From: an uncultured Rhodospirillaceae bacterium
GTDB taxonomy: Bacteria; Pseudomonadota; Alphaproteobacteria; Rhodospirillales; UBA2165
Reading direction: 5' to 3'
DNA: 64,000 nt
NCBI GenBank assembly: GCA_913020445.1
Contig: CAJWAR010000018.1
Location: forward strand, 1-64,000
Part shown: one piece after another, positions 1 through 64,000 of the stretch
Layout of the letters: each line of letters begins with the position of its first letter
How positions within the stretch are numbered: the first letter of the stretch is position 1
Position numbers and translations under genes: made by a program
The notes under the pieces: generated by a model
The model's input: only the letters and a program-made list of their open reading frames with translations
Told to the model about the DNA's origin: nothing
The model's database searches: none

Positions 1-180
1 GCAACGCCGGCAGAGAAATTTAACGAATGTGTTGCGTTGACCGGTTGAGGTCACAAGTGTAAAGCAGACATCGCTGAAATTTTCCGAAACAAACTGTTTT
101 CCGTACACGTTCTAAAATGTGTAATCCAATTTAGTTTTACAGCCAAAGACTAAATTCAATGTCAGCATTTAATCGCACTC

Positions 181-264
181 CCACCCTGCCCTCCCCCATC
201 AAGGGGGAGGGGGATTTGGTTGAATGCGTTTCAACAACTGTTTCCTCCCCCCAAGTTGGGGAGG
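181..264. repeat. GC-rich intergenic repeat with two hairpins (CCCTCCCCC-atcaa-GGGGGAGGG and CCTCCCC...GGGGAGG), downstream of metZ
   Basis: Perfect inverted arms at 189-197/203-211 and 244-250/258-264; resembles the 'CCACCCT..CCTCCCCC..GGGGGAGG' elements common between genes in proteobacteria; a related block occurs near 29287-29319. Confidence 0.6.
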
Positions 265-280
265 ATTAAGGTGGGGGGTA

Positions 281-1477
281 TCAAGCCGCCAGCGCTTGTT
301 CCAGATCTTCGATGATATCGTCGACATCCTCGAGACCGACCGACAGGCGCACCAGATTGTCGGTGATACCGACCTCAAGGCGGCCTTCCGGCGTCAAGCG
401 CTGATGGGTCGTCGTTGCCGGATGGGTCATCAGACTTTTGGCATCACCGAGATTGTTCGAGATATCGATCAACTCCATCGCGTTCAGGAACTTAAACGTC
501 CGCGCCATATCGCCATCCACCTCGAAGCAGACAACAGTGCCGGGTCCACTCATTTGCTTCTGAGCCAGATCATATTGCGGATGGCTTTTAAGCCCCGGGA
601 ACAGAACTTTTGATAATGTCGATTGGGCTTCTAAAAACTCAGCTACTATTTGCGCCGATTGACAATGGCGCTCAACGCGAAGTTCGAGCGTTTCCAAGCC
701 TTTCAAATGAACCCAGGCATTAAACGGGCTCAAGGACGGTCCGGTATGGCGCATAAACTGTTTGAGATCCTCATCTGACCATTCAACATCATCTGTCAGG
801 ATACAGCCACTCATCGCGCGGCCCTGACCATCGATATGCTTGGTGCCGGAATAGACCACGACATCGGCGCCAAGTTCCAGCGGTTTTTGCAGGATCGGCG
901 TCGCAAACACATTATCAACCACGACGCGGGCACCCGCTTGGTGAGCCATTTCTGCAACTGCGGGAATATCAATGATATCCATTTGCGGATTGGAGGGAGT
1001 TTCCATAAAGACGGCTGCCGTAGGCTCGCTCAAGGCCGCTTCCCACTCATCTAAATTGGTGCCATCCACCATCGTCGTCTCAATGCCGAATTTCGGCAAT
1101 AATTCCCGGCAGATATAATCGCACGAGCCAAACAACGCCTTGGAAGATACCAAACGGTCACCGGCGGAAACGCTGGCGGCCAATGACGCATAAACCGCCG
1201 CCATTCCCGTTGCCGTCGCCCGGCAGGACGCCGCCCCTTCGAGCAGCGCCATCCGCTCTTCAAACATGCCGACGGTTGGATTGGAAAAGCGCGAATAGAT
1301 GAAGCGGTCTTCCTCACCCTGGAATGCGCGCTGGGCCTGTTCTGCCGTGTCGTAGATATAGCCGGACGTCATGAAGATACCTTCATTGGTCTCGGCAAAG
1401 TTAGATCGATTTGTGCCGCCGCGCACCAAATTGGTCGCGGGCCGCCACTTCTTGTCTGCTGCGTTATCCTCAGCCAT
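281..1477 (-). CDS. metZ: O-succinylhomoserine sulfhydrylase / Cys-Met metabolism PLP enzyme
   Basis: 398 aa; Cys/Met metabolism PLP-dependent family (YSGTKHIDGQGR PLP-lysine motif); preceded by a SAM-II riboswitch-like leader. Confidence 0.92.
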   Translation of the reverse strand: MAEDNAADKKWRPATNLVRGGTNRSNFAETNEGIFMTSGYIYDTAEQAQRAFQGEEDRFIYSRFSNPTVGMFEERMALLEGAASCRATATGMAAVYASLAASVSAGDRLVSSKALFGSCDYICRELLPKFGIETTMVDGTNLDEWEAALSEPTAAVFMETPSNPQMDIIDIPAVAEMAHQAGARVVVDNVFATPILQKPLELGADVVVYSGTKHIDGQGRAMSGCILTDDVEWSDEDLKQFMRHTGPSLSPFNAWVHLKGLETLELRVERHCQSAQIVAEFLEAQSTLSKVLFPGLKSHPQYDLAQKQMSGPGTVVCFEVDGDMARTFKFLNAMELIDISNNLGDAKSLMTHPATTTHQRLTPEGRLEVGITDNLVRLSVGLEDVDDIIEDLEQALAA

Positions 1478-1514
1478 TTTAAGTCTCCTAATTTTCGGCA
1501 GCCGAAGATTTTAT

Positions 1515-1545
1515 AAAAAAAATCCCCGGCCAAATCTGGTCGGGG
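1515..1545 (-). terminator. Intrinsic terminator hairpin between the SAM-II aptamer and metZ
   Basis: Minus strand CCCCGACC-agattt-GGCCGGGG followed by A and T8 (one A/C mismatch in the stem). Confidence 0.65.
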
Positions 1546-1561
1546 CTTCTAACGCGCCGAC

Positions 1562-1616
1562 CTTTTAGCTCTGTTTATTTAGCGTGGCCGCAAGCCGGTC
1601 GTTCAAATCACCACGT
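1562..1616 (-). promoter_or_regulatory. SAM-II riboswitch aptamer upstream of metZ
   Basis: Minus strand CGTGGTGATTTGAACGACCGGCTTGCGGCCACGCTAAATAAACAGAGCTAAAAGG matches the SAM-II pattern (CGTGG..CCACG stem, GTGATTTG, CTTGC.GCCACG.TAAA, 3' GCTAAA). Confidence 0.85.
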
Positions 1617-1651
1617 GAGATGTAAAATACTCTGGTTTTACATCTCGTCAA
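1617..1651 (-). promoter_or_regulatory. Putative metZ promoter overlapped by a perfect 11-bp inverted repeat
   Basis: Minus strand TTGACG (1651-1646), 16-nt spacer, TATTTT (1629-1624); GAGATGTAAAA (1617-1627) / TTTTACATCTC (1636-1646) perfect arms. Confidence 0.55.
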
Positions 1652-1751
1652 GGGGTTATCTAATCTCGAGCAAAATTGTGATGGCGTATCGCTTGCCTGA
1701 CCGCGCCAACTCACTTAAGACTCTAGAAGAATTTTAAACAGGACAATCGTC

Positions 1752-3185
1752 ATGACAGATATAGCCACCACCGACGACATTTTCTTTAACCGCTCTGGGA
1801 TGGATCAAAAACGTGTCGAAGGCATTGTCGAAGACGCGCTGCATGGTGCTGATGACGGTGAACTATTCTTGGAATATAACCAAAGCGAAAGCTTTGTGTT
1901 TGATGACGGCCAGCTTAAAAACGCCAGCTTCGATACCATGCAGGGCTTTGGCCTCCGCGCCGTCGCCGGTGAAACTGCCGGCTATAGTCACGCATCGGAA
2001 CTGAGCGAAGAGGCCTTGAAGCGCGCCAACGCCACGGTCAAAGCGGTTCATGCCGGCCATGGCGGCACCATGGCAGCAGGCCCGTCGCCGACCAATCGCA
2101 GCCTCTATATCGATGACAATCCGCTTAACCTGGTGCCGTTCGAAACCAAAATAAAACTGCTATCGGATATTGATGCCTATGCGCGTGGCCTTGATGATCG
2201 CATCAAGCAGGTCTCCGCGTCTTTGTCCGGCGAATGGCAGGCCGTGCAAATACTGCGCGCCGATGGCAATCGGGCAGCCGATATTAGGCCCCTGGTGCGG
2301 CTCAATGTTTCGGTGGTTACCGGTGAAGGCGACCGCATGGAATCGGGCAATTATGGCACCGGTGGCCGCGAAACCTATGAAACCTATTTACAGGCCGAAA
2401 CCTGGCAGAGGGCGGTTGATGAAGCACTGCGCCAAGCCCTCGTAAATTTGGGCAGCGTGCCGGCACCCGCTGGTGAAATGCCGGTGGTCTTGGGCCCGGG
2501 CTGGCCGGCTATTTTGTTGCATGAAGCCATCGGGCACGGTCTCGAAGGCGATTTTAACCGCAAGAAAACCTCGGCCTTCGCCGAGTTGATGGGTAAGCGC
2601 GTCGCTGCTCCTGGCGTCACGGTCATTGACGACGGCACCATTGAAGACCGCCGGGGCTCGCTCACGATTGATGATGAAGGCACACCGGCTCAACGCACAG
2701 TTCTGATCGAAGACGGCATCCTGACGGGCTATATGCAGGACCGCATGAACGCGCATTTGATGGATGTTCCGTCTACCGGCAACGGGCGGCGTCAAAGCTA
2801 TGCTCATGCGCCAATGCCCCGGATGACCAACACGGTGATGGAAAATGGCGAACACAAGCCTGAGGAAATTATTAAATCGGTGAAAAAGGGGCTTTATGCC
2901 GTCAATTTTGGCGGTGGTCAGGTTGATATCACTTCCGGCAAATTTGTCTTCACCTGCACCGAGGCATATCAAATTGAAGACGGTAAACTCGGCGCAGCGG
3001 TGAAAGGCGCAACCCTGATCGGTAGCGGCCCGGAGGCGCTTAAAACAGTATCAATGATAGGCAATGATATGGCGCTTGATCCCGGCGTCGGCACCTGCGG
3101 CAAAGATGGCCAGGGTGTGCCGGTTGGTGTTGGTCAGCCGACCATGCTGCTGGATGAGCTCACGGTCGGCGGTACGGAAGTTTAA
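1752..3185 (+). CDS. tldD: Metalloprotease TldD
   Basis: 477 aa; TldD/PmbA family with HEAIGHGLEGD metal-binding motif and conserved C-terminal region. Confidence 0.93.
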   Translation: MTDIATTDDIFFNRSGMDQKRVEGIVEDALHGADDGELFLEYNQSESFVFDDGQLKNASFDTMQGFGLRAVAGETAGYSHASELSEEALKRANATVKAVHAGHGGTMAAGPSPTNRSLYIDDNPLNLVPFETKIKLLSDIDAYARGLDDRIKQVSASLSGEWQAVQILRADGNRAADIRPLVRLNVSVVTGEGDRMESGNYGTGGRETYETYLQAETWQRAVDEALRQALVNLGSVPAPAGEMPVVLGPGWPAILLHEAIGHGLEGDFNRKKTSAFAELMGKRVAAPGVTVIDDGTIEDRRGSLTIDDEGTPAQRTVLIEDGILTGYMQDRMNAHLMDVPSTGNGRRQSYAHAPMPRMTNTVMENGEHKPEEIIKSVKKGLYAVNFGGGQVDITSGKFVFTCTEAYQIEDGKLGAAVKGATLIGSGPEALKTVSMIGNDMALDPGVGTCGKDGQGVPVGVGQPTMLLDELTVGGTEV

Positions 3186-3361
3186 AAGACTTATTTTATT
3201 ATTTGGGTTTTACGAAAAATCAGGTTATCGCTACACCACCTCAAAATCAGCTTTGACCGCGAAAGCAAACATCTGGTTTGAAACTTAATAGCGGCTTCTT
3301 TCAGCCAATAGCAGCCATTCCTAGAATTCAGTCTGCCTATCAGCTTCTAACCGACGACAAC

Positions 3362-3967
3362 TTATAATTCCGGAGGTTCAGGTTTTTTTGGCCCACTTGT
3401 GTCTGCCATACCATTTGCCACCATTTCATCATAGTAAGCCTTGTATCCATCGGTCATTTTTTCAGGTGCCCCACGATCTCGAAATACCTGTTCATCCCAC
3501 TTTTTATCGATGCCGTGGCCCAGGATCATGCGGTTGAACCAGTTCCAACTTGCGCAGACGGAAATTACAATCGTCAAATCCTCTTCATTCCACCCCGCTC
3601 GATAACATTCCTTGGCATCTTCTTCTGTCATTTTACTAGGATCGAGAGTTAGTTTTTTTACGTATTTCAAAAGCGGCTTCAATTTGTCATCGACCGGTGC
3701 GGTGTCGATGTCGTCGAGCAATTGCTGAAATAGTTCTTCATCCACGCCCAAGGCCATACAAACGTTTTTGTGGGCACCAAAGCAAAAATCGCAGGCATTG
3801 AGAAGCGAACAATAGGCTGCAATAATTTCTTTTTCAGTCTGACTCGGACCGGCATCATAGTTCATAAGCCGATGAATGAACTCCATATAAGGTTCATATA
3901 AGTCCCACTTGGACAACTGCAATTGTGACATCGAAATAATGCCTTCGTAACTCGGAAAATACGTCAT
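3362..3967 (-). CDS. AhpD-like / carboxymuconolactone decarboxylase-family peroxidase-related protein
   Basis: 201 aa with NACDFCFGAHKNVC (CxxC..H AhpD-type motif). Confidence 0.75.
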   Translation of the reverse strand: MTYFPSYEGIISMSQLQLSKWDLYEPYMEFIHRLMNYDAGPSQTEKEIIAAYCSLLNACDFCFGAHKNVCMALGVDEELFQQLLDDIDTAPVDDKLKPLLKYVKKLTLDPSKMTEEDAKECYRAGWNEEDLTIVISVCASWNWFNRMILGHGIDKKWDEQVFRDRGAPEKMTDGYKAYYDEMVANGMADTSGPKKPEPPEL

Positions 3968-4025
3968 AAGCCAGACCTCATTAATTAATCAGATAATGGA
4001 AGTTTTGAATTTGTTTAAAAAGTTG

Positions 4026-4748
4026 CTACGACGCAACCTGAAGCTTGCCGGTAACGCCATGACGATTAATTAATTCATCGATTAATCCGCCTGCCTTCGC
4101 CTCTTCGACAAACGCTTGCAAAAAAGTGGCGGCGGCTGAATTTTTAAGCTGTGTGCCAATCGCTTGTTCCACAGCCATAAAACCGCCATCTAGGATACGA
4201 GTTCCCGGCAGCTTCTCGATGTTTTCGTTTAATGCAGGCCGGAGTCCCGCCAACGCATCCAATTTTTCGGTGGCGAATAAATCAACGGCTGCCGGCAACC
4301 CCTCGGCGCGGTGAAGATCGGCTTGTTTTAGGCTCCGAGTGAGAAAAAGATCATACGCACTTGTCGCCGATACGGCAATGCGCACGCCTGATTGGTCAAC
4401 GTCTTCAACTGTTTGATACGGCGACCCAACAGGCACGAGATAGGTTGCTTCGATTTCGACATAAGGATCGGTAAATAAAATAAATTCGGCCCGTGCGGGT
4501 TCGTCCGCGATCATGGCGATATCGCAGGCTTCGTTTTTTATCGCTTCTGCTGTGCCGCCCGGCGTCTCACAGGGGACATAGGAAACTTTGACACCCAATT
4601 TATCGGCAATGGCGCGGGCGATATCAGGCGACACGCCTGCCGGACTGCCATCTTCTGATTTGCCCGTCACCAGAAATATATTGGCCAGATTAATACCCGC
4701 CCGGAGGATGCCAGAAGGCGCCAGTTCAGCGATGACTTCAGTATACAT
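4026..4748 (-). CDS. Family 3 extracellular solute-binding-like protein (amino-acid ABC type), no obvious signal peptide
   Basis: 240 aa; SBP_bac_3-like pattern (GVSPDIARAIADKLGVKVSYVPC, ACDIAMIADEPARAEFILFTDPYVEIEATYLV); SD-like AGGA upstream. Confidence 0.75.
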   Translation of the reverse strand: MYTEVIAELAPSGILRAGINLANIFLVTGKSEDGSPAGVSPDIARAIADKLGVKVSYVPCETPGGTAEAIKNEACDIAMIADEPARAEFILFTDPYVEIEATYLVPVGSPYQTVEDVDQSGVRIAVSATSAYDLFLTRSLKQADLHRAEGLPAAVDLFATEKLDALAGLRPALNENIEKLPGTRILDGGFMAVEQAIGTQLKNSAAATFLQAFVEEAKAGGLIDELINRHGVTGKLQVAS

Positions 4749-4760
4749 TTTGATTAATTC

Positions 4761-5084
4761 CTAACTCGTTGGCGCGGGACACGGCTCCCATTCTTCAAAT
4801 TGAGAGCTGCCGGATCTCGTTCGATGCGCCAACTCATCATGTTGCACGACAAAATCGGCGCTCTCACCGGCATAGTTCTCACCGGCCGGAATTTTATAGG
4901 AGAATTGATGGCGATCGTATTCGCCTTCCACCCGCTTGCCGCTTGGGGTGATAATGATTGGCCCTTCGATTTTGACCCGCTGTCCTTTATGGCACCAGGT
5001 GCCGTCAATGGCATCGGCCTGAACTGGACCCGTAAACCCCAAAGCAAACACAATGGATAAAACAAAAACTAATTTGGTGGTCAT
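4761..5084 (-). CDS. Small secreted hypothetical protein
   Basis: N-terminal signal peptide (MTTKLVFVLSIVFALGFTGPVQA); GGAGG SD upstream of the 5084 start. Confidence 0.65.
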   Translation of the reverse strand: MTTKLVFVLSIVFALGFTGPVQADAIDGTWCHKGQRVKIEGPIIITPSGKRVEGEYDRHQFSYKIPAGENYAGESADFVVQHDELAHRTRSGSSQFEEWEPCPAPTS

Positions 5085-5130
5085 CAATAATTCCTCCAAA
5101 TAATTTTATCGGCAATTTTGGGGCCTTTAT

Positions 5131-6492
5131 TTAGTAGGCGTAATCCTTGAATACCGGATCAACACTGCCGCCCCAATCGCCATCATAATGGCTCAATAAT
5201 TCTTCGGCTGGGGTAATCCCGCTTTCGGCAATGGCATGCAGCGGATTGAGGAATACCGTTTCATCCTGGTCCGATCCATCTGTTTTTGCCCGGCGTTCAA
5301 GGCCTTGTTTGGCAATGGCCAGGACATCCTTGGCCAGATCTTGAACCGTGCCTCCTCTAAACGGTGTTTTGAGGGCCGCGACAGGTACTCGATCGCGCAG
5401 CGCCGCAACTTCGTCATAGCGCCAATCACTGATCAGCGCGGTGACATCTTTGAGCGCTTGATCGTCATAGAGCAGCCCCACCCAAAAGGCCGGCAACGCA
5501 CAGAGATTTTTCGACGGCCCGCCATCAGCACCCCGCATTTCAATAAATTTCTTCAGCCGCACTTCAGGAAAAGCTGTGGTCAGATGGTCCTCCCAATCTT
5601 TGATACTGGGGGTTTCACCGGGTAGCGCCGGCAGCTTGCCCATCATGAAATCTCGGAAGGACTGACCGGACGCATCAATATATTTACCGTCGCGATAAAC
5701 GAAATACATCGGCACATCAAGCATGTAATCGACATAGGCCTCGAAACCGAAATTATCTTCAAACACAAAGGGCATGACACCACAGCGGTCGGGATCAGTA
5801 TCGGTCCAGATGTGGCTGCGGAAACTTAGGAATTCATTTTTCTTACCATCGCGGAACGGCGAATTGGCCCAGAGCGCCGTCGCCAAGGGCTGCAAGGCGA
5901 GCGCCACCCGAAACATCTCAACCATATGATCTTCTGAGCGAAAATCGAGGTTAACCTGCACCGTGCAGGTTGCCAGCATCATGTGATGCCCGAGGCTGCC
6001 GCGCTTCGGCATGTATTCGCGCATAATTTTGTAGCGCCCTTTGGGCATCCATTCGACGTCATCCAAAGACCATTTCGGCTGATAGCCAAGCCCTAAAAAG
6101 CCGACGCCTAAACCATCGGCAACTTCTTTGACCTGCTTGATATGTCCCGTCACCTCACGGCAGGTCTGATGGATGGTTTCCAGCGGCGCACCGGAAAGTT
6201 CGACCTGTCCACCCGGCTCCAACGTGATGGAACTGTGGTCCGGTTGGGTCAGCGCAATCGGCCGGCCATTTTCAATTACCGGCTCCCAGCCATGTTCAGT
6301 GAGCTTTTCCAGCAAGGCCCGAATGCCGCTTGGGCCCGCATAGCTCAGAGGCTTTAAGGTCTTAAGATCAAAGGCAAACTTTTCGTGCTCGGTACCGATC
6401 CGCCAATCTTTCTCGGGCTTGCAGCCTGCCGCGATGTAAGCGGTCAATTGCGCCTTATCGACGATTTTTTCATTCTTAGGTGATGAATTCAT
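5131..6492 (-). CDS. gshA: Glutamate--cysteine ligase (plant/alphaproteobacterial type)
   Basis: 453 aa; GCS2-type features ([34 protein letters not shown]). Confidence 0.92.
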
Positions 6493-6510
6493 TCAGGTTT
6501 ACTTTCAAAT

Positions 6511-7269
6511 TTAGGTATTGATTTCGGCAATAGTCGACTGCCCCACGAGTTCTTGCCAAAGGGCGAGCGCTGCCAAGGCAGCGGTTTCGGCGCGTAGAAT
6601 CCTACCCCCCAAGGTGACTTTGGTAACAAAGGGCAGATTCCCCAAGAGGTCAAGCTCGGATGGAGAAAACCCACCCTCGGGCCCGATCAAAATAGCGTCA
6701 CAGGGCTGGCCTCCATCAGATGTCCGGAGCGCTGACATAGAAACACCCCCTTTCTCACCTGCGGTTTCATCCATCACCAGAAGCCGGCGTGACGCATCCC
6801 AATTGTCGAGCAGTTCAGGCAACGTCAATGGCCCGGTAATTTCCGGCACGGTCAAGCGATGGCATTGCTCGGCAGCTTCAATTGCATTGGCGCGGAGACG
6901 ATCGATTTTCACCCGTTCAATGTTGGTATGGTCGGTTATTACTGTGGCCAATTTAGCAACCCCTAACTCGGTTGCCTTTTCGGCAATCATGTCGATGCGG
7001 CTTTTCTTTATCGGCGCGAAAATCAACCAAATGTCGGGTTCATCCATTTGTGGACGATTTTGCTCCAGCAATTTTACCGTCATGCTGCGTTTCGAGCTGT
7101 CGACAATCTCAGCCGAAAACTCGCCATCGCGGCCATTGAAGAGCGCGACCTGCGCGCCGGGCGAGAGTCGCATGACATTTCTTAAATAGTGAAGCTGTCC
7201 GGCCTTGATCTCAAGATCAAGGCCTGGCTGCAAGTCGGCTTCGACAAATAGTCTGATATTAGACGCCAT
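6511..7269 (-). CDS. rsmE: 16S rRNA (uracil1498-N3)-methyltransferase
   Basis: SPOUT-family RsmE; IGPEGGFSPSELD and GGRILRAETAALAAL motifs. Confidence 0.92.
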   Translation of the reverse strand: MASNIRLFVEADLQPGLDLEIKAGQLHYLRNVMRLSPGAQVALFNGRDGEFSAEIVDSSKRSMTVKLLEQNRPQMDEPDIWLIFAPIKKSRIDMIAEKATELGVAKLATVITDHTNIERVKIDRLRANAIEAAEQCHRLTVPEITGPLTLPELLDNWDASRRLLVMDETAGEKGGVSMSALRTSDGGQPCDAILIGPEGGFSPSELDLLGNLPFVTKVTLGGRILRAETAALAALALWQELVGQSTIAEINT

Positions 7270-7525
7270 AAAGTTCAATCTGTTTCAAAAAGGGGTTTTG
7301 TTTCAATACAGTGATATTAGAAACTGCACTAAGTCCCTAAACCATTCAATACCGGTTCTAAATACCCGCAAATGGATTCTTGGAACCATTCCAAGGATTC
7401 TTATATCGTTAGACGACCAAACAATAATTGACTGTTGTTTCGTTGCTGGCTTCACAGATACGTGATAGTGCTAATTTCAACAATAATAAAATTTGCTATT
7501 CAAAAAACTTATTGGGGAGACCATC

Positions 7526-8530
7526 ATGTTGAAATTTTCACTTTCACGACGAGTCGTAATTGGCGCTGCCGCCGCCGCATTTATCGCAATTTCCGGCACC
7601 AATGTTTCGGCCGCCGGTAAAAGCGAAATGCATGTCGCATTTGGCGATGTGCCGGGTGCCGACATGCTCAATTTTCTGGCGGCTGTTTACCGGGCAGAAA
7701 AGCGCGGTGTCAAAGTTAAAGTCAGCTATCTTCAGTCAGAAGATATTGCTTCTCAAGCCGTCGTCAGCGGCCAAGCCGACATCGGTGTCGGCACGCCTTA
7801 CGCTTTGATCCAAAAAGTTAAAGCGCCGATCCGGATGTTCTATCAGCTCAGCGCCTTGCGCTTTTTTCCGATTGTTAATGTGACGAAATACAAAACTTGG
7901 AAAGATTTGGACGGCGCGCCGATGTATGTCCATTCTCGGGGTTCCGGCACTGAGGCAATTATGAATTTGATGGCTAAGAAAAACGGCATCAAATATGCCA
8001 GTGTCAGCTATCTGCCAGGTTCCGCCGTCCGCGCCGGCGCCATGTTGCAGGGCCGCATCGGGGCAACGATTGTTGATTCCGAGCGTCGCCGGTTGCTGCT
8101 CAGAAAAGATCCCAACAAATTCAAAATGCTGCCGATGCCAACGATTAACGCCAGCGACGAAGCACTTTATGCCAACACAAATTTCTTGAAAAAAGAAAGT
8201 GCCGCGATCAACATTCTGCTGGAAGAATTGCTGCAGGTTTGGCGGGAAGTCAACAAAAACCAAAATGTCATTTTGGGTATGCGAAAAAAGTATAATTTGC
8301 TACCCGACATGCATAAAAAAGACGTCAAAGAAATCCTACCCTATTATAAAGAAACAGCGTCGACCGGTGCTTTCTCGAACAATGGTGGCGGTGCTGCAGC
8401 CGTTAAAGGTGATTTCGAGTTTTATGGCTTTGCCGGCACCATCAAAGGTGATCCGAAATCCCACAAAATTGCTGATTACTGGTATCTTGGTCCGCTTAAC
8501 AAAGCGCTCAAGAAACTTGGCACCATGTAA
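7526..8530 (+). CDS. NitT/TauT- or TAXI-like ABC transporter substrate-binding protein
   Basis: Signal peptide; SBP-like fold sequence (QADIGVGTPYALIQ); first gene of an ABC transporter cluster; ATG 7526 preceded by GGGGAGA. Confidence 0.8.
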   Translation: MLKFSLSRRVVIGAAAAAFIAISGTNVSAAGKSEMHVAFGDVPGADMLNFLAAVYRAEKRGVKVKVSYLQSEDIASQAVVSGQADIGVGTPYALIQKVKAPIRMFYQLSALRFFPIVNVTKYKTWKDLDGAPMYVHSRGSGTEAIMNLMAKKNGIKYASVSYLPGSAVRAGAMLQGRIGATIVDSERRRLLLRKDPNKFKMLPMPTINASDEALYANTNFLKKESAAINILLEELLQVWREVNKNQNVILGMRKKYNLLPDMHKKDVKEILPYYKETASTGAFSNNGGGAAAVKGDFEFYGFAGTIKGDPKSHKIADYWYLGPLNKALKKLGTM

Positions 8531-8646
8531 GAATCAGAATTTGGTTTCTTAGGTTAGTTGCGAATGGCAAAATAACGACCAGCTGGGACAGATATTTGTC
8601 CGGCTGGCCCTGATTGCCAATCAATTTACTCGGAGCATTAAAATTT

Positions 8647-9453
8647 ATGTCATCGCCTTCCGCAAGCGTGGCGACACCAATCGCATCACCCTCTTTTAGA
8701 ATTTCTCAGATTACAATTTGGCGGGTGTTATCGCTCATTTTGCTTTTTGGCGCTTGGGAAATTGCCGGACGGGTGCCGATCAGTATCGCCTTTCCGACTT
8801 TTTTCGAAACTATGTCGTCGCTGGGTACGATGATCATTGATGGTCGTATGGCTAAGGCTTATGCAAAAACGCTTGAACCTCTGGTTATCGGAATTGGCTT
8901 ATCGACGGCGTTTGGCATCATTTTTGGCGTTTTGATGGGCTTATCCCGAAAGTTTCAATGGATCGGCGAGCCGATCTTTATTGTCATGCAGGCCGCTCCC
9001 ATGGCCGCGCTCATTCCGCTGGTAACATTTTTATATGGCATCGGGGTTGCGGCGAAAGTCGTCGCCGTCGTAATCCTGGCGGCACCCATTATTGTGCTGA
9101 ACTGTTTTCGCGCTGTCCGCAATGCCAGCCCGTCACTCATTCAGATGTGCCAATCCTTCCAAGGCTCGCAGATACAAGTCATCCGCAAGGTCATCATACC
9201 GGACGCCGCCCCGATGATGTTTTCAGGGCTCAGGCTGGGCGTCGCCGCCGGCTTCATCGGCGTTATCCTGGCAGAGCTTTTAATCACGCCAAATGGGGTC
9301 GGTGATTTAATCACCTATCACCGTTCGGTTGCCGAATACGCCGACATGTATGCCGCAATTTTTTCCATTGTATTTTTCGCCGCCGTTACCGTCGGTTTGC
9401 TTGAAAAAGCCGAAGTGACGATCTTCCGGCCTGAAAAGAAAGGTGCCGCTTAA
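8647..9453 (+). CDS. ABC transporter permease (NitT/TauT/SsuC-like)
   Basis: Multiple TM segments; BPD transporter motif region (CQSFQGSQIQVIRKVIIPDAAPMMFSGLRLGVAAGFIGVILAELL). Confidence 0.88.
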   Translation: MSSPSASVATPIASPSFRISQITIWRVLSLILLFGAWEIAGRVPISIAFPTFFETMSSLGTMIIDGRMAKAYAKTLEPLVIGIGLSTAFGIIFGVLMGLSRKFQWIGEPIFIVMQAAPMAALIPLVTFLYGIGVAAKVVAVVILAAPIIVLNCFRAVRNASPSLIQMCQSFQGSQIQVIRKVIIPDAAPMMFSGLRLGVAAGFIGVILAELLITPNGVGDLITYHRSVAEYADMYAAIFSIVFFAAVTVGLLEKAEVTIFRPEKKGAA

Positions 9454-10262
9454 TGGCCATCGCCGAACAAAATACCATACCACTGGCAGCACCAACATTC
9501 AGCGACAACAATATTGTCGAAGTCAAAGGTGTTTCCAAATTCTATGAGCCCGACATTCAGGCATTACTGGATATCAACTTGGGCTTCCCAAAAGGACAAA
9601 TGACAACCCTATTGGGGCCAAGCGGCTGCGGCAAGACAACGCTGCTCAAAATCATCGCCGGATTGCTCGAGCCAACGGAAGGCGACGTTTTTGTCAACGG
9701 CCAACTGGTCACCGGGCCGGGCCCTGAACGCGCCTTCGTATTCCAGGACTTCGCCTTGATGCCTTGGGCAACTGTTCTCCGCAACGTATCCTTCGGTCTC
9801 GAGCTCCGCGGCATGGCGAAAGATGAACGCTACGAAATTGCTCGGAGATATATCACCAATGTCGGGCTCGAGGGCTTTGGAGAAAAGTATCCGCATGAAT
9901 TATCCGGCGGCATGCGCCAACGCGTAGGTCTGGCCCGCGCGATGGCGGTGGACGCTGATGTTCTGATGATGGATGAGCCGTTTTCAGCCGTCGATGAGCA
10001 AACCCGCCGGCAGTTCCAGGAAGATCTCCTAAACCTGCTGTCGATTGAAAAGAAAACTGTGCTGTTTGTCACCCATTCCATCGAAGAAGCGGTCTACGTA
10101 TCGGATCAGATTGTGCTGTTGTCGCCGAGACCCGGCCGCATTAATAAAACAGTCCGGCCCGATATCGATCATGCGGCCTCGTCAGACGAAATTCGCCGGG
10201 GCAAAAATTATCTCGATTCAGTTGAAGAGATTTGGCACGAGCTTAAAGGCTATCTGGAGTAG
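9453..10262 (+). CDS. ABC transporter ATP-binding protein (NitT/TauT/SsuB-like)
   Basis: Walker A GPSGCGKTT, signature LSGGMRQRVGLARA, Walker B VLMMDEPF; start overlaps the upstream stop (TAATG). Confidence 0.93.
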   Translation: MAIAEQNTIPLAAPTFSDNNIVEVKGVSKFYEPDIQALLDINLGFPKGQMTTLLGPSGCGKTTLLKIIAGLLEPTEGDVFVNGQLVTGPGPERAFVFQDFALMPWATVLRNVSFGLELRGMAKDERYEIARRYITNVGLEGFGEKYPHELSGGMRQRVGLARAMAVDADVLMMDEPFSAVDEQTRRQFQEDLLNLLSIEKKTVLFVTHSIEEAVYVSDQIVLLSPRPGRINKTVRPDIDHAASSDEIRRGKNYLDSVEEIWHELKGYLE

Positions 10263-10272
10263 GAAACGGAAT

Positions 10273-11028
10273 ATGAAAATTTTTGGCTTTCAAATTCCAT
10301 CCGTTTTTTCCCTGCTGATTTGGGCTGGTGTTTGGGAGGTTATCGGCCAGTTGGAATGGGTCTTTATATTCCCACCGTTGTCCGGTGTGCTCATCGAACT
10401 TTGGGATTTGGTCGGCACCAATGCCTTCCACAAAGCGTCGATCAGCACGTTGAAATCTTTCTGCTATGGTATGTTTTTTGCAATTACTGGCGGCGTTAGC
10501 CTCGGTTTCTTTATGGGCCGCGTCGATGCAGCCAATAAGTTGCTCGGCATGTGGGTCAATATTTTTGCCAGTGCACCGCTGTCGTCGCTGGTGCCGGTTC
10601 TGATACTGTTGTTTGGATTAGGTCAGACCACCATCATTGTGACGGTCGTGCTGTTTGCGATCTGGATCATCACCCTCGACACCCTGGCCGGGATCAAACA
10701 CGTTAGTCCGTCTTTGATCGAAATGGGTCAAAGCTTTGGCGCTTCGCGCTGGAATTTACTTTATAAGATTTTATTCTGGGCAGCCCTGCCCGAAATCCTG
10801 GCCGGTATCCGGATGGGCTTCATCCGCGCTGTTAAAGGCGTGATTATTGGCCAGTTGCTGGTGTCGATTATCGACTTCGGCCAAATGTTCGCAACCTTCT
10901 CGCGCAATCTGTATATGGAAGAATTTTGGGCTCTGACGCTTGTCCTGTTTGTCTTTGCCTTAGGCATATCCTCGCTGATCGGCGAGATGGAAAAACGCGT
11001 CGAATATTACGCTGGCGTGCGCGATTAG
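10273..11028 (+). CDS. Second ABC transporter permease
   Basis: TM-rich; GQSFGASRWNLLYKILFWAALPEILAGIRMGFIRAVKGVIIGQLL permease motif. Confidence 0.88.
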   Translation: MKIFGFQIPSVFSLLIWAGVWEVIGQLEWVFIFPPLSGVLIELWDLVGTNAFHKASISTLKSFCYGMFFAITGGVSLGFFMGRVDAANKLLGMWVNIFASAPLSSLVPVLILLFGLGQTTIIVTVVLFAIWIITLDTLAGIKHVSPSLIEMGQSFGASRWNLLYKILFWAALPEILAGIRMGFIRAVKGVIIGQLLVSIIDFGQMFATFSRNLYMEEFWALTLVLFVFALGISSLIGEMEKRVEYYAGVRD

Positions 11029-11097
11029 GTTATTTTGGCAATAGCAAAAATGTGAACCTGGCATTGCGTACAGAAAATTCGCCACTACACTACCGCC

Positions 11098-12018
11098 ATG
11101 GAAAATCAATCTGCATCCGACATACCGCGCGGCAATTGGGTCGATCGCTGGCTGCCCGAAGCGGCGCGCCCCTATGCCAGACTGGCGCGCTTTGACCGGC
11201 CGATCGGCACCTGGCTGTTACTGTTTCCCTGCTGGTGGTCGTTGGCGTTGGCAATAGAAGACTGGACCGATCTTAAAACTATCCTGTGGCTGTATATCCT
11301 GTTTGGCGTAGGCGCCAAGATCATGCGCGGTGCCGGCTGCTGCCTGAACGATATTGCCGACCGTGATTTTGATGCCGGGGTAGCGCGCACCAAAGACCGG
11401 CCGATTCCAAGCGGGCAAATCACCGTTAAACAGGCCTTTGCTTTCATGGGCGTTTTAAGCGCCATTGGCCTGACGATCCTACTGCAGTTCAATTGGTTTG
11501 CGGTTGGACTGGGCGCCGCTTCTTTAATTTTGGTGGCGATTTATCCGCTGACCAAACGCTTCACCTATTGGCCACAATTTGTCTTAGGTCTGACTTTTAA
11601 CTGGGGCGCGCTTTTGGGCTGGGCGGTCGTCAGGGGTGATATCCAGCTGCCGGCGGTGGTGCTCTATATCGCCGGGATTTTCTGGACCCTCGGCTATGAT
11701 ACGATCTATGGCCTGCAGGACATCGAAGACGATCCCCTGGTTGGCGTTAAGTCAACCGCTCTTGCTCTATTAAGCAATATGCGGCTTTGGCTCTACGTTT
11801 TTTATGGCGCAACGATTGTCCTGATGGGCGTCGCCGGTTGGCTGGTCACATTAAGTTGGCCGTTTTATGTTGGACTTGGCCTGACGGCGCTGCACGGCAT
11901 CTGGCAGGTCTGGGATCTCAAAATCGACGATCCCCATGACTGCCTCGCCAAATTTAAATCCAACCGGCTGTTCAGCTGGCTGTTCCTCGGCGGCATTATT
12001 GCGGGACAGATTGTATAA
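11098..12018 (+). CDS. ubiA: 4-hydroxybenzoate octaprenyltransferase
   Basis: UbiA family; RGAGCCLNDIADRDFDAGVARTKDRP and YDTIYGLQDIEDD motifs. Confidence 0.93.
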   Translation: MENQSASDIPRGNWVDRWLPEAARPYARLARFDRPIGTWLLLFPCWWSLALAIEDWTDLKTILWLYILFGVGAKIMRGAGCCLNDIADRDFDAGVARTKDRPIPSGQITVKQAFAFMGVLSAIGLTILLQFNWFAVGLGAASLILVAIYPLTKRFTYWPQFVLGLTFNWGALLGWAVVRGDIQLPAVVLYIAGIFWTLGYDTIYGLQDIEDDPLVGVKSTALALLSNMRLWLYVFYGATIVLMGVAGWLVTLSWPFYVGLGLTALHGIWQVWDLKIDDPHDCLAKFKSNRLFSWLFLGGIIAGQIV

Positions 12019-12027
12019 ATAAATCAA

Positions 12028-12099
12028 CCACAAAGTTCACAAAGAGCACGAAGAAAGGAATTAACTCAAGAAACTTTGTGTTCTTTGTGAACTTTGTGG
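12028..12099. repeat. Long inverted repeat (22-nt arms, one mismatch) between convergent ubiA and yqeY
   Basis: CCACAAAGTTCACAAAGAGCAC (12028-12049) versus GTGTTCTTTGTGAACTTTGTGG (12078-12099). Confidence 0.85.
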
Positions 12100-12108
12100 T
12101 GGAAATTT

Positions 12109-12570
12109 TCAGCCGAGCCGTTCTTTGACGATTCCGCTGGCTTTGCCGAAATCCATGCGACCGGCGAAGTCTTCCCGCAATTTTGCCATCACCGCCCCCA
12201 TTTCCTTAAGACTTTCAGCGCCCACCGCTTCGATAGCACCATTGACGGCCTCGGCCAGTTCGTCATCACCCAATTGCTCGGGCAAAAAGCGCTGGATAAC
12301 TTCAATTTCCTGGGCTTCGCGGTCAGCCAATTCCTGACGGCCGCCTTTATTATAGGCGTCGATGGAATCGCCGCGCTGTTTGATCATCGATTGCAGGAGC
12401 TGGAGAATATCATCATCGCTGATGCCTTCTTCATCGACGCCGCCCTTGGTTCGGTCGGCAATGTCGCGATCTTTAATCGCCGCGTTGATCAGCCGCAAAG
12501 TTGAAACGGTGGTTGGTTCTTTGGACTTCATGGCCTCTTTGAGCGTATCGTTTAATTGCTCGCGTAGCAT
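12109..12570 (-). CDS. GatB/YqeY domain-containing protein
   Basis: 153 aa; MLREQLNDTLKEAMKSKEPTTVSTLRLINAAIKDRDI typical of the YqeY family. Confidence 0.9.
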   Translation of the reverse strand: MLREQLNDTLKEAMKSKEPTTVSTLRLINAAIKDRDIADRTKGGVDEEGISDDDILQLLQSMIKQRGDSIDAYNKGGRQELADREAQEIEVIQRFLPEQLGDDELAEAVNGAIEAVGAESLKEMGAVMAKLREDFAGRMDFGKASGIVKERLG

Positions 12571-12842
12571 CGAATCATCCCCTCTGATTGAAGCCCTGGA
12601 CCCTAACCCAAATTAAATCACAGAGTCAAATTGATTTCCTTTTATAAGTCTTTGTTTCTAAACGATTAATTTAATTTTTTTTGACTTGACCGTGGCTTCT
12701 ACATCGCTTATGAGATGGCTCCAACCTGACGTGAGAGGCCGGACCACAAAGAGCTGCCCGGCGGTTCACCAGCAAGATTGACATTTAACGCGAATCGGTC
12801 GAATGATCGAGACGTTCCGAGACATAAGGATCCGCCGCGACT

Positions 12843-14030
12843 ATGACGGAAGCCAAACAGAGTACTGCGCCAAATTTAGGTCCTCCCAAGAAACCCGATG
12901 GTAAGGACGCAGCGTTGATTCTCAGTGATGGTTCAGTCTTTTGGGGCAAGGGCGCCGGCGCTGAAACCACGGCGACCGGTGAAGTATGCTTCAACACCTC
13001 GCTCACCGGTTATCAGGAAATTCTCACCGATCCGTCTTATGCCGGTCAGATCATTACCTTTACCTTCCCCCATATCGGCAATGTCGGCACCAATCCGGAA
13101 GATATCGAAACCGTCACGCCCGCTGTCCGCGGCTGTGTTATGGGTGCGGATATCAGCGAGCCTTCCAACTGGCGGGCTGCTAAGCATCTGGACGCCTGGC
13201 TGAAGTCGCACAATCTGGCGGCGGTTACCGGCATTGACACGAGACGCCTGACCCGGCGGATCAGGGATGTCGGCTTTGCCAATGCAACGATTGTTAATGC
13301 CAAAGAAAATAAGAGCGTTGATGTCGAAGCCGCGCAACAACAGGCGAGCGACTGGCCCGGCCTCGAAGGCATGGACCTCGCGCAAGACGTCACCTGCGCG
13401 CAAACTTACAGCTGGGACGAAAGCATCTGGTCGATCAAGGATGGTTATGGCCGGCAGTCTGAGCCTAAGCTGCATGTCGTGGCGATGGATTTTGGCGCCA
13501 AACGCAATATCCTCCGCTGTCTCGCTGCGGCGGGGTGCAAAGTCACGGTGGTGCCGGCTAGCACCAGCGCCGAAGATATACTGGCCCATCAGCCTGACGG
13601 CGTGTTTCTATCGAACGGTCCCGGTGATCCGGCAGCGACCGGTGACTATGCGGTGCCGGTGATCAAAGCCTTGATTGAGGAAGACCTGCCAATCTTTGGC
13701 ATCTGCTTGGGCCACCAGATGCTGGCGCTCGCCTTGGGGGCAAAAACCAAAAAGATGCATCACGGCCACCGCGGCGCTAACCACCCGGTCAAAGACTTGG
13801 AAACTTCTAAAGTCGAAATCACCAGCCAGAACCATGGCTTTGTCGTGGATACCGACAGCCTGCCGAAAGGTGTTGTAGAAAGTCATCGCTCGCTGTTCGA
13901 CGGCAGCCTCGAAGGTATCCGCGTCGACGGCAAGCCGGTCTTCTCGGTGCAACACCACCCGGAAGCCTCCCCCGGCCCGCAAGACAGCCACTACCTCTTC
14001 GACCGCTTTATCAAGATGATGGAGGGGTAG
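12843..14030 (+). CDS. carA: Carbamoyl-phosphate synthase small subunit
   Basis: 395 aa; GATase domain (FGICLGHQMLALALGAKT), N-terminal GEVCFNTSLTGYQEILTDPSYAGQI. Confidence 0.96.
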   Translation: MTEAKQSTAPNLGPPKKPDGKDAALILSDGSVFWGKGAGAETTATGEVCFNTSLTGYQEILTDPSYAGQIITFTFPHIGNVGTNPEDIETVTPAVRGCVMGADISEPSNWRAAKHLDAWLKSHNLAAVTGIDTRRLTRRIRDVGFANATIVNAKENKSVDVEAAQQQASDWPGLEGMDLAQDVTCAQTYSWDESIWSIKDGYGRQSEPKLHVVAMDFGAKRNILRCLAAAGCKVTVVPASTSAEDILAHQPDGVFLSNGPGDPAATGDYAVPVIKALIEEDLPIFGICLGHQMLALALGAKTKKMHHGHRGANHPVKDLETSKVEITSQNHGFVVDTDSLPKGVVESHRSLFDGSLEGIRVDGKPVFSVQHHPEASPGPQDSHYLFDRFIKMMEG

Positions 14031-17297
<3,267 letters not shown>

Positions 17298-17314
17298 TTA
17301 ATTTAATCTCGGAT

Positions 17315-17351
17315 GCCCTGCGGTTATAGATCGCGGGCCCCAAATTTTTTT
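17315..17351 (+). terminator. Putative terminator/attenuator between carB and greA
   Basis: GCCC(T)GCG...CGCGGGC stem followed by cccaaa and T7. Confidence 0.45.
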
Positions 17352-17415
17352 GCTGTTTTTTTGCTGTTATTTAGCAATTTTTTTGTGATGTTTTTTATTT
17401 TTAAGGTTTGTTGTT

Positions 17416-17889
17416 ATGGAAAAGGTTCCAATGACGGCCGGTGGATTATCGGCCTTGGAAGAAGAATTGAGACGTTTGAAATTTGTCGAGCGTCAGGAAG
17501 TGATCAAAGCGATCGAAGTTGCCCGCGAACACGGCGATCTGTCCGAGAACGCCGAGTATCACGCGGCACGTGAGAAGCAGAGTTTTATCGAGGGCCGGGT
17601 GCTGGAACTTGAATCCATCATCAGTCTGGCCGAAGTGATCGATCCGAAAACCTTGTCCGGTGATGTTGTGCGCTTTGGCGCAACGGTTGGACTGGCCGAC
17701 GAAGACACGGATGAAGAATCTAAATTTCAGATCGTCGGTACCCACGAAGCCGAGGTCGAAAAAGGCAAGCTGTCGGTCACCTCACCGACCGCCCGTGCCC
17801 TGATCGGCAAGTCTCTGGGCGATAGTGTCGAGGTGACTACGCCCGGCGGCTCAAAATCCTACGAGATCATCAAAGTTCAATATAAATAG
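17416..17889 (+). CDS. greA: Transcription elongation factor GreA
   Basis: 157 aa; [46 protein letters not shown]. Confidence 0.96.
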
Positions 17890-17890
17890 C

Positions 17891-17923
17891 GTTAATTGGT
17901 GACTGTCACCAAATTAACTTTTT
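17891..17923 (+). terminator. Intrinsic terminator downstream of greA
   Basis: GTTAATTGGTGACTGTCACCAAATTAAC hairpin followed by T5. Confidence 0.75.
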
Positions 17924-17995
17924 CAGCGCGGATCAGGAAAAACCACCTCTGGCCCCGCCATATCCTACGTGTGATCAATAGTGTAGGATGATCTT

Positions 17996-19714
17996 ATGCG
18001 CGCGTTCTCTATTATAATTTGTATTCTGGTCGGGCTGCTCACCGCCTGTGTCCAGCCGTCTCAGGTTATGGAAACCCAATCATCCGAAAAACCGCCCGCG
18101 CCTTCAAAAGAAGAACGGGAGAAGATTGAGCAGCAGATAAAAAAATACTTGCTCGGCATCGATTGGAACCAAAACTACAACCGGGTTAACCGCCATTTTA
18201 AACTTGTTGAGGTCAAACAACACCTATTTTGGTCCGAGTCCATCGGCGAAAAGATTGATTTTGTTAAATTGCGCAGCGATCTCCACCGTTTGGGGGATCA
18301 AAAGGAATTTGTAGATTTACTGAATGAAGCAATTATTTGGAAAGCAGATGTTGAGAGCTTTGATGCTGACTATATTTACAGCCAGTATCAAATACTGGCT
18401 CAAGAGGCCCGTTTGATCCCACGTGAAGTGATTTTCGCTTCCTTCCGGTGGGGCGATTATTATGAAGACGTGGCGCGTCTGGCGCATGACTTGCTGAGGC
18501 TGGCCGGAAAAAAGGGGCATGACGAGGCAAAAATGACTTACACCCGCCTCGAACGCTATCGGCTGGCCGCGCGTCAATTTGATTACAACAAAAAAAAGAA
18601 ACCGCTTCCTCTTGCTAACCGCCAAACGGCGATGAGAGAAATTTCCCAATATGCGGATCAGAATTTTCTGCCAGCCCAATTCGATCTTTTTGACCGTTTT
18701 CGGCAAGGACGATATATCAGGAAAGATCACGCCGCCGCTTATTACTGGGGAAGTCGCGCTCTAAAAAATGGCTACAAAAATAAATTAGCCGTCGATGCTC
18801 TGAAAACTCAATTGAGCCAAGCAGAATTGAAACGTGTGGCGGATTGGGAAATCAAAGGCTTGGTGCCGCAGCCATATTTCATTCGAAACCCTATAATCTT
18901 GTATCCGCCATTACCTTCCGCACAACCAAACCCGGCAATTTCGCCAGCAGAGCGAAGGAAAATTGAGCGCAATTATTCGCTTAGATTGATAAACACACAG
19001 AAGGATTATAGGGAAGGCAGAGTTGGTCTGGATGAAATTCGATCCCACCTTCGCTTCTTAGCGTTTAGATTGGAACCCAAAGATATCAAAAGGAACATTG
19101 AAGTACTTGAGCGTTTGGGTGGTCAGCAGGATTTTATTGAGTTGTTCAATGAGATTCTCAACCAAAAAAATGAATGGGAGAAATTGGATGCAGAATCACA
19201 ATACCAAATGGTTCTTAAACTACGGCACGATCTATCTACAATACCTCGAGAGTTCACCAGCCTCGTCACCGGTTGGGATTCGCGCATGCTTCATGACGAA
19301 TATATCGCCCGAAAGCTTTTAGCACTTGCAGCGGAAAAGGGTCATAAAAAAGCAAAAGTCTTGGATTATTTATCGCGAGAAAGACGATACGCAACAATGG
19401 ATATTCAAATGAAAACGAGAGGCCTTGCTCATATCGAAGATCTAAAACAAGAAGCTCTAAACCAGACAAGCGAGATCGCCGACAGAGACTATTTACCAGC
19501 ACAATTCGACCTCTTCCACCGATTATCAAATGGATGGCAGGTAAAGCAAGATTATGCTGCCGCCTATTATTGGGGCAAGCGAGCGCTCAAGAATGGTGCC
19601 AAACTCAGACCAGAACTCAACGCACTGGCCAAGAGACTAACCCTACCTAATAAAAACCAGATCATTAAATGGGAAAATACGATAACTTTGCCAAAACTAC
19701 TTCTGAAGAAATAG
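17996..19714 (+). CDS. Predicted lipoprotein with internally duplicated Sel1/TPR-like halves
   Basis: Lipobox LLTAC; FLPAQFDLFDRFRQG..AAAYYWGSRALKNG recurs as YLPAQFDLFHRLSNG..AAAYYWGKRALKNG. Confidence 0.7.
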   Translation: MRAFSIIICILVGLLTACVQPSQVMETQSSEKPPAPSKEEREKIEQQIKKYLLGIDWNQNYNRVNRHFKLVEVKQHLFWSESIGEKIDFVKLRSDLHRLGDQKEFVDLLNEAIIWKADVESFDADYIYSQYQILAQEARLIPREVIFASFRWGDYYEDVARLAHDLLRLAGKKGHDEAKMTYTRLERYRLAARQFDYNKKKKPLPLANRQTAMREISQYADQNFLPAQFDLFDRFRQGRYIRKDHAAAYYWGSRALKNGYKNKLAVDALKTQLSQAELKRVADWEIKGLVPQPYFIRNPIILYPPLPSAQPNPAISPAERRKIERNYSLRLINTQKDYREGRVGLDEIRSHLRFLAFRLEPKDIKRNIEVLERLGGQQDFIELFNEILNQKNEWEKLDAESQYQMVLKLRHDLSTIPREFTSLVTGWDSRMLHDEYIARKLLALAAEKGHKKAKVLDYLSRERRYATMDIQMKTRGLAHIEDLKQEALNQTSEIADRDYLPAQFDLFHRLSNGWQVKQDYAAAYYWGKRALKNGAKLRPELNALAKRLTLPNKNQIIKWENTITLPKLLLKK

Positions 19715-19717
19715 ACG

Positions 19718-19978
19718 TTATTCAGAACTAATTCTTTCAGCCGGAACATTTCGTCGCCCGCTACATCTATTTTGTTCTCCCTTTAGGGTTCTTATTTCAA
19801 AATTAAGATCTCTCAATTCCTGGTTCAAATTTGTTAAGACAGGATCATACATTTTAATCTTGTTATTGTTGCTTCTTCTATTTTCCTCCGCGCGCTGATT
19901 TCTATCAGTTTTCTTTTGGTCCCTTTTACTTCTTGCATCAGATAATCTCTGGTCAACAGTTCCACAGTCGTCGCTCAT
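19718..19978 (-). CDS. Small charged hypothetical protein
   Basis: 86 aa; strong SD AAAGGAGAAATTGGA before ATG; coiled-coil-like composition. Confidence 0.55.
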   Translation of the reverse strand: MSDDCGTVDQRLSDARSKRDQKKTDRNQRAEENRRSNNNKIKMYDPVLTNLNQELRDLNFEIRTLKGEQNRCSGRRNVPAERISSE

Positions 19979-20159
19979 TCCAATTTCTCCTTTGTTTAAT
20001 TTGGATGAGCTTTCTATTAATACCTAATTTATCTCACATTCAACAAAAATATATAATTAATTTCCAATTAATTATTAAATAAATACTTGAATATGATAAT
20101 TTTTAAGCTAAACACATAATTTATGGATTTCTATCGATTTCGTTAAATCGAGTGGATTC

Positions 20160-20660
20160 CTACCCGTTCGCGCCCTCATCCCCTTCATCCAACTCAACCG
20201 GGACGCCAGGAGCGAGTTTTGAGGCGCGGATGGCGAGCGCTGATTTAACATGCGCGACATTCGGGGCGGCGGTTAGTTTTTTCATGACGAAGTCCTGGTA
20301 GGTTTCCCAATCTTCGGCAACCACCTTCAACAAGAAATCGGTTTCGCCGGCGAGCATGTGGCACTCGCGTACTTCGGCCCAGGAATTGATCAGACTTTCA
20401 AAGGCAACCAGATCCGGTTCGGCCTGGCTGGTCAGACCGACCTGGGCAAAGACGGTGACATTATAGCCGAGCTCGGTCGGCTCCAAATCTGCGTGGTAGC
20501 CGCGAATTAGTCCGGCTTCTTCGAGCGCTCTGACCCGCCGCAGACACGGCGGCGCCGAGATGCCGACGCGCTTCGCCAATTCAACATTGGTGATGCGGCC
20601 ATTATCCCGCAACTCACGGAGAATTTTACGGTCGATGTTATCGAGCTTGACGCGGCTCAT
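20160..20660 (-). CDS. Lrp/AsnC-family transcriptional regulator
   Basis: LDNIDRKILRELRDNGRITNVELAKRVGISAPPCLRRVRALEEAGLI; ORF can extend upstream to 20711 or 20813 through a 12-bp tandem repeat. Confidence 0.9.
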   Translation of the reverse strand: MSRVKLDNIDRKILRELRDNGRITNVELAKRVGISAPPCLRRVRALEEAGLIRGYHADLEPTELGYNVTVFAQVGLTSQAEPDLVAFESLINSWAEVRECHMLAGETDFLLKVVAEDWETYQDFVMKKLTAAPNVAHVKSALAIRASKLAPGVPVELDEGDEGANG

Positions 20661-20665
20661 AGGTT

Positions 20666-20701
20666 CCACCTTTTGTGCCACCTTTTGTGCCACCTTTTGT
20701 G
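20666..20701. repeat. Three perfect tandem copies of CCACCTTTTGTG
   Basis: 20666-20677, 20678-20689, 20690-20701 are identical 12-mers. Confidence 0.97.
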
Positions 20702-20938
20702 ACTGATCCATTGTAGGACTCTCGGCCTCTTCGCGCAATAATATTTCAATTTTGGCAAATAATCTTTCGCTTTTAAACAATGGCGCCAAGAACGGTTCAG
20801 TTAGAAATGCCATCTCGCAAGAACCTCACTAAAACTTGTGATCACCCAGTTGGTACGCCCCCTTGCGCCAAGCTCCACGGCTTTCTATGTTAGGCTCAAA
20901 TCAACGAGCAACGACCCTCTTTGGAGATCACCCGACGC

Positions 20939-21910
20939 ATGTCCACTCAACATCACAAAGTCCTGATACTCGGCTCCGGCGCAGCCGGGCTCACGGCCGC
21001 CATTTACACCGCACGCGCCAGTTTGGAGCCAACGCTCATCCACGGCATGCAGCCGGGTGGTCAAATGACCATCACCACCGACGTTGAAAATTTTCCGGGC
21101 TTCCCCGAGGTTGTCCAGGGCCCCTGGCTGATGGAGCAGATGCAGGCCCAGGCTGAAGGCGTCGGCACGGAGATGATCTCCGACCTGATTGTTGAAGCTG
21201 ATCTGCAAACGCGGCCCTTCAAGCTGACCGGTGATTCGGGTGATGTGTATACTTGCGACGCTTTAATCGTCTGCACCGGCGCGCAAGCGAAATGGCTCGG
21301 CATGGAAAGCGAACAGAAATATCAGGGCTTTGGCGTTTCGGCCTGTGCGACCTGCGACGGTTTTTTCTATCGCGGCAAGGAAGTCGCGGTCGTCGGCGGC
21401 GGCAATACGGCGGTCGAAGAAGCCATTTATCTCACCAATCACGCCACCAAAGTAAAGCTGATCCACCGCCGCGACGAGCTGCGCGCCGAGAAACTGCTGC
21501 AACAGCGTCTGCTCAGCAACCCCAAAATCGAAATGCTGTGGGACTCGACCTTGGAAGAAGTGCTCGGCAAACAGGACGGCCCAATGCCGGAGGTCACCGG
21601 CATGAAGGTCAGAAACGTTAAAACCGATGAGATTACCGAACATAGTCTCGAGGGCGTCTTTATAGCCATTGGTCATAAACCGAATACGGATATATTTGTT
21701 GGCCAATTGGCGATGGATGAAGAAGGCTATCTGATCACTCAGCCGGACAGCACGGCAACGGAAATTCCGGGCGTCTTTGCCGCCGGTGATGTGCAGGATA
21801 ATAAATTCCGCCAAGCCGTGACGGCAGCAGGTACCGGCTGCATGGCGGCGCTTGAAGCGGAAAAATATCTCGCTGAGCTGGAAGCCACCGAACAAGCGGC
21901 GGCCGAGTAG
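20939..21910 (+). CDS. trxB: Thioredoxin-disulfide reductase
   Basis: FAD/NADPH motifs [16 protein letters not shown], redox [30 protein letters not shown]. Confidence 0.96.
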
Positions 21911-22015
21911 ACAAACTTTCTGTATTAATCCCGATCAATATTGCGTAAAATGCATAACTCGTTGGGTTAGTCCCATCGATTCTGCATAAGTAGTGGCAAA
22001 CAAAGACAACTAAAA

Positions 22016-22912
22016 ATGGATTGGGATAAGCTTCGAATATTTCACGCCGTCGCCGAGGCGGGCAGTTTCACCCATGCGGGCGAAACTCTGAACCTCAGCC
22101 AATCGGCGATCAGCCGGCAGATCTCTGCGCTTGAGCAGAGCATCAATGTGCCGCTGTTCCACCGCCATGCGCGCGGTCTGATCCTCACCGAACAGGGCGA
22201 AGATCTATATCTCACGGCGCATGACGTGTTCCATAAGGTCGCGATGACCGAAGCCCGGCTGACCGAAAGCAAGGAGCAGCCGGAAGGGCCGTTGAAAATC
22301 ACCACCACCGTCGGCTTCGGCTCGGTTTGGCTGACGCCGCGCATTAAAGAATTTATGGATCTCTATCCGGAAATCAATGTGACAATATTGCTTGTTTATG
22401 ACGATCTCGATCTCGCCATGCGGGAAGCTGATGTCGCCATTCGCCTGACACCACCGCGCCAGCCTGATCTCATTCAGCGTCATTTGATGAGCATTCACTA
22501 CAATGTTTACGCATCGCCGGATTATTTGCAGGAACACGGCATGCCGAAAACGCCGGAAGAATTGGACAGTCATAATCTGGTGACGTTTGGTGACGAAGTC
22601 GGTGACCAGACGGATCTGCTGCCGGCGCTTAATTTTTTGCAAGGCGCCGGCGCCAAAGGCAAACGCCGCAAGCCGGTGCTCCAGGTGAACAATATCTATG
22701 GCATTTACCGCGCCGTACGCTCGGGCGTTGGTATCGGCGCTCTGCCCGACTATTTTATTGAGGGTTCGGCTAATTTGGTCCATATCCTGCCGGAACTGCA
22801 ATCACCCCAAACCGAAGTCTTTTTCGTCTACCCGGAAGAGCTCAGACAGTCCGCACGGATCGCTGTATTTAGAGATTTTTTGGTTAGAAAAATTCTAGAA
22901 AGCCGAAAATAA
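22016..22912 (+). CDS. LysR-family transcriptional regulator
   Basis: N-terminal HTH MDWDKLRIFHAVAEAGSFTHAGETLNLSQSAISRQISALE; 298 aa. Confidence 0.93.
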   Translation: MDWDKLRIFHAVAEAGSFTHAGETLNLSQSAISRQISALEQSINVPLFHRHARGLILTEQGEDLYLTAHDVFHKVAMTEARLTESKEQPEGPLKITTTVGFGSVWLTPRIKEFMDLYPEINVTILLVYDDLDLAMREADVAIRLTPPRQPDLIQRHLMSIHYNVYASPDYLQEHGMPKTPEELDSHNLVTFGDEVGDQTDLLPALNFLQGAGAKGKRRKPVLQVNNIYGIYRAVRSGVGIGALPDYFIEGSANLVHILPELQSPQTEVFFVYPEELRQSARIAVFRDFLVRKILESRK

Positions 22913-23014
22913 TCCATAATTATCAATAGTTTAAATTAACCTATGCAATATGCGCATAGGTGATTTGAATTTTCAGCGCTGGTTTTCGCGGTAAATAGTA
23001 CTTATATATCTAAT

Positions 23015-23150
23015 CACGCGACGACAAGTTCGGCGCGACTTCCGGGGCGCAACGCCCTAGAAGGAAGGGTCCTCGGACCCTACGTCTCCCAGACGTGAAG
23101 CTTCCCTGTTAAACTTGCTGGATAACTTCGGTTATCCAGCCTTTTTTTTG
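23015..23150 (+). ncRNA. Candidate structured small RNA (or processed 3'UTR RNA of the LysR gene)
   Basis: Successive hairpins (CTTC..GGGGCG/CGCCC..GAAG; outer GGAAG/CTTCC enclosing GGGTC-CTCG-GACCC and ACGTC-TCCCA-GACGT) ending in a perfect UUCG terminator; no ORF. The 5' end is a guess. Confidence 0.5.
23117..23149 (+). terminator. Intrinsic terminator, 10-bp perfect stem with UUCG loop
   Basis: GCTGGATAAC-TTCG-GTTATCCAGC-C-T8. Confidence 0.92.
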
Positions 23151-23221
23151 TTTAAATCATGTAAAGGGCGCGTCCCGAGTTGAGACACGCCCTCGATGTA
23201 AAATATAAATTCAAACCTGCG

Positions 23222-25246
23222 TTAAGCCGACGCCCCTCTCGCAGCGATCACCTGTTCCGCTTCCTTACCGGTAAATTCCTGCAACCGGTCAAACTCCCAG
23301 GCAAAGGATGCGGTGCCTTGGGTTAGCGAGCGCAGCTCATTGATCAAATCCAGAGTTTCCGATTCCGGCAGATGCGCTGACACTTCATCCCAGCCTTTCC
23401 AGCCAAGCTTGGGCTCGAAGCCCAGAATTTGACCGCGCCGGCCACTGATCAAGCGCTGCACCTTAGAGGTAAATTCCTGCGGTGCCGAGACATTAACCTG
23501 GAAAATTGGCTCAAGCAGGACCGGCTTGCATTTCGGCATGCCTTCCCGCATCGCCAAGGAGCCGGCCGTCTTAAACGCCTGATCCGAGCTATCGACCGCA
23601 TGATGCTGGCCGTCGGTCAACTCAACCGAGACATCAACCACCGGAAAACCGAGCGGTCCGCGCACAAGGTATTCCTTCACGCCGTGCTCAACCGCCGGAA
23701 TATAGTTTTTTGGCACGACCCCGCCCTTGACGGAATCGGTAAACTGAAAGCCCGAGCCCCGCGGCAGCGGTTTGATGTCGACATGGACGTCGCCAAATTG
23801 TCCATGACCGCCCGATTGCTTTTTATGGCGGGCATGTTGCGAGATTTTATCGCGGATCGATTCCTTATAGGCAACTTGCGGAATATGGGATTCGACCTCG
23901 AGCTTGTTGCGGTTTTTCAGGCGATCCAAGACAATGCGCAGATGGGTTTCACCCTGGCCCCGCAAGAGATGCTGACCTGTGTCGATATTCGGTCCATAAG
24001 ACAGCGACGGGTCTTCTTCAATGATCTTAGACATTGCCGTCGCCATCTTAACCTCGTCGTCCCGCCGGCCGGCATGGATCGCCAAGGCATAGACAGGGGT
24101 GAGGAAAGGCGGCCATTCCGGCCCCTCAGTTTCACCCGAAGCCGACAAAGTATCACTGGTCTGCACGCCATCCAAACGGCCAAGTGCCACAACTTGTCCG
24201 GCGGAGGCTTTACTTTCTTTATTCTGTTGGGTGCCGAGCATTTTAAAGATGCCGCTGATCCGCGTGCCATTTATATGTGCGCCATCGGCAAACTCACCGC
24301 GCCAAATCCGCGACAATGACAGCTTACCGGATTGAGCGCCATTTTGGGTCTTAAAGACCTGAGCAAGATCTTCACCGTCGGCCTCCAGGCCTAGGCGATC
24401 CAAAGTCGTAGTAAATTCCGGCGTTTCATGACGCAGCGCTTTCAGCAACCGCACGATACCGTTCTCATGTTCTGCCGAACCAAAGAACACCGGGACAATA
24501 GCGCCATCCTGTAGATCATTTGTCAAATTTTTATAAACATCATCCGTTTCGGGGATAATGTCTTCCAGCAGTTGCTCCAGCAAGTCGTCATTAAAATCGG
24601 CCAAAGATTCCAGCATCTGGGTCCGCTCTTCCTCGGTTCGGCCATTGGCGGAATCCGGCACTTCGATCAAATTCGACGGCGCGCCTTCGGTCCATTGATA
24701 GGCGCGTTCACTGACGAGATCGATAAATCCGGTGATTTCATTGCCCTCCCTGATCGGCACTTCACGTAACACCAACGGGCGTTCCGTCATTCCCTGCAAA
24801 GCGTCCAACGTGCTTTTCACATGCGCTTCGGGTAAATCCATTTTGTTAATGTAAATCAGATACGGCACGCCGAGATCGTCGAGTTCTTTCATCAGACGCG
24901 TTACGGCGAGTGCTCTTTGCTCTCCCGGTTCACAGACCACGATCGCCGCATCGGCAACCATCAGCGCACCAATGGCATCCTGCTGTAGCTCGACCGAGCC
25001 GGGGCAATCAATGAAAGTCCATTCTTCGTCCAGATAATTGACCGTCGCGATGTTCATTTCGACGCTCATTTCGCGGGCGCGGGACTCCGGCGATGCATCA
25101 CCGACCGTATTGCCATCCGACACGCTGCCCCGGCGGTTCGTCGCACCGCAGGTGTGGAGTATACTTTCGAAAAGGGTTGTTTTGCCGCTAAGGTAAGAGC
25201 CGACGATCGCTGCGCACCGGGGCGCAGACGGAGCTTTGCTAACCAT
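23222..25246 (-). CDS. Elongation factor G-like protein (EF-G-II type)
   Basis: 674 aa translation GTPase with GSYLSGKTTLFESIL, DCPGS, NKMD and EF-G domains IV/V. Confidence 0.88.
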   Translation of the reverse strand: MVSKAPSAPRCAAIVGSYLSGKTTLFESILHTCGATNRRGSVSDGNTVGDASPESRAREMSVEMNIATVNYLDEEWTFIDCPGSVELQQDAIGALMVADAAIVVCEPGEQRALAVTRLMKELDDLGVPYLIYINKMDLPEAHVKSTLDALQGMTERPLVLREVPIREGNEITGFIDLVSERAYQWTEGAPSNLIEVPDSANGRTEEERTQMLESLADFNDDLLEQLLEDIIPETDDVYKNLTNDLQDGAIVPVFFGSAEHENGIVRLLKALRHETPEFTTTLDRLGLEADGEDLAQVFKTQNGAQSGKLSLSRIWRGEFADGAHINGTRISGIFKMLGTQQNKESKASAGQVVALGRLDGVQTSDTLSASGETEGPEWPPFLTPVYALAIHAGRRDDEVKMATAMSKIIEEDPSLSYGPNIDTGQHLLRGQGETHLRIVLDRLKNRNKLEVESHIPQVAYKESIRDKISQHARHKKQSGGHGQFGDVHVDIKPLPRGSGFQFTDSVKGGVVPKNYIPAVEHGVKEYLVRGPLGFPVVDVSVELTDGQHHAVDSSDQAFKTAGSLAMREGMPKCKPVLLEPIFQVNVSAPQEFTSKVQRLISGRRGQILGFEPKLGWKGWDEVSAHLPESETLDLINELRSLTQGTASFAWEFDRLQEFTGKEAEQVIAARGASA

Positions 25247-25407
25247 AAGAGTTCCTCCCGTTCTTGGTTGATCTATTATTCAGGGCGGAAACCCTCGTGA
25301 ATACCAACACATAACCGGGAGCCACCGCCCCGTTCACTTAAAGGTTAGCTGTCTTAAATTTTGAATCCAAGCAGAATCTGAGATTCTTTAGAAAGATTTT
25401 GGAAAAT

Positions 25408-26679
<1,272 letters not shown>

Positions 26680-26764
26680 CTACGCCGCAACATGGTGCGT
26701 TGCAATACCTGAAAACGGTAAAAATTAGAACGAGTTAATGACGATTGGAGGCCTTAAATTACTA

Positions 26765-26802
26765 ACGGGAGAAACGGTTGCCCCATGCACCGTTTCTCCC
26801 GT
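26765..26802. repeat. Perfect 14-bp inverted repeat/hairpin in the aspC-uvrB intergenic region
   Basis: ACGGGAGAAACGGT (26765-26778) / ACCGTTTCTCCCGT (26789-26802). Confidence 0.9.
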
Positions 26803-26863
26803 CAGGTGGTCTGTGCGACAAGGGGGGGATTTTTTTGCCGCTCATCCCATAAATAGTCATGCT

Positions 26864-26878
26864 GAATGAAAATCATTC
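26864..26878. promoter_or_regulatory. Fur-box-like palindrome
   Basis: GAATGA-AAA-TCATTC; AATGAAAATCATT core is one base from the Fur core AATGATAATCATT. Confidence 0.5.
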
Positions 26879-27041
26879 GCATTACCATAATAGATATATG
26901 CTATCGCCGAGCAAAATAGTCAAGTTTATTGGCGGGTTTTTATGTCGATAACCACACAAAAACTAATGTTTTCCAGACTTTTTCACACTGCCTTTAAAGA
27001 GACGGGATGCTTTTCCGGCGTCGCCCCTATATGATGGAACA

Positions 27042-29222
27042 ATGCAGCAACGACTACCTGACGATATTTATTTTATTCCTAAAAAGCGGCCGGTAATAGC
27101 AGCCGGTGACCCGCTCAAAGTCGTCTCGCCTTTTGAGCCGGCCGGCGATCAGCCCGAAGCAATCAAGGAACTGGTCGACGGTATCCGGGCCGGCGACAAG
27201 GATCAGGTGCTGCTCGGCGTGACCGGTTCCGGCAAGACTTTCACCATCGCCCATGCGATCCAGGAGTTGAACCGCCCGACCCTCGTGCTGGCGCCAAATA
27301 AAACGCTGGCCGCCCAGCTTTATGGCGAGATGAAAGAGTTCTTCCCGGAAAACGCAGTTGAGTATTTTGTTTCCTATTATGATTACTATCAGCCCGAGGC
27401 TTACGTCCCCCGCACCGACACCTATATCGAAAAAGACGCCTCGATCAACGAACAGATCGACCGCATGCGCCACTCGGCCACCCGGGCGTTGTTAGAGCGC
27501 AGCGATGTGATCATCGTCGCCTCGGTTTCCTGCATCTACGGTATTGGTGCTGTCGAAACTTACGCCCAGATGACCGAGAAACTCCAGCCGGGCCAGACCG
27601 TTGACCGCAACACGCTGCTGAAGCGGTTGGTTGAGCTGCAATATACCCGCAACGACATGGCGTTTTACCGCGGCACGTTTAGAGTACGCGGTGATGTTGT
27701 CGAGATTTTCCCCTCGCATCTTGAAGATCGCGCCTGGCGCTTGTCTTTGTTTGGCGAAGAGCTCGAAGCGATTTGGGAAATTGATCCGCTGACCGGTGAG
27801 AAAATTGACACCTTGCAAGAAGTCACGGTCTATCCGTCCTCCCACTATGTCACGCCCAGGCCAACGCTCCTCCAAGCCATCCCACAGATCAAAGAGGAGT
27901 TGAAACAGGTCGTCGCTGATTTTGATAAAGCAGGCAAATTGCTTGAGGCACAGCGCATCGAAGAGCGCACGACCTTCGATATCGAAATGATGGAAACCAC
28001 GGGTCACTGCTCGGGCATCGAAAACTACTCGCGTTATTTGACCGGCCGCAATCCAGGTGAACCGCCACCAACCTTATTCGAGTATCTGCCGGAAAACGCG
28101 CTCATTATTATCGACGAAAGCCATGTCACGGTGCCGCAATTGGGCGGTATGTACAAAGGCGATTTTGCCAGGAAATCAACCCTCGCCGAGTTCGGCTTCC
28201 GCCTGCCTTCCTGCGTCGATAACCGCCCGCTTAAATTCGAAGAATGGAAAGCGATGCGACCGCAATCAGTTTTTGTCTCGGCAACGCCGGGCCCTTGGGA
28301 GCTAGAGCAAACCGGCGGCGTCTTTACCGAACAAGTTGTCCGCCCAACCGGCCTGATCGACCCACTTTGCATCATCCGCCCGGTTGAAACCCAGGTTGAT
28401 GATCTTTTGGCCGAATGCCGGGAAAGCGCGCTCGCGGGCCAACGGGTGCTGGTGACGACCCTGACCAAGCGCATGGCCGAAGACCTCACCGAATATATGC
28501 ACGAGGCCGGCATTCGCGTGCGCTATCTTCATAGTGATATCGATACCCTGGAGCGTATTGAAATTATCCGTGATCTGAGGCTCGGTGCCTTTGATGTGCT
28601 GATCGGCATTAACCTGTTGCGTGAAGGCCTGGATATCCCGGAATGTGCGCTCGTCGCTATCTTGGATGCTGACAAAGAAGGTTTCTTACGCTCTAAGACC
28701 TCGCTGGTGCAGACGATTGGCCGGGCAGCGCGTAATATTGATGGCCGGGTTATTCTCTACGCCGATAAAATGACCGACAGTCTCGAATACGCCATCGGTG
28801 AGACCAACCGGCGGCGCGCCAAACAGCAGGCCTATAATGAAGCGCACGGCATCACACCGGAATCGGTCAAAAAAGGCATCACCGATGTGCTCGAAAGCGT
28901 CTATGAGATGGATTACGTCACGGTTGATACCGGCGTCTCCGGCGATACCGAGCTCGTCGGCAACAACTATCAGGCCCATATCGATGATCTGAACACCCGA
29001 ATGATTGATGCCGCCGCCAATCTCGAATTTGAAGAAGCGGCGAGAATTCGCGACGAGATCAGACGCCTGGAGGCGGTCGAGCTGGGTTTGGGCAAACCCG
29101 GTGTCTCCAAACTCGCCGCCGCCCAGGCCGGGCTAGATAAATCCCGCATGCCGCAAAAGAAAATGCAGCAGCACGGCGGCGCCAAGATGAATAAACGGAA
29201 GAAGAGACGGCGGGGAGTTTAG
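27042..29222 (+). CDS. uvrB: Excinuclease ABC subunit B
   Basis: 726 aa; [32 protein letters not shown]-terminal UVR motif. Confidence 0.97.
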
Positions 29223-29286
29223 GTAACAGATAACAATTGCCAGCAAGAGGTAGGGGATTAGATCGAATACGTTGCAACAGTAAGCT

Positions 29287-29416
29287 CCTTCCCTCCCAAA
29301 TTTATTGGGCGGGGGAAGGTTGGGATGGGGAGGGTCTCTGTGACCTCTGTGCACTTTGTGGTTTTTTACAGGGTCATCGATTTAAGGGGACACGTAACAA
29401 GTACATGTCCCCTTAA
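29287..29416. repeat. Composite of three intergenic repeat types between uvrB and the MetE-like gene
   Basis: CCTTCCC/GGGAAGG hairpin (29287-29319), 'TCTCTGTGACCTCTGTGCACTTTGTGG' block, and TTAAGGGGACA/TGTCCCCTTAA inverted repeat (29382-29392/29406-29416). Confidence 0.75.
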
Positions 29417-29423
29417 TTCTCCC

Positions 29424-30554
29424 CTAATTCCAGACCCGCGCCGCCACTTCCTGCATGAGTTCGAGTTTACGCCACTGTTCGTCCTGGCTCAGGAAATTGT
29501 GGCCAAAACCGCATTGCGGGCTGATCGCCAGCTGGTCGATATCGATAAATTTTTGGGCTTCTTCAATCCGGGCAATGAGAGCGTCAGCTTCTTCGAGCGC
29601 GCCTGATTTGGTCGTAATCAGGCCAAGCACGACCGTCGGGCCGTCTTTCGGCACGAAGCGAAGCGGCTCGAAGCCGCCTGCCCGCTCGGTGTCATATTCC
29701 AATAAAAGTCGATCAAATTTCAGATTGGCGAACAAATATTCCGCAATGCCGTCATAGGTCCCCTCGCGATGCCACATGGACGAGCGGTTGCCCCGGCAAA
29801 TATGAATGCCGAAACAAGCTTTTCCTTCATGCCCTTCAATCACCGCATTGGAAGCGGCAACGGCGCGCGCCAAATTTTCCATCGGGTCCTCGCCGCGGGC
29901 AGCGATGCGCTCCAATGTCGGCCGGTCTACATAACCTGTGTAGCTGGGTTCATCGAGTTGAACATAAGGGCAACCCGCCCCAATCAACTCGCCGACCATA
30001 TTGTTTTGAATAGTGGCGACGTCGTCCAGGAATGTTTGCATATCGGTATAATGCGGTGCCGAGCCCGCTAAATCGCACATCTGTGACACCCGGTCCGGAC
30101 CCATCAGCATGGCTTTGGCGGGCTTTTCCGTGAGCTTTTGCAGAAAATTATATTCCTTGAGGGGAAAATTTTCACTGAGCGCCAATCTCGCCGTCGCCGG
30201 AACTTTGAAAACTTCGACAGCGTCGGCACCACGCTGGCCCGGCTGTTCGCCCTCCATTACCATATCCGGATTTGCGAGATACATCTGCCAGGATCTTTCC
30301 CATAAATCCCAACCCGAGATTGATGAAAAACTAAGCTGCCAGTTGAGGCGGCGAAATTCTCCGTCAGTCACGACCGGCATGCCGAGCGCTTCTTGTTTTT
30401 TGACGACCTCGACGATTGCCGCGTCCTGTGCGGAAACCAGTTCTGACTGGTCAATTTCATCTCTGCCGCGGGCGAGAAAAATCTCGGCCAGTGATGAAGG
30501 CCGCAAAAGGCTACCGACATTATCGGTGCGGAGTTGTTTAAGTTGGGTGCTCAT
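29424..30554 (-). CDS. Cobalamin-independent methionine synthase (MetE C-terminal)-like protein
   Basis: 376 aa; RTDNVGSLLRP, VVTDGEFRRLNW, YVQLDEPSYTGYVD, ISPQCGFGHN typical of the UROD/MetE-like family. Confidence 0.82.
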   Translation of the reverse strand: MSTQLKQLRTDNVGSLLRPSSLAEIFLARGRDEIDQSELVSAQDAAIVEVVKKQEALGMPVVTDGEFRRLNWQLSFSSISGWDLWERSWQMYLANPDMVMEGEQPGQRGADAVEVFKVPATARLALSENFPLKEYNFLQKLTEKPAKAMLMGPDRVSQMCDLAGSAPHYTDMQTFLDDVATIQNNMVGELIGAGCPYVQLDEPSYTGYVDRPTLERIAARGEDPMENLARAVAASNAVIEGHEGKACFGIHICRGNRSSMWHREGTYDGIAEYLFANLKFDRLLLEYDTERAGGFEPLRFVPKDGPTVVLGLITTKSGALEEADALIARIEEAQKFIDIDQLAISPQCGFGHNFLSQDEQWRKLELMQEVAARVWN

Positions 30555-30593
30555 GGGGCTTCATTATCCTAATTGGATGGCGTTATTTAAATG

Positions 30594-30980
30594 CTACCCC
30601 ACCGCCGTACATCTCGGTACCGGGCAGGTGAATTTGGTGTTTTTGGGCTTCTCGGGATGACCCGCGTTATCGCTGGGCTTGAAGTCGTGAAAAATCTCGC
30701 ATTCGCGGTCATAGGCGTTGCGGGTTGAGCGGAAAAATTTAAAACGGAAGCCTTTATACTTACCGATATGTTTTCTGAGCTCGCCGCCGAGATCACCATC
30801 AACATGGCGCACATAGCGAATGGCAAAGCGCGGCTTGCCATCAGCGCCTTTGCGAACTCCGCCGAGCACAAAAACGCTCGCTGAGCTCCAGCCGTCACCA
30901 TCGTCGACCTGCTCTTTGATCGTCGCTTCGTCCAGCGGCAGTGGCTTACCAAGGCCGGATTTTAAAATTTTCTCAGTCAT
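30594..30980 (-). CDS. Conserved hypothetical protein
   Basis: 128 aa from MTEKILKSGLGKPLPLDEATIKEQVDDGDGW; divergent from msrB. Confidence 0.6.
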   Translation of the reverse strand: MTEKILKSGLGKPLPLDEATIKEQVDDGDGWSSASVFVLGGVRKGADGKPRFAIRYVRHVDGDLGGELRKHIGKYKGFRFKFFRSTRNAYDRECEIFHDFKPSDNAGHPEKPKNTKFTCPVPRCTAVG

Positions 30981-31083
30981 ATAAGGCGCGATCATTGGTA
31001 ATTTTAAGCCGCTTTGCAAGTCTGTTTGTCTCACTGGTGCTGGCAGAGTACCCTGCATATTGGGGGATGCGTGAGGATATAAG

Positions 31084-31482
31084 ATGGCTGATAAAATCAC
31101 CAAAACCGATATCGAGTGGCAGGAACAGCTGACGCCCGAGCAATATTACGTCACCCGCCAGAAAGGCACCGAGCGCCCGTTCACCGGTGAATACAATGAC
31201 TGCAAAATCCCGGGTACATTTGAATGCAGCTGCTGTGGCGTGGCGCTGTTTACCTCCGATCACAAATTTGATTCCGGTTCCGGCTGGCCGAGCTATTGGC
31301 AGCCGATCAGCGAAGACGCTATTATTTCAGAAACCGATAACAGCCTCGGCATGGCGCGTACCGAAGTCATGTGCGCCAAATGCGACAGCCATCTCGGCCA
31401 TGTTTTCCCGGATGGCCCGGAGCCGACCGGGCTGCGTTATTGCATTAATTCTTTGTCACTAAAGCTCAACGAGAAAGACTAG
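31084..31482 (+). CDS. msrB: Peptide-methionine (R)-S-oxide reductase
   Basis: [28 protein letters not shown]-like start, CxxC Zn motifs, [11 protein letters not shown] catalytic Cys. Confidence 0.95.
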
Positions 31483-31495
31483 AGCGCCGCCCCTG

Positions 31496-32368
31496 ATGTC
31501 CAGAAATATTCGTGCTATCCTTCTCATGACCCTGTCTGTCGGCATGCTGGCCGCCCTCGACGGCATCGTGAAGATCGTCAACAACCTCGGCATGCACCCG
31601 TTCGAGATCGCCTTTTTCCGCAATGTTTTTGGCCTGATCGCTTTGATCCCTTTTTTCATGCGGATCGGTTTTAACGAGCTCAAAACACGGCGTTTAAAAA
31701 TGCATCTTGGACGCGGCTGTATCCATTCTGCCTCAATGATCACCTGGTTTTGGGCCTTGACGGTGATCCCGCTGGCCGATGCGACGGCGCTTAGTTTTAT
31801 GGTGCCGGTGTTCGCTTCGATCGGCGCGATCTTTATCATGCGTGAGCCTTCGCAGATGACCCGCTGGATATCCATCGTCATTGGCTTTATCGGCATGATC
31901 GTCATCTTACGTCCAGGGTTTGCCGATATCAGCTTTGGCACCTGGCTGGTATTGGGCGGCACGATTTTTGTCGCGACGTCCAAGCTGATGACCAAATCAC
32001 TGTCCCGCACCGAAAGCCCGTCGACCATCGTCGCCTATATGAGCTTCACTTTGACCATCGTCTCCTTCGCGTTTGCGGTCTTCGTCTGGACTTGGCCGAC
32101 GCTTGAGATGTGGCTGTGGTTTATTGCCCTCGGCGGCATGGGCAGCGTCGCCCATGTCATCCAGGCGCAGGCTTATAAAGACGGCGATGTCACCTTGGTG
32201 GAGCCGGCAACATTTTTGCGCCTGGTCTGGGCAGCACTGGTTGGCTTTGTTGTGTTTGGTGAAGTGCCGCAAATTTGGAGCTGGATCGGCGGCGGCATTA
32301 TCATGGTCGGCGTTTTAATGCTGATCCGGAGCGAAGCTAAATCGAGGGTGGCCGCAAACACCGATTAA
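31496..32368 (+). CDS. EamA/DMT-superfamily transporter
   Basis: 290 aa, about 10 TM; two EamA repeats. Confidence 0.88.
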   Translation: MSRNIRAILLMTLSVGMLAALDGIVKIVNNLGMHPFEIAFFRNVFGLIALIPFFMRIGFNELKTRRLKMHLGRGCIHSASMITWFWALTVIPLADATALSFMVPVFASIGAIFIMREPSQMTRWISIVIGFIGMIVILRPGFADISFGTWLVLGGTIFVATSKLMTKSLSRTESPSTIVAYMSFTLTIVSFAFAVFVWTWPTLEMWLWFIALGGMGSVAHVIQAQAYKDGDVTLVEPATFLRLVWAALVGFVVFGEVPQIWSWIGGGIIMVGVLMLIRSEAKSRVAANTD

Positions 32369-33378
32369 GCAAGCACCGCATTAATATCGTGCTCGGCATA
32401 GGCGATGCATTTTTCACACGCCGTGCCGGTGACATCGAGATCAAGATTGGCCTGGCGGAGCTTTTGAAACGGCACTGAATGCCAGGCTTCCATAAAGTCC
32501 GTTGTTGTCAGATCACCCATATTGAAACGGCCATCATGATCAAAACAGCAGGCGGCCAAATGACCATCATAGGTGACGTGGCCTTCGGTAAAGATCGACC
32601 AGCAGGGTAACGGGTCCCGCATATTATCAGCCCGCCCGATATTACCGGCGACCGGCATGGTGCCACGCTCACCGGCGGTTAGCCCGGCCTGACCGTAGAG
32701 CGGCAGCCAATAATGCAGATCAACAAAGGGCTCAATTTCGGCGATGGCGGCTTTCATGCGCTGCAGCTGCTCGCCGTCATAATGGATGGACGAGGCATAG
32801 ATACCGCAATGATGCCCGGTTCGCGTCTCGACCTCATCGCGGATCGCCTTTACCGCCTGAATATTGCTGACCACTGTATCGAAGGCATCAACCCGGGTGA
32901 TGTCTTTGCATTGCGCCGGGTCGGCATAATTGAAGGAAAACTTGAGACTGTCGAGACCGGCTTCGATGCACGCCCCGACTCGTTCCGGTGACGCCATACG
33001 GCCATTGCTGGTCAGAAAGACATACGGGTAGCCGGCAACATTTTTGGCGTAGTCGATAGCTTCGGGCAGCTTTTTATAGAGAAAACTTTCGCCGAGATAG
33101 AACACACCCAACTCTTCGACGCCGGCATCGCGCATTTCCTGGACAATCCGGCAATAGAAATCCCAATCGATCTCACCTTTGTCACGCAGCCGGGAACCGG
33201 TGGCGCAATAAAAACATTTGAAGTCACAATTGGCCGTCAGCTCGATCTTGACGCTCTTCGGCGCCGGCGGCAGCGCGGACCGGTAGTCATCAGGAATGCG
33301 TGTAATATTATCAACGCGGTCGGTAATCATTTTTGCATCTGAGCACAGGGCACAGGATCTCGCGTTGATTTTCGTCAA
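32365..33378 (-). CDS. Radical SAM/SPASM domain protein
   Basis: CDFKCFYC (CxxxCxxC) and C-terminal Cys cluster (CW..ACCFDHDG..CEKCIAY). Confidence 0.88.
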   Translation of the reverse strand: MTKINARSCALCSDAKMITDRVDNITRIPDDYRSALPPAPKSVKIELTANCDFKCFYCATGSRLRDKGEIDWDFYCRIVQEMRDAGVEELGVFYLGESFLYKKLPEAIDYAKNVAGYPYVFLTSNGRMASPERVGACIEAGLDSLKFSFNYADPAQCKDITRVDAFDTVVSNIQAVKAIRDEVETRTGHHCGIYASSIHYDGEQLQRMKAAIAEIEPFVDLHYWLPLYGQAGLTAGERGTMPVAGNIGRADNMRDPLPCWSIFTEGHVTYDGHLAACCFDHDGRFNMGDLTTTDFMEAWHSVPFQKLRQANLDLDVTGTACEKCIAYAEHDINAVLA

Positions 33379-33393
33379 TTCAAGCTATTCGAG

Positions 33394-33807
33394 CTAATAA
33401 ACAACTTTCAAGCTGATCCAGCTGTTGCCATCGCCGACTTTAAAAGCGGCGGCCTCGAATGACGGCGGTCCGAAGAACACCCGGGCGTTATTGGAAAAGC
33501 CGTAGCCTTCCAAGGGCAGGCCGAAAAAATTGGTATCCATTGATTTATTGGTGTTTTCATCATGATGGATCGCCAGCGCATATTCTCCCGGCTTTAGGTC
33601 TTTGAAAATGACACGGATTTCACCCGGTTTTGCCGCAATATCATGGTCGCGGATGTCTTGGCCGCGTGGAAACTCCGACGCTTGGTCAAACAGCGCCAGC
33701 CGCATCATACCGTCGCCGTTACGCAGGCCTTGAATGGTGACTTCGAGATCACCGGCATCGGCTGAAGTAATGTAAAGCAGAGCGGCAATGAACAGGATCA
33801 GCCGCAT
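33394..33807 (-). CDS. DUF2141-type secreted protein
   Basis: Signal peptide; GDLEVTIQGLRNGDGMMRLALFD..ALAIHHDENTNKSMDTNFFGLPLEGYGFSNNA pattern. Confidence 0.8.
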   Translation of the reverse strand: MRLILFIAALLYITSADAGDLEVTIQGLRNGDGMMRLALFDQASEFPRGQDIRDHDIAAKPGEIRVIFKDLKPGEYALAIHHDENTNKSMDTNFFGLPLEGYGFSNNARVFFGPPSFEAAAFKVGDGNSWISLKVVY

Positions 33808-33813
33808 AACTAT

Positions 33814-35352
33814 CTAAAGCACGCCCGCGTCGTGAACGACTTTGCCGTCGACCACAGTTAGCACCGATGTTAGTTTGCGAATATCCTGGTCCGGCACTGC
33901 TTGTTCATCAAAGAAGTCGTCGCTAAGTATGACAAAATCGCCATATTTACCGACTTCAATCGGGCCCATTTTTTTCTCTTCCTTGCAGAACCAGCCTTGC
34001 GGTTGAGTCCAAATGCGGACGATTTCCTGGCGGCTGATCGATTGGCCGGGATTAATCTGCTCGCCCGCGTGATTATTACCGGTAACGGCGAAATACAACA
34101 TGTTCCATGGGTTCATGGTCGAAATCCGGGCTCCATCAGAGCCGCCGCCAACTTGCAGATCGCTATCTAAGATCATCCGGAAGGGCGGCGCGCCCGGCGA
34201 CTGCACCATGCCTTCGAGATAGCGTGCCGAGTGGGAACTTATGCCGACACCAAGATCAATAGCGCGGTCAATGGTTTCCTGATCGATACCGTAGCAATGA
34301 TCCATCGACCAATGCAGATCAGCGAGTGGAATGTCTTTATTCACTTTTTCCCACACATCGAGATGCGCTTTTTGCTCTTCCAGCGCGACCATATGCTGTT
34401 TGTAGATCCAGCCGCGTTCAGCGACCGCGCGCACTGATTCCGTATAGAAATCCGGCAGCGGTTGCTGGCGTTGCAGCTTGTTCGGGATCAGCCATTCACC
34501 AACACCAACGACACGGACGATATCATTGCCGAACTCCTTGAAGGTGTAGTCGAGCCGGGCGGTCAGATCGGGTAATTTCGCATCAGTATCCAATACCGGC
34601 AGAAACACCCGCACCCGCATCGGTACTTTATCGTCCCGCATCAATTCCAGGATCGGATTGTAGCCGGTGGCCGGATCGAGCCAGCCGCCAGCCGGAATAG
34701 TGCCGCCCATATCAAACACATTGGTAAGGCCTTTCGAGAGCGCGAAGTCCATCTGGTTCTGGGTCTGGCGCATGGTGTCTTGGTAAGAGTGACGCGCCGC
34801 CAAAGCATTCCAGGCATCGACGGTCTCTTTGCCTTGCGCGACAATACCATCTTCGCCAACCGGCACGCCAAGTCCCTCAATGAGTTCTTTGCCGAGCGCA
34901 TTGGTCGCCCCTGGGCCCCAATTCGAGATCGACAGATAGACCGGATGATCCGGCGCGGCATCGTTCATCTCGGCCAATGTCGGGTAGCGTTTTTCATCGA
35001 ACTGGTCAGGATGAATGCCGCCAAGCGCACTTAAGAGCTCCCCTTTGGGTGCTGTTTTCGCCCGCGCCTGAATGACGCTAAGTGCCTCTTCAATGGTGAA
35101 CGCCGTCTCCATCTCCCGCATGTCATGGCCCGGAATAAGACCGGTGCGCAGAAAATGGATGTGGTTATCGATCAGGCCCGGAATGACGGTCCGGCCCTGC
35201 AAATCGATCACTTTGGCATCGGGATCGAAAGCTGTATTGCCTTCATCAATTGAAGCGATCAAGCCGGCGCGAATGGTAACAGATGACGCCACCGTATCGG
35301 CTTCATCCATGGTATGGATTTTACCGTTCAGCAGGACCAGCTCATACGACAT
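33814..35352 (-). CDS. Amidohydrolase family protein (YtcJ-like)
   Basis: 512 aa; VIPGLIDNHIHFLRTG metal motif, GSDGARISTMNPW. Confidence 0.88.
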   Translation of the reverse strand: MSYELVLLNGKIHTMDEADTVASSVTIRAGLIASIDEGNTAFDPDAKVIDLQGRTVIPGLIDNHIHFLRTGLIPGHDMREMETAFTIEEALSVIQARAKTAPKGELLSALGGIHPDQFDEKRYPTLAEMNDAAPDHPVYLSISNWGPGATNALGKELIEGLGVPVGEDGIVAQGKETVDAWNALAARHSYQDTMRQTQNQMDFALSKGLTNVFDMGGTIPAGGWLDPATGYNPILELMRDDKVPMRVRVFLPVLDTDAKLPDLTARLDYTFKEFGNDIVRVVGVGEWLIPNKLQRQQPLPDFYTESVRAVAERGWIYKQHMVALEEQKAHLDVWEKVNKDIPLADLHWSMDHCYGIDQETIDRAIDLGVGISSHSARYLEGMVQSPGAPPFRMILDSDLQVGGGSDGARISTMNPWNMLYFAVTGNNHAGEQINPGQSISRQEIVRIWTQPQGWFCKEEKKMGPIEVGKYGDFVILSDDFFDEQAVPDQDIRKLTSVLTVVDGKVVHDAGVL

Positions 35353-35355
35353 AAA

Positions 35356-35709
35356 TCAGTCCATTAGCTTTCTGAGCGCGAATTGCCGGTTCGACGTATG
35401 GGGGCGGACTTCACCCGGCCAGCGCCCGGCGTCAACGGCGACGCCCCATTCTTCGCTTTCCAGAACCGCCGGGCTTTCGATTTCATAGATCGCCGTATAG
35501 GTTGGCTCGTTTGACTGATCCATTTCATTCACCGTGCCACTAAAATTCATTTTGGCCGGCGTGACCTTGTAGCGTTCGACGCTCAGGACGCCCGGCACTT
35601 TTAATATTCCCGGAATATGTTCGGTGTCGTAAATCTCGTTGAACAAATCTTCTTTTTCAGGCGTAACATCCATGCTGGCGACCAGCAGGTATTTCTCTTT
35701 TTGCGACAT
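35356..35709 (-). CDS. Hypothetical protein, likely dimeric alpha-beta barrel (DUF4286/EthD-like)
   Basis: KYLLVASMDVTPEKEDLFNEIYDTEHIPGILKVPGVLSVERYKV. Confidence 0.6.
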   Translation of the reverse strand: MSQKEKYLLVASMDVTPEKEDLFNEIYDTEHIPGILKVPGVLSVERYKVTPAKMNFSGTVNEMDQSNEPTYTAIYEIESPAVLESEEWGVAVDAGRWPGEVRPHTSNRQFALRKLMD

Positions 35710-35867
35710 CATTAATCCTTTGGTTAAATTTGCCGGGCAGCGCGCTCTTGCTTTTCAGGCAAGCCCCCTCGCTTGACCCAATCGTAGCGATCTCTTAGCG
35801 CCTCCGACAATATCCGGTATTTCATGCTTCACGCTGGTATCCTATTGGCCCCCATTAATCGACGAAG

Positions 35868-37205
35868 TTAATCTTCGTCCTCTCCGCCAATAACATTTAC
35901 TTCATCAGCAAACGGATTTACATCCTCGTGAGGATAATCTGCCGGATTAAACCAGCGGAAAAAATATGGCACCGCCCGTTGCCGCGCATCATCAGATGTT
36001 CCCTGTCCGGCCAAAAACGACTTGGCGATAGATGGCTTGAATAGTTCTTTGTAAGTGTGGAAGCACCATAACACCAACAGCTCGCCTAAATGGGGCGGCA
36101 GATTTGGCACCATTTTATAAATCCAGTCCCGGGTGGCACCCTCGCGTCCTTCGCGATCCATCTCTTCGTCTTCGACACCCATTTCCTGCTCAAGCAGTTG
36201 ACGGACGGCGTCTTTGTTTTCGTCAATTATTTCCTGGAAATAATCCATCAGCACGGCAAAGATCGCAATATCCTCAACTTTTGGCGCATCATATTCACCA
36301 GCTTTTACGCCCTCCTGGAGAACGGCCCAAAAACCGTCCGCCTTTTCATTTGAACCGGCAACGGTCTTGGCCGTTTTGGTGGCAGTTTTTTCTTTTTTCT
36401 TCTTTAGCCCGCCAAGTAAGCCACCTTTTTTCTTTTCAGGTTTAGCTTTTTTTCCCTCTTTACCCGGCTCACTGTCACGCAATGTTGAAGCGAAATCATC
36501 CATGATGCTGTTCCAAATCAAGCGAACAACATTTTCCTCCACCGGTTTGCTAAACTCGCCGAAAAATTGAGCCTGGTGAAACTTTTTCTGGGCTACGCTA
36601 TCAGACATATTGCGAATCCGCCGGTTGGCCATCATGCCCGGCAACACAAACTCGCGAACAGCTTTGACAAATCTATCGGCAAAGGCCGGCTTTAAAATAA
36701 AGGCCGGCGATGGATCATTTTGACCCACATGAAATTCCTGCAGCCGGCTATAGATGTAATCACAAAAATAATCGGCGAATGCTTCCTCAAAAACATCATG
36801 ACGCACTTCCAAACTAAGATCGGCAGGTTCCGGTTCAGCTTCCGGTCTTTTACCCGACGTCAAAACTGCCAGCAGTTCCCTCGCCCGATTGGCAATATGG
36901 TCACGAAAATCCTTATCATCGGTTTCGGCGCAGGCTTCCAAAAACTGCATGGTTGTGGCGGCGGTTTTGGCCAGATCAGCTGACGGCGCTTTCGGATCTT
37001 CTTCCGCCAGCAAGGCAACGATGATGGCTTCAATCGACCGGTCAATAGTTGAGATTAACGTGTCGCGATCTGCATCAGGACCAATTGAGGCAATATTTAC
37101 CAGAACATTCTGGAGATCAATCTCTTTACCCATTTCCGGGTCTGCAGTTGTATCCGAATCCACGCTTTGATCGCCCTGTAGAAGCTTTAGTATATTGGAT
37201 GGCAA
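35868..37205 (-). CDS. Hypothetical protein with internal Lys-rich linker
   Basis: 445 aa intact ORF; KKAKPEKKKGGLLGGLKKKKEKTATKTAKTV central segment; no family recognised. Confidence 0.65.
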   Translation of the reverse strand: MPSNILKLLQGDQSVDSDTTADPEMGKEIDLQNVLVNIASIGPDADRDTLISTIDRSIEAIIVALLAEEDPKAPSADLAKTAATTMQFLEACAETDDKDFRDHIANRARELLAVLTSGKRPEAEPEPADLSLEVRHDVFEEAFADYFCDYIYSRLQEFHVGQNDPSPAFILKPAFADRFVKAVREFVLPGMMANRRIRNMSDSVAQKKFHQAQFFGEFSKPVEENVVRLIWNSIMDDFASTLRDSEPGKEGKKAKPEKKKGGLLGGLKKKKEKTATKTAKTVAGSNEKADGFWAVLQEGVKAGEYDAPKVEDIAIFAVLMDYFQEIIDENKDAVRQLLEQEMGVEDEEMDREGREGATRDWIYKMVPNLPPHLGELLVLWCFHTYKELFKPSIAKSFLAGQGTSDDARQRAVPYFFRWFNPADYPHEDVNPFADEVNVIGGEDED

Positions 37206-37243
37206 ATACTAGTGAAATCTGTCGTAACTTGCCAACAAATAGA

Positions 37244-37274
37244 TAAAAAAAAGAGCCGGAATTAATCCGGCTCT
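37244..37274 (-). terminator. Intrinsic terminator downstream of the selenoprotein candidate
   Basis: Minus strand AGAGCCGGA-TTAAT-TCCGGCTCT followed by a T tract. Confidence 0.85.
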
Positions 37275-37301
37275 CTTTATATTGAAATTTTTCAAAGTTG
37301 A

Positions 37302-37946
37302 TTAAAGCGCCTTTACGTCATCAACAGTCTTTTGCGGCTCGGGACGAACCGTATGATTTGGATCGGTATCAGTCGCCCGAACAATGCCATCCGGCGTCAC
37401 GACCAGGCGTGTCGGCATCGGCAGCGTCCAGCTGTCTTCGCCGTTCGAGGCAGGTAAACTAATGCCAAAACCGTCATAGATATCTTTGATTTCCGGCGCA
37501 ACTGTGAAAACCAAACCCAGTTGAGCGGTGTAGGCATTGCCTTCATCACGCAACAGATCAAAGTTGAGTTTGTGCTTATCGACCAGTTCTTTATTTTTAT
37601 CCTGAATTTGCGGCGAGATCGCCACCATGGTCGTGTTCAATTCAGCTAAATCGTCAACAATGTCACGCAAAGCATACAGCTCTGCATTACAATAAGGTCA
37701 CCAATGGCCACGATAAATGGTGACAACCAGGTTTCCTTTGGCCAGCAGGTCAGCCGAACTGACTATTGTGCCGTCAGAGTTTGGCAAACTAAAAGATGGC
37801 AAGGTATCGCCAACTTTAATCACGCCGTCCATAATGCCTGAATCCCGAATGGCTTGCGTTGCCGCACCCATTTTCATCCGAATTTCTTCGGGTATACGTT
37901 CGGCACTGGCTTCACGGAGCTTGGCGAGGCTTTCTTCTAAGCTCAT
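37302..37946 (-). CDS. Peroxiredoxin-like/AhpC-TSA-fold selenoprotein candidate (UGA = Sec83, UPYC motif); 214 aa if read through
   Basis: ORFs 37698..37946 and 37302..37670 are in the same frame, separated by one TGA: ...NLVVTIYRGHW-[TGA]-PYCNAELYALRDIVDDLAEL...; family members have W-C-P-x-C here; SECIS-like hairpin follows. Confidence 0.8.
37665..37687 (-). promoter_or_regulatory. Putative bacterial SECIS element
   Basis: AUGCAGAGC-UGUAU-GCUUUGCGU: 9-bp stem (two G-U wobbles), 5-nt loop with G at position 2, loop starting 19 nt after the UGA. Confidence 0.65.
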
Positions 37947-38182
37947 ATAGCTCTCCCCTAAATTAGAAAGTTAAAAAGTATGAATTGAAAGTCATACAGG
38001 ATGCGTTCTTGGGAGACAATCAAGCTCTCTTCGATAACGTATTTTTGATAATGGTTTCCTATTGGTACGTGGTCGCCACTCACTTTCTGAATTCCCGTGA
38101 CAAAGCCGGTTTGATGATTAAAGTCCCCTCAATATAAATTTTGACAAGAAAATTGACGACTTAATTAAAAGGATCAGAGAAC

Positions 38183-39343
38183 GTGCCGACAGATACGCCG
38201 CTAAAAAACGAACCGCCCCAGGTAGATGCCTTTCAACCACCGGATCGATTGTTGATGGGTGCCGGCCCGTCACCTGTCCATGAGGATGTTCTAAAGGCGA
38301 TGGGGCAGACCACGATTGGCCATCTAGATCCGACGATGGTCGGCATGATGGACGAGTTGAAAGACATGCTGCGCTATGTGTTCCAAACGCAAAATGCCAT
38401 GACTTTTCCAGTATCCGGACCGGGCTCCCTTGGCATGGAAGCCTGCGTCAATAATATTATCGAGCCGGGTGATAAAGTTATCGTCGCAATTAATGGCGTC
38501 TTTGGCACCCGTATGGCGGAAGTTGCCCAGCGCGCTGGCGCGGACGTTATCATCACCGAGGATGAGTGGGGCACAGCGGTTGATCCGGGTAAAGTCGAAG
38601 CAGCGCTCAAAGCCAACCCAGGCGTCAAAGCTGTCGGTTTTGTCCATGCTGAAACCTCGACGGGTGCCCTTTCAGATGCAACGGCACTTTGCCGCCTTGC
38701 CAAAGATCATGGTGCTCTGAGCATTGTCGATACCGTAACGTCTTTGGGTGGCGTGCCAGTCAATATAGATGTCTGGGGCGCCGATGCGGTTTATTCCGGC
38801 ACCCAGAAATGTCTCTCCTGCCCGCCCGGTCTGTCGCCGGTTACTTTCAGCGACCGCGCGGTGCAAGTGACCCTTGATCGCGAAACCCCGGTACAAAGCT
38901 GGCTCTTGGATTTATCACTGGTTGCCATCTATTGGCACGGTGATGAAAAAACCGGTGCACGGACGTATCACCACACCGCACCGGTAAATGCCCTTATGGG
39001 TCTCCATGAGGCACTGCGCCGCATCGTTCAGGAAGGCCTCGAAAATGTCTGGGCACGCCACCGGGAAACGTCAGCTATCATTGTCGCCGGAATGGAAGAG
39101 ATGGGCTTTTCGATGCTGGTCGATGCCGATGTCCGCCTGCCGGAATTGCTGACAATCAAGTTACCGGATGGCATTGACGATGGTGCCGTGCGCGGCAAAT
39201 TGATCAATGATTACGGCATTGAAATCAGCGCCGGACTTGGTCCGTTCGCCGGCAAGTTGTGGCGGATCGGTGTTATGGGTGAAGGGGCGCGGCCGGAAAA
39301 CGCCGAACGCGTCTTGAGCGCCATCAAGGAATGTATTGGTTAA
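38183..39343 (+). CDS. Class V aminotransferase (alanine/serine--glyoxylate aminotransferase-like)
   Basis: 386 aa, GTG start; LLMGAGPSPVHEDVLKAMGQTTIGHLDP, DAVYSGTQKCLSCPPGLSPVTFS. Confidence 0.9.
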   Translation: MPTDTPLKNEPPQVDAFQPPDRLLMGAGPSPVHEDVLKAMGQTTIGHLDPTMVGMMDELKDMLRYVFQTQNAMTFPVSGPGSLGMEACVNNIIEPGDKVIVAINGVFGTRMAEVAQRAGADVIITEDEWGTAVDPGKVEAALKANPGVKAVGFVHAETSTGALSDATALCRLAKDHGALSIVDTVTSLGGVPVNIDVWGADAVYSGTQKCLSCPPGLSPVTFSDRAVQVTLDRETPVQSWLLDLSLVAIYWHGDEKTGARTYHHTAPVNALMGLHEALRRIVQEGLENVWARHRETSAIIVAGMEEMGFSMLVDADVRLPELLTIKLPDGIDDGAVRGKLINDYGIEISAGLGPFAGKLWRIGVMGEGARPENAERVLSAIKECIG

Positions 39344-39372
39344 AACTGCTTAAAAACTGATTTGATTGCCAG

Positions 39373-40032
39373 TTATCCAGCGGCGATCCGGTTTTTGGCG
39401 AGGCGCCACTTAGCCAGCTCAATTCGGTCCTGACCAAAGAATGGCTCGCCATCGACCACAATTGTTGGCGACCCCCAATGGCCTATATCGTGACGGGTCG
39501 CATGGTTTTGTTCGATAATGTTGATATAGAGATCTGGATCATCCCCTATCGCTTGATCCATCTTATTAAGGTCGAGACCGGCACGGTCGACCGCTTCCGC
39601 TAAATAATCTCCGTCAGTCCATTTTTCGACAACTCCACTCCAAATCAAAGTTGCGACCTCAAGCGTAAATTCCAGTGAACGCGCCTTTCTTCCAGCCTCA
39701 ACGCCGAGACGCGTGAGGCGATGAATATAAGGTTGCTCGGTGGGAATATGCACAGGGTCAAATTCCATCACGATCGGATCAGGGTTTGGCCACTTAAAGG
39801 GGATATTATGAAAATCTGCATTGCGTTCCACGTCATTAAATACATAGGGCACCATCAGTGGATTGGCGTCCAAAAAATATTTTGGATTTAGAACAGCAAG
39901 CGGCAATACCGGACGAATTTCAAGATCGATGCCATCGTTTTGAGCCCAATCGAATAAACGTTGGATGGCCAAATAGCTATAGGGACTACGATAAGAGAAA
40001 TAAACATCAACATGTGGAGGCGTGTTATTCAT
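39373..40032 (-). CDS. 2-hydroxychromene-2-carboxylate isomerase / DsbA-family protein
   Basis: 219 aa; VDVYFSYRSPYSYLAIQRL and GHWGSPTIVVDGEPFFGQDRIELAKWRL. Confidence 0.85.
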   Translation of the reverse strand: MNNTPPHVDVYFSYRSPYSYLAIQRLFDWAQNDGIDLEIRPVLPLAVLNPKYFLDANPLMVPYVFNDVERNADFHNIPFKWPNPDPIVMEFDPVHIPTEQPYIHRLTRLGVEAGRKARSLEFTLEVATLIWSGVVEKWTDGDYLAEAVDRAGLDLNKMDQAIGDDPDLYINIIEQNHATRHDIGHWGSPTIVVDGEPFFGQDRIELAKWRLAKNRIAAG

Positions 40033-40198
40033 TCTTTGAGTTTCCTAAATCAATCTGCGGCTGGAAGACACTATAAACTGGACTGCGATTTTGGCTACAG
40101 AAGTAATTAGCTGAGGTTCGAAAAATCTTGCTCCATTCACCTTGAGCCGCTCAAACATGGCCTTATAGTTACTCCCCTATAAAACGGGAGAATTTATT

Positions 40199-40783
40199 AT
40201 GCCTTCAATATCCGAAAATATTCCGGCACCGGCGATCAGCGAAACCATACTAAAGACCGGTCGTTTCGATGTGATGAAAGACTGGTATACCACTGCGCTT
40301 GATATCGAGCCGTTTTTTGTCCGCCCGCGCCCGGACCCGGACAAAGTCTCCTGGACCAAATCTCAGCAAATAGCGTTTTTTAGGCTGCGCGGCACTTATC
40401 CTTACGCCCAAATGTTCGGCGTGTTTGAAATTGACGGTACGATTGATCGAGTCGGCACTGATCCCGGCCTGCATCATTTCCAGCTTGCCCATGGCAGCTT
40501 TGACGAACTGTTTGACCGCTATGACAAATTAAAAGCCGCCGGCATTTTGCCGATCCAAAAATGGAACCATGGCGTCATGACCAGCTTTTATTATGAAGAC
40601 CCGGATGGCAATCAAGCCGAAATGACATGCGTAAATTTTGCTGAAGAGGCCGACTTCATCGCCTATTTCGAAACCGAGGCCTATAAAAAGAATATCTCCG
40701 GTATTGAGATTGACCCGGATGACTACATCGCCCGCTACCGCGCCGGCACACTTCAGGAAGAGCTGGTTAAGATACCGGATTAA
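40199..40783 (+). CDS. VOC-family (glyoxalase/extradiol dioxygenase-like) protein
   Basis: 194 aa; FDVMKDWYTTALDIEPFF..GLHHFQLAHGSFDELFDRYDKLKAAGI..YYEDPDGNQAEMTCVNF. Confidence 0.85.
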   Translation: MPSISENIPAPAISETILKTGRFDVMKDWYTTALDIEPFFVRPRPDPDKVSWTKSQQIAFFRLRGTYPYAQMFGVFEIDGTIDRVGTDPGLHHFQLAHGSFDELFDRYDKLKAAGILPIQKWNHGVMTSFYYEDPDGNQAEMTCVNFAEEADFIAYFETEAYKKNISGIEIDPDDYIARYRAGTLQEELVKIPD

Positions 40784-40931
40784 TTTTTTTGTAATATATT
40801 TTGTGGTATTGAAATCGCGACACCAAAGCTATTTTCGATTGTGTGTTAATTTCAGTTTTTCTGAAGATATTATCGCCCTTATGAACAACTATTCTAAAAA
40901 TCGCGAGCATCTGAAAAAAAGGAATTGAAAA

Positions 40932-41432
40932 ATGGCCGAAGAAGACGAAGAAGACAATGCAATTGTTGCGTCCGAACTGGATGAAATGTCTCATCGGGAA
41001 ATTGGCTTGATTTACGAGGATTCGGTTCGCACCATTCTTTTTGCCAAGAGTATTCAATGGAAAACGGTGGCTTCAACTCTGGTAGTTTTCGTCGTTATTG
41101 TTGGATTGTTAAAGTATATTTCGCACGCCGAAACCTTCGTTTTAACATTGCGGCTTGCTGTTCTGTTTACTGGCCTGGCAGCGGTCACCTTGGTATTAAT
41201 TTTTCAGTTTTGGCAACATACTGAATCACGAAAGATCCTGGCGATTGAAAAACTTTACTCAAGTGCCTTCCGGGAAATTAGAAATTTAAAATCTAAATTC
41301 GAGGCTAACGCTCATCGTTATATTATTCTTTTCTTTATGATCGGCGCGATTGTCTTGGGTGGTTTTGTTGCCATTCAGAGCATCGATAATTTTAAACCGG
41401 TGGTTTCAAACCAGTTCCAATACAAGCCTTAG
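40932..41432 (+). CDS. Hypothetical membrane protein
   Basis: 166 aa, about 3 TM segments, acidic N-terminus. Confidence 0.6.
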   Translation: MAEEDEEDNAIVASELDEMSHREIGLIYEDSVRTILFAKSIQWKTVASTLVVFVVIVGLLKYISHAETFVLTLRLAVLFTGLAAVTLVLIFQFWQHTESRKILAIEKLYSSAFREIRNLKSKFEANAHRYIILFFMIGAIVLGGFVAIQSIDNFKPVVSNQFQYKP

Positions 41433-41476
41433 GCACTTATAGTACAGCCAGTTGAAAAACCTGGGAGACTATCGAC

Positions 41477-42595
41477 ATGGATGGCGTTCAAAAACCTGCG
41501 TCCTATATTCGCCCGGCGCTGCACGATGCGCCCAAAAAGGTCGACCCGCCGACCGATGGTGCACTGCGCCATAAAGGACTGGATACCTCAAAAATCCGCA
41601 GCATGGGGCTGAATGAAAGCTGCTATCCACCGTCACCCAAAGTCATCCAGGCGATGCAGGAGAATCTGAGCTCGGTCAATCTCTACCCGGATGCACAATG
41701 CCCGCGTCTTAGCGATATCATTTCAGAGCGCACCGGCGTCGCACTGGATTGCATCGTCTGGGGTAATGGTAGTGAGGAATTGCTCAAAGGCGCCATTGAT
41801 CTCTCATTGTCACCGGGTCAAGGCCTGGTTTTACCGGTACCTACTTTCTGGGGCTATAAATCCCTGGTCGCCGCCTTTGAAGCCGATGTGGCCGAAGTTG
41901 AAAACCTGCCGGATGGTCATACCGATATCGATGGTATTCTTGCCGCCATCGGTAACAACACCAGGATCGTTTTCCTGATCACGCCCAATAATCCATCCGG
42001 ACGCATGGTCGATCAGGCCGGTTTGGAAAAAATTGTCGCCGGGGTGCCTGAAAATGTCCTGCTATGTGTTGACGAGGCTTATTACGATTTCGGCCTTCAT
42101 GCCGGTGGCCCCAATGTGCTGGAAACATTAAAGACGCGCAACGGCCCGTGGATCACCGTTTTCACCTTTTCTAAAGCTTATGCCATGGCTGGTATGCGGA
42201 TCGGTTATGCGCTTTGCAGCGATGCTGAGCTGGCCCAGGCTTTGCAAAAAACCACCTGCGTTTTTAATGTACCGATCCTCGCCCAATTCGCCGGTGAAGC
42301 TGCCCTCAAAGACCTCGACTATCTCGATTTTATTTTGACAAATGTCGCCGCCGGCAGGGATCAGCTTTTCGACGGACTTTCTGAGCTTGGCCTGGACCCC
42401 ATTCCCTCGGTTACCAATTTTGTCTCAAGCCCCGTGCCAATGAACGCGCGTGAGTGCATGACCGCCATGCTCGATAAAGGCGTGCAGATTAACGCCTGGG
42501 CCGATGCCGGTTATGAAAACTACATCCGCATCACCGTCGGCACGGCAGAAGACAACGCGGCGTGTCTGGCTGCTCTAAAAGAAGTGCTGGGTTAA
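41477..42595 (+). CDS. Histidinol-phosphate aminotransferase-like class I/II aminotransferase
   Basis: 372 aa; NLYPDAQCPRLSDIISERTGV, LITPNNPSGRMV, TFSKAYAMAGMRIGYAL. Confidence 0.88.
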   Translation: MDGVQKPASYIRPALHDAPKKVDPPTDGALRHKGLDTSKIRSMGLNESCYPPSPKVIQAMQENLSSVNLYPDAQCPRLSDIISERTGVALDCIVWGNGSEELLKGAIDLSLSPGQGLVLPVPTFWGYKSLVAAFEADVAEVENLPDGHTDIDGILAAIGNNTRIVFLITPNNPSGRMVDQAGLEKIVAGVPENVLLCVDEAYYDFGLHAGGPNVLETLKTRNGPWITVFTFSKAYAMAGMRIGYALCSDAELAQALQKTTCVFNVPILAQFAGEAALKDLDYLDFILTNVAAGRDQLFDGLSELGLDPIPSVTNFVSSPVPMNARECMTAMLDKGVQINAWADAGYENYIRITVGTAEDNAACLAALKEVLG

Positions 42596-42670
42596 TTTAC
42601 AAAATGCCAATTACATTGAGCTTTGGCAGCTGACCCCTATAGTGGAGCACCATCAAGGGGATTTCATTTC

Positions 42671-43882
42671 ATGCGGGATTTTGCTCCGCTCATTGCTTTC
42701 AAAGTTCGGAGCTACCGTTTTCAGTGGCCAGCTGATTTGTGCTCGACCTGGGCCTTTGAGATGGAAAATCTCATTTTGGGCTGGTACATCCTGGTTGAGA
42801 CCGGCTCGGTTCTTCTCCTCACTTTATTTGCCGCGCTGCAGTTTATGGGCACACTCCTCGCCCCCTGGCTTGGTGTGTTGGGCGATCGCGTTGGCCGTAA
42901 AATAGTTTTTTGCACCATGCGGGTTATTTTCGCCTTGCTAGCCTTTACGATAATGACCTTGGCTTTTTTGGATCTGCTCAACCCAATTATTGTCTTAGTG
43001 CTGGCTTTTCTAAGCGGTCTGTTACGCCCCTCTGATATGGTGATGCGGCAAGCCTTAATCGGCGATACAGTACCGCCGGAAAGCCTGCCCAACGCCTTGG
43101 GATTGACCCGGACCTCAATGGATTCGGCACGCGTCTTCGGCGCTCTGGTCGGCGCCGGTATATTTGCCGTTCTCGGTATCGGCTATGCCTATGTCCTGGT
43201 AACAGCCGTTTATGTCGTCAGTTTTATGCTGACCCTCGGTGTCACCAATGCACACCCAGCGGAGATAACCGCAGAAAAAGAGCAAACGTCGCAATGGAAA
43301 GATTTCAAAGAAGGCCTCGCTTATATCTGGAATACGCCAATGGTGCTGGCGATCATGTGGCTCGCTTTCCTGGTCAATCTAACCGCCTTTCCGATCATCC
43401 GCGGCTTGTTGCCTTATGTTGCCAAAGACGTGTATCTGGTCGATGAAATAGGCCTCGGTCATTTGATCGCAGGATTTGGCGCCGGCGCCATGATCGGCGC
43501 GCTGGTCGTTGCCGCGGCCGGCAGCCGTACCCATTCGACGAAATTCATGCTGATAAATGTGTTGCTGTGGTATGTCATGCTGGCGGTCTTTGCTGCGATG
43601 GAAACCAAACTTACAGGCTTTGTCTCGCTGTTTATCATGGGTATCGTGCACGCCATGGGCATGGTCTCGATGTCGGTTATTTTGGTCGGCCAGCTCGAAC
43701 AATACATCCGCGGGCGCGTCATCGGGGTCAGGATTTTGGCCATCTACGGCGTACCGCTTGGACTTTTAGGCACCGGTATGTTGATCGATGTCATCGGCTT
43801 TCAGGCGACCGTCAATCTCTACGTCACCATTGGTGTCACCCTAACCGCACTGATTTGGTTTAAATGGCGGCGCGTGCTTTAG
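42671..43882 (+). CDS. MFS transporter
   Basis: About 12 TM segments; GVLGDRVGRKIVFCTMR MFS motif A. Confidence 0.88.
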   Translation: MRDFAPLIAFKVRSYRFQWPADLCSTWAFEMENLILGWYILVETGSVLLLTLFAALQFMGTLLAPWLGVLGDRVGRKIVFCTMRVIFALLAFTIMTLAFLDLLNPIIVLVLAFLSGLLRPSDMVMRQALIGDTVPPESLPNALGLTRTSMDSARVFGALVGAGIFAVLGIGYAYVLVTAVYVVSFMLTLGVTNAHPAEITAEKEQTSQWKDFKEGLAYIWNTPMVLAIMWLAFLVNLTAFPIIRGLLPYVAKDVYLVDEIGLGHLIAGFGAGAMIGALVVAAAGSRTHSTKFMLINVLLWYVMLAVFAAMETKLTGFVSLFIMGIVHAMGMVSMSVILVGQLEQYIRGRVIGVRILAIYGVPLGLLGTGMLIDVIGFQATVNLYVTIGVTLTALIWFKWRRVL

Positions 43883-43892
43883 AATAAAACAC

Positions 43893-43966
43893 CTCGTCAC
43901 TCCGGACTTGATCCGGAATCCAGGCTGCGTCGAAAACTGGATTCTGGCTTTCGCCAGAATGACGGA
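43893..43966. repeat. Dispersed palindromic repeat (GTCACTCCGGACTTGATCCGGAATCCAG ... CTGGATTCTGGCTTTCGCCAGAATGAC)
   Basis: Imperfect inverted repeat matching the common intergenic 'GTCATTCCGG..GATCCGGAATCCAG' element. Confidence 0.75.
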
Positions 43967-43979
43967 ATTTTAATAAAAA

Positions 43980-43999
43980 GGCTGCACATTAGTGCAGCC
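43980..43999 (+). terminator. Intrinsic terminator hairpin
   Basis: GGCTGCAC-ATTA-GTGCAGCC followed by TTCTTT. Confidence 0.7.
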
Positions 44000-44084
44000 T
44001 TCTTTAAATTTTATGGCACCAGAACTAAAAGCTAGGTCGCGTTACCACCGGTAGTAAATACCAACTCATATCAAAATATCACCG

Positions 44085-44996
44085 TTAATCATCCCAATCT
44101 CTGGTGACTCGGAATCCTAGATTATTGTTCCGCGACATTTTGTTGAACCATATCCGATCAGCCGATTCGATATTATACAACGTCGAATCCCATGACCCGC
44201 CACGCACAACCCGAGAGTCACATCGCGATTGCAACCCCGATTTCTTGTCAAATATCCGAGGCTTTTCATTATTTGGAGATAAAGTACGCTTAAATTTTAT
44301 CGACTCGAATGGCGAATAATCTCTAGGATGACCGACCATTTTCGAAATTTCATAGCTATGTCCACAATCTTCAACCCATTCGGCAACATTTCCATGAACA
44401 TCATGAATGCCAAACGCATTGGATTTAAAAGAGCCTACTGAAACAGTTCTTTTTTGTCGGCTATCATAATCAAATTGCGCATCACTCTGCCCTATGCCAT
44501 CGCCAAAGTGATATCTGGTGGTAGTATTTGCTCTCGCCATATATTCCCATTCGGCTTCACTTAACAGGCGATATTTTTTGTTTGTTTTACGGCTTAGCCA
44601 TTCGGTATAAGACTTCGCATCACTCCAATCTACATTAATTACCGGTCGACGCCCCCGGCCCCATCCTTCGTCCGCTGGAAAATACTTTTTGCACCCGCCC
44701 TCTAATGCACATACATCCCATTGCCCAAACGTAACTTCAAATTTTCCAACAGCAAATGTCTGACCAATTTTTACTTCATGTTGATAGTCAAAAATATTGT
44801 TGTAGGTATCTTTCCAGCGCTTATTCGTACCGGCTGGATGCCCCATCAAATAGGTGCCTGGTTTCACCACCACCATTTCTGGGCAATTTTCACAATCCTT
44901 AAACGTAAACACTTGGCTTCGTAGTGATTCTTCCGTGGATGTTTGGCATGAGCTAAGAATTAATGCCATCAAACAGGCCAGAACAAATTTCCACAT
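44085..44996 (-). CDS. SUMF1/formylglycine-generating-enzyme-fold lipoprotein
   Basis: Lipobox LILSSC; MVVVKPGTYLMG..EVTFGQWDVC..RLLSEAEWEYMAR..DVHGNVAEWVEDC..RVVRGGSWDS..NLGFRVTRD. Confidence 0.85.
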   Translation of the reverse strand: MWKFVLACLMALILSSCQTSTEESLRSQVFTFKDCENCPEMVVVKPGTYLMGHPAGTNKRWKDTYNNIFDYQHEVKIGQTFAVGKFEVTFGQWDVCALEGGCKKYFPADEGWGRGRRPVINVDWSDAKSYTEWLSRKTNKKYRLLSEAEWEYMARANTTTRYHFGDGIGQSDAQFDYDSRQKRTVSVGSFKSNAFGIHDVHGNVAEWVEDCGHSYEISKMVGHPRDYSPFESIKFKRTLSPNNEKPRIFDKKSGLQSRCDSRVVRGGSWDSTLYNIESADRIWFNKMSRNNNLGFRVTRDWDD

Positions 44997-45117
44997 AAAT
45001 CAATCCAAATTATTTTGGTTGTTATATTTAAAATAATTTCTTCTTTAGAGTGTACAAAATGAAAATAAGCGAAATCCGCAATTTTTTCAAGATGGAGAGG
45101 AATAATAAATTTAAACT

Positions 45118-45546
45118 TTAATGCTGTGCGGCAGAACCTCCGGCGGCGCGGACCATTTCCTCAGCGATGCGGAGTTCTTTTTCGGCCGCCTCTTTGGCGT
45201 CTTCATCGGCGCTTGCAAGCGCTTCACGGGCCGCGGTTAACCGCGCTTCAGCATCCGCGGCGGAAAGTTCACTAACGTCCGTTGCGCTTTCGGCCAAGAC
45301 AGTGCAGCGTTCGGGATTGGCTTCGGCGAAGCCGCCCTCGACAAACAACGACTTGGTGATGGCACCGCCGGTATACATATTAATCACACCCGGGCGAACC
45401 GTCGTCAAAATCGGCGTATGGCCGGCAAGCACACCGAAATCACCTTCGCTGCCCGGGACGACGACCATGTCGACGTCCTCGGAAATTGCGAGGGCAGTTG
45501 GTGTCACCAACTCGAACGCCACTTTGTTTGTCGCTGCATCAGCCAT
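45118..45546 (-). CDS. atpC: ATP synthase F1 subunit epsilon
   Basis: FELVTPTALAISEDVDMVVVPGSEGDFGVLAGHTPILTTVRPGVI. Confidence 0.96.
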   Translation of the reverse strand: MADAATNKVAFELVTPTALAISEDVDMVVVPGSEGDFGVLAGHTPILTTVRPGVINMYTGGAITKSLFVEGGFAEANPERCTVLAESATDVSELSAADAEARLTAAREALASADEDAKEAAEKELRIAEEMVRAAGGSAAQH

Positions 45547-45557
45547 TAATCAGTTCC

Positions 45558-46994
<1,437 letters not shown>

Positions 46995-47002
46995 CTATTG
47001 AG

Positions 47003-47899
47003 CTAGAGCGCTTCGGCGCCCGATATAATTTCGATTAATTCACTAGTGATTTTCGCCTGACGTGTCCGGTTATAGATCATCGACAGATCGTCAATCATTT
47101 CACCGGCATTGCGTGTTGCATTATCCATTGCCGACATCCGGGCGCCATGTTCTGAGGCACTGCTTTCGAGGAGAGCGCGAAACACCTGGACATTTAAATT
47201 GGCGGGCAACAACTCTGCCAAAATTTCTTCTTCCGACGGTTCAAATTCATAGATCGCGGAGGGGCCTGTTGGTGCCGCCGTTTCAGCTTCATCTTCTGCT
47301 TCGGCCAGCTGAACAGGAATAATTTGCCGGGGAGTCACTTCCTGGGTAATAGCAGAGACAAACTTATTGTAAATGATGGTGCAGACATCGAATTCACCGG
47401 CCTCAAACATTTCAATAATTTTTGCCGCCACACCCTGCGCTTCATCAAATTGAACGCCGGCTTTACCGATGCCTTCATAGGTATCAATAATTGCGTCGCC
47501 AAATTCTGTTTTGAGCTGATCGCGGCCTTTGCGGCCGACACAAAGGATTTTGACATTTTTGCTGTCGCCATGGAGCTCCCGAATTCGAATTCGGGATTCA
47601 CGGGAAATACTGGAGTTAAAACCACCGCACAATCCGCGATCCGACGTCACCACGACAATCAGATGGGTGTCATCTGAGCCCGTGCCGCTAAGCAATGCGC
47701 CGGCGCCTTCGAGCGCACCGGGATTATCCAGGATCGACGCCATCATGCGTTCCATCCGCTCGGCATAGGGCCGGCCAGCTTCGGCTGCTTCCTGCGCACG
47801 TTTCAACCTCGACGCCGCCACCATTTTCATGGCAGAGGTGATCTTCTGCGTCGATTTAACGCTCGAGATGCGGGTTTTCAGTTCTTTAAGAGTGGCCAT
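47003..47899 (-). CDS. atpG: ATP synthase F1 subunit gamma
   Basis: [59 protein letters not shown]. Confidence 0.98.
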
Positions 47900-47935
47900 C
47901 TTTTATTGCCGAGTTCCTCAAGTTAAACGCAGGCT

Positions 47936-49468
47936 TTAAGCAAACGACTTAGTGAAATCGCCGATGAAAGTTTTAAGCTTCTCGTCGGTTTCTTCAGAGA
48001 TCTCCTCCTCGCTACGGATCGCATCGAGAATGTCGGCGCCTTTTTCGCGGATGCTGTCGAGCAGCGCCTGCTCGTAGCGCACAACATCTTTAACTTCGAT
48101 ACCATCAAGAAAGCCGTTGACGCCGGAGAACAGCGAAACAACTTGTTCTTCCATCGAATAGGGCGTGAATTGCCCTTGTTTCAGAACTTCGGTCAGGCGT
48201 GCCCCACGGGCCAGCAATTGCTGGGTCGAAGCGTCCAGATCGGAGGCAAACTGAGCAAAGGCTTCCATTTCCCGGTACTGCGCAAGCTCAAGCTTAATCG
48301 AGCCGGCAACCTGTTTCATCGCTTTCACTTGGGCTGCGGAACCCACACGGGAAACCGACAGGCCAACGTTCACAGCGGGACGAATACCTTTATAGAACAG
48401 ATCCGTCTCAAGGAAGATCTGACCATCGGTAATCGAAATAACATTGGTCGGAATATAAGCCGCAACGTCATTTGCCTGAGTTTCAATAACCGGCAGCGCG
48501 GTCAAAGAACCCGCGCCATTGTCGTCGTTCATCTTCGCCGCACGTTCCAGAAGGCGTGAATGCAGATAGAAAACGTCACCCGGATAGGCTTCACGTCCAG
48601 GTGGGCGGCGCAACAACAGGGACATCTGACGGTAGGACACCGCTTGTTTGGTCAAATCATCATAGAAAATAACCGCATGCATGCCGTTATCACGGAAATA
48701 CTCACCCATGGTGCAGCCGGTATAAGGCGCCAGGAACTGCATCGGCGCCGGTTCGGACGCGGTCGCGGCAACAACGATGGAATATTCCATGCCGCCGTTT
48801 TCTTCGAGAATTTTAACCAATTGCGCAACCGAGGAGCGTTTCTGACCGACGGCGACATAAATGCAGTAAAGTTTTTCTGAATCGTCTTTCGCCGCATCAT
48901 TGACTTTCTTCTGGTTCAAGATGGTGTCGAGGATAATAGCGGTTTTACCGGTTTGGCGGTCACCAATGATCAACTCGCGTTGGCCGCGGCCAATCGGGAT
49001 CAGGCTATCGATGGCCTTGAGACCCGTCTGCATCGGTTCATGCACAGATTTACGCGGGATAATACCCGGTGCTTTAACTTCAATGAGGCCACGCTCAGAG
49101 GCATCAATCGGGCCCTTGCCGTCAATCGGCTCGCCCAAAGCGTCAACGACGCGACCGAGCAGGCCTTTACCGACGGGCACGTCAACGATGTCGCCGGTCC
49201 GCTTGACCGTGTCACCTTCTTTAATGGTGCGATCATCACCAAAGATAACGACACCGACGTTGTCTTCTTCAAGGTTCAGCGTCATGCCGCGAATTCCGCC
49301 CGGGAATTCGACCATTTCACCAGCCTGAACTTTATCCAGTCCATAAATACGGGCGATACCATCACCGACCGAAAGCACCTGTCCGACCTCAGCAACTTCT
49401 GCTTCGGTACCAAAATTTTGAATCTGATCTTTAAGAATTGCGGAGATTTCCGCTGCGCGGATTTCCAT
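47936..49468 (-). CDS. atpA: ATP synthase F1 subunit alpha
   Basis: [18 protein letters not shown]; 510 aa. Confidence 0.98.
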
Positions 49469-50040
49469 TATCCAACACCTCTCATGGCGAGTTTTAAATG
49501 TTGCAGTTTAGTTTGAAGTGACGAATCGACCATACGCGAACCAATTTTGACGACCAGGCCGCCAAGCAGATCGGGATCAACCGTCGAATTAATAGATACT
49601 TTGCCGCCAACAGAGCTTTGCAGCGCGGCTTCAATTTCAGCTTGCTGGCTTTCGGTTAGGGCTTTGGCCGAGGTAACGTCCGCCGTCATTTCACCGCGGC
49701 GCCCGGCCAGCACCATCAGGTAATCAGCGATAATGTCTGACAACGCAAAGAGGCGGCGGTTCGAAGCGACGACGCCGATGAAATTTCGCGTCAGCTCGGA
49801 TGCCTCGGCTTTCTCGAGCAGGGCCAGCATGGCAGCTGACTGATCGGCGCGCGAAATGACCGGCGATCGGACCATCCGGGTGAGATCATCACTTTCATCC
49901 AACATTGTACTGATTTGACGAAGATCATCGGCAACTTGATCAAGCGCTGAGGCGCCATCGGCCAGTTCAAATAAAGCCGTGGCATAACGCCCGGAGAGTC
50001 CCGTAACATCTGTTGGGACGTCTGTTGCTTCGGATGACAC
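49468..50040 (-). CDS. atpH: ATP synthase F1 subunit delta
   Basis: [50 protein letters not shown]. Confidence 0.96.
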
Positions 50041-50273
50041 TTGAGTTTATTCCTCGACTTAATTTCCAAAAAAGCGACAGCACTTAAGGAAATATGGCAA
50101 CTTGAAAAAAATTTGCTTTCCGAAAAGGCCAATTTTGGATGTTCTCAATCCCGGTCTTCCGCGGAAAGCGATGGTTGTCTACCATACTCATTCGGAGTCC
50201 GCAAGACGCCAAAAACATCCATCGGAAAATCTAATTTTACTCAATTATTTCAATAGGTTGCAGTTTATAACCG

Positions 50274-52499
50274 CTACATAAAACTATAGGGATCGATATC
50301 CAATTGGACCCGTACCTTGCGCGGTAGTTCGGTCGCCTTTAGCCAAGAGCGAATTCGCGCCTGAATGTTGACATCTCTACCGGCTTTGACCAGGAAGCGG
50401 CGGCGATGGCGTCCCCGCAACAAAGCGAGCGGCGCCGGCGCCGGTCCAAGCGTCATAACTCCATTATCGCGGGGTGCCGTGCGGGCGAGATTGGCGGTTG
50501 CCTGATCAACCGCACGTTCATCGCTGCCGGAAAGAATGACGCTGGCCAAGCGGCCAAAGGGCGGCATGCCATTGCGTTCCCGGTCCTCGGACATGGTTGC
50601 GATAAAGCCCTTATGATCGCCCATTTTAAGTGCCTGCATCACCGGGTTCTCGGGATCATGGGTTTGCACCAGCACACGCCCTGGCCGCTCCGCCCGCCCG
50701 GCCCGGCCCGCCACTTGATAAAGCAGCTGATAGGTCCGCTCCAAGGCCCGGATATCGCCACCGGTGAGACCGACATCCGCATCGACGACACCAACCAGCG
50801 TGAGATAAGGAAAATGATAGCCCTTGGCGACAATCTGGGTGCCAATGATCAAGTCAATGTCGCGGTTCTCAATCTGGCTAACCAACTCCTGCGCCTGACC
50901 CGGTGTGTGGAGATTATCACTGACCGCGATTTCGGTGCGCATTTCCGGAAAAAGTTCTTCGACCTCTTCGGCCAATCGCTCGACACCGGGACCACAGGCA
51001 TACAGTTTGTCTGTCTGATCACAGCTTGGGCATTTTTCGGGCGGTTTCATCTGATAGCCGCAGTGATGGCATTGCAGGCGGCCTAAAAACCGATGCTCGA
51101 CCAGCCAGGCCGTGCATTGTGGACATTGAAACCGATGCCCGCAGCCTTGGCACAGCGTCAGCGGTGCATAGCCGCGGCGATTCAAAAACAACAGTGCCTG
51201 TTCACCGGCGGCAAAGGTATCTTTCAGACCTTGGATAAGCTTGGGCGACAACCATTTGCCGGTATCAGGTTTGTCTTGGCGCATATCGATAATCGAGATT
51301 TCCGGTAGTTCCGCGCCGGCGTGGCGATCGGGCAGATCGAAATGCTCGTAGCGTCCGCGTTCCACGTTTCTCAATGATTCAAGCGACGGCGTCGCCGACA
51401 CGAGAGAGATTGGGATTTCGCCGAGGTTGGCCCGCACCACCGCCATATCGCGGGCATTATATATGACACCGTCCTCCTGCTTGAAGGATTGATCGTGCTC
51501 CTCATCAATAATGATCACGCCAAGGTCGGTGTACGGCAGGAAAAGTGCGGAACGGGCACCGACAATCACTTTCGCTTCACCGGTCGCCACCGCCCGCCAG
51601 GTTTTCCGGCGCGTCGCCTGGGTTAAATCCGAATGCCATTCGGCGGGTAGGCAGCCAAAACGATCCTTAAACCGCGCCAGCCATTGTGCGCCCAGCGCAA
51701 TTTCCGGCAATAGCACCAGCGCCTGTTTGCCTTGGGCGAGCGCTTCTGAAACCGCTTCGAGATATACCTCAGTTTTACCGGAGCCCGGCACTCCCTCTAA
51801 AACGCTGACAGCAAATTCGCCCGCTTTGACGTGCGCCCTTAAATTATCGGCGGCGACGGCCTGCTCGGCTGAGAGTGTTGGACCCGGCGCCTGCCAGTCG
51901 GCTATTTCGAAAGCCGGTGGTGGTGGCAATTCAACGGCAATGAGTGCGTCCAATTTCGCCAACCCTTTAATGACAGAGGTGCCAACCCCGGCTTCTTTAG
52001 CTAATAGAGTTGCCGGTAACGGTGGACTATCTTGCAATACCTTAAGCACCCGCTCTCGCGCTTTGGTCATTTTAATTTCTGGTAAGTTTGAATTGAGGCT
52101 ATACGCCGTCACCGGCTTAGGCGGTTTTAACGCCTCCGGCACGCTCATCAGCATTTTGAGCACCGAACCCAGTGATGCCATATTGTAATTTGCCACCCAT
52201 TCGGCGAATCGCCTGGAACTTTCTGGCATTGGTGGCACGTCGAGTTTGGCTAAAACGGATTTTAGTTTTTCCGGTGGCACGTCGTCGACCTCGCCGTCCC
52301 AGACAACGCCTGAAACCTCGCGCACACCCAACGGCACGGCTACAAAGTCCCCCACCGCCAAGGATTCCGTGGGGGATAGGCCTTCCGGCACCGCGTAGGT
52401 GTACGCTTTGCCCAACGGCAGCGGCAGCAAAACGCTGACACAAGGCGTTTCGTTTAGGGCGTCGCCAAAATCCGGCGATGTGGTGCTGTTAGCTGTCAT
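50274..52499 (-). CDS. priA: Primosomal protein N' (replication restart helicase)
   Basis: GVPGSGKTEVYLEAV, DEEHDQSFKQEDG, Zn Cys cluster CQGCGHRFQCPQC..CHHCGYQ..CPSC. Confidence 0.96.
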   Translation of the reverse strand: MTANSTTSPDFGDALNETPCVSVLLPLPLGKAYTYAVPEGLSPTESLAVGDFVAVPLGVREVSGVVWDGEVDDVPPEKLKSVLAKLDVPPMPESSRRFAEWVANYNMASLGSVLKMLMSVPEALKPPKPVTAYSLNSNLPEIKMTKARERVLKVLQDSPPLPATLLAKEAGVGTSVIKGLAKLDALIAVELPPPPAFEIADWQAPGPTLSAEQAVAADNLRAHVKAGEFAVSVLEGVPGSGKTEVYLEAVSEALAQGKQALVLLPEIALGAQWLARFKDRFGCLPAEWHSDLTQATRRKTWRAVATGEAKVIVGARSALFLPYTDLGVIIIDEEHDQSFKQEDGVIYNARDMAVVRANLGEIPISLVSATPSLESLRNVERGRYEHFDLPDRHAGAELPEISIIDMRQDKPDTGKWLSPKLIQGLKDTFAAGEQALLFLNRRGYAPLTLCQGCGHRFQCPQCTAWLVEHRFLGRLQCHHCGYQMKPPEKCPSCDQTDKLYACGPGVERLAEEVEELFPEMRTEIAVSDNLHTPGQAQELVSQIENRDIDLIIGTQIVAKGYHFPYLTLVGVVDADVGLTGGDIRALERTYQLLYQVAGRAGRAERPGRVLVQTHDPENPVMQALKMGDHKGFIATMSEDRERNGMPPFGRLASVILSGSDERAVDQATANLARTAPRDNGVMTLGPAPAPLALLRGRHRRRFLVKAGRDVNIQARIRSWLKATELPRKVRVQLDIDPYSFM

Positions 52500-52567
52500 G
52501 CGGTACACTTTAGCTGTTATCAATCAAAGAACAATATTCGACACTTTAGGGAGTTAAACCAGAGCTT

Positions 52568-53224
52568 ATGAAATTTTTTATTGATACCGCCGATGTCGAC
52601 GAGATACGCGAGCTTGCTGAAACCGGGATGATCGATGGGGTTACCACCAATCCTTCCCTCATTGCCAAATCGGGCCGCCAATTTACCGATGTGATTGAAG
52701 AAATCTGTTCTTTTATTGATGGCCCGGTCAGTGCAGAAGTCGCTGCGACGGACACGCCAACGATGATCAAGGAAGCTCATAAGCTCGCCAAGATCGCCAA
52801 AAACGTCACCATCAAAGTCCCGCTTACAGTTGATGGCCTCAAAACATGCAAGATATTGTCAGGCGAAGGCACGATGGTAAACGTGACGCTGTGCTTTTCG
52901 CCGGCGCAAGCGGTATTGGCCGCCAAAGCCGGTGCGACGTTCGTTTCTCCCTTTGTCGGCCGGCTTGATGACATCGGTCAGGACGGTATGGAATTAATCG
53001 CAGATATTTGCGAAATCTACGAAAATTACCCGGATTTCGAGACTGAAGTGCTGGTTGCCTCCGTGCGTTCACCCAAACATGTGGTCGATGCGGCGCGTAT
53101 CGGTGCAGGTGTTGTCACCATCCCGCCGTCAGCGCTTCGCCAACTTTATAACCATCCGTTAACCGATAAGGGGTTAGACTCTTTCCTGAAAGATTGGGCG
53201 GGGACTGGCCAATCTATTTTGTGA
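52568..53224 (+). CDS. Fructose-6-phosphate aldolase/transaldolase-like protein
   Basis: [37 protein letters not shown]; 218 aa short form. Confidence 0.92.
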
Positions 53225-53244
53225 GGGAATAAAGGGGATACATC

Positions 53245-53955
53245 ATGAGCGGCAAAGCATCGGCGCGTAATTTAGAAGCGTCTAAAGTTACGGAATATTT
53301 GCGTGAGAACCCTGATTTTCTAAAAGAAAACCCAGAACTATTGGATATTATAAGCCCGCCATCGAGATGGGAAGATGGCGAAGCCGGCAATGTCGTCGAT
53401 ATGCAAACTTCGATGCTCGACCGCATGCGTGACGAATCGACCAATCTCAAAGATGCCGCCAATCTGCTGATCTCAACCACCCGCTCCAATATGATGATCC
53501 AAACGCGCACCCATGCGGCGGTGATCGCGATTTTGGGCGCTGACAGTTTAGAGCGATTGGTGCACGTCGTTTGTTTTGATTTGCCGCTATTGCTGGATAT
53601 TGATGCCACCTCGCTGTGCCTAGAGACTGGTGAAGACGGCTCGCTTGAATTGGGCGAAACTGATATCCGCTGGCTGGCGCCCGGCACCGTCGATAACGTC
53701 CTAGGTGGCCCGGATGAGTTCGCCAAGCTTATTGAACACACTAAAGATGACGGCTCGGTGTTTGGTGAGGCCGCCGGCATTGTTAAATCAGCGGCGTTGG
53801 GCCGGTTGCAACCGGGCTATGGTATCCCCAATGGACTGCTGGCCCTAGGGTCGCGCAATCGCGGCGCGTTTCATGGCGGCCAGGGAACAGATTTGCTGAT
53901 ATTCATTACCCGCGTGTTGGAGCTAACGCTTAACCGATGGCTGTCAGAGAACTAA
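53245..53955 (+). CDS. DUF484 family protein
   Basis: VTEYLRENPDFLKENPELLDIISPPSRWEDGEAGNVVDMQ..; upstream of and overlapping xerC. Confidence 0.85.
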   Translation: MSGKASARNLEASKVTEYLRENPDFLKENPELLDIISPPSRWEDGEAGNVVDMQTSMLDRMRDESTNLKDAANLLISTTRSNMMIQTRTHAAVIAILGADSLERLVHVVCFDLPLLLDIDATSLCLETGEDGSLELGETDIRWLAPGTVDNVLGGPDEFAKLIEHTKDDGSVFGEAAGIVKSAALGRLQPGYGIPNGLLALGSRNRGAFHGGQGTDLLIFITRVLELTLNRWLSEN

Positions 53956-54899
53956 CGGCAAGAAGCTTAATCAACTATACCGCTGAACCTGCCGTACTCA
54001 AGGCGATTGAGGATTGGCAGCGCTGGATGGTGGTTGAAAAAAATTGTTCAAATCATACCTTGGATGCTTACGGGCGGGACCTCGCTGCTTTCTTCGGTTA
54101 TTTGAGCAATCATCTCGGCTTCGCGCCGGGCTTGAGCGACCTTGAAAATCTGACAACGACGGATTTTAGAGGCTATCTCGCCAAACGTCACAATGACGGC
54201 CTCTCGCGTTCCTCCACCGCCCGGGCGGTTTCGACGTTAAGGAACTTTTTTAAATTTTTGGATCGCCATGAGTTGGCCCATAACGCCGCCATCAAGGCGG
54301 TTAAAACACCCAAACTGCCGCGCAGCATTCCCAAACCCTTATCCGAAGTAGAGGCGCGGGAAGCTTTAGTGAGCATCGGTGATCTGCACGACACGCCGTG
54401 GATTGCCGCCCGCGATATGGCAATTCTAACCTTGCTTTATGGCTGCGGGCTTAGAATTAGCGAAGCGCTTAATCTGAATGTCGAAGATGTTCCGGAAGGT
54501 GATGCCATGGTGATTACGGGGAAAGGCAACAAACAACGCGTTGTACCAGTGTTGCCGATCGTCCTCGATGCAATTCAATATTACCTCGATCTTTATCCAA
54601 AGCGCTTGAAGAAAAGCGGCCCGCTTTTTATCGGCGTGCAGGGCAAGCGGGTGAATCCGGGTGTTATTCAGCGCCAAGTCCGAAAACTCAGGGCTTATCT
54701 CGGCCTCCCGGCGACGGCCACACCCCATGCGCTCCGTCATAGTTTTGCGACACATTTATTGGCGGGTGGTGGTGATCTCAGAACCATACAGGAGTTGCTT
54801 GGCCACGAATCCTTGTCGACAACTCAGCGCTATACCGAGGTCGATCAGGCGCGTCTCATCGAGGTTTACCGGGATTCACACCCGCGCGCCCGGAATTGA
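53937..54899 (+). CDS. xerC: Tyrosine recombinase XerC
   Basis: Catalytic residues in LLYGCGLRISEALNL, TPHALRHSFATHLLAGGGDLRTIQELLGHESLSTTQRYTEV. Confidence 0.95.
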   Translation: MAVRELTARSLINYTAEPAVLKAIEDWQRWMVVEKNCSNHTLDAYGRDLAAFFGYLSNHLGFAPGLSDLENLTTTDFRGYLAKRHNDGLSRSSTARAVSTLRNFFKFLDRHELAHNAAIKAVKTPKLPRSIPKPLSEVEAREALVSIGDLHDTPWIAARDMAILTLLYGCGLRISEALNLNVEDVPEGDAMVITGKGNKQRVVPVLPIVLDAIQYYLDLYPKRLKKSGPLFIGVQGKRVNPGVIQRQVRKLRAYLGLPATATPHALRHSFATHLLAGGGDLRTIQELLGHESLSTTQRYTEVDQARLIEVYRDSHPRARN

Positions 54900-54913
54900 G
54901 CTTCTTGTAAGAT

Positions 54914-55204
54914 TTATCTGGCGATAAGCGCCATCACGTCGTTCGAGAACCACGCCAGCGCGAAAAATCCACCAAGCATAACGACAGACCATAATCCGGC
55001 GAGCTTAAAAGCACGGGCGCGGCGTTTGGCTTTACGCATGGCAGCTAGTTTGGCTTGGCGTTGACGGCGCATCTTGATGCGACGGGCTCTCGATTTAGCT
55101 TCGTCTTCAAGTTGCATTTGCCCCTCAATGAGCTTTTGTTGGTCGATCATTTCTGACATCTGTGATTCGTGTGCCAAATTATGACGGGGGGACAATTGGT
55201 TCAT
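54914..55204 (-). CDS. Small basic membrane protein, paralog A
   Basis: MNQLSPRHN...; basic central region plus C-terminal TM; SD AGGAAAAGTT; about half identical to paralog B by eye. Confidence 0.7.
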   Translation of the reverse strand: MNQLSPRHNLAHESQMSEMIDQQKLIEGQMQLEDEAKSRARRIKMRRQRQAKLAAMRKAKRRARAFKLAGLWSVVMLGGFFALAWFSNDVMALIAR

Positions 55205-55274
55205 AACTTTTCCTCGATAAAAGTAAATGCCCAAAAATGAAGGCGTTTCCACACTATGCCGAGTAACATAGTAC

Positions 55275-55290
55275 ACCCTAGGGTATTCCC
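55275..55290. promoter_or_regulatory. ACCCTAGGGT palindrome + ATTCCC upstream of paralog A
   Basis: Shares CTAGGGTATTCCC with the site upstream of paralog B. Confidence 0.5.
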
Positions 55291-55406
55291 GCAGTGATGC
55301 TGATCACAGGTTGAGAATGCGTGAAGGATTATCGCCGTTAGGGTGTAATTTGGCATTATTACACCGTGCTCCCGTGATCATAATTCGGGGCAACGTGGCA
55401 ATAATT

Positions 55407-55694
55407 TTATTTTGCGAACAGGTTCGCGATGTCACCGAAAAACCAGGCAATGGCAAAAAAACCACCGGCGAAAAGCGTCATCCAAACGCCAGCGAGCCTA
55501 AAGGTGCGGGCACGTCGTTTGGCCGTTCGTTTGGCGTTCAATTTTGCCTGATGCTGTTTTCGCAATTTTATGCGGCGCTTCCTGGCGTCTGCCTCATCTT
55601 CAAGCTGAAGACGTCCCTCGGCGAGTTTTTGCTCATCAAATTCATTAGATCCACGTGTTTCGTGGTCCATTTGCTGGGCAGTTATATTGTTCAT
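55407..55694 (-). CDS. Small basic membrane protein, paralog B
   Basis: MNNITAQQMDHETRG...; same architecture and start context (TATCGAGGAAAAGTTTATG) as paralog A. Confidence 0.7.
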   Translation of the reverse strand: MNNITAQQMDHETRGSNEFDEQKLAEGRLQLEDEADARKRRIKLRKQHQAKLNAKRTAKRRARTFRLAGVWMTLFAGGFFAIAWFFGDIANLFAK

Positions 55695-55750
55695 AAACTT
55701 TTCCTCGATAACACTTCTTGTTAACAGGGTATTATTAACAATAAATCTCC

Positions 55751-55799
55751 CTTTCACTAGGGTTATTCCTATATACACTAGGGAATACCCTAGTGAAAG
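55751..55799. promoter_or_regulatory. CACTAGGG half-site array upstream of paralog B
   Basis: CTTTCACTAGGG (55751-55762), CACTAGGGAATACCCTAGTG (55776-55795), CCCTAGTGAAAG (55788-55799). Confidence 0.6.
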
Positions 55800-55858
55800 C
55801 TTTTTATATTAGAAAAGTTCTATGTAAGGATTAACAATTGATACTTTGAAACAGGGCA

Positions 55859-56452
55859 CTATATGCCGCGGCGTTCTTTCATGGCAGCGCTGAGCGTACC
55901 ATCGTCGAGATAATCTAGCTCACCACCCACCGGGATGCCGTGAGCAAGGGCTGATACTGTCACCCCGGCGTCTTCCAAACGATCGGTGATATAATGCGCC
56001 GTTGTCTTGCCGTCAACGGTGGCACTGGTGGCCAGAATTATTTCTGTGACCTCATCACCGCGGGCGCGGGCGATGAGGCTGTCGAGGGTCAGATCATCAG
56101 GGCCAACACCGTCGAGCGGCGACAACACGCCACCCAAGATATGATAGAGACCGTTAAAGGACGCCGTGCGTTCCAAAGCCCACAAATCGGCAACTTCTTC
56201 AACAACACAAATTTTTGCCGTATCGCGTTTGACATCGGTGCAAATGGCGCAAGGATTGGCGGTATCCAAATTGCCACAGGTGCTGCAAGTCTGAACGTTT
56301 TCGGCCGCCGCTTCCATCGCCAGACCCAACGGCTTCATCAAAGATTCGCGATTTTTAATCAGATGCAGCGCCGCCCGGCGGGCTGAGCGCGGTCCCAGCC
56401 CCGGCAGTTTGGAAAGTAGTTGAATGAGGCGGTCGATCTCAGTGGTGGTCAT
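55859..56452 (-). CDS. recR: Recombination protein RecR
   Basis: [32 protein letters not shown] Zn finger, Toprim domain. Confidence 0.96.
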
Positions 56453-56582
56453 TAATTTTGCCCCTCAACCGCCACAAATTTACCATGGCGATCGCCTCCG
56501 CGATCTTGGCTCGCCACATTAGTGGCGGCCCACACTTGTGGGCTCCTCAAGCCAAAATGTATTACATTTTGTCTATCGGTCA

Positions 56583-56906
56583 TCAAAACGGAAGCTTGAA
56601 CCCCGGCGGCAGCTGCAGACCACCGGTCATTTCCGACATTTTTTCGTTTACCCGGGCTTCAACTTTAGATTTGGCGTCGTTGAAAGCTGCGACGATTAGG
56701 TCTTCCAATACTTCGGGATCGCTGGGATCAATCAATGAAGGATCAATTTTAATTTTGCGCACATCACTTTTACCGGTGAGCGTCACTTCGATCATGCCAG
56801 CGCCGGAAGATCCGGTCACTTCCATTTCCGCGAGCTTATCCTGCATCTCGGTCATTTTTGACTGCATCTCTTGGGCCTGCTTCATCATTTGGCCGAGATT
56901 TTTCAT
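56583..56906 (-). CDS. YbaB/EbfC nucleoid-associated protein
   Basis: [46 protein letters not shown]. Confidence 0.95.
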
Positions 56907-58690
56907 ACTTCGTCTTCTCCTTCGATTTCATCTGGTACAATTTCTTCTGGCCCGCCGATATCACGAACGTCACTAATTTTGGCTCCCGGAAAAGTTTCCA
57001 TAACTGATTGCATAAAAGGGGTTTGGGCGATTTCAGCGCGCCTGGCCGCTTTTACCGCATCTTCGCGCTGCTGAACGCTTTCGGCGCCCTGCTCATCCAG
57101 CGAAACCGTCACGACCCAGCGGCGATTAGTCTTGCCGTTCAAAAAGCGGGTTAAGTCCTGGCTGAACTCGCGCGGCGTGTTCTTACCCGGCTGAAACACA
57201 ATCGTGCCCGGTTCAAACCGCACGAGATGAACATTGCTGACCAGATTGGCCCGCAGGATACGCTCATTCATTTTATCGGCCAGCGCGATCACGTCTTCAA
57301 AGGTTTGCGGGCTGGCTAATGCCTCGGGCGCGCTATCGCCAATGGCTTGAGTTTCTGCCACGGTATCTCTTTGGGGCTCCATTTGCGGCGCCGCTTGAGC
57401 CTGCCCGGATTGCGGAGCAGCATTCACGGCCGGCTGCCCGCCACCATTGCCACCACCGCCTGTTGGCGACGGGCTGGCGGTTTCGGTGCTTTGTTCGTTG
57501 ATGGCTTTAACCGCATCCGCCGGGGTTGGCAGATCGGCCAGATAGGCGAGCCGGATCAATATCATTTCGGCCGCCTGGATCGGTGACGGGGCTGACTGCG
57601 CTTCCCGCAAGCCCTTCAACAGCATTTGCCAAGCGCGTGTTAAGGCACCCATCGAAAGCCGTCCGGTTAAATCTTTGCCGCGGTCACGATCTGATTCCGG
57701 CACCATAGGACCGTCGGCAATATCCGGTGTGACCTTGACCCGGGACAGCCAATGCACGACTTCAAGCAAATCCTGCAGCACCAACACCGGATCGGCGCCA
57801 TTGGCGTAATCGCCATCGAGCATGTCGAGCGCCCCCGAAACATCACCTTTCATCACCAGCTCAAACAGATCAAAGCTGCGCTCCCGGTCGGCCAAGCCCA
57901 GCATATCGCGGACGACTTCTTCGTCGAGTTCACGATCGTCTTCGACCGCGGTCGCGACCACCTGATCGAGCAGACTTTGGCCGTCCCTGACCGAACCATC
58001 AGCTGCCCGGGCAATCAGCGATATCGCCGCAGCGGTTACTTTGACCCCTTCTTTTTCAGCAATTTCGGTGAAATTCGCGCTCAGCGTTTCAATATCGACG
58101 CGCCTGAGATCAAAGCGCTGACAGCGCGACAGTACGGTCACCGGTACTTTCCGGATTTCGGTTGTGGCGAAAATAAATTTCACATGGGCGGGTGGTTCTT
58201 CGAGCGTTTTTAACAGCGCATTAAAGGCATTACGCGACAACATGTGAACTTCATCGATGATATAGATTTTATAGCGTGCCGAAACCGGCTTGTAGCGCAC
58301 CCCTTCGATGAGCTCGCGGACATCGTCGACACCGGTCCGGCTGGCGGCATCCATTTCGAGGACATCGACCAAACGGTCCTCGGCAATCGCCTGACAAAAC
58401 TCACACTCACCGCACGGTTCAATCGTCGCTTCGCCGTTACCGTCCGGGCCAACGCAATTTAGCGCCCGGGCGATAATGCGGGCCGTCGTCGTTTTACCGA
58501 CACCCCGAACGCCCGTCAGAATAAAGGCATGCGCCAGACGGCCAGACTCAAACGCATTTTTGAGAGTGCGCACCATGGCATCCTGGCCGATGAGATTACT
58601 GAAATCGGTCGGCCGGTATTTGCGCGCCAAAACCTGATATTCGATCTCGTCAGAAACTTCAGAATTTGGGGTTTCTTTTGGGTCGCTCAT
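56903..58690 (-). CDS. dnaX: DNA polymerase III subunits gamma/tau
   Basis: [46 protein letters not shown]; start MSDPKETPN chosen because the longer ORF runs into ffs. Confidence 0.96.
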
Positions 58691-58729
58691 AACACCACAC
58701 GTTTTGGGGTCATAATCTGGAAAATTAGG

Positions 58730-58830
58730 TGGGAGACCGAACACGCGACCCGAAACATAAACTCGTTACGGCTGCTTCCTTCCGGACCTGACCGGGTTGG
58801 CGAGCGGTTCGTCCGCGGCCGACCTCCCAG
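58730..58830 (-). ncRNA. ffs: Signal recognition particle RNA (small bacterial SRP / 4.5S)
   Basis: Minus strand contains the invariant GGTCAGGTCCGGAAGGAAGCAGCC domain IV core; flanks pair (TGGGAGG../..CTCCCA); sits next to dnaX. Confidence 0.93.
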
Positions 58831-58903
58831 AGAGATTATAGCAGTTTTGGGGGGCGAGGTGGCAAGCTCAATCAACACATCAGCAAACAAATCTAGCAAC
58901 TCG

Positions 58904-59443
58904 CTACTCTTCAACGACAAAGGCGCCGACCATTCCTTTAACCGCACCGAGGCTAAGCGGCGAATAATAGAGATTGGTGGCAAATAAGCCCGGCCCCTGA
59001 CCGCCTTCAAAATTGTACCAGCCGTCGCGCACTGGGACAAAATGCAACTCTTTAACTTCACCGGAATTGAGAAGGAGGCCAACCAAATTTACGCCGCTGA
59101 TCTCTTCCGATTCAGTAACGATTTTACGCAGCGCGATGGTTTTAAAAAAATCTTCCGCGACAAAAAAATGGGAAATATCATCGCGATTTTCGACCAGCAT
59201 GATGTAAGGCTCACCTTGCAGCAAATGGATAATAGTGGGGCGAAATTCATTTTGCCGGATATCGATCTCAAATGTTTCAGCCACGCTCCAATCGGCGGCT
59301 TCAACGATCTCTTTCTGATCGCGGATATAGCCTTCACTATCAAGCACCGCAAAGATATCACGATCGGCGCAGGCAGACAGGCTAAGCAATACCATGACAA
59401 TTGCGAGGCCGGTGCTAAATCCAGATTTTATTTTGCTTATCAT
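58904..59443 (-). CDS. Predicted lipoprotein, possible cupredoxin-like domain
   Basis: 179 aa; lipobox LLSLSAC; FEIDIRQNEFRPTIIHLLQGEPYIMLVENRDDISHFFVAEDF. Confidence 0.6.
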   Translation of the reverse strand: MISKIKSGFSTGLAIVMVLLSLSACADRDIFAVLDSEGYIRDQKEIVEAADWSVAETFEIDIRQNEFRPTIIHLLQGEPYIMLVENRDDISHFFVAEDFFKTIALRKIVTESEEISGVNLVGLLLNSGEVKELHFVPVRDGWYNFEGGQGPGLFATNLYYSPLSLGAVKGMVGAFVVEE

Positions 59444-59570
59444 GCGACCCGTATGTCGAAAGAATATTATCGGGAAATATCATCATAATTTATGACCCTA
59501 ATTTACGCTAAAGACCACCCAGAAATATAGTGCCAATGAGTTAGTTTCCAATATTGAATTTAAGAGAGGA

Positions 59571-60548
59571 TTGCTAGAACCGCCAAGCTATGCATACATG
59601 CCGCCCATGAGTTCAAAATTCTATTATGACGGCATTACTCTTGATCGCGCGCATCACCTGAGAATGGATGAAAAATGGCTGGCGGAAAATCTGTCAGCCG
59701 ACCCATCCGGTGATCTGGCGGGCAAAAATCTGCGAATCATTCCGGTTTGGCGCAGCAAAAGCCTGATCTTCACCGGCGGGCAAATTCAAGCCGCCATCCT
59801 AACTGGCCGAGCAGCCGAGGAGGTTCGTCAAAATGCCGCTACCTTGGTGTTTTTAGGCCTGGAAGGTGACACTATTTATTGTGCAGCGGATTTATCGCAT
59901 GCCGATGACCCTCATAGCCTGGGTCTGCCCGCCGATACGGCTTTTGAAGATTTACGCGGTTTGGCCACGTCACTTGATCCCATTGATGCCGGCTATCTGG
60001 CCTATGCGCGAGCAATTATCCATTGGCATCTGGGGCACAAATTTTGCGGTATTTGCGGCACTGAAACAGCCGTCGGTCGCGGCGGCCATGAACGTCGATG
60101 TACTAATCCAGATTGCGCCAGAATTCATTTTCCGCGCACCGACCCTGCAGTCATTATGCTGGTCACTCACCCGAGCGAAGAGAAATGTCTGCTCGGCCAC
60201 AACAAAAGATTTCGTGGACTAACCTATTCAACCATCGCCGGATTTGTCGAGCCGGGCGAAATGCTGGAACAAGCGGTTGTCCGCGAAGTGTTCGAAGAAA
60301 CCAATATCGAAGTGGTTGATGTCGCTTATCAGGCCTCCCAGCCTTGGCCTTTTCCCGCTTCTATTATGCTTGGTTTCCGGGCCCGGGCGGTAACAACTGA
60401 AATTATTTGCCATGATCAGGAACTTATTGATGCCAAATGGTTTTCGCGTGATGAAGTGCACGAAATGGCGAAAGGCGACGAATCACTGCCACCTTCAAAT
60501 CTCTCAATTTCAAGATGGCTTATTGATAGCTGGTTATTTGAGAAATAA
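59571..60548 (+). CDS. nudC: NAD(+) diphosphatase (Nudix)
   Basis: Zn ribbon CGICG..CTNPDC, Nudix box GFVEPGEMLEQAVVREVFEETNIE, SQPWPFPASIMLGF. Confidence 0.95.
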   Translation: MLEPPSYAYMPPMSSKFYYDGITLDRAHHLRMDEKWLAENLSADPSGDLAGKNLRIIPVWRSKSLIFTGGQIQAAILTGRAAEEVRQNAATLVFLGLEGDTIYCAADLSHADDPHSLGLPADTAFEDLRGLATSLDPIDAGYLAYARAIIHWHLGHKFCGICGTETAVGRGGHERRCTNPDCARIHFPRTDPAVIMLVTHPSEEKCLLGHNKRFRGLTYSTIAGFVEPGEMLEQAVVREVFEETNIEVVDVAYQASQPWPFPASIMLGFRARAVTTEIICHDQELIDAKWFSRDEVHEMAKGDESLPPSNLSISRWLIDSWLFEK

Positions 60549-60598
60549 TTGTAATATAGTAGGCGAAGGCAAGCTGATGTGAGGATTGTTCGTTTTCG

Positions 60599-61396
60599 AT
60601 GAACATAGATGATGATTCCCAACGGGCCCTCCGCGAGGCCGAAGCAGCTCTAGAAAAAGCACTGGCCGACCAGGCTCAACTCAAAAACGAAGTAATGGCC
60701 AAAGTCCATCAATTTGCCCATGACATTAAGAATCCGCTCACGGCGATGATTGGTCTCGCTAAATTGATGAAAATGGGGATGACGACGCCGGACAAAGTTC
60801 AACCAAACGCCGAGATCATCTACAATTCGGCAACGCGAATTCTTGGTCTTTGTGAAGACATGCTCGCCGATACTGATGGCCGCATTAAAGGGGATGAAGC
60901 CGCTAAAACGGCGGTCGACGAAGACCAAGTTCAAGATGTCGATGCCGCCGAGATGATCGAAGAAATAACTGCGCTTTATACCGAAATGGCCGAGGAGCGA
61001 GATATAAAATTAACGGCGGAAGTCTCTGATAATTTCCCGAAAATTAATACCGTGCCCCGTCATCTCTACCGCGCCCTCACCAATATTTTATCTAACGCCT
61101 TGAAATTTACGCCGGGTGGTGGCGAGATTGATATTAATGCCGATGTCGACGAGCACCAAGATGCGGTTATCTTGGTTGTCCGGGATTCGGGCGGAGGGAT
61201 TCCGGCTGAGCAAATACCCCATATCCTCAAGCCCTATAAAACCACCGTCTCGCCTCATGGCGATAAAGGCACCGGACTTGGCTTGTCCATCGTTAATCAG
61301 TTGATGCTGGAGCTTGGCGGTAAAATGGAAATCCACAGCCAGAAAAATGAGGGCACGACCGTGACGCTGCGCTTCCCAAAAAAGATGACGCGCTAA
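60599..61396 (+). CDS. Soluble sensor histidine kinase
   Basis: H-box FAHDIKNPLTAMIGLAKLM; N/G boxes ILSNALKFTPGGGEI, VRDSGGGIP, DKGTGLGLSIVNQLM. Confidence 0.9.
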   Translation: MNIDDDSQRALREAEAALEKALADQAQLKNEVMAKVHQFAHDIKNPLTAMIGLAKLMKMGMTTPDKVQPNAEIIYNSATRILGLCEDMLADTDGRIKGDEAAKTAVDEDQVQDVDAAEMIEEITALYTEMAEERDIKLTAEVSDNFPKINTVPRHLYRALTNILSNALKFTPGGGEIDINADVDEHQDAVILVVRDSGGGIPAEQIPHILKPYKTTVSPHGDKGTGLGLSIVNQLMLELGGKMEIHSQKNEGTTVTLRFPKKMTR

Positions 61397-61833
61397 TTTT
61401 CCGCCTGGTAGAACGGAAACTCTTTCTCCGCCATAAATTTAAATTCTTCTGAAAAGGGGATACTTTTACGGGCTTTTAAATCCATGTTCACCGTGATGAA
61501 GCGGGAACGAAAAAGCTCGCGATCATCTTCGGCAGAAAAAAACCGGTGCTGCAATATCATCGATTTGTTACCAAATCTTTCGATCGCCGTTGCCATATAA
61601 AATTCGTCGCCATCATAGATTTCTGCCAAGAAATGCGATTCCTCTTTATGGAGCGCAAAAGCCGTACCGCGTTCCGGTATTTCCTCAATTGGCTCTTTTA
61701 ATATCTCCATAATTCTAACAACGCCATCACTGAGCGTTTCAAAATAATACTGGATATTAAAATGACCGAGCGCATCACACATATCCGGCGTAACGACGCG
61801 GCGATTTACTTCTCTAAATTTATTGGCATTCAT
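61393..61833 (-). CDS. Acyl-CoA thioesterase (hot-dog fold)
   Basis: VVTPDMCDALGHFNIQYYFETLSDG 4HBT-type motif. Confidence 0.85.
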   Translation of the reverse strand: MNANKFREVNRRVVTPDMCDALGHFNIQYYFETLSDGVVRIMEILKEPIEEIPERGTAFALHKEESHFLAEIYDGDEFYMATAIERFGNKSMILQHRFFSAEDDRELFRSRFITVNMDLKARKSIPFSEEFKFMAEKEFPFYQAEN

Positions 61834-61840
61834 TGAGATA

Positions 61841-62710
61841 TTACTCGGCACCGTTTTTATTGATGACATCGCGGACCGGATTGCGTGGATAAGCGCCCAT
61901 AATGCGTACTTCATGGGTGAAGAAAGACAACTCTTCAAGCGCCAAGCGCAGGCCATGGCTTTCCGGGTGGCCGTCAACCTCGGCATAGAATTGCGCGGCA
62001 ATAAAGCCGCCGCCTACCAGATAGCTTTCGAGCTTCACCATGTTGACGCCATTGGTCGCGAATCCACCCAGCGCCTTAAAAAGGGCGGCCGGCACATTGC
62101 GCACTCGAAAGACAAAGCTGGTCATGATATCGCTCTCATCCGGTGCGATATCGAGCGCATCTTTCGCCATCAGTAAAAAGCGCGTCGTGTTGTGTTGGGC
62201 GTCTTCAATATTGCCACGCAACGAATCGAGGCCATAAATCTCACCGGCTAAATCAGAAGCGATGGCGCCGTGTGCCTTCTCGCCGCGCTCGGCAATATCT
62301 CGGGCCGCCGCCGCGGTATCGACATGAATCATCGGCTGCAAGGCTAATTCCTTGATCACGTTACGGCATTGATTGAGCGCGTGCACATGACTGTGGACAT
62401 GGGTCAGCTCTTCGAGCTTGGTGCCTTTGACCACCAGCAGATGATGCTCCACCCGCTGAAAATGTTCGCCAATAATGTGCAAGCCGGAATCCGGCAACAG
62501 GTGATGGATATCGGCAACCCGGCCCGCCACCGTATTATCGATCGGAATCATCAGATATTTCGCCTGGCCGTCGTGCACCGCCGCGAAAGTCTCCTCAAAG
62601 GTATGGCACGGCAAAGTTTCCATCTCACCATGCACCGCACGGCAGGCCATGTCACCATTGGCGCCAAGCTCACCTTGGAAGGCGATCAGATTATTTGGGT
62701 CAGTGTTCAT
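61841..62710 (-). CDS. pheA: Prephenate dehydratase
   Basis: IAFQGELGANGDMAC.., TRFLLMAKD, ACT domain region NVPAALFKALGGFATNGVNMVKLESY. Confidence 0.93.
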   Translation of the reverse strand: MNTDPNNLIAFQGELGANGDMACRAVHGEMETLPCHTFEETFAAVHDGQAKYLMIPIDNTVAGRVADIHHLLPDSGLHIIGEHFQRVEHHLLVVKGTKLEELTHVHSHVHALNQCRNVIKELALQPMIHVDTAAAARDIAERGEKAHGAIASDLAGEIYGLDSLRGNIEDAQHNTTRFLLMAKDALDIAPDESDIMTSFVFRVRNVPAALFKALGGFATNGVNMVKLESYLVGGGFIAAQFYAEVDGHPESHGLRLALEELSFFTHEVRIMGAYPRNPVRDVINKNGAE

Positions 62711-62763
62711 GGAGCCCCATATAGCGGGACGGAAGCTAATTGTCCATCATATCGCGTTGATTT

Positions 62764-63558
62764 TTAAAGCGATTTATCTAAGAGTTCGCGGGCCTCTTCG
62801 ACCTCGTTTTCCCAATTAACATCAAGCGGCAGCTCATCAATCAACGCAACATCCATGCGCATACCGTTTTCAAGGGCGCGCTTACCTTCAATGCGTTCGT
62901 TCAACTCGCTGACGGTGGGCTCTAGATTGACGAATTTATCCAGCTGTGGCCGTTGATAGGCATAGATCGGAATATGATGGTAATAAGGCCCCTCACCGAG
63001 ATCAGCGATATCGCGGCTCAAATCCGTGATGCGGCCGATTTTAGAGGCGGGAATCCAGCTGACAGTGCGGCCTTCCTGCCACTCGACGGTGGCTTTGACG
63101 ACGCTGCTATTTTTTTCGTCACCGTCCTGTAGTGGACACACCAAAGTCGCGATGGCAACTTCGTAACTGGCCAGCGGATAAAGCAGCGCCCGAATATATT
63201 TGGGATCAATCGCCGGCAAATCATCATGCAGATTGATGATAATATCGTGGTTATAAAATCGATCGAATTTATTGACCGTCGCGGCGACGCGGTCAGCGCC
63301 TGATTCGGTGCGATAGTTGTGGCTCCTCAAGTGATGGTCGGGATCAGTGCGATAGATGTAAGCGCCCGCCTCGCCGACGGCTTCGGCAATTTCATCATCA
63401 ACACAATCAACAATCACATTACCGCAACCAGCTTCAACTGCGCGGCTCCAGGAATGGACGATCATCGGCTTGCCTTGGATATCCAGCAATTGCTTCTTTG
63501 GGATACCGTTTTCATCAACCTGTGACGGAATCACGATCAACGGATTACGTTCTGTCAT
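62764..63558 (-). CDS. kdsB: 3-deoxy-manno-octulosonate cytidylyltransferase
   Basis: IPSQVDENGIPKKQLLDIQGKPMIVHSWSRAVEAG..NLHDDLPAIDPKYIRAL. Confidence 0.9.
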   Translation of the reverse strand: MTERNPLIVIPSQVDENGIPKKQLLDIQGKPMIVHSWSRAVEAGCGNVIVDCVDDEIAEAVGEAGAYIYRTDPDHHLRSHNYRTESGADRVAATVNKFDRFYNHDIIINLHDDLPAIDPKYIRALLYPLASYEVAIATLVCPLQDGDEKNSSVVKATVEWQEGRTVSWIPASKIGRITDLSRDIADLGEGPYYHHIPIYAYQRPQLDKFVNLEPTVSELNERIEGKRALENGMRMDVALIDELPLDVNWENEVEEARELLDKSL

Positions 63559-63728
63559 GCTCTTATGCTTTCAAAAAATATTATTTTGTTCCCCACCAAT
63601 GCTTCCTATATACATTTTATACGCGTTCATCTATACCCTGATCGCAAATTTCAGTAATTTATCTGTTACATGGTTATTTTTGGCACCAACAACAACTGAC
63701 CGTAGCGGACTTTTAAAAGGATTTAGCC

Positions 63729-64000
63729 GTGTGGAGCACAAATACAAATAATATCGTTGGCGCAGTAATCGTTGCTTTGTGGCTGCTTGCGGGAAGTAAT
63801 TTCATTGGTAATCTATTAATTCCGCCCTTTGAGCCTGTTCACGACGCCGTTGCGAGTACCAGTGCTGCTAAAGCGCCAGAGAAAAACGTGACAAAGCAGG
63901 CCGCCAAGGAGACCGCTGCGAAGGCTGAACCCGCTCAGTCCCTGTCCGTTTTGTTGGCCTCGGCCGATGCCGGCAAAGGTAAAAAGATCGCCAAAAAATG
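63729..64000 (+). CDS. Membrane-anchored cytochrome c family protein (N-terminal part; truncated by window end)
   Basis: GTG start; MWSTNTNNIVGAVIVALWLLAGSNFIGNLLIPPFEPVHD...SLSVLLASADAGKGKKIAKK-; the next codon begins TG (likely Cys of CxxCH). Confidence 0.75.
   Translation, partial: MWSTNTNNIVGAVIVALWLLAGSNFIGNLLIPPFEPVHDAVASTSAAKAPEKNVTKQAAKETAAKAEPAQSLSVLLASADAGKGKKIAKK

Follow-up and report, generated by a model that had tools for sequence, protein, structure and literature searches.

A UGA-containing peroxiredoxin-like gene from an uncultured Rhodospirillaceae bacterium is predicted to encode a UxxC selenoprotein

Introduction

Peroxiredoxin (Prx)-like proteins with selenocysteine (Sec) as the first residue of a UxxC motif were reported in the Sargasso Sea survey of 2005 (22 sequences, named 'Prx-like protein'; PMC1088965) and in the GOS survey of 2008 (225 sequences, named 'Prx-like 1' and assigned to pfam00578; PMC2398784), and they are listed in a 2026 review (PMC13188914). 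The peroxiredoxin motif is TxxC, in which the N-terminal Cys of thioredoxin has been lost, and an Arg occupies the cis-Pro position (PMC2757866). Prx-like proteins that carry CxxC or UxxC without the remainder of the Prx triad have also been described (PMC3514251). Default gene calling cuts selenoproteins at the Sec codon.

We analyzed a 64,000-nt stretch of DNA from an uncultured Rhodospirillaceae bacterium (contig CAJWAR010000018.1, positions 1 to 64,000; hereafter the window). An earlier note on this DNA had proposed a Sec-containing Prx-like protein and had treated Sec-containing proteins of the Prx/thioredoxin fold as a known class, in agreement with the two surveys. Our comparisons suggest, with a probability of about 95%, that the gene encodes a selenoprotein in which UGA is read as Sec83, where the insertion itself is what we infer from sequence evidence.

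Results

Gene, reading frame, and neighborhood

The gene and its signals on the minus strand are as follows.

37302..37946, minus strand: predicted Prx-like selenoprotein gene (AhpC/TSA fold), 214 amino acids, ATG start and TAA stop, from translation, Pfam PF00578, and AlphaFold2
37698..37700, minus strand: in-frame UGA, predicted Sec83, first residue of UPYC (UxxC); UGA is kept in orthologues and aligned with Cys in homologues
37689..37691, minus strand: codon of Cys86, putative partner (resolving) residue of UxxC, from sequence, translation, and alignments
about 37245..37274, minus strand: intrinsic terminator-like hairpin after the stop codon, with a 9-bp stem AGAGCCGGA/TCCGGCTCT and then a T run

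A single frame from 37946 to 37302 is open for 214 codons except for one TGA (37700-37698, codon 83), and the read-through product around this codon is ...IYRGHW[U]PYCNAELYAL.... Gene calling with table 11 splits the frame into ORFs of 82 and 122 amino acids. The earlier note had described this one interrupted frame, its splitting by ORF callers, and the gene's own terminator, and all three were found. The PF00578 AhpC-TSA match spans the UGA (residues 45-191, E = 4e-24, 85.3 bits against a gathering score of 26), and Pfam Redoxin also matches the read-through product. Within the 64-kb window, 23 read-through TGAs have 60 or more open codons to either side; the open frame alone is therefore little proof, and the evidence comes from comparison with relatives. 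No second convincing UxxC case was found in the window scan of read-through TGAs.

The gene on the other side of the start codon is listed below, as a lead only.

38183..39343, plus strand: divergent neighbor, class-V aminotransferase; a congener (L063) has the same neighbor next to its orthologue

A DSBA-like thioredoxin-fold gene (window 39376-40032, minus strand) lies approximately 1.4 kb from the selenoprotein gene, and a 445-amino-acid ORF without a Pfam match (window 35871-37205, minus strand) adjoins it.

Conservation of the UGA and selection on both halves

All 10 family genomes with a match contained one TGA. The full-length form was found in 8 of these, the source included, at no less than 57% identity, so that seven other family genomes have an orthologue. 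In the class, the TGA form was present in 16 genomes besides the source, and lower-identity homologues have Cys at the U83 column, which is where the earlier note had expected a Cys or Sec. Outside the class, 21 genomes of a 399-genome phylum sample matched (E <= 1e-36), and none of them had the TGA form. The named UGA relatives are metagenome-assembled genomes filed as Rhodospirillaceae, Rhodospirillales, or Proteobacteria, and one further record, titled Klebsiella pneumoniae, looks mislabelled. Homologues in plasmid records were all below 60% identity, with no annotated Sec orthologue among them. Several Cys homologues are named 'peroxiredoxin-like family protein' by NCBI.

Compared with three congeners, dN was 0.06-0.11 for the part before the UGA and 0.07-0.12 for the part after it, at a dS of 0.5-1.2, giving a dN/dS of about 0.1 on each side. 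The similar dN values indicate that the two halves of the gene are equally constrained by purifying selection. An alternative is that the gene is a recent pseudogene or the TGA a sequencing or assembly error: a lone TGA has the look of a fresh nonsense mutation, and a stray TAG does occur in some homologues (e.g., L050, at the Tyr79 equivalent). However, more than 20 genomes that were assembled separately have TGA at this codon, the downstream half evolves at the low dN/dS given above, the SECIS element is conserved, and selB co-occurs (see below). The conserved UGA already refutes mutation or error as the explanation, to which we assign a negligible probability. The earlier note had likewise judged a chance nonsense mutation improbable, and the position of the UGA inside a single Pfam domain and its recurrence in independently assembled genomes bear this out; where decay in relatives was looked for, a conserved UGA was found instead.

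TAG in three homologues (L050, G056/L084, and L098) prompted us to consider UAG as a Sec codon, which was rejected: L050 and G056/L084 carry the TAG at another place in the gene, and the Sec column of L098 is Cys. Two further observations concern other forms of the gene. A shorter Prx-like form of 160 amino acids, present in the other two of the 10 family genomes (L030 in G009 and L031 in G008), has the same FYRGHWUPYC motif and its own hairpin, which in L030 is GUCGGC-AGUUA-GCCGAC; both genomes are incomplete, and no selB was detected in them. A tandem duplicate of the Sec gene (L032/L086, G321:C11) has UGA in both copies and an interior mismatch in the hairpin of one copy.

A SECIS hairpin within the coding region

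The following hairpin is situated just downstream of the UGA.

37665..37687, minus strand: bacterial SECIS hairpin, 9-bp stem AUGCAGAGC/GCUUUGCGU with loop UGUAU (37678-37674), from the fold and the model limits

Because Rfam gave sub-threshold noise only over the locus, the SECIS was judged by the published bSECIS model, which specifies a loop of 3-9 nt that has G among its first two positions, a stem of 4-16 bp, a distance of 16-37 nt from the UGA, and an MFE <= -7.5 kcal/mol (PMC13188914). The 23-nt element AUGCAGAGC-UGUAU-GCUUUGCGU, whose 5-nt loop has G at position 2 and starts 19 nt after the UGA, lies within all of these limits at -11.6 kcal/mol (local fold, -14.8). Shuffling of synonymous codons gave a mean z of -2.18 in Sec sequences (n = 27) versus -0.31 in Cys sequences (n = 13). 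A single hairpin that satisfies the model at <= -7.5 kcal/mol was found in 21/31 Sec sequences, compared with 1/51 Cys sequences and 4% of shuffles; the other 10/31 Sec sequences have an uninterrupted hairpin that falls short of -7.5 kcal/mol, but their local fold passes nonetheless.

Sec members show almost no variation in the codons GAG-CTG-TAT-GCT-TTG, with Ala encoded by GCT in 25/26, whereas Cys homologues use synonymous codons freely over the same stretch. Among the three congeners, dS over codons 84-96, which contain the hairpin, was 0.13, against 0.53-1.2 elsewhere. Helix pairing reached 89%, compared with 31-50% for slid partners, and covariation was modest, with both-sided changes in 2 pairs and 4 cells only. 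In this clade, codon choice within a coding region is held fixed by an RNA hairpin.

Selenocysteine machinery and co-occurrence with selB

The source genome (4.2 Mb, 95% complete) contains a tRNA-Sec (77 bits; read by ARAGORN as tRNA-SeC(UCA)), selA and selB adjacent and head to tail on one contig (G000:C22; SelB, 455 bits), and SelD (416 bits), whose gene has a UGA of its own in the motif GGGUGCK (L021, G000:C21). The tRNA-Sec gene shares the contig of selA-selB but lies approximately 20 kb away from them rather than adjoining them. A search for selA, selB, selC, and selD, as suggested earlier, therefore finds the complete bacterial Sec set, and refutation by a missing selB or tRNA-Sec fails.

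With this machinery, SelB carrying Sec-tRNA(Sec) would bind the hairpin just past the UGA, so that Sec goes in at position 83 and termination does not occur. Low-level near-cognate read-through, by which the UGA would be read as an ordinary residue (Trp or Cys), is compatible with the sequence evidence, and the UGA could also act as a stop that leaves an 82-amino-acid product. The complete Sec machinery and a hairpin that fits the bSECIS model argue against both, as does purifying selection on the downstream half, where Cys86 and the remainder of the fold are encoded; we consider either outcome very improbable.

selB was detected above the cut-off in 22/25 genomes with the UGA form but in only 2/20 genomes with the Cys form (Fisher p = 1.2e-7), and the 3/25 UGA-form genomes without detected selB are 66-88% complete. 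The switch between Cys and Sec in this clade is clean and goes with the presence of selB. selB was also present in 4/9 tested relatives without the gene, which indicates that Sec users can do without the gene.

A quick tree with several open forks was built after removal of the motif and hairpin columns. It places 28 Sec rows in a single group (SH-aLRT 93) adjacent to Cys rows, and accounting for the Sec/Cys label takes two changes. The second of these is a paralogue from the Cys clade (L081, G218:C1:9800-12400), whose UGA occupies the same codon (YRGGWUPYCNLELYALQ) and is accompanied by a short SECIS-like hairpin; it apparently reflects an independent Cys-to-Sec switch. Given the open forks, two Sec origins are likely but short of proven. 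We tentatively suggest, as a possibility that we hold with less than even confidence, a Sec-fixed clade confined to one proteobacterial class, lying within the 'peroxiredoxin-like family protein' group, unrecognised as selenoproteins by current annotation models, and derived once from Cys ancestors with one shared SECIS, L081 having been converted independently with nearly the same hairpin, AGAGCUGUAUGCUCU. If this is true, AGAGCUGUAUGCUCU would represent convergence on the same dual-coding RNA.

Other UGA-containing genes were observed in related genomes. In one (L082, G114:C73:130000-140000), a UGA-containing Prx-like gene lies on each side of a selD-selA-selB cluster: one is an orthologue of the window gene, the other a different gene with a hydrophobic N-terminal part (...LLKFYRGHW[UGA]PYCIAELRRWQDM...). 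In another (L049, from about 2303, plus strand), a frame with VPVUPACTR stands beside the Sec-Prx gene; we take it to resemble the proline/glycine reductase B-type selenoproteins.

Active site and fold

In alignments with solved structures, residue 83 is aligned with the first Cys of the ResA CxxC motif and with the Ser/Thr of the Prx TxxC motif, and Cys86 is aligned with the peroxidatic Cys of Prx. The earlier note had placed the UGA at the peroxidatic Cys position; these alignments, together with the motif rule (PMC2757866), show this to be wrong, since Cys86 occupies that position and U83 that of the Thr/Ser. Its wording of a UxxC protein with a Prx/thioredoxin fold agrees with the U83-Cys86 motif and the fold. 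The Thr/Ser three residues before the peroxidatic Cys is absent, the position being Sec or Cys in all members. Pro178 lies opposite an Arg in 2ywn (Prx) and a Pro in ResA, in C-terminal alignment pieces that score low.

The AlphaFold2 model (mean pLDDT 94.8, pTM 0.91) has an N-terminal helical extension, and its nearest folds are the BCP/AhpE peroxiredoxins (BcpB, Bcp4, and AhpE), with ResA lower in the list. The predicted fold thus points to Prx, the active-site residues to thioredoxin. The protein sequence has no obvious signal peptide.

Discussion

The likeliest role of the predicted Sec83 protein is that of a cytosolic UxxC thiol oxidoreductase, and we hold this activity, rather than peroxidase activity, to be the somewhat more probable main function. 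Sec83 would be the thioredoxin-type nucleophile of the U-P-Y-C site, and Cys86 would resolve the selenenyl-sulfide. Thioredoxin or glutathione would probably supply the electrons with which the enzyme reduces disulfides or peroxide-type substrates; substrate and donor are the least certain part of this proposal. A selenoprotein that is mainly a peroxidase, with true peroxiredoxin function, is conceivable, though we favor it less: the Pfam AhpC-TSA and Redoxin matches, a weak match to an NCBIfam thiol peroxidase model, and best folds among the peroxiredoxins rather than ResA all point that way. However, the thiol peroxidase model gives a score of 59, below its cut-off of 140, Sec/Cys replaces the Thr of TxxC(P), Pro178 (in a low-scoring alignment piece) stands where Prx has Arg (PMC2757866), and the CxxC/UxxC motif is as in the Prx-like proteins that lack the rest of the Prx triad (PMC3514251).

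The window protein stays below the cut-off of every NCBIfam model. Automatic annotation therefore probably truncates the gene, and database entries for the orthologous clade are likely split; the earlier suggestion that the gene is 'probably misannotated' is plausible. The model for the SelL-related redox protein (NF040769) gives a weak profile match in 18/19 members of one alignment (A3), and membership of the window protein was rejected at 22.3 bits against a cut-off of 120.

Among thiol:disulfide oxidoreductases of the ResA/thioredoxin-like type, the nucleophilic Cys aligns with U83 and the ResA Pro with Pro178 (in a weak piece), but the window protein has Sec in place of Cys, an N-terminal helical extension, nearest folds among Prx, and no signal peptide that is obvious. 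The Sec-peroxiredoxin (TxxU) belongs to the same fold family, and its Sec is the peroxidatic residue that follows the Thr, whereas the Sec of the window protein takes the Thr position, with Cys86 at the peroxidatic position. The cd02970 peroxiredoxin-like selenoprotein (UxxS; PMC13188914) is of AhpC/TSA type with Sec first in the motif, as here, but the window protein has UxxC, the likeness being drawn from the description. The Prx-like UxxC proteins of the Sargasso Sea and GOS surveys are alike in PF00578 type and in having Sec in UxxC, a likeness of family and motif. The window protein represents an alphaproteobacterial clade of this known UxxC Prx-like selenoprotein type, outside the NCBIfam cut-offs. 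The survey sequences are metagenome reads, to which the window case adds genome context, a taxonomic range of one class, and the sequence of the SECIS.

Follow-up and report, generated by a model that had tools for sequence, protein, structure and literature searches.

A hairpin located immediately downstream of an in-frame UGA, on the minus strand of the 64-kb stretch of DNA that was analysed (the window), is almost certainly a genuine bacterial SECIS, a new example of a kind of system that is already known. We hold with high confidence that this UGA is read as selenocysteine (Sec) in a Prx-like protein of family PF00578 with a UxxC motif. The features of the locus are as follows.

37951..37960, minus strand: ribosome-binding-site-like TAGGGGAGAG, preceding the ATG at 37946 (judged from the sequence)
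37302..37946, minus strand: predicted Prx-like selenoprotein gene, 214 aa, U83 (RGHWUPYCNAELYAL), PF00578; stop codon TAA at 37304-37302
37698..37700, minus strand: in-frame UGA, predicted Sec residue 83; Cys in non-Sec homologs, TGA in 64/64 genes
37688-37697, minus strand: 10-nt spacer between UGA and stem
37665..37687, minus strand: putative bacterial SECIS hairpin, AUGCAGAGC-UGUAU-GCUUUGCGU, assigned by fold and conservation
37679-37687, minus strand: 5' arm, AUGCAGAGC
37674..37678, minus strand: apical loop UGUAU, with UG[U/G]A invariant among the UGA genes (64/64); presumed site of SelB contact, by analogy with E. coli (PMC8659212)
37665-37673, minus strand: 3' arm, GCUUUGCGU
37248..37278, minus strand: intrinsic terminator downstream of the gene, with a T run behind its 13 pairs

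A preliminary description had reported a 9-bp stem with two wobbles and a UGUAU loop, with G as its second base, 19 nt from the UGA. Sequence and folding confirmed each of these details: the stem consists of 9 pairs, including one U-G and one G-U. Folding, which had been proposed as a check, predicted a stable hairpin. By itself it is the MFE structure (-11.6 kcal/mol, z -3.46; 0/200 shuffles), and it is still the MFE structure in a 48-nt context (z -3.27; shuffle z about -3.4 across 36-48 nt); in an 81-nt context it is the centroid, with a z of only -1.70. According to the main text of PMC13188914, the consensus bacterial SECIS has a loop of 3-9 nt, a stem of 4-16 bp, a distance of 16-37 nt from the UGA and an MFE <= -7.5, with a G as first or second base of the loop and, in most cases, a G or U after it. 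In agreement with the earlier claim, the hairpin fits this published consensus on every point (5 nt, 9 bp, UGUAU, 19 nt, -11.6 kcal/mol); the optional N1-N2 loop pair given in the same text is not evident here (U-U). The outermost A-U pair is variable, being a standard pair in 8/35 UGA forms, and the conserved element comprises about 8 bp or less.

How often such a hairpin arises by chance was estimated by a continuous-stem search with the published SECIS constraints at the 15,724 coding positions of the window. The consensus was passed at 4.0% of these positions (1.9% with a G[G/U] loop), and 0.85% matched the strength of this hairpin (0.39% with a G[G/U] loop). When the 15 residues after the UGA were recoded with synonymous codons, the fold was at least as good in 505/20,000 cases (p about 0.025). 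Fold strength by itself is unexceptional and only moderately rare. From these chance and recoding rates it follows that the single sequence is suggestive but not proof, and the case therefore rests on comparative data.

Homologs were searched for in 385 genomes of the class, in related orders, in a draw from the phylum and in a genome contig collection. This resulted in 64 distinct UGA genes, the window gene included, and 57 Cys forms; codon counts are based on the first 35 UGA genes. The position of the UGA is shared by all 64 genes, which are distributed over about ten alphaproteobacterial families, and the frame is open past the UGA. Comparison with homologs L046 and L047 gave a dN/dS of about 0.10-0.14 on either side of the UGA, with about 0.11-0.14 downstream of it; purifying selection is equal before and after it. 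An in-frame UGA may always act as a terminator, and 5/47 genes of the window do end in TGA. It has to be considered that the UGA is a true stop, whether through a nonsense mutation of recent date, through misassembly or because two separate genes are present. The retention of the UGA across families, the constraint on the residues after it and its strict co-occurrence with selB (see below) make this explanation very improbable.

The sequence GAGCUG(U/G)A.GC is present at the hairpin in 64/64 UGA homologs. The core, defined as the 3 inner pairs plus the G[G/U] loop, is intact in 34/35 Sec forms, and in 63/64 of the enlarged set, but in 0/57 Cys homologs; the G[G/U] loop rule by itself holds for 35/35 UGA forms versus 7/57 Cys forms, and 89.6% versus 52.2% of the paired cells are paired. 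Hence, the loss of the hairpin from Cys homologs, which the preliminary description had put forward as a check, is borne out. The codons of the hairpin (GAG 35/35, CTG 35/35, GCT 34/35 and GCA 28/30) have the highest identities in the gene, compared with a mean codon identity of 0.42 for the remaining conserved columns of the 35 UGA genes. In a 7-codon window corrected for codon usage, codons +4..+10 score 0.74, compared with 0.066 elsewhere in the gene (sd 0.065, maximum 0.235). Synonymous constraint climbs at codon +4 and drops at codon +11, which are the start and the end of the hairpin, and codon choice is varied in the same region of the Cys forms.

The hairpin had been presented as evidence independent of the protein motif. 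This holds for the synonymous positions only, since the nucleotides that form the hairpin also code for the conserved residues AELYAL and the two lines of evidence overlap in part. Compensatory covariation, also proposed beforehand as a check, was not found: the number of pairs with two-sided changes is 0, and this test is therefore negative. These two observations, together with a resampling p of only 0.025, would be in line with a hairpin that results incidentally from the codon constraint on AELYAL and that has no function as RNA. Such a by-product would however not explain that the block of frozen synonymous sites coincides precisely with the hairpin and has no counterpart in the rest of the gene, nor that Cys homologs with similar residues vary their codons and never have the core, nor that a sister subgroup builds the stem again from other residues. 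We therefore give this explanation very little credence.

In the tree, the 35 UGA forms all group together in one clade (support 99/97), and the contrast in the hairpin between Sec and Cys forms is therefore a single evolutionary event. The synonymous constraint within the Sec clade is independent of that contrast. The sister subgroup provides structural evidence of another sort, a stem that is shifted in register and has a bulged U. In this subgroup, 29 of the 64 UGA genes, the N-A before E is swapped for R-H; GCA (or ACA) still pairs with UGC but one base more 5', leaving U18 bulged. The resulting stem, GCA(U)GAGC...GCUCUGC, is built from other codons and residues. The E. coli fdhF SECIS has a bulged U17 and loop bases G23 and U24 (PMC8659212), and it shares with the hairpins described here a position close to the UGA, a G-[U/G] loop and a nearly equal distance (G24 and U/G25 here). 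U18 of the sister subgroup is located 6 nt before the loop G, like U17 and G23 of fdhF (PMC8659212). Unlike fdhF, in which the bulged U is essential, the window subgroup has a continuous stem in which A18 pairs with U32, and a bulge of the fdhF type is absent from it. The lack of compensatory changes, the ordinary strength of the fold, the confinement of the UGA to one clade and the lack of a bulged U in the window subgroup count against the SECIS reading. The comparative set, which contains hairpins with and without the bulged U, is a tool for determining which features of a SECIS are read by SelB.

Position U+8 is Y in 29, D in 5 and E in 1 of the 35 UGA forms, and mostly Q, K or R in the Cys forms. 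Codons for Y, D and E give the loop its U or G; those for Q, K and R (CGN) do not. This pattern fits a selection of the residue at U+8 by the RNA, but it is confounded with clade history. A broader proposal, which we regard as possible but rather doubtful, is that this is an alphaproteobacterial SECIS lineage whose SelB has been freed from the need for a bulged U, that the bulge is retained in one subgroup and replaced by a continuous stem in the window subgroup, and that the RNA also dictates protein residues. If true, the lineage would constitute a natural experiment on the requirements of SelB.

The genome from which the window is derived (4.2 Mb, 117 contigs, 95% complete) contains the genes required for Sec insertion. 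On contig C22, selA (613 bits) overlaps selB (455 bits); a tRNA-Sec, anticodon TCA, is located about 20 kb from them, outside selB, whereas in other Alphaproteobacteria it is nested in selB as described in PMC8124441. The selD gene is itself a predicted selenoprotein gene: it contains a TGA in frame (HGGGUGCK) and, 17 nt downstream of this codon, a hairpin AGCACC-GUC-GGUGCU (L111:1486-1600, contig C21). None of the FdhA-like matches in this genome has a UGA; in a 2006 survey FdhA was the only selenoprotein listed for Alphaproteobacteria (PMC1794560). selB was found above cut-off in 15/15 genomes with a UGA form versus 3/26 genomes with only a non-UGA homolog (Fisher p 1.3e-8, a value that overstates independence because the genomes are related). 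An open frame after the UGA would also be expected if it were read as Trp or another residue, through a changed genetic code or leaky suppression and with no Sec involved. The normal use of TGA as stop in this genome, the alignment of the position with an invariant Cys and not with Trp, and the complete Sec machinery leave this the least probable of the explanations considered, with next to no weight.

In the Sec reading, SelB carrying Sec-tRNA(UCA) would bind the apical loop, the presumed contact, and the upper stem 19 nt past the UGA. With SelB bound at the hairpin, the ribosome would therefore insert Sec at position 83 and read on to the TAA at 37304-37302. The predicted product is a 214-residue protein with an AhpC/TSA fold and a UPYC redox centre. 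Standard gene calling breaks the gene into fragments of 82 aa and 122 aa; the annotation is corrected here to one gene of 214 aa.

The protein matches PF00578 (AhpC/TSA domain) with 85.3 bits against a gathering score of 26; 22/22 aligned members also match the family, and the UGA aligns with the Cys of homologs in a UxxC motif. No NCBIfam model reached its cut-off for the window protein: the SelL-related redox protein model NF040769 scored 22.3 (cut-off 120 bits) and the thioredoxin-dependent thiol peroxidase Bcp/PrxQ model NF006960 scored 59.5 (cut-off 140 bits). In the AlphaFold model (pLDDT 95.6) U83 caps helix 84-94, the place of the nucleophile in Trx folds. The nearest solved folds are the Bcp/PrxQ and AhpE peroxiredoxins (Foldseek 5epf, E 2.8e-13). 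In the alignment with PrxQ, U83 falls on the Thr/Ser position and C86 on that of the peroxidatic Cys; from this we deduce that U-P-Y-C would be used in a thioredoxin-like way, and not as a classical Prx site. Sec would be the nucleophile and C86 the resolving thiol. The most likely activity of the protein is that of a thiol/selenol-disulfide oxidoreductase or of a thiol-dependent peroxidase in which Sec acts as the nucleophile. Cys-containing Prx-like homologs (WCPYC), PrxQ/Bcp and AhpE have the fold, C86 and the WxPYC context in common with it; compared with the Cys homologs, Sec would replace the first Cys.

Prx-like selenoproteins with UxxC that belong to PF00578 have been described before: 225 are given as 'Prx-like 1' in the Global Ocean Sampling set in the main text of PMC2398784, and Prx-like thiol:disulfide oxidoreductase selenoproteins also appear in the main texts of the reviews PMC9312934 and PMC13188914. 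As described in these texts, the Prx-like 1 selenoproteins share with the window protein the Pfam family, the UxxC motif and the status of predicted bacterial selenoprotein. The main texts of PMC2398784, PMC9312934 and PMC13188914 do not mention a WUPYC alphaproteobacterial clade by name. The present analysis documents a Sec-containing Prx-like clade over about ten alphaproteobacterial families.

RNA model R1 detected only this copy in its own genome (68.4 bits; the next match, at 15.3, is at chance level), and Rfam has no match at the hairpin locus. None of the remaining UGAs of the window has a convincing two-sided reading frame. A 16-base degenerate DNA pattern gave 83 matches in viral contigs, judged to be about the number expected by chance, and was rejected.

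Several other observations were made in the course of these searches. One contig, L017 (G298), carries a tandem pair of Prx-like selenoprotein genes (1501-2142 and about 2414-3055), each with UGA and hairpin. The Cys homolog L034 (G314) has an in-frame TAG at the Tyr preceding RGDWCPYC, and the L094 match also contains a TAG according to the homolog search. A contig titled as a Klebsiella pneumoniae MAG (L050, CAMAXW010000016.1) groups with the alphaproteobacterial UGA forms and is probably a mislabelled bin. Two genes downstream of selB, on contig C22 (L065:16723-17496), lies a gene for a thioredoxin-fold protein with CPMC that, by eye, is DUF899-like. Finally, the window contains a SAM-alpha riboswitch (1545-1624, minus strand) upstream of a minus-strand PLP-enzyme gene (281-1477), and a small SRP RNA (58729-58827, minus strand).
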